NCBI GenBank assembly: GCA_028532985.1
Contig: JANCIK010000011.1
Span: 186,001-250,000, forward strand
Source of the DNA: Stropharia rugosoannulata
Lineage: Eukaryota > Basidiomycota > Agaricomycetes > Agaricales > Strophariaceae
Length of the DNA: 64,000 bases
Direction of reading: 5' to 3'
Positions 1 through 64,000 of this stretch are shown here, one piece after another (position 1 is the stretch's first letter; the number at the start of each line of letters is the position of its first letter). The translations under genes were made by a program, and so were the position numbers. A model generated the notes under the pieces. It saw only the letters and a list, made by a program, of their open reading frames with translations. It made no database searches and was not told the DNA's origin.

Positions 1-229
1 TACTATTACTAAACCAAGGTAAAAAGGACATTTTTCAGAGAAAGTACATAGGGATTTATTAATCATATACATTAGCTTGCTGTAAGCTATAAGGAGGGGA
101 TGACAATTGTATAGTAGGCTCTCCACTCGCTGCCAGGAGGCCAATTTCACACGCTTTTTCAGAGTCCGATGTGTGAGCTCGGTGATGCCGACCGCATCAC
201 TTACATCATCAAATCCCAGCTCCGGCACG

Positions 230-575
230 TCAGCACGTCAAAATTGTGAGTACAAGTCAATTTCTCAATTTCTGCGCGTGCAACACACACCTTGCATTAA
301 ATTTCTGTGCGCAGTGTAAAAATTCCGCGCGGGCATTTCTATGCATGCTTTTGGACAAAAAACATGTATTTGACTCGAAAAACTCACCCTGCGCAGATTT
401 CAGACACTGCATTTCTGCGCGCGCGGAATTTCAACTTCTGCGGGGCACTTCAAATTTCTGCAGGGTGTTTATAATTTCCGCGGGGCATTCAACTTTTCTG
501 CGGGGCACAAGATTGCTCAAAAAATTGCGCGGAATAAAAGTACACATGGACCGCCATATCGGAGGGACGAAATCC
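230..575 (+). repeat. Short dispersed repeat, copy 1
   Basis: This AT-rich stretch is filled with degenerate copies of a TTTCTGCGCGG-like motif (about ten in 300 bp). It ends in GGAATAAAAGT followed by a short block ending GCCATA. A second copy at 6640-6955 has the same kind of interior and the same 3' end in the same orientation. It replaces the expected 5' exons of the membrane protein gene that follows. The class is unknown, and no terminal repeats or target duplication were found. Confidence 0.4.
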
Positions 576-1454
576 TCAACCTATTGGTGTTTTTTTATCC
601 TTGTATGGTGTTGCAACCAACTGGGATATGCTACTATTCATGTGTTGTAACTTGGTGCTCATATCACTTGCAGACGGACTCTTGGTACGAGGTTTATGAT
701 TTCCGAAGTAGTCCCTGCTCATAAATACAGATCTGGCGCTGTTACCACGTTTGGGGAGAGTCCATTTACACTATTTTGTTGCCTATTGCATTTCTCCTTG
801 CAGAAATTGGTAAGTATTTTTTTTATCCGTGACAAGCCTTCTGATAACACTAGGCACAGTACTCTACCTTTGCTCCATAATCATCTCGTATACTCAAAAT
901 TATAATCCCCCGATGCCCTTGTTGTTTATACTTAACTGTATTACGTCTGCGGTTATACTTTTATCGCTTGGGTCCACCCTGCTTACTACCTCGTTGATTG
1001 GATATCGCATTTACTCCGTGGCGCGAAGCAGTAACTCAAACATGCGGACACGTCATTTTTCCGTCATTATCGATGCTATTTTTCAGTCAGCCGCAGCATA
1101 CACTGTCATTTCATTGGTTCTAGCAACTGAGGGATTGTCTCCTTTCCATACTCCTGAACCGAATCTTTTTAATGTGCAGCAATATACATCCGGTCTGTTT
1201 ATGAAAATTGCAGTATGTGTTTTTTTAAATATATTACAAAATTAGTGGATATGAGTATTGATTAGTAATCTTAGGGAGCTGCACCAACAGTAATGGTCGC
1301 CCAAGTAGCACTTGCTGCTAAGCAATCAGAAGTATCGGCCAGTGTAGCACACATCAGCGAATTGGAGTTCAATCAGAGACGCTCAGAACTGACGTCTCAG
1401 CTGAATTACGGTGATGTGATCGAGCACAGAGACGTAGAGAAATGTTACGATTAG
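576..1454 (+). pseudogene. Multi-pass membrane protein, 5'-truncated paralogue
   Basis: The exons read to a stop at 1452-1454: 576-684, 731-809, 860-1212 and 1275-1454, with GT-AG introns. The translation has several hydrophobic membrane segments and the family signatures IWRCYHVWG, LLAEI, STLLTTSLIGYRIYSV and FQSAAAYTVISL. It matches the gene at 3284-4567 exon for exon. The start codon, N-terminus and first membrane segments are missing, because the upstream sequence is a repetitive block. It belongs to a family of unnamed multi-spanning proteins common in mushroom genomes (recalled, not searched). No function can be given. It is probably a pseudogene, unless an upstream exon lies outside the window. 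Confidence 0.6.
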
Positions 1455-3283
1455 CTGTGCATTCATTTGAGATTGCTTTATAATACACAAACAAGCAGGG
1501 TTGTACTATCATGTTTATCGTGTTCTCTCCACCTACCGGTGCCTCGATGGACGATAGTTCAGATCTCTGACCCCACAATAACATGAAACGGGAGAGCATT
1601 GACCCATGTTCGCAAAGGCGATTGATGATTCATGAACAGAGTGCAGAGGCGATCTGCAGAGTGCTGAGATTTTTATATATACTGCTCCCGCGCGGCACAA
1701 ACTGAGGGAACATTTCTTCTTCACCATCTCCTGGGAATTTCTATTTCTTTTAGATCGAGAGTACATTGTTTTGGGAATGGTTACAATACATGTGCACTTT
1801 CTTCTCACTAAAAATAACATAATACATCGTCATTAATGTTATGTAAAAGTGCATAAGCAATGTTTTTGCTTCCTATTTTGTTGTTATGATCACATTAAAA
1901 CAGCTAAAATCACTTGTATTTAGAACAGGATGCATTGAAGCTATATATCTGTCTCTTAAAATTAAATAAATTGTAGTCCCCTCCTGGTACATTGAAAGGG
2001 TATTAACAATGATTCATTGTGTTGCTTCAATCGATAATATGTGTTCAAACACCGGATTTGATCTCTCTAGACTTTATTCAGATTCTATATATGCCGAATG
2101 AAGTGAATCAAGAAATGTCCTACAAGTTTGAGACGCGCGCGCAGCCCCATCAAAGTGTGGCGCGCGTGGGAATACTTGTGCAAAAACCGCATCATAGATG
2201 GTGTTGCAGTGCAGCCGGCTGGCAGGGGTCTTAAGAAGGTGCCAAAAGGGTACCTGATACGCCCAACTACTCCACTTTCCCACCATGCCTGATGTACTTG
2301 ACCACGGCAATCCACCCCAATATCTCTTATAAAGACGTAGATGGCCACGTATTCTTCCATTCACATCCAAGCTTTCTATGGAAACATCACCAGAACTACG
2401 GAGAAAGAATTGACGAATAAAAAGAAAGGGAGCATGTAATGGCCGTGGAGAGTGGAATGCAGCCATCAGAGCGGTGTGGCGTTGGTCGCGAGGCCTTGTG
2501 TTGGAGGACATACTGCCAATAAATTAATTTTAATGAGATGGGATGCCGGTTTCAGGAAGAGTGTCTATTCCTGTAGATCAAATGTATCAAACGACCTCTG
2601 GAAATGATAAACATACATTAATATGCATCCGAACTACTATATGTCTTTCTACGGGATTGCCAAAACCATCCACCGATTAATACAGAAAGACAGAGTAAGA
2701 AATGACAATTGACGCTGTATACTGTTACATTAGTGTGTACTGCACATGAACATTTTGCAATAGCAACTCAGTACAGATGTGTGTAGTCCACGGGTTGTTT
2801 GTTTCACATGGGGTCTTTCTCCAAGAATTTTGGTACCCTGTTTCCCGTCCGCTGTTGATCGTTATCACTCTAAGCATAACATGGATCTTTATTCGTAGTG
2901 GAGATTCCACAGTAAACAGCCACCATCTGACCATGGTATGTAAAGACTTTATGAATGAATGAAACTATGCCTGTCAATTACATTGATATATGCAAGAAGT
3001 AGTGTAAATATAGGATAGAGAAGACTACAGAGCCTTCTTTCTATGCACCGATTGGTTGTGGTAACGCTAACCTTATATATTTGTTCTCATTTCACTGATT
3101 CAGAAATATGTCACCCATGTCAAGATGCAAAAGGTCAGCTGACTATCGTGCCGGTGCATAAGCAGTTATAAGATGGGATGGATATAGGTACTTTGATGTT
3201 TTAGATTTGCAAGATTGCAGACCTTGCATCAATGTTTCACCTTGTCGCACAGTTTGTGCGTATAAAAAGAGGCTGGGTTTACA
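1455..3283. other. Intergenic, no convincing gene
   Basis: This stretch is AT-rich. The only sizeable reading frame is a minus-strand ORF at 2074-2511 (145 codons, starting MSSNTRPRD). It has no recognisable domain and no visible splice partners, so it is noted only as a weak candidate. A TATAAAAAG box at about 3261 probably belongs to the gene starting at 3284. Confidence 0.4.
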
Positions 3284-4567
3284 ATGTCTTCCCATAAAAA
3301 GCTCTTATCACTTCCGAATATGTCTTCCTCAGCCAACTCCGGGCTTCCCTCCCCCTCGGCCGAATATGGTGTTGTGGCCACTGATTTCAATGACTCTATG
3401 TTCACCGTATTGCTATTTGGTATGTTTTATGATCTATAAATTTCGCAAGACAAGTCTCAATTACCTTCAATTGATTGTGTAGGAATGTATTCCATGATTT
3501 ACGTATATACAATGTATATTTATCGTAAGTTTATATGTGTAACTGCACAGTGCGATTCTTAGGAAACGTCAGTGAGATGCAAGGGTATATCAAAGGGGAA
3601 CATGGCCGTACTCGCAACAATCACAGTGTTGTACTTGATTAACATTGCACTTACAGCGGCTGGATGGATCACGAGTCGAGCTGACTTTCTGGGAACAATT
3701 GACCAGTCCATTGATAATGTCTTTCTCATCATCGTTTCCGGGAATAATTGGCAAGTTCTATTTAACATCGTGGGTAACCTTCTTTCTATGACTCTAGCCG
3801 ATGGACTACTGGTATGGGCTGCATTGATTACTAGATTGCAGGTACTAAGGCTAATTGAAATCAGATCTGGCGCTGTTACCATGTTTGGGGAGGATCAATT
3901 TACTCTATCGTAATACCCATTTTATTTGTTTTGGCGGAGATAGGCAAGTCTCGTTCATTTGTCTCCAGATAGACGCTGATATACAGCGTAGCATTAAACC
4001 TTACAGCAATAGTTATTGCCTGTATCAGTAACCTCAGTCCCCTGCCAAACGTCGCAGTTCTCTACAATAATCTTTCATGTGCAGCAATATTTATGTCATT
4101 TGGCTCTACTACACTTATGACATTGTTGATTGCATATCGCATTTACTCTGTGTCACAAGAAAGAAAAGGGAAATTCCATACACGCCCCTTCGTTTCCATT
4201 GTAGATGCCATCGTACAATCAGCCGCAGCCTATACAGCGGCTTCACTCCTTTTCGCGATTTCGGGGATAGTTCCTGCCACTCAGTCTACAAAAACCACGC
4301 TGTTCAATTTGCAAGGATATGCATACGCTGTGTTTGCGACAACTGCTGTATGCGCACGTATAAGTAAACAGTATTGTTCTGATAATTCTTTCGTTTTAGG
4401 GAGCCGCACCCACAATTATGGTTGCCCGAGTAGCACTTGCTGCTCAATGTTCCGAAGGGTCTCGCATTGGAAATAACATCAGCGACTTGGAGTTTAACAT
4501 GGGACCGTCTTCTGAGGCAGCCCCAAATCCAAGGGAGAGTGGCAATCCAGAAGAAACTTCTGATTAG
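3284..4567 (+). CDS. Multi-pass membrane protein (fungal 7TM-like family)
   Basis: The reading starts at the ATG at 3284 (MSSHKKLLSLPN) and runs through several small exons: about 3284-3419, 3483-3525, 3563-3811, 3865-3948, 3987-4347 and 4400-4567. It gives about seven hydrophobic segments, for example MAVLATITVLYLINIALTAA and SLLFAISGIV. Family signatures include LADGLL/IWRCYHVWG, FVLAEI, LIAYRIYSVS and IVQSAAAYT. The C-terminus is hydrophilic and Ser/Pro/Glu-rich, after GAAPTIMVARVAL. It closely resembles the truncated copy at 576-1454, so the two are a tandem duplicate pair. A TATA-like box lies just upstream. The phase between exons 2 and 3 does not close cleanly by eye, so that boundary may be wrong or the gene damaged. 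A plasma-membrane location is an inference; substrate and role are unknown. Confidence 0.6.
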
Positions 4568-5042
4568 TTCAGCATGAATCTGGTTGGACATTTACAATTG
4601 AGCCGGATACGTGATTGTTATATCAAAGATTTCTGTCATCCTGGTATTTGTTTATATAGTCGTGCGCTGGAGATCGGTTACAATGCTTGTATATGTCATA
4701 CCTGTGAGACGGTGCTTATCAAAGCTTGCAGCCTCGAGGTATGCACATGCAGTACAGTATACTGCATTTATCCTGGCAAAAGCATTGCGCACTGATGACG
4801 ACCAGGGCTTCTGTCTTGGGGGAAGCTCAGGTAAAGACATGAAGAGGTTTCATAGTACTATTCACATTGTTCACTCGTATATTATAGTCCAATTTATTAC
4901 CTGAGGCCAGGGCAATCGAAGATAGTGTTCCATATGGAAAATATGCAGCCAAAAATATCTCCCACTGACTGAATGCCAGATATATTTAAGAAGTACACAG
5001 TGCACTGTGTCGCTCATTTTCCATTGCACAAGTAGTATGACA
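4568..5042. other. Intergenic
   Basis: No supported gene. It holds the 3' flank of the membrane protein gene and the promoter side of the BTB gene. A TATATTTAAG box is present near 4980. Confidence 0.4.
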
Positions 5043-6499
5043 ATGTCACAAGCTGTATATCATCAAGATTTTAACAGGGACGTTAGACAAGTAATTTTTG
5101 AGGTCTGTACAACACATTTTACATCGTCCTAACAGACATTCTGATATATAATTCCTAGGCTGGCGGCATCCGCTTCAAAACAGATGCTACACGCCTCGCT
5201 CATCAAAGTACATTTATTTCCGACATGCTTTTCAATGGTTCAGTTCTTGGTGCTGAAGACGAGGGCACGGATGCTAATCCTATCCAAGTACCGTCCTGCT
5301 CAAGCGATACTTTTTACCACTTTCTGGCATGGTTCAATCACACGTATGTCAATTCTTTTGAACAGTGTGATCAATATCATAACTCTCAATTTAGGCCTTG
5401 GGCAACTCTTGGAATTTCTGAGCTCCAAGGAAACCTTGACGTCTTACATATAAGTCACATGTGGCTTATACAGGAGGGCGTTGATGAGCCGCGCCCATCT
5501 ACGGCCACGGAATCCGTCACGCACAAGTCCGTGTTCCCACGTCGCACAGCCACCGTGCCACAATCTGACTTGCATCGCACTCGGAACAACTATATCCCGC
5601 CTGCATTTCGAGCATTTTTCATTACATTACTCATTAATTCTAGGTCTTTCCTTGCCCCTTTACTTACTCAGCACCTACATTCTAGGATTACACTTATTCC
5701 GTAGGCTATGCTTTGATTTTACATATATAAAGCATGTACTTTATGTAGAAGAAAAAGAAGATTTTGTTTCCCCTCGTCTTAGTGCTCTAGTTTTCATCTC
5801 AGTTCTCGTTCTCGTCGTATACCTCGTCCAGGAGTGGTTCGAAGCTGACGCTGCAGCTTACACTCCCTCGTTCTCACGCCATTTCGTCTTGTTTGTGTTG
5901 TTTTGGGTTGGTTAGAAGCCGTGTGAAACCACCTCGCACCTGTACGCGCTCATAGAGAGCTTCAGCGTATCAGCGTAGATTATGCTATTGATCAGCTCGA
6001 CAAAGCAGGCCTGCCACCATCTAGGCGTCTCAAGCTTGCACGGCAATATGACATCACTCATTGGCTAGGCCCTGCTGTCCGGGACCTTCTCCGTGTACCG
6101 TTGCAGACAATTGTCCGTGACTATATACAGGACATTGGAATGTCGACGTTCTCTGCACTTGCATGTGCCAAAGAAGCCATTGCTGATAACCGACAGAAGG
6201 TGTCCATCAGCCTTATCTATCCGAAGTCGTTTGATGACGGACCATACTGTTCAAGTCCTGAGAAGTGTAAGGAGACTTGGTTTACTGTTTGGATTAGAGA
6301 GATCGGACGTTTGGTTCATAGCCATATTACTTATGTACCTCTCTCCGAGGTAATGGACTATTTTCAAAGCTTACCTTTTGGAGGAATGCATGTTCAATGC
6401 AAGGATTTTGTAATTGAGCGACTTCGCACTTCGATTACGGGTCTTTCCTTAGAAGAGCAGCTAATCCAGGATGCTATTCGACAGATTAGTAGTTTGTAA
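5043..6499 (+). pseudogene. BTB/POZ-domain protein gene, interrupted by a solo LTR
   Basis: Exon 1 (5043-5102) begins MSQAVYHQDFNRDVRQVIFE. A GT-AG intron leads to exon 2 (5159-5343), which holds the typical BTB fold (IRFKTDATRLAHQSTFISDML, then NPIQVPSCSSDTFYHFLAWF). Exon 3 begins at 5395 and reads into LDVLHISHMWLIQEG, where a 491-bp insertion (5482-5972) with a 4-bp target duplication breaks the frame. Beyond the insertion the frame resumes at VDYAIDQLDKAG and continues through the helical C-terminal part (LARQYDITHWLGPAVRDLL) to the stop at 6497-6499. Such BTB proteins usually mediate protein-protein contacts, often with cullin-3 ligases, and are numerous in mushrooms. The role of this one is unknown. 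Apart from the insertion the frame looks undamaged, so the disruption appears recent. Confidence 0.65.
5482..5972. mobile_element. Solo LTR (491 bp) inside the BTB gene
   Basis: The insert begins TGATGAG and ends CGTATCA, so it has TG...CA termini with a 4-bp inverted end (TGAT/ATCA). It is flanked by the direct repeat GCGT at 5478-5481 and 5973-5976. Removing the insert plus one GCGT rejoins the BTB reading frame exactly. It contains a TATATAAAG box near 5728 and long pyrimidine runs but no ORF of its own, as expected of an LTR left by recombination between two LTRs. The parent family is not identified; it differs from the LTRs at 7925 and 51023. Confidence 0.65.
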
Positions 6500-6639
6500 T
6501 GATATATGAATTGTTTGCTTAGATCTATGGAGATTCTTTGTTGACCCTGTGCACGGTGGGCGTTGTGACCAGTCCGTAACACTTGTCAATGTCGGAGTCG
6601 GCAAGAGCATCAGCCGAGCAGCCGGTATTTGGGCCGAAA

Positions 6640-6955
6640 TTTGAGGTGCGCTTAGATTTTACACAAGTCAACTATTTTGCAACCAAATTTAATTGTGCAC
6701 ACAGCACTGATGAGTTGCGGGCCAATTTTTAAAGGTGCGTACATTAAAATCATAACTGCGCTGCAATATCTTATGTGCGCGCTGCTCTTTTTTATGTGCG
6801 CACATGGTAAATTCATATGTGCGCGTGTCAAGTTTAAGTATGCGCGCACTTTTTAAAGTTGCAGACATTTTAAGACACCTTTCACACAACATGAAACCAC
6901 AAAAAAACTCAATGAATTGATGTCGGAATAAAAGTGCAAACGGACTGCCATACCT
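6640..6955 (+). repeat. Short dispersed repeat, copy 2
   Basis: The interior is made of degenerate TATGTGCGCGC/AAATTT motifs. The end CGGAATAAAAGT followed by GGACTGCCATA matches the end of the copy at 230-575 in the same orientation. Divergence is high, so both copies are probably old. No coding sequence and no terminal inverted repeats were seen. Confidence 0.4.
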
Positions 6956-7063
6956 GTGCAGGATGCGGAGTTTCGCGGTTTCTCTTCTGTGAAGTTTTCC
7001 AAGTTCGGAATTAGTGCGAAAGCGAGCCATCTGATTGACGTGCTCCTGGCACGGCATGTATAT

Positions 7064-7924
7064 TAAAAGGTAATACACGGCATGTTGGGCACACGCCCAG
7101 TCGGCCCCAGGCTGTCCGGTTCCTACAGTCGTGCGCCGTTTCCACATCGCGTCCTGCATCCACTCCCACTCCCACTCCCCATGATTTTCCCTGCCAGACA
7201 ACGAACCGCGCAGGCCTGTGGAATACGGACCCCGTGGCCGTGTACACAGCACGCACGGGGTCTGTACCATTGCTCACCGGCCATAGCAAGCCCAACCATC
7301 ATTGTGAAGCACGCTGAACCACGCGTTTAGTTGACTCGAAATCTTCCCCAAGCAAACTCAACCTACAAACGACGACCCATCCCCAAACCATTACAGCTGG
7401 CCCTCCTGTATTCTGACATAGACAGCACGATAAGTACTTCCACAGTAATCCCTGCATATGAACTTACCAAGCCATAAAGAAAGAGCGATGGGACGCCGGT
7501 GATGACAGAAATGATCGAAAAAGAGACCTATAGGATAAATCCCTCAGCCCGGCCAACGCCATCAGAGCTCAAAAGCATGCACGCCAAAATTCTGTAAATC
7601 ATTTCCATGTTTGTCTATGAGCGCCTATTGCCCGTCCTCTTGCAGCAACTCTGACTCTGTTGCGGTTGTTTGTATTTAGCCACGCATTCTCCGTGACGTC
7701 TGGGTTTGGGTACGTTATAGTCTCACCACGATCATGGTAATATACCTGCCATACTGACTCTGGACTTGCGTCACCGTAGGTATTTTAACGGTTGCGATGG
7801 GGCCGGTGGCGACTGTAAGATGTTTGAGAGAAAGTGTTGAGTAAAATTGCCTATTAAGACTATATCAACTAGGTACCAGTGCCGATTGCACAACCGCATT
7901 CATAAATTCAGGGCAGACCGACAA
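7064..7924 (+). repeat. Segmental duplication copy 1, left arm
   Basis: Two blocks (about 7064-7290 and 7625-7924) are nearly the same as 39165-39385 and 40056-40354. The sequence between the blocks differs, so indels have occurred in at least one copy. The arm ends at the target site of the Ty3 element and continues on its far side at 17425. No intact gene is visible in this arm. Confidence 0.75.
7920..7924 (+). repeat. Target site duplication GACAA (left)
   Basis: GACAA lies directly before the 5' LTR and is repeated directly after the 3' LTR at 17425-17429. The uninterrupted paralogous site at 40355-40359 has a single GACAA, which confirms it as the target site. Confidence 0.95.
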
Positions 7925-8746
7925 TGTTAGGGATTATATAAGAAGCAAAGCCTTCTTAAACACACATTAAGATAGAAGATTCATAGAGTAACCGAGTTCC
8001 AGTGACATTTCTCTTTTTCCAGTAGAACAAGTTCTTAATTATATATTTAAAAACATTTAAGCGCTCATTTATCTATTTCTAAAACAACAAGTTAAGCACA
8101 GGACGGTTATTTATAGAAACACAGCCTGCAAAGTTACATACATTGAAACACGTTTGGGTAATTAGCACAGCCTTGTAGTACCAGTATATAAACGGTTTCA
8201 GATGTATTCTTTACAACTTAATCTCATACCACCATCATCTCCTCCACTTGAGTGAGTCTCTGCCATTGCAGACAACCAGAACACTGAAATTACTTATTCT
8301 AATACGGTAAGGTTCTGCTTGCACTAGCTAGTATTACTTTACAAGTCTACACTAACCCACTAACCTTAATAATTAACTAACAAGCTCTAATAGTCGCGCT
8401 CTACCACCTAGTAAGCGCTCGTAACAAGTAACTACAGTACATAATTAGTTACACTCTTTGTATTCCGTGCCACAAGCTGTAATACATAGTAAATCACGCT
8501 TAAGCGCCCGTTAAGCGCCCAAGCTCGTAGCACGCCGTTCACGCTCCCAACAACACGCACTCGTCGTGCCACACTACGTCCACATCACTCACACGTTTAT
8601 TAAGCGCCCGTTAAGTGCCCGTGCTCGTTACACGCCTCGTACACGTTAAGCGCCCATTCAACATTGTGCCACAATCCACGTACTATTAGTATCTTCATTG
8701 GAAGACACCAACGTTACTTGTTCATTTAAATTCATGTACCATAACA
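7925..8746 (+). repeat. 5' LTR
   Basis: 822 bp, TG...CA ends. It contains a TATATAAAC box near 8186 (probable start of U3-driven transcription) and several copies of TTAAGCGCCC in its 3' third (around 8500-8655). Those copies may be a regulatory or packaging repeat, though this is not known. Confidence 0.95.
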
Positions 8747-8747
8747 T

Positions 8748-8761
8748 TGGTGGACGCATTG
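8748..8761 (+). other. Putative primer binding site
   Basis: TGGTGGACGCATTG follows the 5' LTR after one base and begins with TGG, as expected for pairing with the CCA end of a tRNA. The priming tRNA was not identified. Confidence 0.5.
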
Positions 8762-8809
8762 GGAAATTACTTGTACAAGAATACTACTTAGTCTATAAGA
8801 ACTTCAAAC

Positions 8810-10978
8810 ATGAGTTCTACTCAAGTATATCAAGAAGGAGATTTTTCTATGGAGCATGTACAAGAAACATCTACACCACAAGCACCAGGAAATCTTCCTG
8901 TTACACCACCACGCAGAACTACTCATCATGTCCCGCCCTCTCCGCCAGGACGAAGAGTTAGTTTCAGTAAACCAATTACTGAGTCACCCTCTCCTAATCC
9001 AACAACTGTTCCGCAGCCAGATATTCTACTAGCAACCCCATATAAACGGGCTAGTGCAGTTGCTTTGCAACTTAATCATCCCATTACAATGCCTGCTGCT
9101 TTAACCGAAATTACAGCACCAGTAGTAGGGACAAATGACATCGTAAGATATGACGATATTACAATGTTCTTATTAGGATGTCTTCCCTTATCTTCAATTC
9201 GTCCAGATAATCCTAGTTATCTCGCAGCTCTCGGGCGACGTGTCCGTGCATTAGAATTTGCGTTTCAATTCACAGGAAGACGAGCCACGTTTGAAAGTGA
9301 AGAATACCTGGAACAAATAGGGCTCAGGAATAAATATCAAGCAGCATATCAGAAATTATTCCGTATGTTAACTGATCTTGTTATATATAATGGGGACACA
9401 CTAGGATATGGTATTGAAATCAGCCTATATCAAAATCTTATGAGTGAATTAGGACAGCTTAGAGACAATGTGGTACATAATCAAGAGCAGGTTATTCCAG
9501 AGCTACCTATATGGGGGCGGGATAACAATATTAATCTGTTATGGACAGCTAACGATTTTGAAATATTAGGTACCTTATTCAGAGCGGAAACTGAAGCATT
9601 TTTATTGGCCTTACAAAAGAATGAGGCTATTACTAAAGGAAGAAACGCAAATCGGTTTAGTCCTTCTCCTCTAACCGCAAAACAAGAGATCGGAAGCATA
9701 TCTGACATATTAAAGCCACGTAAGCTATCCGCCATCAATCCCAGACTACCCATGTTTGGACCTCCAATTTCAAACAATGGTAGTCGCCGCATGAAGGAAC
9801 TATATGGAGAAAATCAAAAGGAATCTCTACAAAACTTTGAGGATAAAATTAAAGAAGAAATTAGTGACACAGAAAGTTCAACGGCTTCTGGTCGGTCGCA
9901 TATTCCTAGAAGGAGAGGAGGACCTCCAGACGACGACGACGATGGAGATGATAGCCCAAACGAGGGAAATACCAGTCGTAGATCAGAACGATCAATACGT
10001 CATCAAAGTACAAGATCTCGAGGAGAGAGACAAGAGAATCTACGAAGAAATGAACCACAGTTCGACCACAAATTAAAATTGGAAATTATACCTGCCTGGG
10101 ACGGAAATCCAGATGAGCTAGGACGTTGGATAATTAAAATAAACCGTCTCTCTCAACGATCTAGTTTAATATTTAAGCAACTTGGAATGTTGGTCCCTAG
10201 TCGTCTAACAGGATCCGCTGAAGTTTGGTATTATAGCCAAAGCGCAACAGCTAGACAGGAAATAGAACAAGATTGGCATACCCTGAGAAAGGCCATAGGA
10301 GAATATTATATGAATCCAGCTTACATGAACAGACAAAAGTCCAGAGCCAACAAGGCTTCTTATCGAGAAAGTACATATAGCCAAGAATTACCAAGTGAAT
10401 ATGTTATAAGGAAGCTTGAGCTACTAGAACTAGTCTACGACTACACAGATGGAGAATTAATTAATGAGATCATGTCCGGTGCTCCGTCTTACTGGATGAC
10501 AATACTCACACCTCACTTATATTTTAATATTCTGGACTTTCAATGTGCTGTTAAATTTCATGAGGAGAATCTTACTAAGTTGGAATTTACAAGGACTCGG
10601 GTATTCAATCAATACGAGCAAAATACAATCCAGAATAAATCTCGTAACCCTTTCTCTAATTTCCGTGCTCGAACTAATTTAGTGGGATGGAACAAAATAT
10701 CTACTAATCCTCCATTTCCTAAAGACGATAGTACTATTTCTAAAGGAGCTACACCAGAGGATAAAGGAGCAAGACCGTGCAGGCACTGTGGAAGCTCCAA
10801 ACACTGGGATCCAGATTGCAAATATTCAAGGAAAGGAGAAAAAAGAGCTAGGGTAAATAATGCAATGAGCACACCCGAGGAAGAAGATGTAGAGGAAGAA
10901 TATCAGAGATTATATTATGAGACTATCTCAGATTCAGATGAGGAAACTACGGATTTTCAGTTGGAGCTTCAGAATTAG
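8810..10978 (+). CDS. gag: Gag-like polyprotein of the Ty3 element
   Basis: This is a 722-aa ORF beginning MSSTQVYQEGD, downstream of the LTR and primer site. The N-terminal 90 residues are Pro/Thr-rich. A central region around residues 410-600 resembles the capsid domain of Ty3-type gag (AWDGNPDELGRWIIKINRL, then SAEVWYYS and YIMNP-like blocks). Near the end there is one CCHC zinc knuckle of the form C-x2-C-x4-H-x4-C (CRHCGSSKHWDPDC). It forms virus-like particles and packages the element RNA (known for the family). An acidic tail precedes the TAG at 10976-10978. The pol frame overlaps this end by about 37 nt in the -1 frame. Confidence 0.9.
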   Translation: MSSTQVYQEGDFSMEHVQETSTPQAPGNLPVTPPRRTTHHVPPSPPGRRVSFSKPITESPSPNPTTVPQPDILLATPYKRASAVALQLNHPITMPAALTEITAPVVGTNDIVRYDDITMFLLGCLPLSSIRPDNPSYLAALGRRVRALEFAFQFTGRRATFESEEYLEQIGLRNKYQAAYQKLFRMLTDLVIYNGDTLGYGIEISLYQNLMSELGQLRDNVVHNQEQVIPELPIWGRDNNINLLWTANDFEILGTLFRAETEAFLLALQKNEAITKGRNANRFSPSPLTAKQEIGSISDILKPRKLSAINPRLPMFGPPISNNGSRRMKELYGENQKESLQNFEDKIKEEISDTESSTASGRSHIPRRRGGPPDDDDDGDDSPNEGNTSRRSERSIRHQSTRSRGERQENLRRNEPQFDHKLKLEIIPAWDGNPDELGRWIIKINRLSQRSSLIFKQLGMLVPSRLTGSAEVWYYSQSATARQEIEQDWHTLRKAIGEYYMNPAYMNRQKSRANKASYRESTYSQELPSEYVIRKLELLELVYDYTDGELINEIMSGAPSYWMTILTPHLYFNILDFQCAVKFHEENLTKLEFTRTRVFNQYEQNTIQNKSRNPFSNFRARTNLVGWNKISTNPPFPKDDSTISKGATPEDKGARPCRHCGSSKHWDPDCKYSRKGEKRARVNNAMSTPEEEDVEEEYQRLYYETISDSDEETTDFQLELQN

Positions 10979-13900
10979 GATTACTCGGCCCCTCTGAAGA
11001 TCAAACTACTGAGGTAAGAACATTCAAAGCCAAGTCAACAGCTAGTAAGCGAAAACTTTCAAATCAAATAAAACAAGAAACTATATCAGGAGCTAGAATA
11101 ATAACCCTTTCAAAGATCTTGGCAAGACCTTCAGGATGTGGATTTTTAGGCGCCCGTGCCACCGAAATAAGCGCTCGTATTGGATATGACAATGGGCCTG
11201 AGATACCAATTGTTATTGACTCCGGGTCAGATATTACCCTAATTTCTCAAAATTTAATTGATCTAGAACTACCAAATACTAAAATTCGTACAGGACAAAA
11301 GATAAATTTAATCCAGGTAACAGGTAAGGCAAGTATACAAGGATATATAAATATCGATCTGTATATTCCATGCCAAGAAGTTCTTATAAAAGTAAATGTA
11401 GATGCTTATGTTGTCAACGGTATGAGCACACCGTTCATTCTGGGAAATGATTTTGCGGATCAATATGCAATTTCAATTCTACGAGAAAAAGGTATCAGTA
11501 AATTAAAATTTGGAGACACTGACTACACACAAGAGATTCAAAATTCTTTTACTTATCAAATAGAGGACAAAAACGGACATACCTTGAAGGTAACAAAGGA
11601 TAATAATTATGACAGGTATCTCCTTAAGCAGAGACTCCATCGGAAACGACACAAAGAAAGGAGAAAAAACAAGAGACAAATTCAAGACCGGGTCATTAGA
11701 ATACAAGAAGATATTAGTATTCCACCACAAACTTCTAAACTTGTATATGTCCATACAGAATTTCCTACGACCTGTCAGTCACTCTTAGTAGAAAGACAGG
11801 TATACTTGGAAGGGGAAGATATACTATATGGAATAAACGATACACTGATTGACAAAAATAACAAACAAATCTATGTAACCAATTTCAGTAATCACACCAT
11901 AAAATTGGACTCGGGACAAGCCCTGAGTCAGGTATCAGATCCAAAAAAAGTATTAAGTAAAACTCAAGGGCTAACAAATAATCAGAAGTCTACAGTAAAA
12001 GCTTACGCTGCCTTAATACGTTCTGAAGCAGTCAAATTACGGGACCCAACAAGGCAAGAGTTTATGGACATGGGGCAATTGCAAATACCGTTAGAAGGCG
12101 GACCAAAAACCAGCGAGGTCTATATCGAGGAAGTAAAGACTTCAGAGCTTTTTAATCAAATAGATATATCCAAAGAACTATCGCCTAGTGAGACAAGTCA
12201 AATACAAGATATAATCGCTAAGCGTTCAAAGGCCTTTGGGTTAGAAGGAAAATTAGGAAATTATCCTGTGGAAGTCAACATACCTATGATACCAGATACA
12301 AAGCCTATTTCAATACCGCCTTTCGCTACATCTCCAGCTAAACGAGAAGTAATAGATAAACAAGTAGACGATTGGCTCAGGTTAGAAGTAATCGAGCCTT
12401 CCAAAAGTCCATGGGCCGCGCCTGTATTTATAGTTTACAGAAACAACAAACCACGAATGGTCATAGACCTTCGAAAACTTAATGAACGCGTAATTCCCGA
12501 TGAATTTCCGCTACCAAGACAGGAAGATATTTTACAAAGTCTTGAGGGAAGCAGATATTTATCTACATTGGACGCTTTATCTGGATTCACACAGCTCAGT
12601 GTTGTTCCGGCTGATAGAGAAAAGCTAGCTTTTAGAACTCATAGAGGTCTATTTCAGTTTAAAAGAATGCCCTTTGGATATCGAAACGGACCCTCTGTGT
12701 TTCAAAGAATAATGCAGAATATACTCGCACCATTTCTCTGGATCTTCACGCTGGTATACATAGATGATATTGTTATTTACTCCAAGACCTTTGACGAACA
12801 TCTAGATCATCTAGACAAGGTCTTAAGCGCTATAGAAGCATCTCAAATGACATTATCTCCAAATAAATGCCATTTCGGGTATCAGTCTCTATTATTGTTA
12901 GGACAAAAGGTATCACGTCTAGGCTTAACTACACATAAGGAGAAGGTCGAAGCAATTACCGAATTAGACGAGCCAAAAAATATACATGAGCTTCAATCCT
13001 TTCTCGGAATGATGGTATATTTTGCTGCATATATACCATACTATGCCTGGATAGTTCATCCTCTATTTTCGCTCCTCAAAAAGAATCAGAAGTGGGAATG
13101 GACAGAAACACATTCAAAGGCATTTCAATTATGTAAGGAGGTACTCACCAATGCTCCAGTAAGAGCACATGCTCTTCCCGGACGACCTTATAGACTATAT
13201 ACCGACGCTTGTGATTATGCAATTGCCGCAATATTGCAGCAGGTCCAACCTATTCAAATTCGTGATCTAAAAGGGACTAAAACCTATGAGAGACTTGAGA
13301 CGGCATACAAAAATAATGAATCAGTACCAATATTGGTAAGCACACTACACAGAGATATCAATGATGTACCAGAAAGGAAAGCATGGGCATCAAATTTTGA
13401 AGACACTATTGTACACGTTGAACGAGTAATCGCATATTGGTCTAGAATATTGCAATCAGCAGAAAGAAATTACTCCCTGACAGAAAGAGAAGCTTTAGCC
13501 TTGAAGGAAGGACTTATAAAATTCCAACCTTATATTGAAGGAGAGAAAATACTTGCGATCACGGACCACGCGGCCCTAACCTGGAGCAAGACTTTTCAGA
13601 ATGTCAACAGACGCTTATTGACTTGGGGATTAATCTATGCCGCTTACCCAGATCTAAAAATAGTCCATCGAGCAGGCCGAGTTCATTCAAATGTGGACCC
13701 ACTATCCCGATTAAGAAGACACGTGCCTAGTCAGATAGGACCAGTCGAAGATCACCATATTTCATTAGAACTCTCTACGATTAATCCCCTGAAAGGCATG
13801 TATGCAGAACTATCTGAGAATTTTGAGTCCAAGTTATTAGAAATCGCAATAAATCATGTAACAGAGGAAGAATCTACTCAAAGTAACATAAGAACAATGA

Positions 13901-15564
13901 AGGTTGCAATTGAAATGGTCGAAGGAGAAGTACCCTACACTACGAGCACACAATATCAAACTTTGATTGAAATGAGTATATTAGAACAGGAGAAATGGAG
14001 ACAGGAATACGAGAAGGACACGGGTTTCTCAAAGGTTCTCAGAGAAATTAAACCTGGAGAAGAAGTGTCAACTACATATCCTCAATTTAGAAAGGGAAAG
14101 TACGATCTTCTTTACCTTGAAGACCATGAAGGAAATAACCGTGTTTGCGTCCCTCAAAATATGAGAAATTTAATAATGAGTGAAGCCCATAATGAGATAA
14201 CCGAAGGGGCACATAGCGGGTATTTTAAAACATACAACAGAATTAGTAGCTCATACTATTGGCCGCGAATGTCTCGGGACATAAAAAGATATGTCAGTAC
14301 CTGTGATATTTGTCAAAAAACAAAACCTCGAAGACATGGAGCAGTAGGAAGATTGCATTCAATCCCTATACCAAATAAACCATTTGAGGTATTGAGCATG
14401 GATTTTATTACGGAACTACCGGTTTCAGATGGAAATGATGCAATATTAGTAATTGTAGACAAACTAACAAAATACTCATTGTTCATTCCTACAACTAGTA
14501 CATTGACAGAAAAGGAAACGGCACAATTATTCTTTGATCAAATTATCTGCAAATATGGAATACCTACACAGATAATCTCGGACCGCGATCCACGATGGCG
14601 CGGGAGTTTCTGGAAAGAAATCTGTCAATTAATGGGAATTGAACGGGCCTTGACAACTTCTTATCACCCACAAGCCGATGGACAAACAGAAATTATGAAT
14701 CAGGTACTGGAAATATCTTTGCGAGCCTACATCTCAGCATCGAGGGACAATTGGTCCACATTGTTAGGGCCACTTAATTTATCCTATAATACATCGGTTC
14801 ACACAGCCACAGGGTTCTCACCCGCTTACTTGCTCTACGGCTATCAACCCCGGACCAAGACAAATTTATTTGGAGAAACAGAATCCGTGCCAAGACATAC
14901 TAGTAATGCGGGAATAATTATTAACGACACCGCAATCGAAAACATGGTCGAGGCCTTCGAAGCAGAAAGAGACCGTGCGAAGGTAGCCTTAAAAATAGGT
15001 CAACAATATCAACAAAAATACTATAACCAAGGAAGATTATCAACTGAATTCTCTGAGGGAGACTTAGTGGTGATAAATAGAGAGAATCTGGGCCTATTAC
15101 GAACAGAGAAGGGAAGAGGACAGAAGTTATTGAGCCGGTATGAGGGCCCATTTGAAATAATTAAGAAAATAAGCCCTATAACTTACAGAATCCGTATGCC
15201 GGCGTCATACGGAATACACCCGGTAATTAATATTCAAAACTTGGAAAGGTACGAGGAATCACCGGAGGAGTTCGGTGATAGACCTATAAGGAAAGAGAAG
15301 CAAGGAGACTTCGAGGAATTTCCTGAATGGGAGGTAGATAAGATTGTTGGTGAGAAATGGTTAATGGGGAAAGGAGGAAAGCGCGTACCGTGGTACCGCA
15401 TTCGATTCAAGGGGTTTGGACCAGAGGACGATCTATGGGATATTCAGAAGGGGTTGAAGAACGCTCCAGAAGTCTTGCAAGCATGGTTAAAAGAGAAAAC
15501 AATTACAAAGCGCCTTAATAAAGGGAAAAATCTCCCAAGGGTACCAAGGGTGAAAGGTATTTAA
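10942..15564 (+). CDS. pol: Pol polyprotein: protease, RT, RNase H, integrase, chromodomain
   Basis: The frame is open from 10942 to 15564 without an ATG near its start, so it is probably made by -1 frameshifting from gag. Domains in order: aspartic protease with DSGSD at nt 11218; reverse transcriptase with YIDDIV at nt 12756; RNase H (YTDAC at 13198, TDHAAL near 13558); integrase zinc-binding HHCC ending CDICQ near 14302; integrase catalytic D at 14401, D at 14581 and E at 14689 (a D-x35-E spacing). A C-terminal chromodomain starts at WEVDKIVGEKW (15328) and holds the aromatic positions W/Y/F typical of the fold. Chromodomains steer integration to marked chromatin in related elements. All catalytic residues are present, so the enzyme looks functional. 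Confidence 0.95.
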   Translation, partial: GNYGFSVGASELGLLGPSEDQTTEVRTFKAKSTASKRKLSNQIKQETISGARIITLSKILARPSGCGFLGARATEISARIGYDNGPEIPIVIDSGSDITLISQNLIDLELPNTKIRTGQKINLIQVTGKASIQGYINIDLYIPCQEVLIKVNVDAYVVNGMSTPFILGNDFADQYAISILREKGISKLKFGDTDYTQEIQNSFTYQIEDKNGHTLKVTKDNNYDRYLLKQRLHRKRHKERRKNKRQIQDRVIRIQEDISIPPQTSKLVYVHTEFPTTCQSLLVERQVYLEGEDILYGINDTLIDKNNKQIYVTNFSNHTIKLDSGQALSQVSDPKKVLSKTQGLTNNQKSTVKAYAALIRSEAVKLRDPTRQEFMDMGQLQIPLEGGPKTSEVYIEEVKTSELFNQIDISKELSPSETSQIQDIIAKRSKAFGLEGKLGNYPVEVNIPMIPDTKPISIPPFATSPAKREVIDKQVDDWLRLEVIEPSKSPWAAPVFIVYRNNKPRMVIDLRKLNERVIPDEFPLPRQEDILQSLEGSRYLSTLDALSGFTQLSVVPADREKLAFRTHRGLFQFKRMPFGYRNGPSVFQRIMQNILAPFLWIFTLVYIDDIVIYSKTFDEHLDHLDKVLSAIEASQMTLSPNKCHFGYQSLLLLGQKVSRLGLTTHKEKVEAITELDEPKNIHELQSFLGMMVYFAAYIPYYAWIVHPLFSLLKKNQKWEWTETHSKAFQLCKEVLTNAPVRAHALPGRPYRLYTDACDYAIAAILQQVQPIQIRDLKGTKTYERLETAYKNNESVPILVSTLHRDINDVPERKAWASNFEDTIVHVERVIAYWSRILQSAERNYSLTEREALALKEGLIKFQPYIEGEKILAITDHAALTWSKTFQNVNRRLLTWGLIYAAYPDLKIVHRAGRVHSNVDPLSRLRRHVPSQIGPVEDHHISLELSTINPLKGMYAELSENFESKLLEIAINHVTEEESTQSNIRTMKVAIEMVEGEVPYTTSTQYQTLIEMSILEQEKWRQEYEKDTGFSKVLREIKPGEEVSTTYPQFRKGKYDLLYLEDHEGNNRVCVPQNMRNLIMSEAHNEITEGAHSGYFKTYNRISSSYYWPRMSRDIKRYVSTCDICQKTKPRRHGAVGRLHSIPIPNKPFEVLSMDFITELPVSDGNDAILVIVDKLTKYSLFIPTTSTLTEKETAQLFFDQIICKYGIPTQIISDRDPRWRGSFWKEICQLMGIERALTTSYHPQADGQTEIMNQVLEISLRAYISASRDNWSTLLGPLNLSYNTSVHTATGFSPAYLLYGYQPRTKTNLFGETESVPRHTSNAGIIINDTAIENMVEAFEAERDRAKVALKIGQQYQQKYYNQGRLSTEFSEGDLVVINRENLGLLRTEKGRGQKLLSRYEGPFEIIKKISPITYRIRMPASYGIHPVINIQNLERYEESPEEFGDRPIRKEKQGDFEEFPEWEVDKIVGEKWLMGKGGKRVPWYRIRFKGFGPEDDLWDIQKGLKNAPEVLQAWLKEKTITKRLNKGKNLPRVPRVKGI

Positions 15565-15613
15565 GAGACGAAATTTTTACAAGAAAGAATCAGAGACCCC
15601 GCTCTACATTACA

Positions 15614-16570
15614 ATGCAGTCCAACCTTCGAGTCGCCCCTTTTGTCATCGCCCCTCATAACTCCCTAGACGGCATCGTGCTCGCACTTTCTCCTCTTCAC
15701 TATGAGCTGACTCGAAGGGATTTTAGTTCATTTCTTCAGCCAGACAGTCAGCTTAGCTACTGTCTCGACCACAACGCTACCACCGCCCTGTGGTGGACCA
15801 TCCAACAGCTTAGTGAAACCATTCAAGATGCGGTTAGCGACAGCTCTATACAGCAATTAGCATCTTACACCACGGGTTATCACGGTATTCCCAGCCAATT
15901 TTTTGATAACCTAGGTCTCCCGCCTCCGGATATTCTGTTCATTGCCTCTCAGAACATCCACAACGCCCTATACTTGCTTGGGCCAATGCAGACTATCGAA
16001 AGCCTCTGGTACGACTTGCAGCAGATCGCACGCGACGCCGTGATGTGGATTCAGACGGCGCGCATTCGAGCAAGCTTCTTGCATGACGGAGGAGGCTGGA
16101 ACTGGGTCAAGAAGGACAGAGTACAAGGTCCCGAGCTACAAACCATCAGGGACATTGAAGGTCGGCGCTATAACGACAATGCTTATGATACCACTAAATT
16201 CGTCGCAGAAATAACTCGTAACACCAGGGACTTGAAGATCAATCAGTCCACCGACTCGTTGGAGGTTCATGCATCAAATGACGAAGAATGCGACGCTTTT
16301 GCAAAGGAACTTTGCGCAAAGCTTAACGAAGTCTTCGAGCATGATCGTTCTAGGTGCTCCGAATGTCGAGTTAATACTTGTACGACAATCATTCTACACC
16401 CTAAATTATCTAAATTCATCCAAGAGAATCCAGGGTACGACGTCTACGGAGGGGATCTAATGGCAGAAGATTTTGAAGAAAATGATCAACTTGTTTCGCC
16501 CCTGAAGATCGAAGACGTCGAGGTATTTGCTCAGAATCTATTTAATGAAGCAGCTTTAACACATATTTAA
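15614..16570 (+). CDS. ORF3, accessory protein of the Ty3 element, unrecognised
   Basis: This is a 318-aa ORF beginning MQSNLRVAPFVIAPH, 49 nt after pol and 32 nt before the 3' LTR. It reads as a soluble, mildly acidic protein without signal peptide or membrane segments, so it is not an envelope-type protein. A C-x2-C-x4-C cluster (CSECRVNTC) lies near residue 252, and the C-terminal 40 residues are acidic. The base composition is less A+T-rich than gag and pol, which could mean a separately acquired gene. It lies where extra ORFs occur in some LTR elements. I do not recognise the family. Confidence 0.75.
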   Translation: MQSNLRVAPFVIAPHNSLDGIVLALSPLHYELTRRDFSSFLQPDSQLSYCLDHNATTALWWTIQQLSETIQDAVSDSSIQQLASYTTGYHGIPSQFFDNLGLPPPDILFIASQNIHNALYLLGPMQTIESLWYDLQQIARDAVMWIQTARIRASFLHDGGGWNWVKKDRVQGPELQTIRDIEGRRYNDNAYDTTKFVAEITRNTRDLKINQSTDSLEVHASNDEECDAFAKELCAKLNEVFEHDRSRCSECRVNTCTTIILHPKLSKFIQENPGYDVYGGDLMAEDFEENDQLVSPLKIEDVEVFAQNLFNEAALTHI

Positions 16571-16586
16571 CCTAAGTGAGTTCTCG

Positions 16587-16602
16587 AAGGCTGGGGGGGG
16601 TA
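16587..16602 (+). other. Polypurine tract
   Basis: AAGGCTGGGGGGGGTA lies immediately before the 3' LTR and is the expected primer for plus-strand synthesis. Confidence 0.8.
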
Positions 16603-17424
16603 TGTTAGGGATTATATAAGAAGCAAAGCCTTCTTAAACACACATTAAGATAGAAGATTCATAGAGTAACCGAGTTCCAGTGACATTTCTCTTTTTCCAG
16701 TAGAACAAGTTCTTAATTATATATTTAAAAACATTTAAGCGCTCATTTATCTATTTCTAAAACAACAAGTTAAGCACAGGACGGTTATTTATAGAAACAC
16801 AGCCTGCAAAGTTACATACATTGAAACACGTTTGGGTAATTAGCACAGCCTTGTAGTACCAGTATATAAACGGTTTCAGATGTATTCTTTACAACTTAAT
16901 CTCATACCACCATCATCTCCTCCACTTGAGTGAGTCTCTGCCATTGCAGACAACCAGAACACTGAAATTACTTATTCTAATACGGTAAGGTTCTGCTTGC
17001 ACTAGCTAGTATTACTTTACAAGTCTACACTAACCCACTAACCTTAATAATTAACTAACAAGCTCTAATAGTCGCGCTCTACCACCTAGTAAGCGCTCGT
17101 AACAAGTAACTACAGTACATAATTAGTTACACTCTTTGTATTCCGTGCCACAAGCTGTAATACATAGTAAATCACGCTTAAGCGCCCGTTAAGCGCCCAA
17201 GCTCGTAGCACGCCGTTCACGCTCCCAACAACACGCACTCGTCGTGCCACACTACGTCCACATCACTCACACGTTTATTAAGCGCCCGTTAAGTGCCCGT
17301 GCTCGTTACACGCCTCGTACACGTTAAGCGCCCATTCAACATTGTGCCACAATCCACGTACTATTAGTATCTTCATTGGAAGACACCAACGTTACTTGTT
17401 CATTTAAATTCACGTACCATAACA
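16603..17424 (+). repeat. 3' LTR
   Basis: 822 bp. By eye identical to the 5' LTR except C at 17413 instead of T at 8735. It is followed by the target duplication GACAA. Confidence 0.95.
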
Positions 17425-20400
17425 GACAAGCAGGTCGCATGCCAGGCGGACAACGTAAGTAATGTTCCTTTACATCCACATAGTGACTAGTACCAACATC
17501 TAAAACTGGCGCACCCTCAATGAAGGTGAACCTCGCCATCACCTTCTGTGACTAGTAGTTTGTTCGTTTGTCGAGTACAAATAAGTGGAATAAGAACAGA
17601 TAGATGGCAGCGAGGTCTTCGCGCACACTTTCTTGAATCAATAAATATCCACCTTGAGCCTGGGCATAAGCTAAGCAAATGGGTGGGCATAGTCAGATTC
17701 GCTCCACGAGATCAATGAGCTACTTTATCAATTAGCCGCTTGAATGTAGAAATACACATGCGAGAAAGAGAAGTGCTGCAAAATGATATGATGTAAGCGA
17801 AAAAATATGAACAAACTAGTAAACAGCAAGTAAAGGCGTGCAACTAGAAAGCATACCGAAATTGGCGCTCGACGTCAACCATTCGCATGTGCAAGCGCAC
17901 GTTCGCGCACCAGCCAGTCTCGGCGCCTCTCCTCCATTACCGGGCGCTCATGACCCGCCGGTATTTTAGCTCCCACATAGTTCTGCATCAGCAAGCCCCG
18001 CACCTGCACCTCTGCATGCTTGACCCAGCCAAAAACTATACCAATCCAGCCCCAGCTTTCCTATAACCCACCCCCGCCCCCACCCGCACGGCGCATAGCA
18101 AGCACAATCCCGCGCCACTTGGCGAGCGAGCAAGAGCCCCGGGACGCTGCACGGCCCAACCCAGTCACGTACGAAGCGCATCAGGCGGGTGTACTCGTCC
18201 GGGTCTGTGTCAATTCCGACATCGTACTCCCTCAACCTGCTTTGGCCTTCCTTTTCCCCATCCCCAGCCCCATCTCCTCCTCGCCGCTCCCACTGCCCCC
18301 CTTCTGCGCTCCCTTCTCCGCACCGCCCTCCTTGCTCGTCTTCTCACCACTCCCCTGGCAGCGCGCGCCCACAGCATCTCCACAACCGGCACCTGCACGC
18401 CCACCTCCGCCCACAGCACAAGCGCCATGCCCAAGACACTATTACTCGGCTGCACCCCCGTGCGGCGCATCCACGCAAGGAAGCGCGGGATCTTGAGGGC
18501 ACGGGCGTTGGAAGAAAGGAGGGAGATGTTCGTGAGGTAGGTCCGGGAAGTGGGGGCGAGGGTCGGGTAGAACGTCCGTGGGGAGGTTGGAGGACCTGAG
18601 GAATTAGGCGATGTCGAAGATGTGCGCGGGCTGAGATCGGTGGGTTTCCCAGAGTTGGTTGAAGGAGGTGAAGGGGTGAGTGGAACGGAGGGGGACGCAG
18701 GGGGACTTATGTAACAAGACACGATCCTGCGGAGTGAACACATACAGCCGGGGGAGCGGAAGACTCTGCGCACTTCGGCATCCCATGCATCGTGCACCGC
18801 AGCGGCGGGGGCGACGATCATTCCTTCTTGATTTCCCCCTTTCCCGGAATACCACATCTGGCTGCGCGGACCGCTTGAATGATACGAGCTCGTGATATGA
18901 GGCCGTGGTAAGCTGAATGAGTGGGTGGGGAACGTGGGGAGATTGGACGGGGGGAGTCCATCAGCAAGGTTGGGGAAAAGAATGAAGTACAGGAAGAGGG
19001 AGAGGCGCATGATGATAGCGATGACGGGAAGGATGTCGAGGAAGCGGGAGAGCGCTGGGGTGGATTTGTTGAGGGGGAAGGTGAGGCAGGAAAAGGAGGA
19101 GATGGACGGAGGGTCGCCACACACACGTCGTCTGGTAAATCGGCCCGCCACCTCCAGAAATCCAGCGTCAAGAATGCGTCGAGGGGGCGTCCAGCGCGCA
19201 CAAGGGCTTGTAACCCTGCAGTCAGCACAGTATTGTCCATAACCATGCGCCTTCCCGGAGCATGGGCCCACGCGGGCGGCATGCTAAGGAAGTCTTCTGA
19301 GCTTTCGCCTGCTGCCGACTTTCGTGGTCAAGTTTGTGTGCTGATCTGGGGTACAATCGCATGGGACGAAGGCTCCCTAGGGCCATGGCGCACAGGTGGT
19401 GCAATCCCCGTCCCCTCAAGGCACTCCCTCTGCAAGCCGGACCAGAAGAACGCCGCGCGCGGGTGTGCGCAGGTCCAGCGCCGCGACGTGCAGGGCAGCG
19501 GTCTGGTCGTAGATATTGTCAGGCGGGCCGGATCGCTAGGGGCCTGAAGGGGTTTGAAGTCTGCTGCAAGGTAGGATAGAAATATTGGGAGGAGAGGGAG
19601 CAGAGCCTCCGGAGGAAGGCGAATGCAGACGCCTTGTCGTTGTACACAGAGAGCACGAGGGTGTTCGCTGCTCGCGGGAGCCGTCTGCGGGCGTCAGGCG
19701 GCGGGTCCGTCATGATGACGTGGATCGCGGTATAGTATTTACGTGCATCGTGGATCGCGCCGTCGCGTGCGAAGATACGCAGGAAGCCCTCAAGGTGCTT
19801 TGCAGTGGGCGGGTAAGGCTCGCGCGCCATATGGGTCATAAGGTGCTTCGTGAGCTGCAGAGTAACAAAGAGGTCCGCGAGCAGCAGGTACTACGTCACC
19901 GGGCGCAAAGCAACCTGGCGTGCATCCATGACCGTTAGGATACAGACAGCGAGGGCGCCGAGGACCGCAGTGCGCAGTGGGGCGCACGATAGAGTGTCGA
20001 GGAATACGTTGAAACCGGTCTCCTGCGCCGCCCTGGGGATGGGCGAGGTAAGGAAGGTATCAGTGAGGGTTTGCAGCGGGACAACAAGGTTGTGCCGCGC
20101 AAGCTGGTATGCAGAAAGTACGAGCAGGGGGGTGTGCAGTGTCTCGGGCACGGAAGGGAGATGTATATGACGGAGGGCGGGGAGGGCATTGCTGGCGTGG
20201 TCGGCAGTGCGGATTTTGTAGAGAAGAAAGAAGAGGACGACCCAGGGCGGCATACGCGTGCCGTCCTCGGCCTGGGCCATTGCCTGTTGGATGTCGTGCT
20301 GGGTGAGGATGGGCCGCCAGCGGATGTACTCGTCGAGGGGGACGCCGGCCTCGGCAAGGGCAGCGTTGAGGTAAAGCCGGCCAGCAGGGGACTTGAGGGT

Positions 20401-20575
20401 GTCGAGGAGGCGCCAGACGGGGGCCTTGGAGTCGCGGTAGAGGAAATCTAGGTAGTGTGGCGCAGCAAGCGGGCGACTGTGCGCGCTGGTCGCGAACGAG
20501 CGGGCGACATGGTGGATGCGGTACATCAGGCACTTGGTCCCGGCGACCCGCGACAAACCCAGCCACAAGGCAAGC
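17425..20575 (+). repeat. Segmental duplication copy 1, right arm
   Basis: This arm continues the arm at 7064-7924 on the other side of the Ty3 insertion and aligns along its length with 40355-43765. It is GC-rich with many CpG, unlike the AT-rich Ty3 element. A small minus-strand frame (17542 downwards, MMARFTFIEGAPVLDVG) is conserved in the other copy and is cut by the Ty3 insertion. Most of the arm is a decayed gene. Confidence 0.8.
17966..20526 (-). pseudogene. Decayed gene for a probable mitochondrial helical-repeat protein, copy 1
   Basis: Read on the minus strand from the ATG at 20526. The N-terminus MYRIHHVARSFATSAHSRP is a typical mitochondrial targeting peptide. The body is Leu/Ala-rich helical sequence (for example LLDTLKSPAGRLYLNAALAE, ILGVYND-like and ALVRAGRPLDAFLTLDFW) that resembles pentatricopeptide-type organelle RNA-binding proteins, but I cannot assign it firmly. 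In-frame stops occur at 19891-19893 (TAG) and 19328-19330 (TGA) where copy 2 stays open. Reading frames change several times downstream. The end AELCGS-stop at 17966 is shared with copy 2. It is probably non-functional unless unusual splicing rescues it. Confidence 0.55.
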
Positions 20576-20945
20576 AAGGCCAAATAAGGTTTACTTTCCC
20601 ACAATTTACCGGAAATGACAATTGCTCGAAGCGTTGAGTTTGCTGCACTCATCCACCTCGTCAATGGGGTCCACAAGGGCATAGGCACCTACAATGGTCT
20701 GTATTGTAGTGTCGGTTATCCCCGGAAAGCACGTAGACGCTGCGCCTCAATCTGCCAGTAGCAGTGACTCCAAAGTGCCCCCGACCTGAATGCAGTAGTC
20801 GGAACACATTGCAGTAGTTAATATTCATCGTGGTCGCGAGATATGTCCCAATTGGCACAATTAATGACAGGGATAATGTCTGTAGAGAGCCGCTTATAGC
20901 AAACAATAGAGGAGAGATCCGAGAAAGGAAACACGGAGATTGAAG
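20576..20945. other. Sequence between the duplication and the DNA transposon
   Basis: No gene is supported. It is the upstream flank of the decayed mitochondrial protein gene and ends at the target duplication of the transposon. Confidence 0.4.
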
Positions 20946-20952
20946 ACTCACA
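20946..20952 (+). repeat. Target site duplication ACTCACA (left)
   Basis: The same 7 bp follow the right end of the transposon at 31582-31588. Confidence 0.7.
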
Positions 20953-20988
20953 CCCAGTGAGAATCGACCTTATTCAGGTCTATTCAAC
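20953..20988 (+). repeat. Left terminal inverted repeat
   Basis: Begins CCCAGTGAGAATCGACCT and matches the right end at 31546-31581 in reverse complement for 18 bp, then more weakly for about 18 bp. Confidence 0.8.
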
Positions 20989-21195
20989 ACCTTTGCGATC
21001 CATAGAATACTTAGAAATCTAAACATCATCTAATCATATCCATAAGGCCGTTTTGTATCCATATCGACATTCTTTAATATCTATACATATCTATTAAGGC
21101 ACGACGCACCTCATCTATGGCCGCACTGGGAGCGCAGCAACTTCTCCGTATGAAGCCCCTTCGTCTCGATTATCCTGACCCACTACAACACCCCC

Positions 21196-24076
21196 ATGCC
21201 CCCAGAAAAGCAGTATTTTTGTAAATGTTCTGTTTGTATGCGACATGGCCGCACTGAGCCAAAGCTGGTGTCAAGAGCAACATACAATCGACACCATTCC
21301 ACAGTGCCAAGTCCCACGCAGTCATATACAGTGTATCTACAGCAGCACGGCCAGGCACTGCAAGCGCCAACTGTGCAAGCGCAAATGACGCAGGGAGAAG
21401 TGCCCTTCTCAAATACCACTGTCTCCGAAGGCTCTAGTTTGACAAACTTAGCACCAGCTGCCAGGAGAACTGTCATGCCACCCGCTATGCCGGCCCATAT
21501 TGAGCCGAACCGAGGTGGTACAGATCTTTCTGAATCATCTGCTAGTGCAGCAGAAGTTGAGCAACATGGTCACTGGGAACCCGTACTGGATAATGTGGGG
21601 CCAATTAATGAAGACATATTTGATGACATGTATGAAACAGCGGAGGAGGAACAAACTCGACTGCGACAAATTCAACCATTTCAAGTACCAGAGGGACAGC
21701 TTGTTCCGCATTCGGAAGAAAATAATGATGAGATCCAGCACGGAGTACGTTTTCTTATCTTCGTTTCTCATTCGTTGTCATTCTTATGTGTATATTAGCA
21801 CGAGGGCGTCACCGATCCTGGCAGTCTCGAAGATATGTACATACGGTTGCAACAAGAAATTGCGGATGGTTTAGCGGCTATGTCAGCGACTTCAGACAAC
21901 CATAATGATGCCAACAATGACGAAGATGCCAGCCTACTACTCGAGCATCTTAAGCTATCACAGGACTTTATTTCCGCGCTGCGTGAGGCTACGTTGGATA
22001 AAGACACATTGCCTCAAGAAGTTATTGACTGTCTTCGAAATCCACGGGAAGGTGTCTACAGTCTTGATAACAATCCAGCTCTTCAAACAGCACCTGAATT
22101 CTTCATTGGAACAAGTTCCGCTTCGGAAGAAGTGTACAACAGCGTGCGAGATACACACAACCGTTCTCTGGCTAGCTTAGGCATAGAAGATGCAGAGATC
22201 CCCTCACTGCACGAACTAAAGCATCAAATTGAAGACATTACTGGTATTCATTCAATGAAGCATGACATGTGCATAAACACCTGTATGGCGTACACTGGTC
22301 CCCTTGCAGATCTCAAGCACTGTCCTATATGCCGCGAGCCGTCTTGACAAGGCTGTTATAACATCTCGCCTATTTGCTCTGCTTGGTACTGCGGATGTGC
22401 CTGGGCTTGTATACCTAAATGGCACAACTGGACATCGAGGAGCATATGGCTGCCGGCTGTATTGCCCTATCAAAGGACGACGCAAGAGAGGAGCCAAACA
22501 ATATTATCCTGCACTGTTAAAGTCACTTGAAAATCCACCCGTTCAAGGCTGTGATCACCCTGATGTTGATCCGAGACACATGCGTATTGGAACACCAGAA
22601 GAATATCTCAGAGGACTCGACCACCTACTTAGTGCACAGAATCCTACCCAATACCGAGACTATCGAAGAGAAACAGGCATTACTAAATCATCTATTTTTA
22701 GCGCCTTTCCTCCGAATCACACTCTACCTGTACCAGAGTGCTTTTCAGAGGACCTCATGCATTTACCTGCTCTGAATATTATGCAACTTATGATCAGGCT
22801 TTGGCGTGGAACTCTGGATTGCGATGCATCTGACGATAGATCTACTTGGGACTGGCGAGTTCTTATTGGAGAGACATGGCAAAGGCATGGAAAGCGAGTC
22901 GCAGATGCTACACCCTACCTTCCTGGCTCCTTTGATCGCCCTCCCCGCAATCCTGCTGAAAAAATATCAAGCGGATATAAAGCTATGGAATTTCTGACTT
23001 ACTTCTATGGGCTGGGGCCGGGTTTTTTCTATAGTATCTTACCGAACAAATATTGGAAGAACTTTTGCAAGCTTGTTGCTGGAATTCGCCTTCTTAGCCA
23101 GCGCACGATTACAAAGGCTGACGTCATTCAAAGTCACGGTCTACTTGTGTCATTTGTTCTCGAATACGAGAACTTGTACTACCAGCGTATGCCTAGTCGC
23201 TTACACTTCTGCCCACAGTGTATTCATGCGCTCCTGCATATTGCACCAGAGGTTATATGCATGGGACCCGGGATCTGCTATGTGCAATGGGTTATGGAGA
23301 GGACAATAGGAAATCTTGGTGAGGAAGTATGACAACACTCAAATCCTTTTCAGAATTTGTCCCAGCACGGTGTATGCTGGGCTCAGGTTAATGCACTCAT
23401 GGCATTAATGCCTAATTTTGATCCGCCCCAGCAATCCCCTTCAGTCTCAAAGGATCTTGGTGGTGGATATATTCTATTAGGTTCTCGGGAGCACTATTCA
23501 CATGCAGTTGCAGACAATGAGCTCCAGTGTCTCAAGGAGTTCTATCAAGCGCATGGCATTGAGCTGGACAGCAGCTGGAAAACCAGTATCCAAAAGTGGG
23601 CTCGGCTTCGTCTTCCCAGTGACCAAATTGTCCGCAGTGCCTGGAAGGAAAAGGCGAGACCTCTGCAAAATGTGAGGATATCTCAGAATGTCATGGCAAG
23701 TTTTACTCGAAATATATTTCAATATTTACTAATTTTTTAACAGTACAAGGAGAATGGTCAAGATGAAGCTTGTTTTGGAGAAGTTCAATATTTCTTCCAG
23801 CTAAAGCTTCACGGAAATGACGAGACTGTGGCATTAATCTCCAGGTATTCAGACCCCAACCGCCACTTGCAGCAGGAGTCTAGTGGTACCTTGCTGGTTT
23901 GCACTTACCAGAACCGCACGGCCCTACAAATAATTCTTGCAAAGCAAATCATTAGCTGTGTGGGCATGATTCCGTTCAATGATCCCTGTGACAATCAATT
24001 CTTTGTATGCCCAAAAATGGGAATGGAAATAGCTTGTCTGGCAGGTGTTGCAGAGGATGATACAGGAGATATATAG
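21196..24076 (+). pseudogene. Tnp2-like transposase gene with catalytic core deleted
   Basis: Exon 1 (21196-21744) starts MPPEKQYFCKCSVCMRHG, the Cys-rich N-terminus typical of these transposases. Exon 2 (21799-22347) ends in the zinc motif CPICREP. Normally some 200 residues with the catalytic Asp region follow. Here the sequence jumps within about 10 bp, with a frame change and a stop at 22345-22347, to the later block LGTADVPGLVYLNG and HRGAYGCRLYCPIKGRRK. The 3' part is intact: to about 23329, then an intron, NLSQHGVCWAQVNA, a GC-AG intron at 23696-23743, and VMYKENGQDEACFGEVQYFF, with a stop at 24074-24076. The missing centre and the stop make an active enzyme very unlikely. The family assignment is from memory of Agaricomycete Tnp2/Plavaka proteins. 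Confidence 0.8.
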
Positions 24077-24940
24077 TAGTAATACTTTCAGTAGATAGTT
24101 CTTACAGTAGTCGTACAATGAACATTTTGTTTGATTGTACTCGGAATGTAGATTACTTATTCATTTCATACCTCACCGTACAGGGACCAGTATTACTCTA
24201 TAATTAGCTGGTAGGCAGAATGTACCCTAAAGCATATAATATAACTTATTTAAAGAGGACCCCTGCATTACAGGAGCCAGAATACATGAACAGTTCAGTG
24301 CATACGGCTAAGTGCACCAGGTGGATGTACAAATCGGATATTCCCGGCTTATTCCCACGCTTCATTGCCTGTGGCCAAACTCCGTGGCATCGGTTGCTCT
24401 GCTGTCTTAGCCATTGTGGGCTGCCATTCACAGAGTTCTGTGAGGCCAAAGATATACAGTGCTTTAGGCCACCAGCCTCTCTGCCTCACCTCCCCAACTG
24501 AACATTCAAGAAATACAACAGCAAAGATAGTGATCTGAGGGAGAGTGCAACATCAGGGAGGAGCAGGAGGCATCGGTAAGTGCAGAGTTATTTCCCAAGA
24601 ATGTTAACTAATAGGATCCTCTCCAGCCGTATCTACTGCTAAAGAACCATAGTAATTGGCCTAATCGCTCTTAACTCTCTCATAATTTCCCCTGTCCGAA
24701 CCGCCCCATCCTGCAAACCAGCCGGAGCCCCTGGATGCTTTTGCAGCACTTCCACTGGGAACAAACCCGCCAACGAAATCTTCATCCACCTCATATCCTT
24801 CGACATCGCCGCCTTGGATCTCCTCAAATCTGCCAGACGTAGTGCGCTCGCGGACAACCGAGTGAGTCGATTCCGAGGACAAAGATGAACGAGATGCTCT
24901 GGCTGGGTTGTTTGCCGATGGAAATGGCATTTGCCTCTTT
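24077..24940. other. Transposon interior, no supported gene
   Basis: Short frames on both strands without recognisable domains. The minus-strand stretch 24661-25002 (Ser/Gly/Arg-rich) could be the tail belonging to the chaperone-like fragment next to it. Confidence 0.35.
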
Positions 24941-24979
24941 CTCCCCCCCATGCCTCGTTTTATGCCTATTGGGCTGACA

Positions 24980-25345
24980 CAGGCTTGCAACCATGCACAC
25001 AAATACGTCAGGGCGCCCCGCCATCAGATTGGGCACCTGGTTGTCCTCAATGACCAGCGCATCGTCCGCCGCCCGGATGCACACCGTGTCGCCGTTGCGC
25101 ACTGTGCCCAGAATAGCACGTCCGTGCAGACAACGTGTGCGATGGTGCGGGCACTGTACACGTCCGAGTAGCCATGCTTCACGAGCCAGGCACGGGCGCC
25201 GTCGTCGACGTCGAGGGTGATGCGGTGGTCTGCAAGACGGGCATTGATGTTACCCAGGTGCAGGGGACGACCTTGAGGATGGAGCTGCACAAGAGCAGCT
25301 CAGGCAGGAAGTACTCATGGGCCTCCATTCCTGTCAACGAGCCTG
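24980..25345 (-). pseudogene. Captured fragment of a ClpB/Hsp78 disaggregase gene (C-terminal end)
   Basis: On the minus strand a block reads ARLADHRITLDVDDGARAWL, then VKHGYSDVYSARTIAHVV, then TDVLF. This is the C-terminal small domain of the second AAA+ module of ClpB/Hsp78 (the box normally reading GYDPxYGARP). After a frame change it continues ILGTVRNGDTVCIRAADDAL, the usual end of the protein. At least one internal deletion, a frameshift at both sides and the absence of the Walker A and B modules show it is a fragment. Its position inside a transposon suggests gene capture. It is GC-rich compared with the rest of the element. Confidence 0.65.
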
Positions 25346-25738
25346 TTGCGACGTCTATTGACAGATTCACTTACAGTCTGCAGCAGAATACGTCAGTATG
25401 ATGGCAGATAACAGGGAGGAAGATGCAGAGAACAGGTGCAAACTTACCAGAAGTCGCTTGTTCCAATACTGACACCGATTTATGGCGGGAACTTGGGTTC
25501 TTCGCAAACCAGCGACGAATCACATTGAGCTTACCCATGCACTCGGGTGCGGTGTGAATTTGTTCTGGTGCCCGTCTTTCTACACTAAACAAGTTGGCAG
25601 CAATGAGCATGGGCCTGCCGAAGCGGCCAATGCTGCCCCGCCTGCTGCATGTACATGTTCTGGGAGCGCATCTGGTATCAAGTTATTTATTGGATGTATG
25701 CAGTTTACACGGGTTTGAATACAAGTCTATTTAATGGC

Positions 25739-26640
25739 CTACTTTGCTTCATGATTGTCACTGAACCTCAATTTCTTGCGAGGTGGAGAGCATTGCATTG
25801 GACGCCATATGATTGATTCTTCTGCTGCCTGAAATGCATCAACTTGCTCCACTACAGACACTTTTTGATCTGCTGCTTCATACTCTTGCCGGGACCTTAC
25901 TAAATGCCTACCCAGCGCATTTTCTGGATCTTTCACCTTGGATATAGCCTGGCCGTCTATAGCTACAGCTGTCTTGGCCTTTGTTACCAGGTTTTTGCCG
26001 TTTGGCGTCCGCTGCATTGGGCACCAGACACTGGACGAGTCTGTTTCTGTCTCTGAAGTGTCTCCTGGATCTTCGGCCTTGCATATAGCTGCGGCTGCGG
26101 CAGCCTTGGCTTTTTTCTCTTTCTTTTCTTTCGCTTGAACCTTCTTCCAAGCAACAAATTCAGGGAACTGATCATCAAATTCCTTCCACATTGCATCCAT
26201 TTTCCTTTGGAAAACTGGGTCCTAAACTATCATTAGATAGAGGGTGTACAGGCTCATAGTACCAGCTCACCAAAATATCAAATGATTCGTCTGAATTATC
26301 AGATGCGCTTTCTGATCTGTCGGAATGACTGGAATCGTAGTATTCAACTTTGGGAGCTGAAACATCGTCTATAACGTCCAGGGGTAAGTGAGAAGGCTTT
26401 CTCAGGTCTGTCATCTGCAATAGCAAAATTGTCATTACTCAATGAAAAGAGGCAGCTGCTTTGGGTGCTGTATTTACCTGTAACTCAATCTCGTTTGGAT
26501 CCGAGGTGGGAACTACCTCTGAGTTGTTCAAATTCCCTGTCTGAAGTCTGCTAACACTCCCCCAGTCCCATTCCAGGACAGCTTCAGAGCTATTATCAAG
26601 TAAGTTTTTCATATTAAGCCTGATATAGAGGAGGTACAAA
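25739..26640 (-). CDS. Hypothetical acidic/charged protein in the transposon
   Basis: Minus-strand exons at about 26640-26480, 26413-26270 and 26200-25739 give a protein rich in Ser, Asp and Glu (YYDSSHSDRSESASDNSDES) followed by a Lys/Ala-rich coiled stretch (WKKVQAKEKKEKKAKAAAAA). The end CSPPRKKLRFSDNHEAK resembles a nuclear localisation signal. No domain is recognised. It runs against the transposase direction. It might be a DNA-binding accessory protein of the element, which is a guess from its position and composition. Confidence 0.4.
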
Positions 26641-26777
26641 GCAGCTTGCTATGTACCGACGGACCACAGTGCGTAATTTGATCATATGACCGTATTTGTT
26701 CCTATCTCAGACGCGCATTGTAACTTGTTACCACCTACTCCTTCCGCCTTTGAACCAGTCTCTATACACTCTATACT

Positions 26778-28987
26778 ATGGAATCATTCAATATCAATAC
26801 TAGCTTTGGGCCTATAGATGTATGTTTTTATTGTTCTTGAGTCTCATACTTACATAAAGGCTCTTTCATTAGCCCGTTCTATTATCACCAGTTACGAGCA
26901 TATCCTCTGGGAAATCAGGGCTATGGGAGCATGCAGCAACCTTAGACCCGGCCACTATTGTGAGTCTACATGTCCATAGAGCATCGAGGCTCCTTACTAA
27001 CTGCATATATGCATAAAATTAGCAAACTCTCCGAGCAGCGACTCATGCTCAGCTTATAGAACATAACCGTGATCATCAAGGTCTTTATGCAAGCTATATG
27101 GCCTTGAAAGGGAAGCACGAGCAGCTTAGGTGAGAATACCTCTTTGAAACAGCGTATATACTCACAAAAATCAAAGCTCTGCCTATAGTCAGTTGAACAA
27201 CAGCTTGAAAGATGCCCTAAACAAACCTCAACAACAATTGCCATTGCAGTCCTCGGGTGCATGTCAGCAGGGTCCGACTTTACCAAAACCAAATCAGTCA
27301 GAGTATCCAAAAATTCAGTTCTGGACACACTACAAGTTTACTCAATGGAAGAAGGACAAATCCGATAAGAAGAACATAGTTGACCCGGATACAGCTCAGG
27401 GCAGTAGTCACCGTCGCCGAGGTAGCGCTCATCTGGCAACAACAGGCGAGAATCTGCAGATGGAATTTATTGAGGAAGAAGATGGCACCATTGTTGATGG
27501 CCCTTGAGCCGCATCTATTTGCAATTCAGCAAGATGCTTGCTCGCGCAGATGAGGAAGGATGGTACCGAGCTTCCGGCTAAATGGCAGCAGGCAGACATA
27601 TATCAAAAAGGGTACGTCTTACAGGCGCTCTATACCGATTACCCTTACTTGTCACTCTGCGAGAACCACTGGAAGGGCAATGCTGTTGTGTCCCATGTTT
27701 TATCTGGTGAAATTTCGAAGGAGAAGAAGAAGGATAAACAAAAGGAGCTGGTAATGAAAACTGAACCAAAATCAGGACTGATGCACAACACTACTGCTGG
27801 ACCATCGGGTTCCAAGCATTCAGCATCGCTGACCAGCCTTGTAGATCAGCAGACACCAAAGAAGGCAAGGTTGTACTCAATCTCCCCCTTTCAATCTCCG
27901 CACAAGAATCAGGTATGTTAATCTACCACTAAATACATATGCTAACATATACTATCTGCTTCATAGGAGACCTTGGTGTTTACTCCACCAGCCGATGTTA
28001 CCGATGCAGTTGGGCTGCTATCTGGTGATCCAGTAGCATTAGCCCCGGAATCGGAAGTGCAATCCATCGCACTTTGTACGGCGCCCCAAGGCAGCTGTGA
28101 TAACAGTGTTGATAACAACATGTTCACGGATATCGGCCCTACTAGCAGTGCTATAGTAGTACTAGCAGAAGGTGAGTTTCATTGCATTCATTGTATCTGT
28201 TTTCCGTATCACTCAAAAAAGTAGTAGGCCTGGACTCTGTTTTTGATGAGCAGCATCCATCGACAGCTATAGCTGCTGATAACTTGCCCCTAGTTGCAGC
28301 CTCTGAGCCCCCAACCGTAACCGCTGAGCTGCTGGGCGTAGCTCCCGAGCCTTTTATGCTTATAAACCCATTGCATGTATACTTCATTTCACACTGCCGG
28401 TCAATAGCTCATTTGCCTACAGGACTGCCGTGTTTGGTCCAGAGCAGGCTCCGTCTGGTCGGATCAATGCTCTGAACGCTAAAGCAGAGAAGAAAAACGA
28501 GCCCAAGGGCAAGAAGAAAGGAGGGTGAAGGAAGGCCATAAAGGGTGCGCAACATACTCTCAATAGGCCTCGCTAACAGGTATACTTTTCAGAGAATGAC
28601 CTACCTACCAGCAGCGCTGGCTCTTCTAACGTGGGTAACGCCCTTCCAAATGAAACTGAAACAGGCTCAACATCATCGGCACCCTCACTCAAACGGGTCA
28701 CTGGGTCCAAGTCTGCTAAGTATGTATAGCATATAAAGAGCTGCTGTATCTAACATTATGCTTCTAGAAATCTCTTTTACATCGACTACTTAACTACACA
28801 TGAACCACTCAGCATCGAAGCCTTTGAAGGCTTGTGGAAGACACTGTCCAAAGAAGAAGTCAAGGTATGTTTTACTATTTATGTCGTGCTAGTCTAACTC
28901 TCTTTCTAGAAATGGACAGCAGCCGGAAAGGCGTCACGCTATGTACTCGAGCCTGTCAACGATGACGCAGCTGGCGCAGATACTTAG
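26778..28987 (+). pseudogene. Transposon-associated accessory protein gene (nonsense codon)
   Basis: The first exon begins MESFNINTSFGPID at 26778. Later exons give a coiled coil (MALKGKHEQLSQLNNSLKDA), a basic and acidic linker (KFTQWKKDKSDKK, then EFIEEEDGTIVDG), and the block YPYLSLCENHWKGNAVVSHV. That block is a signature of hypothetical proteins often found beside Tnp2-type transposases in mushrooms. It ends with WKTLSKEEVKKWTAAGKASR and a stop near 28987. An in-frame TGA at 27505-27507, just after VDGP, splits the conserved block with the frame continuing unchanged on the other side, so it is read as a nonsense mutation. It may be a second transposition protein; its role is not known. 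Confidence 0.5.
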
Positions 28988-29329
28988 GTGAGTACCATTT
29001 GTGTACTATATCCCCGAGACTGATGGCCGACAGTTACATTAGGCCCTGCCTTGTATACCACAATCGAACAGAATGCTTCTGGTTTTGTTTTGTTTTGTTT
29101 TGAGACTGCTCTGCGCTTATACGTGGACTGTACTTATATTTCTGGGGTGCTCTCGACAAAAATGCTTCGACTGTCTGCTCTGGCTTGGAATGCTTCTCTG
29201 CTCTTGTTTGTCTGGACTCTACAAGGACTCTGGCCACTGTACTTGCTCTTCTGCTGGACTTTCTGTACTTCTACGGGTTTTTGGCTTATGGAGGGAATAG
29301 AGCAGGGCCCGGGGAATGGGCGCTTATAA

Positions 29330-29450
29330 CGGAATAGATGGGAATGGGTGGGAATGGGTTGGCGCATTGGGATTCATTAGATGGGAATAGGTATAATTAG
29401 ACGATTGGATTGTATTGGGTTTGAATAGATTCCAATAGGGCAAATAGAAA
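29330..29450 (+). repeat. GGGAATGGG / GAATAGAT minisatellite
   Basis: Short imperfect direct repeats of TGGGAATGGG and GAATAGAT within the transposon, similar to the subterminal motifs at its right end. Confidence 0.6.
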
Positions 29451-29455
29451 AGGCA

Positions 29456-29560
29456 GTGTGTCGGTCAGTGTGGTCAGTGGGTCAGTGCATGGTCAGTGTA
29501 TCAAAACACACTGACTTACCGCCAAGCCACACTGACCTCACACTGACCTTTGCACAGCTT
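29456..29560. repeat. Inverted CACTGACC cluster
   Basis: The left half is GTCAGTG repeats and the right half CACTGAC repeats, so the tract can fold back on itself. It precedes the larger direct array at 30001-30250. Confidence 0.65.
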
Positions 29561-30000
29561 TTCTTACCGTAAAACATGCTTCATCGGCACGGACACGGCT
29601 TGGACCACGGTGAGACACGGCATTGCCTTGCTGTTCATTACTGCTGGGCAGTGTTGATCAAAAACGCAACTATGGCTTCCATGCTGATTGCCATGTTAAG
29701 TCGGCTATACATCTGTGTGATGCAGGACGAACGGGTTGTGTTAGAATACAGCCAGTAAATGTATATATGAGAAATACATTAGACTTACTATATTTCATAT
29801 GTATTATAAATGTTTATAAAGCTGCATACGGCTTTTATGTTCAAGCAAAAGTAATACACCATGGGTTTATGCAATCAATAATCAATGCCGAGTCTGTGTG
29901 TAGCAAACTGTATGCGTGCGGCATACCAAGAATAGTGTGCTAACTACGTACTTTCGGCATAACTATGCATCGGAATCACAGACCTCACACTTATTGTCAC

Positions 30001-30250
30001 TGGTCAGTGACCCACACTGACCAACACTGACCGCACACTGACCTACACTGACCTGCACTGACCCTACACTGACCTACACGTACCTACACTGACCCCGCAC
30101 TGACCTGTACTGACCTGCACTGACCTACACTGACAACACACTGACCTGCACTGACTTGTACCAACTTCACACTGACCCACACTGACCTCACACTGACCTT
30201 CACTGACCCACACTGACCTCATGCTGGCCTTCACTGACCTCTACCAACCA
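30001..30250 (+). repeat. CACTGACC satellite tract
   Basis: About twenty-five copies of an 8-11 bp motif CACTGACC(TA/TG/CA) in direct orientation, with slight variants. A smaller cluster recurs at 31150-31290. Confidence 0.85.
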
Positions 30251-30724
30251 ACATAGACCAACACTCGCCGTATTTGGACATGCACTAATCAATAATCATG
30301 CACACATGTACGGAAATTATACCAAATGTACAGTTTGGAGATATGTATATTTCGGTTCACGAGCGCTGCTGTCGTGCGGCGATCATGCATCACAAGTACA
30401 CGAGGGCCGTATTTCACAGGCCTTCACTTATGCTTTAATTTCTTGTATTACTCAGACACTTGCATTTTACTTATTGCATCTTGTAGCTTCGATGAAGGTA
30501 TATAGTTCGTATTTCTTGACTTCGAGCACCTCAATTTTTGACCATATAACTGAGGTATATCCTTACTATGATTTTCTGTTACATTGTACTTATATTTCTT
30601 ATGTACGTAGCTTGTATTTACACAGCTAGCTACGCAAATAAACAGTTGTTGACCATACAACTGAGCTTGCATTCACACAGATTCTTTCATACAGCACTTT
30701 CAATATTGACAGACTCTTGTCTGC

Positions 30725-30993
30725 GCGTGCAGGGCTTGCGGGTTATTATCAGTGGGAACTTGATGCAGGTGATCATCAATTTTGGTGGCAATACAAAGGC
30801 ATTCCGGAGAACAAGGATGACGGGGACAACAACAAGGATGAGGATGAGCTTATGGTATGTTTAAAATTGCTTAACTCAGACCCGAGAGCTTGATTTACAC
30901 TCATTCAGCACGGTCCAGACTGTGTAAAAAAACCCACTAAACCCTTGGAAGCTCCGAGAAACATTCCAAGGCCCCGACCTCGTCCAAGAAAGT
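30725..30993 (+). CDS. 3' end of a small transposon gene
   Basis: The frame reads AGLAGYYQWELDAGDHQFWW then QYKGIPENKDDGDNNKDEDE, up to a GTATGT donor near 30855. After a CAG acceptor near 30909 it continues HGPDCVKKPTKPLE to a basic end RPRPRPRK and a stop at 30991-30993. The Trp-rich block and basic tail suggest a DNA-contacting C-terminus. The 5' exons could not be identified because of the satellite upstream. Confidence 0.4.
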
Positions 30994-31149
30994 AGGCATG
31001 AGCCTTGAAGGCTTGAACATCTACATGTACATCATTTAAGTTACAATCATTTACATGTTGTATAGCAATCTACCCTACATGTATTTTGACTCAACCAATA
31101 TGTCTTAGCATACTCTAAATTATGCCGTACTATGTTGTCCTCGTACTGG

Positions 31150-31290
31150 CTGTATTACCTGTACACTGACTTACACACTTACCTTTGCACTGCCACACAC
31201 TTACCTTTGCACCGCCACACACTGACCTACACTGACTAACACTGACCTTGCACTGACCGACACTGACCTTACACTGCTCCACTGCTGCAC
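31150..31290 (+). repeat. CACTGACC/CACTTACC satellite, second cluster
   Basis: Direct repeats of CACTTACC(TT) and CACTGACC near the right end of the transposon. Confidence 0.7.
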
Positions 31291-31545
31291 ACTTACCTCC
31301 ACACTGCCTTTTTACTGTGCCCATTCCAATATATCCATGTTTTATATGGACAGTAAAAGAAACCAATAGATCTCTTTAAGTGCTCATTAGAAATGAATAG
31401 ATATTCTTATTGCCGTCTATTACTCATAATTTTGAGAGCTATGGATTTCAATAAATGTATACAGATATGAATATGTTTTTGATCTATTCAAACCTATGTA
31501 TGGCTCATTTTTTAAAAGAAATCTATACCTATAGATTATAATGTG

Positions 31546-31581
31546 TTTCTATAGGTTTCAATGAGGTCGATTCTCACTGGG
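31546..31581 (-). repeat. Right terminal inverted repeat
   Basis: Reverse complement of the left end: ...AGGTCGATTCTCACTGGG. Followed directly by the second ACTCACA. Confidence 0.8.
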
Positions 31582-31588
31582 ACTCACA
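31582..31588 (+). repeat. Target site duplication ACTCACA (right)
   Basis: Copy of 20946-20952. Confidence 0.7.
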
Positions 31589-31645
31589 AGTCAGATAAGT
31601 CTCTGGACGCGCATATGTATATGCGGCGGAATTGAAGCCATAGGA

Positions 31646-32537
31646 TTGATCGGAAAGTCAAGTGGTGTCTGTTACTACAGTCGAATAAGTTATGTATTAG
31701 TACGGAATGCTGTTACTGGTGAGCTACTAAGTGCACACATCTGTTGCGCTATGGCAATGGACAGTTGTCCATGTTCAAAATAAATTCATCCCAATTTATG
31801 CCTTCCAATCCACTTCACCACTTGCTTTATATTTTGTGCTTTCATGCTTGAAGCGACTTTAATCTTGGGGCGCAGCATGCTAGTAGTTGCCCAGACTACC
31901 TTCAACCCATGGTATCGACTGGTCACTTGCATATTTGATCACGGAGCTTTAACTCACCAGTGGAGAATACTCCCACAAGCTTAAATATAAATAAATAACA
32001 CGTTTTCGGAAGGGCAGTGGGTACATGACATGTTACCAATGGGGTTTCTATTGACAGCGGACCCATAACACGGCCGATCACCCACATTCTGTCCGCATTT
32101 TAAGCGTGTCTAAATATATATTTCGCTTTAATGAAGTCAATGTAAGTGGTAACATGTGGTAAAGAAACCTGTATGAGCTGTTCGCACGCTAACAACCTCT
32201 GTATAGAGCCGACATCTTACGAGCTCACCCCTCTGTGATTATCCGTGCCTAAGAATGAGTACAGGGCGACAGCATTGCACAAAGGCAAAGCGTAGGCAGA
32301 TAGCAAAACTTGCAGTGGGGCTTACGTGAAGAGCTTGCAACACATTCTTAAATAACCTCAAGCATCTCATGCGACTCAATATAACCACAGGTAAACCCAT
32401 CGCAAATATAATTCCTTATTTGTTCTTCTGCTACGCTGAGAGTCTAGCCAGTGGTACTTGTATTAAACAGTCGGAATGAGGCATGTATTTCTACTCATCA
32501 CAGATTGATATCAAACACCACTTGACTTTCCGATCAA
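31646..32537. mobile_element. Possible MITE or non-autonomous DNA transposon (892 bp)
   Basis: A perfect 23-bp inverted repeat bounds the segment: it starts TTGATCGGAAAGTCAAGTGG (31646-31668) and the reverse complement is at 32515-32537. The interior has no coding sequence. No clear target duplication was found (only GA on both sides), so the type cannot be named. Confidence 0.5.
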
Positions 32538-32848
32538 GAAGAACAATGTCGATCACCCATGAGGCAGGACATATCATCAATCAGGTCCATTTAACATAAA
32601 CAAATATGCAAGCCAGCGAGCATAAAAGGCGAGTATGAAAAGCGAGGAGAACATAGGAATCAGTATTTGCAGACTCATATCCCCACTTCAGCTATCACCT
32701 TATCAAAAAGTTTGGGTTTTGCCTCCCTCATAACACGGACTCCATGTTAACTGGTGCTTCAATACAGTGTCTACTTCCATGGGCGACGACAAGCTTCACC
32801 AGTGTAAGTTGGACTATTTCGATATTTGGAATGTCCTAACAAGGATGT

Positions 32849-34375
32849 ATGGCAGACTACGGCGACTGGCTCAAAGATGCTACATTCAACAAGCCGGTGC
32901 GGTACATGGACGGCCCACCAGTAATCACCTCCGTCACCACGGTAAACCCCGACAGCGCCAATGCAGATCAGGACCTGCGTGTCTTCCACAGCGCATTTGA
33001 CATGTTCGAGGTCTGTCCCATCTCACAAATGTAACACACCCAAGTTAATGTCAGAGCAATACAGCTCGAAGGTGCGATATCAAAGGAAAATTTCACCTAC
33101 CTCAAGAACGGATCTCTATTCATCACTGTCCCTGGATATCACCGCTTCAAGGTTCTAGGAAACATGAATGGCATCCTAAAAGATCAGCCATTTGATTTCC
33201 AGGTCAAGTGCGGCAAGCTTGCCAACGGACTCGTCGAGCTACTGGTGGAAGCCGATGGGAAGACGGTCAGCATGTCTTGGGACATCAATGTGCAATTTGC
33301 AGGGAACATCAAGGGAAAAACTAGCTTTTTCAGTCTTGAGTAAGTATACTTGATATTTGTTTAACACGACGTCGTTTGATATATCTCGTCCAATAGAGAA
33401 GATATATTGAAAAAGGTACGCTTTGTAATACTACAGAGAATGACTAGCTGACGAGATATAGATGTCTGAGAATTCGGCCAAGTATGTGAACTACGGTGAT
33501 GATCACAAGGAGATGTTGTATAAGTATTACTGTAAGTAAACCCTTTTCTGAAGGATCTTTCGTCTCACAGGCATCTAGCTTCGGGAGAAGACGTGATCTG
33601 GTTCAAAAACGTGGCAGAAGGTACGCTTTTGAGTGTTATGTTATTGGCCATTGTCTAATAGTGATTCATAGTTCTTCAAACCGGTCCCCAGTACTACGAG
33701 CTTAAAAAGAGCGAGCTGGGAGTAGCACTCGGTATGTGGGTCTCGGTAGTGTGTAGCAGCAATAATAACAACCATTTGGGTCAGAGTCTGGGCTACAGGC
33801 CTATCAACACGCACAGTCATGTAGGTTTCAACTATTACAGTCTCAAAGTTATACGCTAACTACGGTGTAGTGGTGGAGGGATACATCAAAGACCACTATG
33901 ACCCGGAGACTGGCCACTTTAAGATAGAAACCTACCGTAACAGAGGCAGGGATCAAAAAGGCGACGCTCCCGAAGGTTCCGATTCAGACTCAAAGTCGAA
34001 GACTTACACTTGCGACGTTACCTTCCTCGAAGTATTCAATGTAAGAAAGCTTGGCATGTTCGGACACTCCTCATCCACTGACATACGGTGAAACCACAGA
34101 TACAAGGCGCGATACAGCCCACAGGAGACAAGAGCATAGGAGCCAAACTGAATATCAAACTGCCGGTCGTCGGCCGCATTAAAATCGCGGCTCTGACGGG
34201 ATCACTGGCTACAGGAGAACAGCTCACGTTCCCTGTGAAGGTCGGTCTGGCGAATGGCGATGTAGGTTTGATTCTGGAGTCCAAAGTTCTGTCTTTCTTC
34301 TACAACCTCGACGTCCGTTTCCTAGGCAAACTTGGCGGTCCGGGCAAGAAAGTCAAGCTCTTCACTCTTCCGTAA
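32849..34375 (+). CDS. Hypothetical multi-exon protein
   Basis: Begins MADYGDWLKDATFNKPVRYM at 32849. After a short first intron the frame continues IQLEGAISKENFTYLKNGSL up to about 33340 (ending GKTSFFSLE). Several small exons follow: KYVNYGDDHKEMLYKYY, ASGEDVIWFKNVAE, QTGPQYYELKKSELGVAL and VEGYIKDHYDPETGHFKIET. The last exon, IQGAIQPTGDKSIGAKLNIK onwards, ends at the TAA at 34373-34375. The protein is rich in beta-type sequence with alternating hydrophobic residues and has no signal peptide or membrane segment. The exact first splice site was not resolved. I do not recognise the family. The frame is intact wherever I could join exons, so it is probably expressed. Confidence 0.55.
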
Positions 34376-36083
34376 GTCGTGCTCTCAGATAGTATAAGGT
34401 GTATCATCCCAGCTGATGGGAATGAACAGGTTCTGAGTAGGATATGTCCAGATATTGCACTGCGGGTTTAGATAGGGAACGCTGTAAATGTGCATACAAA
34501 TTTTTTTCACTATGCAATGTGATGTGCACCTTCATAATTCATTCCTTCTGGCAAGTTTCACATTATGCTTTTAATGAATGTGGTCATTCATCGCTGCTCA
34601 CTCGAAACTTGGTTTAATGGTCTTTTTCAATCGTGAGGAGTACTCCGACGGCTCCTCAAGGCCTCAAGGCTCGTGCATATCTACAAGTCGGAACTGTAAG
34701 TTCCCTATATGGATTTAAACGAGATACGGGCGCTTATTGGACAATGCATATGCACGTGAAGCCTTACTTACATATAAAGCTTACTCTTCCGATTACGACC
34801 TTGCCTCACAAGCGAGGTAGCCGATCTCCATGAAACACTGGCTGGCGCTTTACGACTGAGCACAGCGTCATTATTGTGCACACCTTTCTTCAAGCCCCGT
34901 ATGAACAAGTCGCTCACAGCTTCCTTCAGCCAATGCTCAATGATACCATCTTAACCAGTAGTAGAATATCTGAGTTAAACGACAAACGTTGACGTGTGAC
35001 GGTCGGTTGTGATCACTCTGCAGTAAATGTTTTACTTTTATTGAAGCAACGCCAATCGCAGGTAGACAGAGGTGTACAGTCAAGATGATATCAAGACGGC
35101 TAAGTATTTTAATATCGCTTATTATGTATGAATGTTAAAGAGGCACACAACCTGGGGTACCTACCTACACATCCTTTCAGCAACATGTGTATAAATACTT
35201 ATACAACTCAGCCTTTCACTCGCCATCGCTGCGTCCTTCACGCTCGACTCGGGGACACCGCATGGTCATTTTCCCGCGTGGGCCAGCGCGACTTAGCAAG
35301 CTATTAATTTGACGACGTGTCAATTGTAAATTGACAATTAAGTGGAGAAGAAGCGCCGGCGGAGTTAGCCAAAAATCTCTTTGGCATCGGCCCCAGCTGC
35401 TCCGCCCGTAACCCGCCGACGTGAACAGCGCGGCCCCCATCTCCATCTATCCTACTCTCCCACACGCCGATTATCTACCCCATTACCTACCCTCACCGCA
35501 TATTACCTACCCTCACCGCATATCTGTACATTGCACCAGGCCTTGCCACGGAACGTTCAGCGGGGAGCACTTGTGGAAGGTAAGGTGTGATGTATGACCA
35601 GCAGTGCAAGAGAGCCTGGGGGTGGACAACGCGCTTGAAGGAACGGGCCCGTGAGTGCGTGGTGGGGTCTCTGTAGGTCAGTACTTTCCCTCTTGGACAT
35701 CCCGCCCATCCACCCGCCCACTCGCGCAGCAGGGGGACATCAGTTTATTCCTCTTCCCCTATCTCGCCTCGACTCCCTCGCCACACAACTGTCCTTCTGG
35801 CTGCTCCCTGCCCTGCTCTTCTCATATGCCCCGCTCCGCCTGCAAGCCCTGCCGGCTGTTCCTCGAATGCCCTGCGCTCTTCTCCGCTCCCGCCATCACC
35901 TCGGCGCTATCGAGGTCCCTTCTACAGGCCTCCTGCCACCTCCGCGCCTTCGTATATTCGCGCTTCGCACCTGCATCCTCCGTTTCCACTCATGTTCTGC
36001 GTCCTGCACCGCACCGCCCCACACTGCACCCACCTAGATCTTGCACTCACCGGTACAATGTGCTTGCTCGTTCCCCTCGACCC
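34376..36083. other. Intergenic; GC-rich part with overlapping spurious frames
   Basis: 34376-35190 is AT-rich with no gene seen. 35190-36083 is C-rich on the plus strand and open in several frames at once, a base-composition effect. A direct repeat of about 20 bp (ATTACCTACCCTCACCGCAT) occurs twice near 35480-35520. Confidence 0.4.
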
Positions 36084-36134
36084 TCGCTCAACCTGGAGAG
36101 CGCCTGGGCACTTATTCCTGTGGGCGAAGACTAA
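36084..36134 (+). pseudogene. Remnant of the last exon of a beta-trefoil-like gene
   Basis: The plus strand encodes LNLESAWALIPVGED and a stop, identical to the last exon of the minus-strand gene at 36266-36923. No upstream exons are present. It is the left arm of a perfect inverted repeat, so it arose by a local inverted duplication. Confidence 0.7.
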
Positions 36135-36316
36135 CCCAATTCGAATTTTAAATTGCAGACACATTATATAAAGATTGCATACACATTATACAAAGATTGC
36201 AGCCGACAACACGTCTTCAGTCGCCTGAGCGAGACCTGAAGCATAACCTAAGCATTTGAATTGGGTTAGTCTTCGCCCACAGGAATAAGTGCCCAGGCGC
36301 TCTCCAGGTTGAGCGA
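36084..36316. repeat. Perfect 59-bp inverted repeat with 115-bp spacer
   Basis: 36084-36142 is the exact reverse complement of 36258-36316. The spacer contains a tandem pair of the 22-bp motif ACACATTATAYAAAGATTGC plus a short tail. Confidence 0.9.
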
Positions 36317-36923
36317 TGCAGTTTGGAGCGCGAGCTATAAATTTAACACAGTCTCCATCAGCGCTCTATCCAATACGTAACCAATCGGATGGCACACACT
36401 TGAGGTGGGAAGATAGTCAATTTCGGGACGAACACAATGAGGTCCGTGTCCGGGACGCGGATGCTATAAGACACAGACGTAAATACGACTCAGCATATCT
36501 TATATCGTTTCAAATTTGTGACTGACAAGAACAGCACTGGGATGGGCTTCTGCAGAGCGGCATCTATGCGCCACTCGCGCGTCGGGAAATCGGAGACGGG
36601 ACCGAGGATGATCTTCTCCCCCAGCTCGGGTTCCCTGTAGGAAAGCGAACGAGAGGGGAACAGATGCGCCGGAATCTGGATTACAAGGCCCTCATTTGGC
36701 GCAGGGTGAGCCGACCACTGTAAGAGTAACATTAGATACAAATAAGTGCGCTGACTGGCACGGATTAACTTACCTTTTGATCGCGTGCCTATTCGGGGTT
36801 TTCTTCGCCCACGGTAATCACACCGCCCTCCAAGGCAGTCAAGAGAAGAGTTTCGAGGTCCAGGTCCGTGCGCCACACTGCGATCTTGTAGGTTCCAGGC
36901 CTGACGATGCTTTGTACAGACAT
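36266..36923 (-). pseudogene. Small beta-trefoil-like protein gene with a nonsense codon
   Basis: Exon 1 (36923-36774) reads MSVQSIVRPGTYKIAVWR to ITVGEENPE, then an in-frame TAG (36789-36791), then ARDQK before the donor. The intact paralogue has a sense codon at that place and the same 150-nt exon length. Exon 2 begins at 36717 (WSAHPAPNEG), exon 3 reads IRVPDTDLIVFVPKLTIFPP, and exon 4 ends LNLESAWALIPVGED with a stop at 36266-36268. Apart from the TAG, splice sites and frame are preserved, so the damage looks recent. It is arranged head-to-head with the intact gene at 37761. Confidence 0.75.
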
Positions 36924-37676
36924 GTTGTGTAGTAGTAGCTTCTTTGCTTTTCTTTGGACAAGAAGGCTGGAGAAAGTGCCGTCGTCACCTGGCCCGCCAT
37001 ATACGTTTGGGCGTTGCTTCACGTCAGCATACTCCGCTCAGATCATCATGGTATCACATATCGCTCCTTAATCGCGAGGACGAACGTGGGGTCAAAGTTT
37101 GAGTTTAATGATGCGTGGAAGAACGACGATCATATGCCGCTGGTTCTATTGCAACTGTTCGACGTAAATAGATTGTACATAAGCTCACTCTCAGGTTTTG
37201 GAATCGTAGCACGCCAATGCTTCCTTTCTTGGTTCATATTAACTTCCAGGGTCCCCTGCGGTTTCCATTGGAACATGACGCACGCCATCTGCATACACCC
37301 CAAAATTATTAATGTCCAGGTCCCAGAAGTTTGATGCTCTGTACCAGAGTCAAAAACAATAATTCAGGCAATGTGTTATGGTGTGTTAATGTATATCTCA
37401 GCTACCACTAAAATCCCTGAAGGCAGAAAACACTTGTGTGACTACATGGTGATGACATTGTTATGTAATTTTCCATCACTTGTGCATCGATGCGGAAGCC
37501 ATCCTAGCGTGCACATAGGTGGCGTTCGTCTTCTCCGAATAGAATACTTACATGAAAGCATGAATCTTTGCATCGTGCACCTGGGGTGGACATAATGTAC
37601 TATCTAAAAAAAGGCTATGTACGTACTCGTGATGAGACAATATCTTGTAATACCGTGATAATTTGAGCTTACGAAC

Positions 37677-37684
37677 TATAAAAA
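37677..37684 (+). promoter_or_regulatory. TATA box of the trefoil-like gene
   Basis: TATAAAAA 84 nt before the start codon, followed by a CTACTACTACTACAACA leader. Confidence 0.6.
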
Positions 37685-37760
37685 CAGGGTGGTTACCGAC
37701 ATCAGGTTCTGCAGGCTTCCTTCCTACCCAACGCTACTACTACTACAACAGCAACATACT

Positions 37761-38437
37761 ATGTCAACTGAGAGCATCGTCAAACCCGGAGTCTACAAAA
37801 TCGCCGTGTGGCGCGGCGCTGAAGGCGCTGAAGCACAGTTTTTGAGTGTCACAGATGAAGATGCCATCAGTGTGCTTCCGGCTAACTCTCCAATTGCACG
37901 CCACCAGGAGGTAAGTGCACTGAGCATAAATCTATACTCGTTTGTGCCCGACCAGGGCCGACTTCGCCTTAAGTATTCATGATCTAATTCATCAAACAGT
38001 GGGCTGTGTCGCCCGGACCAGATGGGACCTTTAGGGTAGAGGTCCCCCTACTGCCGCCTCCTTCGCTTTCCTACGAGAAACCTGAGGAAGGAGAGAGGAT
38101 TATCCTAGGTCCTACACGCTTCTGGAGTATCGAGGTCACTCCCGAGAAGCCTTTCCCAGTCCCATTCATGTATGTCACAACAAATATATCAACATATATT
38201 GCAGACTCACACTAACGTTCGTGCCGTGTAGTATACGCGTCCCAGGCAAAGATCTCATCATGATTGTCTCTCCCCTCACAATTTTCCCTCCGCAAGTGCG
38301 TATTCGATTATTTGTGCATCTAAAAATGCAAGCCTGACACAGACTCATTTGATATGTGTGTTCTACAGGTCAGACTCGATGCTGCGCCTTTCACCCTCAA
38401 TAACGCTTGGGCATTTATACCTGTGCGCCGCGACTGA
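37761..38437 (+). CDS. Small beta-trefoil-like protein, possibly a peptidase inhibitor or lectin
   Basis: Four exons (37761-37910, 38000-38169, 38232-38295, 38369-38437) join in phase to give 150 aa, from MSTESIVKPGVYKIAVWR to NNAWAFIPVRRD. There is no signal peptide, as usual for cytosolic fruit-body defence proteins. The start PGxYKI, the internal W, and the end WAFIPV recall beta-trefoil folds such as the mushroom serine protease inhibitors (MEROPS I66, cospin-like) or trefoil lectins. The match is by pattern only and is not firm. A TATAAAAA box at 37677 lies 84 nt upstream of the ATG. A paralogue with a nonsense codon lies head-to-head upstream. Confidence 0.7.
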
Positions 38438-39164
38438 GCCAATTTGAATATTCGGCTCACGCGTCAAATTTCAAGCCAACCAGGAATTTAGGCAGCCCCA
38501 ACAATTATGTCAGTTGATTTTTTCGATTTGTCATTGCCCGACATGTACATAAATGGGCTTTAAAATACTAGTAAATACTGTCAATCAAATTCTTCAGACG
38601 AGTGGATACAGCCATGACACATCGAAGCTCGGCGAGCGCACCTATCATCGAACGCACCTACTGGCAGAGAGCGCACCCACCAGAGTGACGGACCCGCAGG
38701 TGCTTTGCGTACAAAAAGGATCGACCATGTACTATTCGCTGCATTTTGTATGTGCGGGCTGCGGAATGAATGCTGTCATGTCATGCTCCTGGGAGATTCA
38801 AATGAAGAGGGAGGGTAGCCCGGGAGTATTTTTGCATTTCTCATTTTGCATTGCGCATGAGTGATGCTTATGCATGCATGCGTGTTTAGTGTATGTAACG
38901 AGAGGGGGAGCGATGTGTATCGCCCAAGCCCAAGCGGGTGAGTTTAGGATGAGAGTGGACGGAAATTTCATAACAGGTCAAAGGGAGGAGATGCAGAGCA
39001 TGAGAACAATCGAGGAACTGGACCCATACCCCCACTGCGGACTGTTTTGAATCAAGGAAAAATGAGCTGTATTGAGACTGTGCCTAGATGGTGACTTTCT
39101 CGCCCCGTCCTTGTCCGCACATTCCGAGAGACTGCAACACGACACGCATCGCAAATTGGGCAGT
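38438..39164. other. Intergenic, no supported gene
   Basis: A 103-codon plus-strand frame (38553-38864) has no recognisable domain or splice partners. Confidence 0.4.
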
Positions 39165-42100
39165 ACATAAGACGCGGCCGGTACGTCGGGTACCCGCCCA
39201 GGCGGCCCCTGTCCGGTTTCTACAGTCGTACGCCGTTTCCACGTCGCGTCTTGCATCCACTCCCATTCCCATTCCCACTCCCCATGCTTTTCACTGCCAG
39301 GAAACGAACCGCGCAGGCCTGTGGAAGACAGACCCCGTGCCAGTGTACACAGCGCGCACGAGGCCTGTACCACATACCTGGACCCTCATACCTCCATGAC
39401 CTACGTTTGGGTCGCGCACACCAATCGCGCAGGTGTGATGATGGTTACGCGCAGGTAGTATCGGTACATGTATCGTTCTTATAGACAAAGAACGAGGGAA
39501 GGAGGGTAGCCGAGGGCGGTATGTGGGGGTAAGCGAGGACTTCAGTCGGTGCTGTGTCGCATGAAGAGAGAGAAGTGCACGTGTGGCGTGCTATGGAGAG
39601 GGCGGGGAGCATGCGGCGAGCGACAGGTACTGCCAGCATCTGAATAACGCGCGGGACGCTCGGCTGAGGCTGAGAGAACATGTGTCGCCTGCCGCCGAGG
39701 GGTGTGAAAAACATGATAGCCCGCCGGCGTCAATTCCGGGATGAGCAGCGCACGCGGCGGGAAAGAATGCAGCGTCTCTACTCTCGGGAGGCAGGGTACA
39801 GGAAGGCGAGGAGGGCTCCTATAGACTGGGGGACGCACATGCAACCTACTGGTTCTGGCGAGAAGTGATTCTGATGCAGACAAATGGCGGACATGGGTGT
39901 CCAGTGAGCAGATGCACTGGTGTGGTGAATATTTGGATCGAAATATGCGTCTCGTAAAGACTGCTATCACACTTATTGAGCTCTCACTCGTCAATCCCAC
40001 CTCGCCCGGAGGCGGATCGAGCGCCGACATCTCCCTGATCCCGCCGTACGCATTGCATTGCTCGTCCTCCTGCAGCAACTCTGACTCTGTTGCGGTTATT
40101 TGTATTTAGCCACACATTCTCCGTGACATCTGGGTTTGGGTACGTTATAGTCTCACCACGATCGGGGTAATATACCTGGAGGTATATACTGACTCTGGAC
40201 TTGCGTTGCCGTAGGTATTTCAACGGTTGCGATGGGGCCGGTGGCGACTGTATGATGTTTGAGAGAAAGTGTTGAGTAAAATTGCTTACTAAGACAATAT
40301 CAACTAGGTACCAGTGCCGATTGCACAACCACATTCATAAATTCAGGGCAGACAGACAAGCAGGTCGCGTGCCAGGCGGACAACGTAAGTAATGTCCCTT
40401 TGCATCCACATAGTGACTAGTACCAACATCTGAGACTGACGCACCCTCAATGAAGGTAAACATTGCCGTCACCTTCTGTGACTAGTAGTTTGTTCGTTTG
40501 TCGAGTACAAATAAGTGGAATAAGAACAGATAGATGGCAGCGAGGTCTTCGCTCACACTTTCTTGAATCAATAAATATCCACCTTGAATCTGGGCATAAG
40601 CTGAGCAAATGGATAGGCATAGTCAGATTCGCTCCACGAGATCGATGAGCTGCTTTATCAATTAGCTGCTTGAATGTAGAAATACACATGAGAGAAAAGC
40701 GAAACGCTGCATAACAATAATATGTAAACAAAGAATCCGAACTAATAAACAGCAAGTAATGATATGCAACGAGAATGCCAACTTTGCGTTTGTTCAAGAA
40801 AGACGAATTCGCGCTCCACCTGCACCACGCGCATGCTCGAGAACATACGCTTGCGCACCAACTAATCTCGGCGCCTCTCCCCCATTACCAATCCGGGCCT
40901 TGATGACCCGCCGGTATTTTAGCTCCCACACAGTTCCGCACCAGCAAGCCCCGCACCTCTGCATACTCGATAGAGCCAAAAACTGCACCAATCCCGCCCT
41001 AGCTTTCTACAACCCACCCCCGACCCGACCCGCACCCGCACGAAGCGCACCAGACAGGCGTACTCGCTCGGGTCCGTGTCGATATCGACGTTGCATGGCT
41101 CCGGCCTGCTTTGGTCTTCCATGTCCCCAGCAATAGCCACATCTCCTTCATCCCCCGTTCCGCGGCCCCCTTCTCCGCTCCCTTCTCCCCACCACACTCC
41201 TTGTTTGTTTCCCTACCACCTCCTCAGTAGCGCGCGCCTGCAGCATCTCCACAACCGGCGCCTGCACGCTCACCTCTACCCACAGCACCAGCGCCATGCC
41301 CAGGACGCTATTACTCGGCTGCACCACCGCGCGGGCGGCGGCGCATCTACGCGAGGAAGGGTGAGGTCTTGGGGGGCATGGGCAGTGGAAGAAAGGAAGG
41401 AGATGTACGCGAGGCAGGTGCGGAAGATGGGGGCGGGGGTCGGGTAGAACGTCCGCGGGGAGGTTGGAGGTCCTGATGAAGCAGGCGATACCGGAGATAC
41501 GCGCGGGCCGAGGTCGGTGGGTTTCCCAGAGCTGGTTGAGGGAGGTGAAGGTGTGAGTGGAACGGAGGGAGACGCAGGGGGACGTAACAAGACACCATCC
41601 TGCGGAGTGAACACGTACGGCCGGGGGGAGCGAAAGACGCTGCGCACTTCGGCGTCCCATGCATCGCGCACCGCAGCGGCGGGGCGACAATCATTTCTTC
41701 CTTATTTTCCCCATTCCCCCTTTTCCCACCAGCAGCCAAACCAACTGCACGGCCCTCCCCCAACCGCTCACACATCCCAAACAGAGACCTGCAGAAACAC
41801 CGGCCGCGCAGCGTCCACCGGCTGCCTACCGCACCACTCACTTCCTACCGCACCGCTCACTGCCTATCCGGCACGTACGGCCTCGCAAGGCACACGCGGA
41901 GGTACGCGTGGGCGTTCAGGAGCAAGGGGGGTGTAGGGCTGAGGAGTCTGTTGAAGCCTGCCCCAGGATTTTTGTGAATTAACAAATTTCCTCCTCCCGT
42001 AGCCTGGCATGCGCCACCGCGCCCCGCAGGTTATCGTCCGTCCCCACCATAATCCGTGCCACCTGGAGCAATACACCGAGCTAGTTTGCACCGAGAGTGA

Positions 42101-43765
42101 CGTCGTACAATGGCATGAGGCCCCACAAGAGGAACACCACATCCGGGCGCGCGAACCGCTTATAGGATACGAGGAGCTCGTTGTATGAGATTGTGGTGAG
42201 CTGGATGCGCGGTGGGGTACGTGGGGAGGGCAGGCGGGCGAAGGCCGGCATTGAAGGGGAGGTGGATGATGACGACAATGACCGGGAGGAGGGTGAGCGC
42301 TGGGGTGAATTTGGTGAGGGGAAATGTGAGATAGGAAAAGGAGAAGCGGGGGGGAGGGTCCCCACACTCGCGTCGTCTGGTAAATTGGCCCGCCACGCCC
42401 AGAAGTCCAGCGTCGAGAGTAAATCGAGGGGGCGTCCAGCGCGCACAAGGGCTTGCAGTCAGCGCGGCGTTGTTCATAACCATGCGCTTTCCCGGAGCAC
42501 GGGCCCATTCGGGCGGCATGCTAAGGAAGTCCTCTGAGCTTCTGCTGGTCGCCGATCTTCGAGGTCGAGTTCGTATGCTGGTCTGGAATACATTCGCAGG
42601 GGACGAAAGCTCCCCAGGGCCATGGTGCAGAGGTGGTGCAACACCCGTGGCCTCAAAGCACTCCCTCTGTAAGCTGGACCAGAAGAACGACGCGCGCGGG
42701 TGTGCGCAGGTCCAGCGCCACGACGTGCAGGGGGGCGGTCTGGTCATAGATATTGCCAGACGGGCCGGATCGCTGGGGGCTCGAAGGCGTTCGAAGTCTG
42801 CTGCAAGGTAGGATGGGAACCTTGGGAGGAGGGGGAGGAGGGCCTCCGGAGGAAGGCGAATGCAGACACCTTGTCGTTGTGCGCAGAGCACGAGGGTGTT
42901 ACTGCTCGCGGGAGCCGTCTGTGGGCAGCGGGGGGCGGGTCCATCGTGATGGTGTGGATCGCGGTATATTATTTACGCGCTTCGCGAATCGCGCCGTCGC
43001 GTGCGAGGACACGATAGGATCCCTGAACGCGTTCTGCGGTGGGCGGGTAAGGCTCGCGAGTCCAACAGAAGGTGCTTCAGGTGATAAAACGGCCCGTGAG
43101 CAGAGCGGAGTACGTCGCCAGGCGAAGAGTAACCTGACGTGTGTCCATGGTCGCAAGTATACGGACAGCAAGAGTGCCGAGGACCGCAGTACGCAGTGGC
43201 GCGGGCGAGAGGGCGTCAAGGAAAAGGTTGAAAGTAGTTTCCTGCGATGCCGTGGAGTTGAGCGAGGTAAAGAAGGTATCGGTGGACCCGCCGAGGTTAT
43301 GCCGAACAAGCTGATACGCAGAAAGTACGAGCAGGGCCGCGTACAGTTCCTCCGGCACGGAGGAGAGATGAGCATGAAGGAGGGCGGGGAGGACATTGCT
43401 GGCGTGATCGGCAGTGCAGACTTTGTAGAGGACGAGGAAGAGGAGTACTCAGGGCGGCATACGCGTGCCGTCCTCGGCCTGGGCGACTGTTTGCTGGATG
43501 TCGTGCGGGGTGAGGTGGGCTGCCAGCGGATGTACCCGTCGAGGGGAACTGCCGGCCTCGGCGAGGGCAGCGTTCAGGTTCAGCCGATCGGCAGGTGACT
43601 TGAGGGTATAAAGCAGGCGCGACACGGGGGCCTTGAAGTCATGGTAGAGAACATCTAGGTGGTGCGGCGCGGCGAGCGGGCGACTGCGGGCACTGGTCGC
43701 GAACGAGCGGGCGACGTGACGGATGCGATGCATCAGCCGCAACGACCCGCGACAAATCCAGCCAC
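39165..43765 (+). repeat. Segmental duplication copy 2 (without the Ty3 insertion)
   Basis: Collinear with 7064-7924 joined to 17425-20575. The join at 40355-40359 carries one GACAA, the unoccupied target site. A block at about 39400-40050 has no counterpart in copy 1. Many point differences and small indels show the duplication is older than the Ty3 insertion. Confidence 0.85.
40919..43733 (-). pseudogene. Decayed gene for a probable mitochondrial helical-repeat protein, copy 2
   Basis: Minus strand from 43733 (MHRIRHVARSFATSARSRP, a mitochondrial presequence) to the shared end AELCGS near 40919. It stays open where copy 1 has a TGA (around 42575). It has a short deletion near 42460 that shifts the frame within ALTA...VRAGRPLD, a stop after LLTGRFIT near 43077, and other frame changes. 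The two copies therefore carry different lesions. The ancestral protein was probably a mitochondrial matrix protein with helical repeats; family not assigned. Confidence 0.55.
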
Positions 43766-46404
43766 AGCCAACACACGGACAAACAGACCTCGGACTTGGG
43801 CTCATCTTGGGATAAAAGGCCCGTGCGCAGAGAAGGTGTGGTAAAGGTATGTCCATGACACTTCGTAGAAGTATTTTAATACAATGTTCAGAGCGCGAAT
43901 CGTCTGTCCATTGTTGAAACAGGCCTTCTCGCAAATGAAGGCGTGGAACGCAACAGGCAGGATGTCCGACGGACCGACAAAGACAAGTATTAGGTGATTG
44001 CTTGTTCAACACGCTACAAGCAATCACAGCCAAACATTGCAGCCTGCTGCCAAACATCGCAATGTCAATTCTCTCCAGCTCAGCATAACCGTCTCTCATG
44101 TACCCACCTGACAGCCAATCGCCTGTCCCGCAAATGCACGGCAGGCACAACCTACCTTCTCGTTATACGGCGCACAGCAACGCTGCTTCGCGCCCAGCAC
44201 CCACGCATGCGTTGATTGCCATACGCGGGTAGTAGCGCCGTGCTCTTGCGTCGTTGTTCCCATCGAACCCGGTACATGGCCGTGCTTCAAAGAACTTCAA
44301 ACCGGTTCAGGTCACCACTGTACCAACCCATGCAGTGTTTGCACTGCAAGAAAACATGGATATCTTGAGACTACGTACTATTAAGGTACATCACTAATTC
44401 CGCTTTATGGCATTATGTTTGGATCGTTACTCACCGTGAACATGCAGGATTGCCCGTCGTCGTTCAGGTACGCGAGCGCGAGCTGTATAACGTCGCGAGA
44501 ACGAGAGTCTATGCAAATAATGTAAGTCCAAGTCTGCGGCCATTAGTTTATGTCCAAGTCGCAAACTTAGCCATACATCCAGTAGACCTGATCGCTGCCT
44601 CGGATGATGCACGCCATCCTAAGCCCGAGTACAACAAGTTCAAGCAACCAGCAGTGTATAACACATGCTTATATGCACGCTAAGATATTCAGTTAGCACC
44701 CCAGCCGGTTCACAATCTCGTACTAACTACCCATGACAGGGCCGAGCACAGCCAATTGGCGGGGACATACAACGTAGTCCGGGATTCACTGGTACATGTA
44801 CACGGGGCCGCCGCTCGATGAACTAGCTCAGGTAAGCGAGTTATGGTGGTACACTTAGACGTAGACTTTTACTCACTACGTCACACACTTTCCAGAGCTC
44901 CAGAAGCGTCGTGCAGCCAGCCCTTGCATGAACTTACGTGCGCGTCGCGAGATCACATGGTTAATAACTAGATAAATGTGAGTCAGTATACTGGTATATG
45001 AAATCGACGTACCTCATATTCAATCACAGATGGAACGTTCATTGCAACTCGGGCTAGGAACGGGCACAGTGCACCATTCACCGCGCTGGCGACACGCAGC
45101 AACAAAGTTCATAATATGGAAATCAGGTAAGTATATCTCTATTAAATACAGATTAAAAACTTACTTGATCCAAATCATCAATCTCGCCTTCGCAATGGAT
45201 GCCGGGTTTGTCCCTGGTCGCACTGCACAGAAGACAACAGCGCGCGAGGGCGTGCCTGGCCTCCCGCGCATGCCCCATAGCGCGCCGCGCAGATGCGGAC
45301 CTGTGGTACGATGCATTGCATCACAAATCGAGTCAAGTAATTATTTCTGAATTTACCTGATATACCTCACCCGTCCTGCCGTTATACCGGCGTCTTAATC
45401 GACGGCTACTCTGCGTGGAACACGGCACGACAACGACGGGTGAACGCGTGCTGTCCCTATATGCACGGTGCATGGCACAGACACGATACCGTACCTCAGA
45501 AGCAATGCAAGTAGCTCAGTTCGGTATTTCAATGTAGTTTTGAGATAAACTTACCGACCAACGTGTCTAATGGGCCGTATCCTGCGGCGTGTATGAGCTT
45601 GCGGACGCCGCGCCGCGCCTGTCATAGAATAGGATGCCATGACATTGACACCGTTGGTCCGGATCTGAAAGAGAACGTATTAGCGTGAACGTTTTGCCTA
45701 GCCAACTCTCATGCAACATTCAAATCCTCAGTGGCTAGTCGGTCCGATAGACGTCATTACTCACTTGTCCTGTATTGATCAGTGACGACCCAGACCGTAT
45801 TCTGTGACTGCCCTTATATTCTACGGTCCTTCGACGTTGCCCCGAGCCCTCGAAGCGCATCCAGAGTTCGAGACTGGTCAGAGTCACTTGTTGAATCAGC
45901 ATATTCCGGTAGCGAATCCGCATACGTACTTGAGCCAGGTACGTCGAGATGTGTAAGCAAAGATTCCCCGCACCTTTTCCCTGTGGAATGGGACGAGGAT
46001 GCGTAAAGGAGGAGGTGTACGTGTCCCAGGATGTTCTGGGCTGCGACGTCAGCGCAACCTCTGGGCGCTCATTGGGACCTTCCCTCGTCAGGTGGGTCAG
46101 CTATATTTAACTCGTAATCAGAGTGCGCTATGCGTGTTTCCCTGTATCTCTGTATAACTCGCCCATGCAGAGCAGCATCATATGGACAAGGCAAGTTGTG
46201 CATATGAACGGCTAATCCCGGCGCCCAAAGTGGCTCGCTTGCTTCATTAATAGTTCTAGAGGTCGATTAGGTTCAGTCACCTTGTTAGCTGTGCTTGTCA
46301 AAGGCATGAGGTTGCCTTGCGCTCGTTCTTTCCCTCCTTTCCCTTTCCTCACTCTCCCCTTGACCCCCTCCATCTTGACTATCCGTCGCTGCTCTCTTAT
46401 TATA
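43766..46404. other. No confident gene; possible exon fragments
   Basis: Short protein-like plus-strand frames occur at 44450-44683 (VVVQVRERELYNVARTRVYA, then PKPEYNKFKQPAVYNT) and 45782-46006 (ending LFPVEWDEDA). They could be exons of one or two unrecognised genes or remnants. No domain could be named and the splicing was not resolved. Confidence 0.3.
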
Positions 46405-49400
46405 ATGGGTATCATTGGCAGAGTCTTCGCTGTCCGCCTATGGCTCCCGTTTATCCGCCGCGATCGAGATGGTCCACCAAGCCACTCCGTCGCTGCAGGC
46501 ATCTCGTCTATGCACAAGCTCATACTCCCATCTGCGACTGGGGTCAGCGTTGACCACGCCGGTCATCCTTCGACCTTGACACCCCAGAACGGCTCTTCCT
46601 TGGATGAAGCTGTGCATCAGAGCCTCATCCTCCTCTCCCCAATTGCGGCCGCGATTCCCGTAGTTGGCACTGTATTGAACGGGTGCATCACCACCTTACT
46701 GGCCGTGTGGAATGGGATCGATGTGAGTCGGCGCATGCTTTAAGAATGCCCCTCGTTTGTGAACGAGAATATTTGCAGAAAAAGAATCGGAATAAAGAGA
46801 TCGCAGCACGCCTTACAAAAAATCTATATTATTTACAAATCAACATATCAGCAATAGGAGATGACACAGGTTCCGTACGGCATCGTGAAGAACTGGCTCG
46901 GTAGGTGGCGCCATCTGAGATACGCACTCATAAATAACTGATTTTGGGATACACTTCAGCAATCTGGACGTCCTTTCAGATCGGCTGAAGCAACTAACTG
47001 TCAACTCATTTCTATATAATGCGAAAACTTCAGAAGTCATTCTTGATCTCACTACAGAAATGAATAGCCATCTTTTGCGTTATATGGTCAGTTGGCTACC
47101 TTACAGATTCAGTTTACACTTCATTGACGAACATCATTCCGAGGCCCTCTCATGTATGAGAATGGAACATAATGGAGACAGGTTACTGGAAAATTTTTCA
47201 GACAATCACGGACAGTTGCCTGGTTCTGTGAAACTGGGAATAGTCTTCGTAATGGATGCAACCGGTCGTGAATTTAAGGTATTGATTGACCAATGCCAAT
47301 CGCGTAAGGTCAGTTGCATTCATTGGACCTCAATCGTTCATCGGAGATAGTCTGATGTGTATTCCCTAGCAATTCATGAAGGTACTTGAATGCTACTTTG
47401 GAGACAACGAAAAGGACAGAGTCTTGCGTCACTTTATGGATCGAGGCGCATATGATCTGCATATCGAAGCTGAATCAGGAATCACCCGACTGGATGGATG
47501 GTCTGGAGTCCGCATGGGAACGAGGATTGTCATGAGCGCTGTCTTCGAATCTTACAGCGGTTGCAGAAAATACAAGTGTCCACGATGCAAGGCATGGAAT
47601 ATAGAAAAGGAAGAGAACAATAGTTGGATTGATTGGTAAATATATGCATATATTCTCTGATGATGTTACCTAATAACAAGTGACAGTGGTAACTGTCCAG
47701 GGCGCTTTCAGACTACTGACGCTGACAGACAGGGGGCAACGTCTGGACAAAATGTGAAAAAGTCTTTGACTCCATCAGGTGATGGTTATCGTCCACGACT
47801 GGACCTTATCCTCAACTTCCATGTGAAGCAACAGGCATGTAGAATGATTCTGAGAACTAGATTAAATGGCTTATATCTTTGGGACTGTTTAACTTTTCAG
47901 GCTGTATGTGCCACGTTTCCTGATCTCTTGATTGCATCACTCACCTTTGCATGCCCATGTCCCACTCTCAGATTGTATGTGATCCCATCTCTGCGTCTGT
48001 GCATCCCATCACTGACATTGCCATGGCCATCACTCTCAGGCTGTATGTAATCCCACCTCTGCATTTGTTAAAGCCATGACTGACCTTTCTGTGGCCATGT
48101 CCCACTCTCAGCAGGTAAGTGATCCCATCTCTGAGTTTGTTACAGACATGACTGACCTATCCATGACCATGTGCCACTTGCAGATGGTATGTGATCCCAT
48201 CTCTGCATCTGTTAAAGCTATGACTGACCTTTCCCTGGCCATGTCCTGCTCTCAGAATGTATGTAATCCCATCTCTGCATTTGTTAAAGCCATGATTGAC
48301 ATTTCCATGGCCATCACTCTCAGGCTGTATGTAATCCCATCTCTGCATCTGTTAAAGTTATGACTGACGTTTCTGTGGCCATGTCCCACTCCCAGGAAGT
48401 ATGTGATCCCATCTCTGCATTTGTGCATTCCATCACTGACCTTCCTGTGGCCATGTCCTGCTCTCAGCTTGTATGTGATCCCATCTCTGCATTTGTTAAA
48501 GCTATGACTGACCTTTCCCTGGCCATGTCCCACTCCCAGAGAGTATGTGATCTGATCTCTGCATCTGTTACATGTATCACTGACCTTTATGTGGCTATGT
48601 CCTGGTCTCAGCGGGTATGTGATCCTATCTCTGCATTTGTTAAAGCCATGACTGACCTTTCCCTGGCCATGTCCTGCTCCTAGCTTGTACGTGATCCCAT
48701 CTCTGCATCTGTGCATCCCATCACTGACTTTTACGTGGCTATGTCCTGCTCTCAGAATGTATGTGATCCCATCTCTGCATCTGTGCATCCCATCACTGAC
48801 CTTTCCATGTCCATGTCCCACTCTCAGGCTGTATGTGATCCCATCTCTGCATCTGTTAAAGCTATGACTGATGTTTCCGTGGCCATGTCCCACTCCTAGG
48901 AAGTACATGATCCCATCTCTGCATTTGTGCATCCCATCACTGACCTTTCCGTGGCCATGTCCTGCTCTCAGTGGGTATGTGATCCTTTCTCTGCATTTGT
49001 TAAAGCGATGACTGACCTTTCTATGACCATGTCCTGCTATCAGAATGTATGTGATCCTATCTCTGCATTTGTCAGAGTCATGACTGACCTTTCTGTGGCC
49101 ATGTCCTGCTCTCAGAATGTATGTAATCCCATCTCTGCATTTGTTAAAGCCATGATTGACGTTTTTATGGCCATGTCCCACTCCCAGGAAGTATGTGATC
49201 CCATCTCTGCATTTGTTAAAGCTATGACTGACCTTTCCATGGCCATGTCCTGCTCTCAGGCTGTATGTGATCCCATCTCTGCATTTGTTAAAGCTATGAC
49301 TGACCTTTCTGTGGCCATGTCCTGCTCTCAGAATGTATGTGATCCCATCTCTGCATCTGTTAAAGCTATGACTGACGTTTCTATGGCCATGTCCCACTCC

Positions 49401-50784
49401 CAGGAAGTATGTGATCCTATCTCTGCATTTGTCAGAGTCATGACTGACCTTTCCATGACCATGTCCTGCTCTCAGGCTGTATGTGATCCCATCTCTGCAT
49501 TTGTTAAAGCTATGACTGACCTTTCCCTGGCCATGTCCCACTCCCAGAAAGTATGTGATCCAATCTCTGCATCTTTTACACATATCACTGACCTTTATGT
49601 GGCTATGTCCTGGTCTCAGCGGGTATGTGATCCTATCTCTGCATTTGTTAAAGCCATGACTGACCTTTTGGTGGCCATGTCCTGCTCTCAGAATGTATGT
49701 GATCCTATCTCTGCATCTGTTAAACCTATCAGTGACATTTCTGTGGCCATGTCTTGCTCTCAGCTTGTATGTGATCCCATCTCTGCATTTGTTAAAGCCA
49801 TGACTGACCTTTCCCTGGCTATGTCCTGCTCTTAGCTTGTACGTGATCCCATCTCTGCATCTCTGCATCCCATCACTGACCTTTCCCTGGCCATGTCCTG
49901 CTCTCAGAATGTATGTAATCCCATCTCTGCATTTGTTAAAGCCATGATTGACATTTCCATGGCCATCACTCTCAGGCTGTATGTAATCCCATCTCTGCAT
50001 CTGTTAAAGCTATGACTGACGTTTCTGTGGCCATGTCCCACTCCCAGGAAGTATGTGATCCCATCTCTGCATCTGTACATCCTAACACTGACCTTTCCAT
50101 TGCCATGTCCTGCTCTCAGCTTGTACATGATCCCATCTCTGCATTTGTTAAAGCCATGACTGACCTATCTGTGGCTATGTCCCACTCACAGAATGTATGT
50201 GATCCCATCTCTGCATCTGTTACACCTATCACTTACCTTTCTGTGGCTGTGTCCCGCTCCCAGGAAGTATGTGATCCCATCTCTGCATCTGTACATCCTA
50301 TCACTGACCTTTCCATTGCCATGTCCTGCTCTCAGCTTGTATGTGATCCCATCTCTGCATTTGTTAAAGCCATGACTGACCTATCTGTGGCCATGTCCTG
50401 CTCTTAGCTTGTACATGATCCCATCTCTGCCTTTGTTAAAGCCATGACTGACCTATCTGTGGCCATGTCCCACTTGCAGATTGTATGTGATCCCATCTCT
50501 GCATTTGTTAAAGTCATGACTGACCTTTCTGTGGCCATGTCCCACTTTCAGCAGGTACGTGATCCTATCTCTGCATTTGTTACAGACATGACTGACCTAT
50601 CCATGACCATGTGTCACTTGCAGTTTGTACGTGATCCCATCTCTGCATCTGTTAAAGCTATGACTGACCTCTCCCTGGCCATGTCCTGCTCTCAGAATGT
50701 ATGTAATCCCATCTCTGCCTTTGTGATTCCCACCACTGACCATCCTATACTCAGGCTGACATTGGCTGGATGCTTTTAACATAA
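46405..50784 (+). CDS. Ubiquitin-like-domain protein with zinc ribbon; intron-like array in its 3' part
   Basis: Exons 46405-46722, 46779-46900, 46960-47308, 47370-47635 and 47687-47834 join in phase to 401 aa. The N-terminal third has a hydrophobic helix (LILLSPIAAAIPVVGTVLNG). The middle holds a ubiquitin-like fold of the fungal ULD type (VKLGIVFVMDATGREFKVLI to MGTRIVMSAVF). After it comes a zinc ribbon, C-x2-C-x17-C-x2-C (CPRC...CGNC). In related mushroom proteins this pair ends the protein. Here a GC-AG intron (47835-47900) leads into 40 intron-like tandem units. If the whole array is removed, the frame ends ADIGWMLLT-stop at 50784. If splicing stops after the GC-AG intron, translation ends at 48050. 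The role is unknown; ULD domains are linked to immunity-like and signalling proteins in fungi (inference). Confidence 0.65.
47901..50754 (+). repeat. 40-unit tandem array of intron-like 72-bp repeats
   Basis: Units start at 47904, 47975, 48043, 48115, 48187, 48259, 48327 and then mostly every 72 bp (68 where 4 bp are lost) to 50699. Each unit has a donor hexamer (33 GTATGT, 3 GTACGT, 1 GTAAGT, 3 GTACAT), a CTGAC or close variant about 30 nt before the end, a pyrimidine-rich stretch, and an end in CAG or TAG. Exactly three bases lie between each YAG and the next GTA. These triplets are the most variable positions (AAT, GAA, GCT, CTT, CGG, CAG, TTT, TGG, ATG, AAA, AGA, ATT). None is a stop codon in the frame of the gene. 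Because 72 is a multiple of three, long frames are also open on the minus strand (582 codons, 48252-50000). Confidence 0.95.
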
Positions 50785-51022
50785 CTGATTTTTCAAAACA
50801 CATATTGGTTCCCACACACTATGGCCAACAAATCAATTCTGGATAGATGTACATGAATGACATTCTTTTGTTTCTTTCACATTTGTTCATGCAATAGACA
50901 TGGAATAAGTATCTGATATATCTCTCAAGTAATTCATGATCTTTCTGTATGACCTTCTCAAGATAACACCAAGATTGTTCTCAATGTTTTCACTCCAAAT
51001 CTGTAGCACTCTTATTGAAACA
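50785..51022. other. Intergenic, 3' flank of the array gene
   Basis: AT-rich, no gene or repeat seen. Confidence 0.5.
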
Positions 51023-51564
51023 TGTTAGGACTTCGAAGGCAAAGCCTATAAGTCCTGAACAATCGATCTGATCTCTTGATTGTTCAATCAAATGTTCGAG
51101 ATAATCTCTTGACAAATGTCTTATCAAGTGATGAGACAGAGTTGTAAAGAGAGAGCTAGCCAACTTATGAGCCCTAAGTCGAGGAAAGGTAAAAGAGATG
51201 AGATTCTCAAAGAACTAACTGGGGAGTTAGTTCAGTAATTACTACATCTTATATACCCATTGATGTATGGTATAAATAACTGTAAGACTACATGGAGTCC
51301 AAAGGGGAAGGAAAGCGAAGTAAGAAGTAAGTAATACTCGGGTTCTGTTACCACCGGTGTGAGACCCAGGTTCCATGAGCGCAGGGACAAGAACTTGTCC
51401 TTGTTCTCAGCCTGAGAAGGGGGTTAATATGTAAGAATACAGTTGTGAAGTTGTTTGCTAAATAAAGGAGAAGTGGTGGTATGATAAGATAAGGTAGATC
51501 ATATCGTGATAAGATAAGGATGAAGAGATTAGATAAGGAAAAAGATAGTATGGAATTCATAACA
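51023..51564 (-). repeat. LTR (542 bp), probable 3' LTR of a truncated minus-strand element
   Basis: The ends are TGTTAG...ATAACA. On the minus strand the polypurine tract ATGGGGGTAA directly precedes it (51565-51574), and a TATATAAG box lies inside (near 51250), both as expected of a minus-strand 3' LTR. Some sequence near the end (GAAGGCAAAGCCT) resembles the start of the Ty3 LTR at 7925. The partner LTR is not visible. Confidence 0.65.
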
Positions 51565-51598
51565 TTACCCCCATGCTAGGATTGATGCTCTGCATTGA

Positions 51599-52081
51599 TC
51601 AAAGAGAGTTGCTCCAGTTGGACAAGATATCGAAGAGGGTTGGGTTGTCACAGTTCTCCTCACAAGTCTCATCTGGGGTTGTCATTGGCAGGGGGTTGGT
51701 CACGTTGGTTGGTTGGTCGAATTGGGTGATGAGATCACTGATGTCTTCTGAGGGTGTAAAGAATGGCGAGGATCCTTCTGAGGGGTTTTTGAGGGGGATG
51801 TTAATCATAGGGGATTGTTGGTGTGCATGTTCATGGGGTAATCTGTTGCGTTCAGGGTCATCCCATCCCTGAGGAACATGGGTACATGTATTTATGTGAT
51901 GTCCTGGTTGATGACAGTTTCCGCATGGGTGCCTGCATATGCATGTGACATGTCCATATGATCCGCAGTTTATACACATGGTTTGACCCGGTTCAGGCAA
52001 CGTTCTAGGGGGGCAGGAAGGGAGTGTGTGTCGTCGGACTATGTGCCTATATTGTCCTGGGAGCATGGCCCTTCCTACTTG
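51599..52081 (-). pseudogene. Truncated zinc-knuckle ORF of an LTR element
   Basis: The minus-strand frame is open to the edge of the next element at 52081 and ends at 51599. It has two knuckles: CINCGSYGHVTC, and the canonical CGNCHQPGHHINTC (C-x2-C-x4-H-x4-C). A Pro/Ser/Thr/Asp-rich tail follows. It resembles the nucleocapsid end of a gag protein. The gene lies directly against an LTR without pol between them, so the parent element was internally deleted or this is a 3' accessory ORF. Its 5' part is cut off by the insertion of the following element. Confidence 0.6.
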
Positions 52082-53501
52082 TGATCATACCAGTGACTCA
52101 GCCGGTCCTTTGGTGTGTATAACAGTGAGAGGTCTGCCGCGGGGCTAGACTTGAATCACAAGAAACACAACACACACAACCTCAGCGGAGCGAGATCCTA
52201 TCCCTTAGATCGAGCAACGCTCTTCAGCTAAGCGGATTACAGATGTCTACACTTCTCTTGGTCCTCTCTGCTGAGCGGACTGTGATGTTTAAGAGTCTCG
52301 TAAGTTCAGTCCAGATGTCTGCTGTACAGTGCCTGCAAGTTTGTTTTTAAGGAGGGGTTTAATTCTAGAAGTCTCAGATTAATGTCTGGGCGACCTCCGC
52401 TGAGCGCCGGGTATCAATAGTAATGTATAGTTTTGATGGTGGCTCCGCGGGGCTTATTCCGCTGGGTGGGTTTGAGGTCCGGTGACCGATGCAGATGCTC
52501 ACACAAGCTGGTATTCCAATTGTGCCTCACTCCGCTGACTATCCAAAGTTGTTCTGCTGGGACTGTCCAAAGTCCTATTCTGCTGAGGCTATCCAGAACC
52601 TCGTTCACCCGGTGGTGCAGTCTCAATTCACAAAACACTACAGCGCGAGTTTTCGTACATGGTTGCACTGACTCCCCGCTGAGCTCTCCAAATGACCCGG
52701 TGGCCAGAAGCTATCCAAAACTTCTATGATTCACTATACACTTCACAGTAAAGACCCTAACAAAAGCTAAACACAGCCCGTTGACGGTTTGGGACGGAGC
52801 CCAACACACAGATCTAGTGGGTAGACAATTGCTTGATTTCCGTAGTTACAATTACAAGTTTATATAGACGCGTGCTGTGTACTAATTTAGGTGGAGAGTA
52901 AATACTAGCAACGCCGGACCAAACGTCCGCTGAGCGCATGTGCCTCCGCTGGGCGTTTTGATGACTACTCCGCCGAGAGACGCCGTTAAACTCCGCTGGG
53001 CAGTTCCTTCTTGGTCATCGAGGCCTGGTTACCGCTGCCAAAGTTCCCCAGCGGAGTCCGTGCTGTGTGCATTGTTCATTCCCTCGGGCATCACACGCTC
53101 CAGCGCGCGCGCCACGGTCACCTGACGAGTGGACTTAGGCAAATTTCGCCTTCGTGATGTGTTCCGCTGAGCCCCTTGAGACGCCGTCTACACACAGTCC
53201 TGCTCGTTGCCTTTCATATTTTCCACTCAGCTGTACTCCTGCCTTCCGCTGAGAAGACAGTAACTGTTATGTGCTCTGCTGGCAGCTATTCCGGGTACTT
53301 CAACTGTGTACTTATGGCTTGTACAGTCCGCTGAACCCCACACAACCACCCGCTGAGCACACGTGTGATAGATTTGTGATACACGCGCTGAGCGCTGAGA
53401 CGGCTTGACCAGGCTAGTCACCGCTCCGCTGTACCCTTGCACTTCAGCCCAAACCGCCCGCTGTGGCCACTTACAGCCTTGGTATAAACGCAGGCCTGTC
53501 A
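52082..53501 (-). repeat. Candidate 3' LTR (1420 bp)
   Basis: On the minus strand it starts TGACAGGCC right after a polypurine tract and ends GGTATGATCA, giving TG...CA ends. A TATATAAAC box lies near 52860 in the same orientation. No ORF. It holds at least fifteen CCGCTGAG-type motifs. The partner LTR is outside the window, so identity and target duplication could not be tested. Confidence 0.5.
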
Positions 53502-53539
53502 TCTCCCCCTCACTAAAATTTTTGACTGTCCTCAGTCAA
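53502..53539 (+). promoter_or_regulatory. C-tract plus 7-bp-stem hairpin, module 1
   Basis: TCTCCCCCTCACTA (53502-53515) is followed by the perfect hairpin TTGACTG-TCCT-CAGTCAA (53522-53539). The C-tract, read on the minus strand, is also the polypurine tract of the retroelement. Module 2 lies at 56294-56330. Confidence 0.7.
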
Positions 53540-53935
53540 GATCAGCCTGTATTTTTAGACTCAGTACTGTCCCCGCATCTACTTTTAGCGCCTCATTTTC
53601 TATTTTCAGCTTTCCCCAGCGCCTATTTGCCTATCTTTAGCTTCTCGGTCGTCTCCGATGTCCACTTTCATTGTTATCCGTTTCTCTCTCTGTTTAAGGA
53701 TATTCTTTCCCCTTTTCAGCCTTGTGCTGCTGCTTCTAAACCCCTGCTCTCTATGTAGGTCGCCTGAAAGTTTATGTGACGCCGCCACCCCATACTTTTA
53801 TCTTCCAGAAAATTCTCTTGCTGGGCAAGCCTTTGTCTTATAAATGTCGGATACTGCTCTCTGGCCCTTCTCATCCTTTCTTTTCCCTCTCCTCCTGCAG
53901 ACCCCCTGCCTACTTTCTTCTCTATTCTACCGAAC

Positions 53936-55936
53936 ATGGCTTTTCGCAATTTCGACCGCTGCCAGCGCGAGAAAGAGCGCGCTGAGGCCCTTTTAGATGC
54001 TCAAGACCGCTTCCGCCGCCTCCGCCCCGCGCTCATGGTTTATCAAGAGTTCGAAACGTTGGCTGGTGCCGACAACTTGCCTGACGACGGAATGGCGCGG
54101 TTAGACGAGCTTCGGGTGGTCATCGACAACGCTGTCGAGGACTACCTGAGCTTTCATTGCTCTGACGGCCTCTACCACAACGGGGTCCGCGAATTTTGCA
54201 TCCTCCTCTCTGCTGTGGCCAACATGCTCATCGCCAATGACCCCTCCCTGGCCCCAACGCTGCAAGTGCGTCGTTGGTTCACGAGTGGTCACCAGCCCCT
54301 GTCCTCCTACGTTCATTTTTTTGCTACCGCCTTCCCTACTCAGTGGGATGGCTCTTCTGCCCCAGGCCCTCGCCCCCTCTCCACCTCTGCTCCGCTCGTC
54401 TCTCCTGCCCCTCCTCCCATCCAGGCCGCTCCCGCTGCGGAGGATATTATCATGGTTTCAGACGACAAAGTTCAACGGCCCCCTTCGCCTTTGCCCGCAG
54501 TTCGAAAGGACAAACGCAAGCGTCTTCCTACCCCTCCTGTCGTCTTCGTTCCTCCCGCGCCGCCCCCAAAGCTAATTAAATGCCAGCGCCCCGCTGCGCT
54601 CGCGGCCAGTGCTGCTATTGCTGGTAAGTTTTTCTTTTAGATTTCATTATTCCTCTATCCTGATCCTTCCCAGCCCAAGCCGATCTCGAGTCCCCAGCGG
54701 TAGTTTCCGTCGTCCGCTCCGCTGGTGGTCCTACCTTGGCCCTGACCGACAGCGGAATTGAAGAGATCACCAATACCCGCCCTGATAGCAACAAAATCGC
54801 ATACAAGTCTACCTATCCCATTCTCGATGTCTTGCCCCCTGTGTTCTCCGCTAAACTCACCCTGGCTGGTGCTCCTCTGCCCGACGCGATTGACATGAGC
54901 ATGCTCCCCTCTGAGGCCCGCCTCGAAGGCACTATTATTGTGCGTGTCTTATCTGCCCGCTGGGCACCCCTTTCTATTTTTACTAACTGGTTTCCACTTC
55001 TCACAGAAGGGAATGGTGTGCAATCACTGCACTAGTCCTTTCAATGCTCGCATAAATGAAGGCCTTCACCAGTGCATCTGCCGCGGGTGGGCACGGAATT
55101 GCTGTACTTGCAGTACCCAGCAAAAAGGAAAATGCCTCTTTTGTTGTGAGCCCGCGGAGGTCGACAAGACTATCGAGGACTCCTCCCTGTGGCATCGCAC
55201 TTCCTTGACCAGTGAGTCTATTTCCCATCTCTTTTCTCTTATTCTGACTTGTAATTTTCTTTCTTTCTAGGCCTTCTGTCTGGCTTCGCTCACCTCAGCG
55301 CCTATACAGAGCAAGCTCGCGTGGCTGAAGAGCAGCGCCGCTCTGCGGAGCGCATGTTCTTTGGTCAACTCATTGAACTTTCCCAGCTGGCACGCACCAT
55401 GGCGCTCACCCACTGGGATCATTGTTGGCCCGCGCTTCCGTGATTGCGAAACTTTCGACGCTCTCCGCTGCCTCGAACTTGATCGACTCCACGAGGCCTA
55501 CGCCTCTCTTTGTGCCCCCGCTGTCGTGGAAGACCCCCTTATCGTTGCCCCTGCTGCCTCTTTCTACGATCCAAAGCATCCGCGCTTCGATCCTACCACC
55601 TTCATCCCTGCCCCCCAGCCTGACCAGGCCATCACTCTAGAGGCCTTCAATGCGGCCGAATCTCAAGCTTTCGAGGACGCGGCCCTCCGCCAAGCTGAAG
55701 AGGCCGACGCTATCATCGCAGCGGAGAAGGTCAAACGCTCGCGCGATCGTTCGTCCAAGAGAGGGACTCCTGCGGACGGCTCTCTTCCCGCCACTCCCTC
55801 CGCCAGTACTTCGCGCCTCGAGCCCTTAACCACCACTTCCAAGGGCAAGGCTCCCGCTGTGGCTCGCACTTTCCTGACCCCTTCGCGCATCCCTAGCGAG
55901 GTAGACGCCGCCGAGGTTCCCACGGAGGGGGATTGA
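53936..55936 (+). CDS. Antisense cassette gene 1: Cys-rich protein, 3' frame shifted
   Basis: Exons 53936-54623, 54674-54939, 55007-55211 and 55271-55443 join in phase, with a TACTAAC branch site in the third intron. The protein begins MAFRNFDRCQREKERAEALL (charged helices) and then has a Pro-rich linker and a basic stretch (RKDKRKRLPTPP). A dense Cys cluster follows (CNHC, then CICRGWARNCCTC and CLFCC), compatible with a zinc-binding, possibly nucleic-acid-binding module. The joined frame stops at 55441-55443. A second frame, clearly protein-like (RFRDCETFDALRCLELDRLH, ending VDAAEVPTEGD at 55936), continues without a visible splice site, so a frameshift near 55430 is likely. No family is recognised. 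It could be a host-type regulator or a divergent gag-like protein. Confidence 0.5.
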
Positions 55937-56293
55937 GGGATGTCGCGCGCTCCGCTGGTTGTCAGGCCTTAGGGCCTTTATTTCTCTTTTCTACATTTCT
56001 TGTTCTCCTGCTCTGTATTACTTTATCTGGCATATGTAAAGTAAATTAGATCTTGCTATAATCAAATATGCCTCCTTTGCTCTGTCTTCTTTTGTGTGAC
56101 TTTGCAACTTCTCAAGTCCTTAGCCATAGACTCCGCCCTGCTGAGCAACCTGCAGACCTCTGAGGAGGTGTCCTAACTGTTGGCCGGGTTCTCCTACAGC
56201 TGACTCTCTTCTGCTATCTTTCTCTTTTTCTTAGGTCCGCTCAGCGGACTTCTTTTCCCCACACGTGCTCCGCGGCCATATTTTTGCAGGCTC

Positions 56294-56330
56294 TCTCCCC
56301 CTCACTATAAAATCAACTGTCCCCAGTTGA
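56294..56330 (+). promoter_or_regulatory. C-tract, TATA box and hairpin, module 2
   Basis: TCTCCCCCTCACTA (56294-56307) overlaps a TATAAAA box (56306-56312) and is followed by the perfect hairpin TCAACTG-TCCC-CAGTTGA (56313-56330), 30 nt before the ATG at 56360. It differs from module 1 at paired stem positions that preserve pairing. Confidence 0.7.
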
Positions 56331-56359
56331 CAGACTCTTTACTCCTCTTTCTCTCCGTC

Positions 56360-56832
56360 ATGCAACGCTACCAGCGCACGAATGTCGCCCGCCAGTTCAC
56401 CACGATCCTCAAGCAGCTGGCCGTCCATGCGGAAATCACAGAAGACTCCGCTGAGACAACAGCCCACCTGCCATTACAGTCCGCTCAGGCCGTTGTCCGC
56501 GCACTGGTAACGCCCCTGTTCCCTAGACTCTACTCTGCTGACCATCTCCACAGGACTGTATTGCTCTCCCGCTGAGATTCATTGACTTTAATTGCCAGTT
56601 TCTGGCGTTTCTCATGACCATCGTGTTTTACGAGGCCTGCGCTCAGCGGAAGTTCAGCGATGATCACTTCGACCCATGCCTACTCAGTAATGCCGCCTTA
56701 CGTGTCCTCGACCGATACAGTCATCTGGGCATGCCATTCCATCTGCTGCCTTCTTCTGAGCGAATTGCAGCCGATGTTCAGGAAGTGGACCCTGATGCCG
56801 CGCTCATTGTAGACGACATGTGCTCTGATTAG
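56360..56832 (+). CDS. Antisense cassette gene 2, 141 aa, unrecognised
   Basis: Two exons (56360-56506 and 56554-56832) join in phase, from MQRYQRTNVARQFTTILKQL to VDDMCSD. It is a mostly helical protein with a hydrophobic middle (FLAFLMTIVFYEAC). There is no signal peptide and no known motif. It follows promoter module 2 at a short distance and sits 2.8 kb inside the element. Size and gene structure resemble cassette gene 3 (two exons, about 140 aa), but similarity is not evident by eye. Confidence 0.6.
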
Positions 56833-56901
56833 GGTGGTCCGCTGCGCTGACCCTCTACATATATAATATAACTCCCTCTGTCTGTAATCGTATACGTCAA
56901 C

Positions 56902-57446
56902 ATGCCCTCCTTGTCCGCTGAGAGTAATCTCTTATTACTTGCACATTCCGATCCTCGCATCCTTCGTCTCGATGCTTTGTCTAGGCGTCCGCTGAGTGAC
57001 ATTCCTCCCCACGATGTAGCCCAAGTATGCCGAATCTATATAACTGCCCTTCACTATATTCTGGACTCTGCTGCAGAGGAACAGCTACCCATGAGTGTCT
57101 GCCTCCTGCTGCTTAACCGAGTTCAAGATCACGCTGTAAGCCCCTTCTCCACTGTCCATGCACTCCCACTGAGTAGTCCGCTCAGCGCAGCCTAGAGCTG
57201 ACCGAGTCCACCTGTCATTCACCGCTTCTTTCTCATCTCTGTGCTCAGCTGTATTACACTGAACTTGTGCTTCGCCTGTGTGGTACCAACGACGCTGAGC
57301 GCTACGGCGTTCTTAATCACACCGAACACTTTCAACGCCTCCATTATGCCGCCCAGCATTTCTACCAGGAGGACTTCTTCCCCGTCTGTCCCCTTTTCTC
57401 TTCCTTCTCCGCTGCACTGAGACCAGGATTATGTCAGGATGTTTGA
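56902..57446 (+). CDS. Antisense cassette gene 3, 143 aa, unrecognised
   Basis: Exons 56902-57135 and 57249-57446 join in phase 0. The protein runs from MPSLSAESNLLLLAHSDPRI through VCRIYITALHYILDSAAEEQ and LYYTELVLRLCGTNDAERYG to RPGLCQDV. It is Leu-rich, helical and soluble. A TATATAATATA stretch lies about 45 nt upstream of the ATG. Several TCCGCTGAG motifs fall inside the coding sequence, where they encode different residues in different frames. Function unknown. Confidence 0.6.
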
Positions 57447-57898
57447 GGCATTGTGCCCCTTCCTTGGTTTACTCTGTAGAATACCCTTGTTACAGTAACC
57501 AGAGTAAATGGCTTTTCATGTGGTGCCTCCATCGCTATTTGAAATGACAAGTATCTAGTTAGGCACTATGTATTGTCGGTGCCAATACCTGATTCGGACA
57601 TAATTTTTCCAAATGCGGTAATCACAGGATCAGCCTCCGCTGAGTGCTTTCAGCTAGGCGCGCCTCTCCGCCGGATCTCATTTCGTCTACCAACTGCTCC
57701 CGCTCTGCACCCCGTTTTATGCGAGCCTGCATGTGGTGGTCTGTTTCTACCTCCAGTGTTCATGCCATAACTCCGCTGGGAGTCTGGTCTGCTGGGATGC
57801 CACATTCCTCGCCGCTGGCTGCCCCTCCTTAGGTCCTCTGTGCTCTGCTGAGCCTATATATATGCCCTCCTCTCATACTTTAAATCACTCAGCCATTC
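57447..57898. other. Spacer between cassette genes 3 and 4
   Basis: No gene. Contains several CCGCTGAG/CCGCTGGG motifs and a TATATATATG box near 57855, probably for gene 4. Confidence 0.5.
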
Positions 57899-59213
57899 AT
57901 GTCCAACGCACCTGCTCCGCTGTACAACTTTAGCAATGTCAAGCATCAGCTGGCATTAATCCAAGATATCAGAGGCTTGGCTTCCGCCATGCCTTCCAAC
58001 TATACCGGGAGCCTCGAGCTTGTGGCTATTGACTTAGTATGCACAACACTCAGCTGGTCCGCTGGGTCTTTTACTCCGCTGACCACTCGAACTTTTTAGA
58101 ACCGCTGGCGTGATCCCCACGGCGGCATTACTCGTATCATTAATAACAGCGAGGCTGTTGATATTCTCAACGAGACGCGTGCCATCTACACCTCCTTAGA
58201 GGCGGATCACCACTTCCGCACTTTCTCTCCTGCTGCCAACACTTTTATCACTCTGCATGAGCAAGTTTTAAAAGCGAAAGCCGCTGCCTCGCGTCAGCGC
58301 ATGCATACTCCCACTGGACCAGTACGCTATGTGCTTGCTGCCTCTTATTATCTATTAACCGTCCGCTCAGTGCAACGTTCGCCTCCTCTCGTGCTCCGCT
58401 GCCGATCCTGAGACGGTCTCTGCCCCTGGAGGTACCTCATCCCCCAATTCCGATGACGACAAGGTGTGACTGACTTCCTTCACCCTTTTTAGATATTACT
58501 AACATGCAGCTGTACCTCCTCCTTAAAAAGATGGCCCTCGATGACAAGATCGAGGTTGCCACTGAGGGCGGAGTTCCTAGCCGCCAGAATACCCCAGAGC
58601 CTAGTCCCTCGAAGAAGCGCTCAGCGCCTCCCCCCGACACTCCTCGTCAGGTTCGTTCTGTTGCGTTTTCCTTCCCTCGTCACTTTCTCATTTCTATGTC
58701 AGCGGGAGCGTACTGAGGCCAGCGGACATCGCACTCGTGTGCTTGGCCACGGCATGACACTCCGCTCTTCTGACAACCGGCGCTCCCCACACGACACACC
58801 ATTCCACGACGCTTCCTCTAAGAAGGCCCGTCTGGGCGCTGACGGCGTTCCTACTTTCGCCGATTCTCCTTTCATTGTACAGGGTGCGCTCTTTGCCCTC
58901 ACTCTTCTCTGTTGCGTCCGCTGAACTATTTCATCCTCTTTTAGGTACCAATCTTACTCTCTCGAATGACAAAGTCAATGCCTGTCTCGATGCTGCTACC
59001 AACCTCATTAAGGAACTGCTGAACACCGGGAACCCGTCCGAGCTCGTCACTCGCCGTCTCATCGGAGACTTGCAAGCTGAGATCATCTGTGACTTGCACA
59101 AGATTGACTTCATCCTGAAGCGCCGTGCTCTGCTCGTTAAAGAGTTAGAGACTTTACAGCGCAGCTTGGATTTGACTGGGACCAGCCCCGCTGAGGAGCC
59201 CGCCCCGCAGTGA
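57899..59213 (+). CDS. Antisense cassette gene 4, 347 aa, six exons
   Basis: Exons 57899-58036, 58100-58321, 58371-58463, 58510-58650, 58703-58883 and 58945-59213 all join in phase, giving 347 aa from MSNAPAPLYNFSNVKHQLAL to SPAEEPAPQ. The intron before exon 4 has a textbook TACTAAC branch site nine bases before its CAG. The protein has helical ends (for example ACLDAATNLIKELLNTG and LHKIDFILKRRALLVKELET, a likely coiled coil) and a long disordered Ser/Pro/Arg-rich middle (SRQNTPEPSPSKKRSAPP), suggesting a nuclear or scaffold protein. Preservation of all five introns and the frame argues for a functional gene. No family is recognised. It ends 120 bp from the convergent pol gene. Confidence 0.7.
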
Positions 59214-59333
59214 CGGCCCTCTTAATTATTCCGCTGAGCGCCTCAAAGTGGCCCTTAGCTAGTTTCCTTTGTACCTTTCCCTTTTAGTTTACCCAATATA
59301 TTCTATTGTGGTCTCCTTTTCTACTTTGCACTT

Positions 59334-60615
59334 CTAAGCATCGGGCTCCGCCCATCCATCCTCATCATCATCTTCTTCGTCTGCTGAGACTTGACCGCTG
59401 CCTGAAGCCACTCCTGGTTCATCAAAGATATAGTCTTTAGGTATGGCCGGCTCGTAGTCTGGCGCTGACATCATCTTGTTAAGGTTCTCGCGCGTTTGAT
59501 CAATGATATCGTCTAAGTCTGCTGGCAGCTTCAGCTGGCGCCTGGCAAAGTAGGGTATTAAGCGGAATGCTGCGACTTTGTCTTTCAGCACCGACCCATC
59601 CAGCTCAGCGACTAGATAAGTGCCTCCTTCCTTCCGCGCAATAACAATGTATGGTCCATTCCAGCGCGCCAACATTTTGCGATTTAAGCTGGACTCAATG
59701 CCAGAGTTACGCATCAGCACGACATCGCCGGGTTTGAACGCATAGTCCCTAATTTTAGCGGAGTATTTCCGCTCGAACTCTCTGATAGCATCCCGCTTTA
59801 TCTTTGACACCTGCTGACACATTTCCTCCACTGTGTCCCTATGCTTGGCCAGCACGTGCACACGATACCCTACTAACTCCTCTGTGGTAAGTACGCAGTC
59901 TGGTAACTTGACCAGCCACGTCGCCTCAGCGATGTCCAGCGGTAGTATCGGGTGCGCGCCAGTGACCATGAAGAAGGGTGAACACCCAAATCCGCGGCGC
60001 ACTGTAATGCAGTCCGCCCACAGCACATGGTAGAAGAACTTGCTCCAGCGCTTATGTGCGCCCTCGGTACCTCCACACGCTTTCCACAACATTTGTCTGA
60101 TGTCCCAATGGGGCCGCTCTATCTTTCCGTTCGCCTGAGAGTTGTACGCTGAGATTGTAATCCCTGTAATACCATACTTCTTTTCTAAGTACTTGAGCGC
60201 TGCGCGGAACGGTCCACCGTTATCTGTGATTATCTCTCTAAGACATCCCCAGCAGCAGATAATATCCTCAAACATCCACTGCGCTATCGCCCTTGCATTC
60301 TCTTTCTTCAGCGGACGGCCTTCCACCCATGAGCTCAGCGCACACCGTCCGTGCACTATGTAGTTGTACCCATTTGAGGCAGGTGACATGTGCATAGTGT
60401 CCGCGTGTAGCTGCTGGAAGATGGACGGCGTATGTGTCTCTGTCCGCGGAATCTGGATGATCGTCTTTTGCCTCAGCTGACACACATGGCAGGTCTTGAC
60501 ATACCAGTAGACATCCCGCTCCAGCTCTGGCCACCAGAAGCGCTCCATCAGCAGTTTGCGCGTGGCATATGCACCTCTGTGCCCCAGACTGTCATGCACG
60601 GCACCATCAGGAAAA
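59334..60615 (-). pseudogene. pol: Pol integrase part of the minus-strand Ty3 element (split)
   Basis: The minus-strand frame contains the zinc-binding part (HDSLGHRGAYATRKLL to TCHVCQ) and the integrase core with D in HADTMHM, D in ITDNGG and E in NGKIERPH. An SH3-like DNA-binding end follows (GDVVLMRN, WNGPYIVIARKEGGTY) and an acidic tail ending EDDDEDGWAEPDA at 59334. All catalytic residues are visible. The frame is separated from the RNase H part by a 2.3-kb insertion at 60616-62918, so no full polyprotein can be made. Confidence 0.85.
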
Positions 60616-62918
60616 TGACTTTTGTCCCCAGGGGCTTTGTATCTCCCTGGCACAGCCTTAGAGATCCTAAGGCAGCCAGGGCATGCAAAGCAGCCAGGGC
60701 CCTTAGGTGCACTCAGGGCAAGGTCCCTCTGCAAACTACCAGGTACAACTTTCCCAAGGCAATCCAGGGCAGCTCAAGGCATCCTAGGATCCACCAGATG
60801 GGCCTTGTATCATTCAAAGATGTTTATATATAATGCCATTTAACAAGTACTATTCAAACTTCTTATAAAAAACAAGTTATATATTGACTCTAACTACACT
60901 AGATAATACAGTATTCATGTAGATACATATAATACAACACAGTGATAGGGCGCTTATGAAGATGGTAATTCTGCACGGAATAACGCGTTCAGGGGCTCGT
61001 TAGAAAGCCTGAATTAACGCGAAGAAGCTCAAAAAAACCGAGACGCAATTGAAGAAGTTGTTCTTGACTTAGAGCAAAATTAGTCCAAGACAGGGAGATG
61101 GAGGAGGACATGGCTACTCACAGGCATCCAGGAGTCTCAAAATTTGTGTAAGGAACGCGTTCAAACCCCACATAAATGGTGAATAAACGTGCCAAGTTGC
61201 GAAAGCCTTTGTTGAAAATTGAAGGAAGGAGATGATATTCAACTCTGCAATAGTAGTCATATGGTCAATAGGGACATCGGATATTGAGGGCGTATCGGAC
61301 GCCGTAAACTGGTCGATTAGTCGATACATATCTATAGTAAAAGACTCCAAAAAGAATTAGCCAAAAATACGAACTGGAACCCAAGATATGAAGTACTTTA
61401 CCTGGAGGAGGGAGGGGGAGGAGGAGCACATGGCGGATTTTTGGATTCCAAGCGACGATATATAGTGTTTGAGGGCTTGTTAGAAAGCTACAATCAAGGT
61501 GAGTTCATCATAGAAAGAATTAAGGAGATTGGAGACGAACCTATGTCAGAATCAAAGAAATACTTCAAAACTCCGAAGTTGACTAGCAACTTGAGATGAA
61601 GGACGCTTGGTTGCCCCAAAAATTAAGCCGTCGCAGGAGCAGGTACCTTATGTAGTTGAGTAAGTTTTCCCAAAGTTTGAGACACTATCGCCCTCAAGCT
61701 TGTCAAATCGCGCAATTAATGGTACTGTTCGATATGTATTAATGAGACGAACCAGGAAATGCAAAGATCATACTGTTTGGCCGGGTATTGACAGATATAT
61801 GAGGGAAAATGCGTCCTAGGGGGACTTGACACCTATAAGATGATACTTGGCAAGTACTGGATGAATTGGCATGATCTTGGAGACGGTTGGCAGAGGACTA
61901 AGATGGTCTTGAAGGTGCAAAAGGAATTAGGAGTGAAGGTGGACAGGATCCGGAGTTATGGCACTTACAAGCAGAGGCAGTCCAGGGGCAGGAGGAGCAC
62001 ATCACAGTTGTATGGCTTCCAGGCGTCGGAATCGAACGTTCAAGCACTCTATGGAATCCCCTAATCTTCAGGAGCTCATATGTGAAAAGAACGACGCAAT
62101 AAATCCAACACATACCTTTAAAATCGATAAAACATCGGAAATTGGGGGAAGGAGGGTAACATAGCCGGTTCTCGCCTTCCAGGCGACCAAATCCATCGGT
62201 ATTGAGCTCGTTAGAATCGCATAATTGCCCACATTCTGAATCTGGGGCGACTGAAGGCTCGGAATAAACGGATGAGAAGGGAAATGGTGAACTGTACCAA
62301 TAGGGGTCTCCAGATGGTGTTAAGTTTGCACGTCGAATACTGGTTCGTTTGGAGTGTTCTTGGGTGCGTTAGAAACGTATAGACGAGCTAAAAACGTACC
62401 AAAAAACCGCTTTATAATGCGGTTCACCGTTCCGACGATATACAGCAATCTCTATTGGAACAGGCCCATTCCATGATCCATCCTTGTCTGCCCTAAGCCC
62501 AGGTCAGGATCCAACAAGGTAGCAGCCATCAAAACTGCCTGAGTAGAGTGAAGCCCAAGCATACAAGTAAAGTTGGGTGAGGGGGGTGGGGAAGACAAGA
62601 GTGAAGTGCAAGTGAACTTAGAGGACTTAGTTGACTTAGTGCAATATTGGATAGGCTTACATAATCAAATTATCGCACTATTTGAAGTACTTAAATGGGC
62701 ATGTCACCCACATAATGTGTATAATTTTAATGTTTGAAAATCAACAATGAAGGTGGGAAAAGTTGTTCAAGCTGGCTTTATTTCCCCACGTTGCATGGAA
62801 ATTCAAAGCATGCCAGGGCATGCCAGGACATGCCAAGGCATCTCATGACATCCTAAAGTAGTTAAAGGCCCCATAAATTGATGATCTGATCGCACTTTCC
62901 TAAAGTGCCCTCCGATCA
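60616..62918. mobile_element. 2.3-kb insertion in pol with internal repeats
   Basis: It separates the RNase H and integrase parts of pol. The ends on the plus strand are TGACTTTTG and CCGATCA (TG...CA). AAA lies on both sides, so a 3-bp target duplication is possible though low-complexity. Both subterminal regions carry CCAGGGCATGC-type repeats (60670-60790 and 62800-62840). The interior has degenerate long repeats sharing GGAGGAGCACATGG, TTCCAGGCG and CGTTAGAAA blocks (about 60990, 61470, 62000, 62200 and 62370). No transposase gene: a non-autonomous element. Confidence 0.55.
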
Positions 62919-64000
62919 AAAGTCTTTTTCGTGATGACGCAACATGTGCGTCTGCTGAGCAGGATCAACTACCAGCTTATGTGCCTCGTCCACTGAGCGC
63001 CGGTACATCCGCCCATCCTTGTCTAAGAAGAAGTTTCGTGCGTTACAGATGAAATTCTGATACTCCCGTTCGCTCATATCCTTGGGTCTTGTACTGGGAT
63101 TTTGCAGCCAATACCTTATCATTGGCAACTTATCATCCATGTCCTTCCCCGCTGACGTTCGATTCCGCTCATCGTACTCTTCGTCTTCCAACTCATCTAT
63201 CTTTGATTCTGGAATTACATGTGCCAGAACAAATTTCTCTAAGTACGCCTGCTGAGCAGGCGGCACCTCCTCTGTCTGTAGGAAGTTACGCACTGTCCGC
63301 TGTTCTTCTCTCGTCTCTTTTCTAGCCCGCTCCAGTTCTAACTGGAAGCAGTCAACCGAATGTGCCTCCGTTCTAGCTGGCTCAGCGGGACCATCAAACA
63401 ACTCGTTGAGGAATCCCGCTTGTAGATACCCTCCGCGGTCGTCAATCTGGTCCTTGAACTCCTCTAAACTCAGCGGATCGGGATCCTCTTCATACACTTT
63501 CTCGTACTCCAGCGGACCTACTTCTTGATCATCATCCTCCGCTGAGTGCTCATACCCTTCATCTCCTGGTTGTCCTTCTCGTCGCGACAGACCGTCTGCA
63601 CCAAACGTTTTGCCTGCTACATGCTTCAGCTGAAAGTGGTACATAAGGATCTTGTCTATCCAGCGGTTAATGGTAGCATTAGGTCCCATGCCCGGATTAT
63701 CCAACATCCCTTTGAGATATTTGGCATCCGTCTCCACTACCAACTTCCGCGCTCCGATGAGCCAGTAATAGCACGCCTGCAGCGCTTGCAATAGCCCGTA
63801 TAGCTCTCTCTTTGGTTGTGAGAACCGCTGTTCCCTATCAGTTAACAGAATTGACCCAAAGCGGGCGTACACGCGCTTCTTCGCGTTCAGCGGATCTTGC
63901 TGGTAGATATAAAATCCTACAGCGCGCCACGACGTATCTACTGCCAGCGTGATTGGTCCTGGCAGTGTATAGTCCAGCGGCTTGACACAGTGTGCGTTCC
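62919..64000 (-). pseudogene. pol: Pol RNase H and linker part of the minus-strand Ty3 element (partial)
   Basis: The frame is open from the right edge (AVDTSWRAVGFYIYQ, the first RNase H Asp) through KRELYGLLQALQA (Glu), VVETDAKYLKGML (Asp) and GADGLSRREGQ (last Asp). It then passes into the long acidic linker to the integrase and runs into the insertion after HMLRHHEKDF. The reverse transcriptase and everything upstream lie beyond the window. Confidence 0.85.

What the first reader, a model, noticed from the sequence alone, without database searches (positions are those of the whole stretch)
47901..50754. Forty tandem intron-like units separated by three-base micro-exons
Each of 40 units of about 72 bp begins with a usable 5' splice site (37 of 40 are GTATGT, GTACGT or GTAAGT), has a CTGAC-type branch site about 30 nt before its end, and ends in CAG or TAG. 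Differences between units swap one accepted splice signal for another, while the three bases between YAG and GTA vary freely. Two units read CAG-CAG-GTAAGT/GTACGT, which look like zero-length-exon (recursive) splice sites. The array sits in the 3' part of a real spliced gene, and an acceptor is followed by a short final exon (ADIGWMLLT). Possible meanings: a tandemly amplified intron, stepwise recursive removal of a 2.8-kb intron, or 3-nt micro-exons adding variable residues. Known relatives of the idea are introner elements and ratchet splice sites; I know of no tandem array like this.
Basis: partly seen in the sequence, partly recalled or inferred. Interest (0 to 1): 0.92.

Follow-up and report, generated by a model that had tools for sequence, protein, structure and literature searches.

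The report
Forty one-codon exons in a row
In what is likely a mushroom-type fungus, a stretch at the end of a gene holds forty three-base pieces set between forty intron-like stretches with conserved splicing signals; these stretches are predicted to be cut out so that each piece would add one amino acid to a variable protein tail, and a second gene in the same genome has the same three-base layout although its intron-like stretches share no clear similarity, so the layout is likely kept by selection.

Summary
47901-50754 is forty gap-free units of NNN, a GTAYGT-type donor, a branch motif about 28 nt from the end, and YAG. Five more arrays of this unit were found, each at the same place in another copy of the gene, which encodes a ubiquitin-like (ULD_2) domain and a zinc ribbon. 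Splice-signal columns vary in 1 of 9 cases, other intron columns in 55 of 60 (p 1.3e-6). The NNN columns are the three most variable of 72 (p 1.5e-5), with no stop codon in 104.

Strongest support: a second ULD_2 gene (L036). Its intron-like bodies resemble neither each other nor the window's, yet it holds 14 AG-NNN-GTRNGT sites in 1,840 nt against 0.17 expected.

Best reading: a micro-exon gene whose one-codon exons are spliced by intron definition into a hypervariable C-terminal tail. No RNA was available, so splicing is inferred. Weak points: the intron before the array has a GC donor (AC in one copy), and one array ends in decayed units.

The parts
46405..46722 (+). Exon 1 of the host gene (start ATG, 318 nt)
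   Evidence: Six-copy alignment, donor GTGAGT in all six
46779..46900 (+). Exon 2
   Evidence: Gene model from the six-copy alignment
46960..47086 (+). Exon 3
   Evidence: Gene model from the six-copy alignment
47144..47308 (+). Exon 4, start of the ULD_2 domain
   Evidence: Pfam PF22893 E 9.9e-8 over residues 222-303 of the spliced protein
47370..47635 (+). Exon 5, rest of ULD_2 and first half of a zinc ribbon (CPRC, read by eye)
47687..47834 (+). Exon 6, second half of the zinc ribbon (CGNC, by eye) and ..LDLILNFHVKQQ; ends in phase 0 (1146 nt = 382 codons)
   Evidence: Moniliophthora relatives that reach this place end or change sequence after ..HIMQ (P0003, P0004, P0005, P0006, P0009)
47835..47900 (+). 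Intron before the array, GC-AG (GCATGT...TTTAACTTTTCAG), 66 nt; the weakest link
   Evidence: GCATGT in 5 of 6 copies, ACATGT in L010; an in-frame stop inside it in the five other copies, none in the window (L010 stop read by eye)
47901..50754 (+). Array of 40 units, each a 3-nt micro-exon plus an intron of 56-69 nt. Micro-exon starts: 47901 47972 48040 48112 48184 48256 48324 48396 48468 48540 48612 48684 48756 48828 48900 48972 49044 49116 49188 49260 49332 49404 49476 49548 49620 49692 49764 49836 49908 49976 50048 50120 50192 50264 50336 50408 50480 50552 50624 50696
   Evidence: predicted residues AIAQMNAELRRLNAEWNNEANEAKRNLLNAELNELLIQFN
50755..50784 (+). Final exon ADIGWMLLT and stop; AQVGWM and stop in L009, L010, L012

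Best explanation
The array is likely a micro-exon gene tail in which forty short introns are predicted to be removed one by one by intron definition, joining forty single codons in frame into a C-terminal tail, hypervariable between units, of a ubiquitin-like-domain and zinc-ribbon protein. Shown: the anatomy; phase 0 at the exon before the array; constraint on donor, branch T and A, and acceptor; hypervariability of the codons; absence of stop codons among them; and the same 3-nt layout in a second gene whose intron bodies show no similarity. Inferred: that the sites are used, that most codons are included, and that the tail is under diversifying selection. Because every micro-exon is 3 nt, joining any donor to any later acceptor would keep the reading frame, so isoforms with fewer residues are expected too. 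Exchange between units would homogenise the introns and change unit number (10 to 40 in the copies counted), as is described for WD, TPR and ANK repeats of fungal NOD-like receptors. Here the conserved scaffold would be thrown away by the spliceosome and only the variable codons kept.
For: Forty contiguous units. Six gene copies found, each with an array at the same place. With the window's exon model projected on them, 5 of 6 have an open frame of 356-383 codons over six exons; L011, cut by a telomere, has one stop. Core splice columns variable in 1 of 9, other intron columns in 55 of 60, p 1.3e-6; permutation p 1.7e-4 and 2.0e-4 on 64 distinct 72-nt units. The branch motif keeps T and A invariant while the base between them varies. 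No extra AG between branch and acceptor in 103 of 104. Micro-exon columns are the three most variable of 72, p 1.5e-5, and high in the diverged C9 array too, p 0.002; among unit pairs differing at 1-4 other places they differ at 0.62 per site, intron triplets at 0.33 at most and 0.08 on average. 22 different triplets and 0 stops in 104 micro-exons, 34 of them one base from a stop. Intron lengths range from 56 to 78 while the exon stays 3 nt. Second gene L036: 14 sites with spacer 3, against 0-2 for each other spacer 0-15 and 0 on the other strand; expected 0.17, p 2e-22. Its intron bodies score against each other about as shuffled ones do, and the four sister ULD_2 loci show no such chain. Moniliophthora roreri P0003 can be read as a 69-nt unit followed by 3 nt and another donor, after the matching exon end. 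Single-nucleotide exons are reported in Fusarium, with read support, and in Arabidopsis, so 3-nt exons are feasible.
Against: No RNA evidence. The intron before the array has a GC donor, changed to AC in L010, and if it is not spliced 5 of 6 copies stop within it. Six of 104 donors are GTACAT. The 3' end of the C9 array holds one unit with a destroyed donor (CTATAC) and one with GTACAA. In the 27 unit pairs where the two neighbouring introns together differ at 4 places or fewer, the micro-exon differs at 0 to 0.056 per site: codons are copied with the introns, so hypervariability need not be positive selection. Absence of stops is weak by itself (about 2.7 of 104 expected from column frequencies, my hand estimate). 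Consensus differences between the two array types are not significantly concentrated outside the core (0 of 9 against 17 of 60, p 0.10). The core columns are textbook positions, but I listed them after seeing the alignment. Column tests treat columns as exchangeable and units share descent. The predicted window tail is not unusually amphipathic (p 0.2).
Confidence: 0.68

Rival explanations
1. The whole array is usually removed in one or a few long splicing events, and the unit sites serve as stepping stones or decoys. Few or no single-codon exons would reach the mRNA.
For: All units carry donors and acceptors, so skipping is easy, and any skip keeps frame. L036 has a 198-nt interval in its chain with an AG|GTGAGT (zero-length) junction inside.
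Against: Interior sites would then drift, but they are constrained. The exact 3-nt spacer would not matter, yet it is the spacer kept in L036. This gene's own upstream introns are short, 51-63 nt.
Confidence: 0.14
2. The coding part ends before the array, at the stop reached by reading through the GC donor, and the units are introns of a 3' untranslated region or of an unused extension.
For: Weak GC donor, AC in L010, and an in-frame stop in that 66-nt stretch in 5 of 6 copies. In the four closer copies its divergence from the window (7-9 of 65) is like that of codons and introns.
Against: The exon end matches the place where Moniliophthora relatives end or change sequence. Last exons ADIGWM/AQVGWM are kept in frame. 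In L013 the stretch is more diverged (19 of 65) than codon positions or introns. L036 shows multiple-of-3 exons without stops up to a 24-codon last exon.
Confidence: 0.12
3. A neutral minisatellite that happened to arise from an intron and is too young to have lost its signals.
For: High similarity, copy-number differences and block duplications. Consensus differences between array types are not significantly outside the core (p 0.10).
Against: Signal columns are constrained while 55 of 60 others vary. L036 keeps the 3-nt spacing with no detectable repeat left.
Confidence: 0.04
4. A protein-coding tandem repeat of 24 residues, on either strand (a 583-residue open frame exists on the minus strand).
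For: 35 of 40 window units are 72 nt, and frames of the unit are open on both strands.
Against: Five window units break the frame, four window units carry an in-frame TAG at the acceptor, and 13 of 15 C9 introns are not multiples of 3. Synonymous and non-synonymous variant counts lie near the unconstrained expectation in all six frames (for example 25 and 56 against 20.0 and 61.6; no significance test made). A search with translated units gave one hit, E 0.067, among the candidates scored.
Confidence: 0.02

Closest known systems
Micro-exon genes (MEGs) of schistosomes and tapeworms (PMC4350168 and PMC7653826, passages read; DeMarco 2010 not held)
   Same: Long runs of symmetrical micro-exons divisible by three, allowing proteins that differ by single residues.
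   Different: Here the organism is a fungus, every window micro-exon is exactly one codon, the introns are near-identical tandem copies of about 69 nt, and the host gene is a ULD_2/zinc-ribbon gene. No RNA support yet.
SNHG14 tandem introns carrying SNORD115/SNORD116 (PMC11608373, abstract and passages)
   Same: 29 and 48 consecutive introns of one gene, each with its kind of snoRNA.
   Different: Here no Rfam family matches, the introns are about 69 nt, and the exons are single codons.
Hypervariable WD/TPR/ANK repeat arrays of fungal NOD-like receptors (PMC4986451, passages)
   Same: High internal repeat conservation, length variation and a few hypervariable codon positions.
   Different: Their conserved part is translated; here it is predicted to be spliced out.
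Introners and introner-like elements (PMC9860276, PMC4457414, passages)
   Same: Near-identical introns in many copies.
   Different: Not found dispersed in unrelated genes, no stable fold in six units, confined to one position of one gene family in the searches made.
Stwintrons and recursive splice sites (PMC8469720, passages; PMC6224609 seen only in a listing)
   Same: Consecutive splicing of adjoining introns; a zero-length junction in L036 and NAGNAG cases are possible.
   Different: The spacer is 3 nt, not nested or zero, in all 40 window units.
Single ultra-small exons: 1 nt in Fusarium CYP621A (PMC12940212, abstract) and in Arabidopsis APC11 (PMC4674806, passages); Trichoderma Xlr2 microexon (PMC11121469, abstract)
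   Same: Exons smaller than 3 nt can be spliced, and fungi have functional microexons.
   Different: Those are single exons; here there are forty in a row.

Membership tests
Micro-exon gene (criteria in PMC7653826) | At least seven exons, micro-exons (under 70 nt, divisible by three) at least half, run of at least four | tested here: inconclusive
   Predicted model meets it (47 exons, 40 consecutive 3-nt exons) but exons are predicted, not seen in RNA
Micro-exon gene | Alternative splicing yields protein variants | not testable with these tools
   No transcripts available
Spliceosomal (U2) intron | GT..branch A..AG with constrained signals | tested here: met
Spliceosomal (U2) intron | Removed from RNA | not testable with these tools
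   No RNA data
Introner / introner-like element | Near-identical copies in many unrelated genes | tested here: not met
   86 pattern hits, all in the six arrays of one family; 63 double-unit hits likewise; the search scores only its best candidates
Introner-like element of fungi | Stable secondary structure or inverted repeats | tested here: not met
   Six units fold no better than shuffles, z from -0.26 to 0.86
Recursive / zero-length exon splicing | Acceptor directly followed by donor (AG|GT) | tested here: not met
   Spacer is 3 nt in all 40 window units; NAGNAG possibility in 2 window units
Intron-hosted snoRNA array | snoRNA in each intron | tested here: not met
   No Rfam match up to E 1 in 47800-50900
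Coding tandem repeat (NLR-type) | Repeat body under codon constraint and in frame | tested here: not met

The most novel reading that the evidence does not exclude
A hypervariable recognition tail written one codon per exon. Conserved introns act as the exchange scaffold that shuffles, multiplies and protects the array and are then discarded by splicing, so that forty independently skippable codons yield a combinatorial set of in-frame tails. The arrangement arose or persisted in at least two ULD_2 genes of one genome and, by protein traces, in Moniliophthora.
Probability: 0.33. Interest if true: 0.95.

Novelty: new variant of a known kind. Interest (0 to 1): 0.88.

Why it matters
If the sites are used, this would be an extreme case of intron-defined splicing: forty consecutive exons of three bases in one gene, with intron sequence homogenised and exon codons hypervariable. 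It would make several questions directly testable: how short an exon chain the spliceosome can handle, whether intron arrays can serve as recombination scaffolds for protein variation, and whether such tails are systematically missed, since very small exons are often misannotated or missed (PMC8831610, abstract start). In L036 the spacing is present without intron similarity, so such a chain either outlives its own repeat or was built intron by intron.

Tried and rejected
Coding-repeat reading on both strands: rejected by frame-breaking units, in-frame TAG and no clear codon constraint. snoRNA or other RNA family: nothing in Rfam up to E 1. Stable intron fold: none in six introns, one of which (L013:3283-3350) was cut one base early. 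Spliced retrocopy of the tail in the genome: one match with 3 mismatches, on the reverse strand, against two in the control. Amphipathic helix in predicted tails: not in the window (p 0.2); L009 (0.054) and L012 (0.038) are borderline, the other three are not. Translated units as query in the protein database: one hit, E 0.067. Other double-unit patterns in the genome, 3-nt spacer with GTRAGT donors and 6-nt spacer with GTAYGT donors: 0 matches each (in one search the reversed control gave 1 and 1). Four sister ULD_2 loci: no chain. No match is not proof of rarity, since the genome search scores only its best candidates.

Rows dropped before counts: the 15th, telomere-cut unit of L011; the last three units of L013 (one with intact donor GTACGT, one with donor CTATAC, one with GTACAA and a second GTACGT); for the column test, W-type units not 72 nt long (16 of 89) and duplicates (73 to 64). 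In one search gaps were ignored, among them four at the acceptor A that come from the alignment of the short last units. In L036 the 6-nt and 15-nt exons, the omission of a site at 3718 and the exon end before the chain were chosen by eye.

Literature: the listings (titles and abstract starts) of searches show no tandem array of one-codon exons in the held open-access library; most subscription papers are not in it.
Full report
What is there. The window lies in G000, a 47.97-Mb genome in 20 contigs. At 47901-50754 forty units tile without gaps. Each is NNN + GTATGT/GTACGT/GTAAGT (37 of 40; 3 are GTACAT), a body, a branch motif and YAG. Lengths are 72 (35), 68 (3), 71 (1) and 59 (1).

The host gene. 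A six-exon model, 46405-47834, gives 382 codons ending in phase 0. It matches PF22893 ULD_2 (E 9.9e-8); a CxxC..CxxC zinc ribbon, read by eye, follows. Projected on six copies the exon frames are kept, with third codon positions the most diverged (for example 0.145 against 0.100 and 0.090, window against L009). After the array a 30-nt last exon reads ADIGWMLLT; L009, L010 and L012 read AQVGWM. The predicted product is 431 residues.

Six arrays. The unit was found in six places only, each in a copy of this gene: 40 units in the window, 11 in L009, 14 in L010, 14 complete in L011, 10 in L012, and 15 complete strict ones in L013 on contig C9, whose consensus differs from the others at 17 of 60 non-core columns. 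In L011 the contig ends in TTTAGGG repeats that begin inside the array, and that copy has one stop in the body of the gene.

Are the signals constrained? Over both array types, 1 of 9 core splice columns varies (donor +5) against 55 of 60 other intron columns, p 1.3e-6. The nine are textbook positions, but I listed them after seeing the alignment. Within 64 distinct 72-nt units, random column sets are rarely as invariant (p 1.7e-4 for six core columns, 2.0e-4 for nine). In the branch motif T and A do not change while the base between them does. Among 104 complete units the donors are GTATGT 72, GTACGT 25, GTACAT 6, GTAAGT 1; the acceptors CAG 88, TAG 15, AAG 1; an extra AG between branch and acceptor occurs once. 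Units were cut by a pattern that demands donor and AG, but because they tile without gaps no failing unit was lost, except at the 3' end of L013, where three more units exist, one with a destroyed donor.

The micro-exons. The three NNN columns are the three most variable of 72 (p 1.5e-5); in C9 p is 0.002. There are 22 triplets and no stop in 104. Against over-reading: where both flanking introns are nearly identical (27 pairs with at most 4 differences) the NNN is nearly identical too, so codons travel with their introns and the excess variety can be old variation kept rather than fast mutation. Variant counts in intron bodies lie near the unconstrained expectation in all six frames; no significance test was made.

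The decisive relative. Of five other ULD_2 loci found by profile, one (L036, C1:3922000-3931500) has, after its zinc ribbon, 14 AG-NNN-GTRNGT sites in 1,840 nt. Each other spacer from 0 to 15 gives 0-2, the opposite strand 0, and the background of the same genome predicts 0.17 (p 2e-22). L036 was picked out of five loci, two strands and ten spacers, which such a p survives. TRF finds no period near 72; intron bodies score against each other about as shuffled ones do (mean 12.8 against 11.9, maximum 22 against 27) and do not match the window units. Read partly by eye, the chain is 19 exons: 17 of 3 nt, one of 6 and one of 15, all multiples of three and free of stops, before a last exon of 24 codons. 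A YTNAY motif lies 8-45 nt before the end in 15 of 17 introns of the 3-nt-only chain, which is weak evidence since the motif is common. Its exon before the chain, with a GTGAAG donor chosen by eye, ends ..RNIRVVL in phase 0, at the place of ..LNFHVKQQ here and ..QNLHIMQ in Moniliophthora (these ends were aligned by eye). Four sister genes (48-53% identical) show no chain. So the one-codon layout does not depend on the repeat.

Another genus. Moniliophthora roreri P0003 ends with two similar peptides, VSVPAIC..DSQ-A-VSVPAIC... GTRNGT is possible at three offsets of that tail (81, 109, 153) and YCYAG at eleven ends, among them 75 and 150.

Mechanism. I infer serial intron-definition splicing. 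Introns of 56-69 nt are close to this gene's own 51-63 nt. A one-nucleotide exon is reported in Fusarium with read support (PMC12940212, abstract) and in Arabidopsis, where intron definition combined with recursive splicing was proposed (PMC4674806, passages). The open link is the intron before the array: GCATGT in 5 of 6 copies, ACATGT in L010, with a stop inside it in the five copies other than the window's (the L010 stop read by eye). If it is kept, those copies would make a protein without the tail.

Known kinds. The closest is the micro-exon gene of flatworms (PMC4350168, PMC7653826, passages). The predicted model meets the published numerical criteria, but exons are not shown in RNA. Concerted evolution with hypervariable codons recalls fungal NLR repeats (PMC4986451, passages). 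Introner, snoRNA-array, recursive and coding-repeat readings fail tests listed in the membership table. I therefore call it a new variant of a known kind.

Noticed in passing
L036 2781-4620 (G000:C1:3924780-3926619): Second ULD_2 gene with a chain of 3-nt exons and dissimilar introns; includes an AG|GT zero-length junction, a 6-nt and a 15-nt exon (the last two by eye).
   Followed up: yes
L011 4214-4391 (end of contig C12): Telomeric TTTAGGG repeats begin inside the intron array, as if a chromosome end had been healed within the gene; this copy also has one stop codon.
   Followed up: partly
Unit columns 10-25 (GATCCCATCTCTGCAT): A stretch just after the donor varies little in both array types beyond any splice signal known to me; possible splicing element or exchange hotspot.
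   Followed up: no
window 30008-30240 and 31173-31277: Two short repeats built on ACACTGACC, about 1 kb apart, on either side of a stretch that looks partly exonic by eye.
   Followed up: partly
window 8609-8655 and 17287-17333: The same tandem repeat row appears twice 8.7 kb apart, suggesting a duplicated segment.
   Followed up: no
C11 100, 234 and 346 kb; C12 end; C9 about 134 kb from its end; C16 (67-kb contig): The six array genes lie within about 350 kb of contig ends (C16 is a short contig), suggesting a subtelomeric family.
   Followed up: partly
L013 4132-4390: 3' end of the C9 array is decaying: donors CTATAC and GTACAA, an extra GTACGT.
   Followed up: partly
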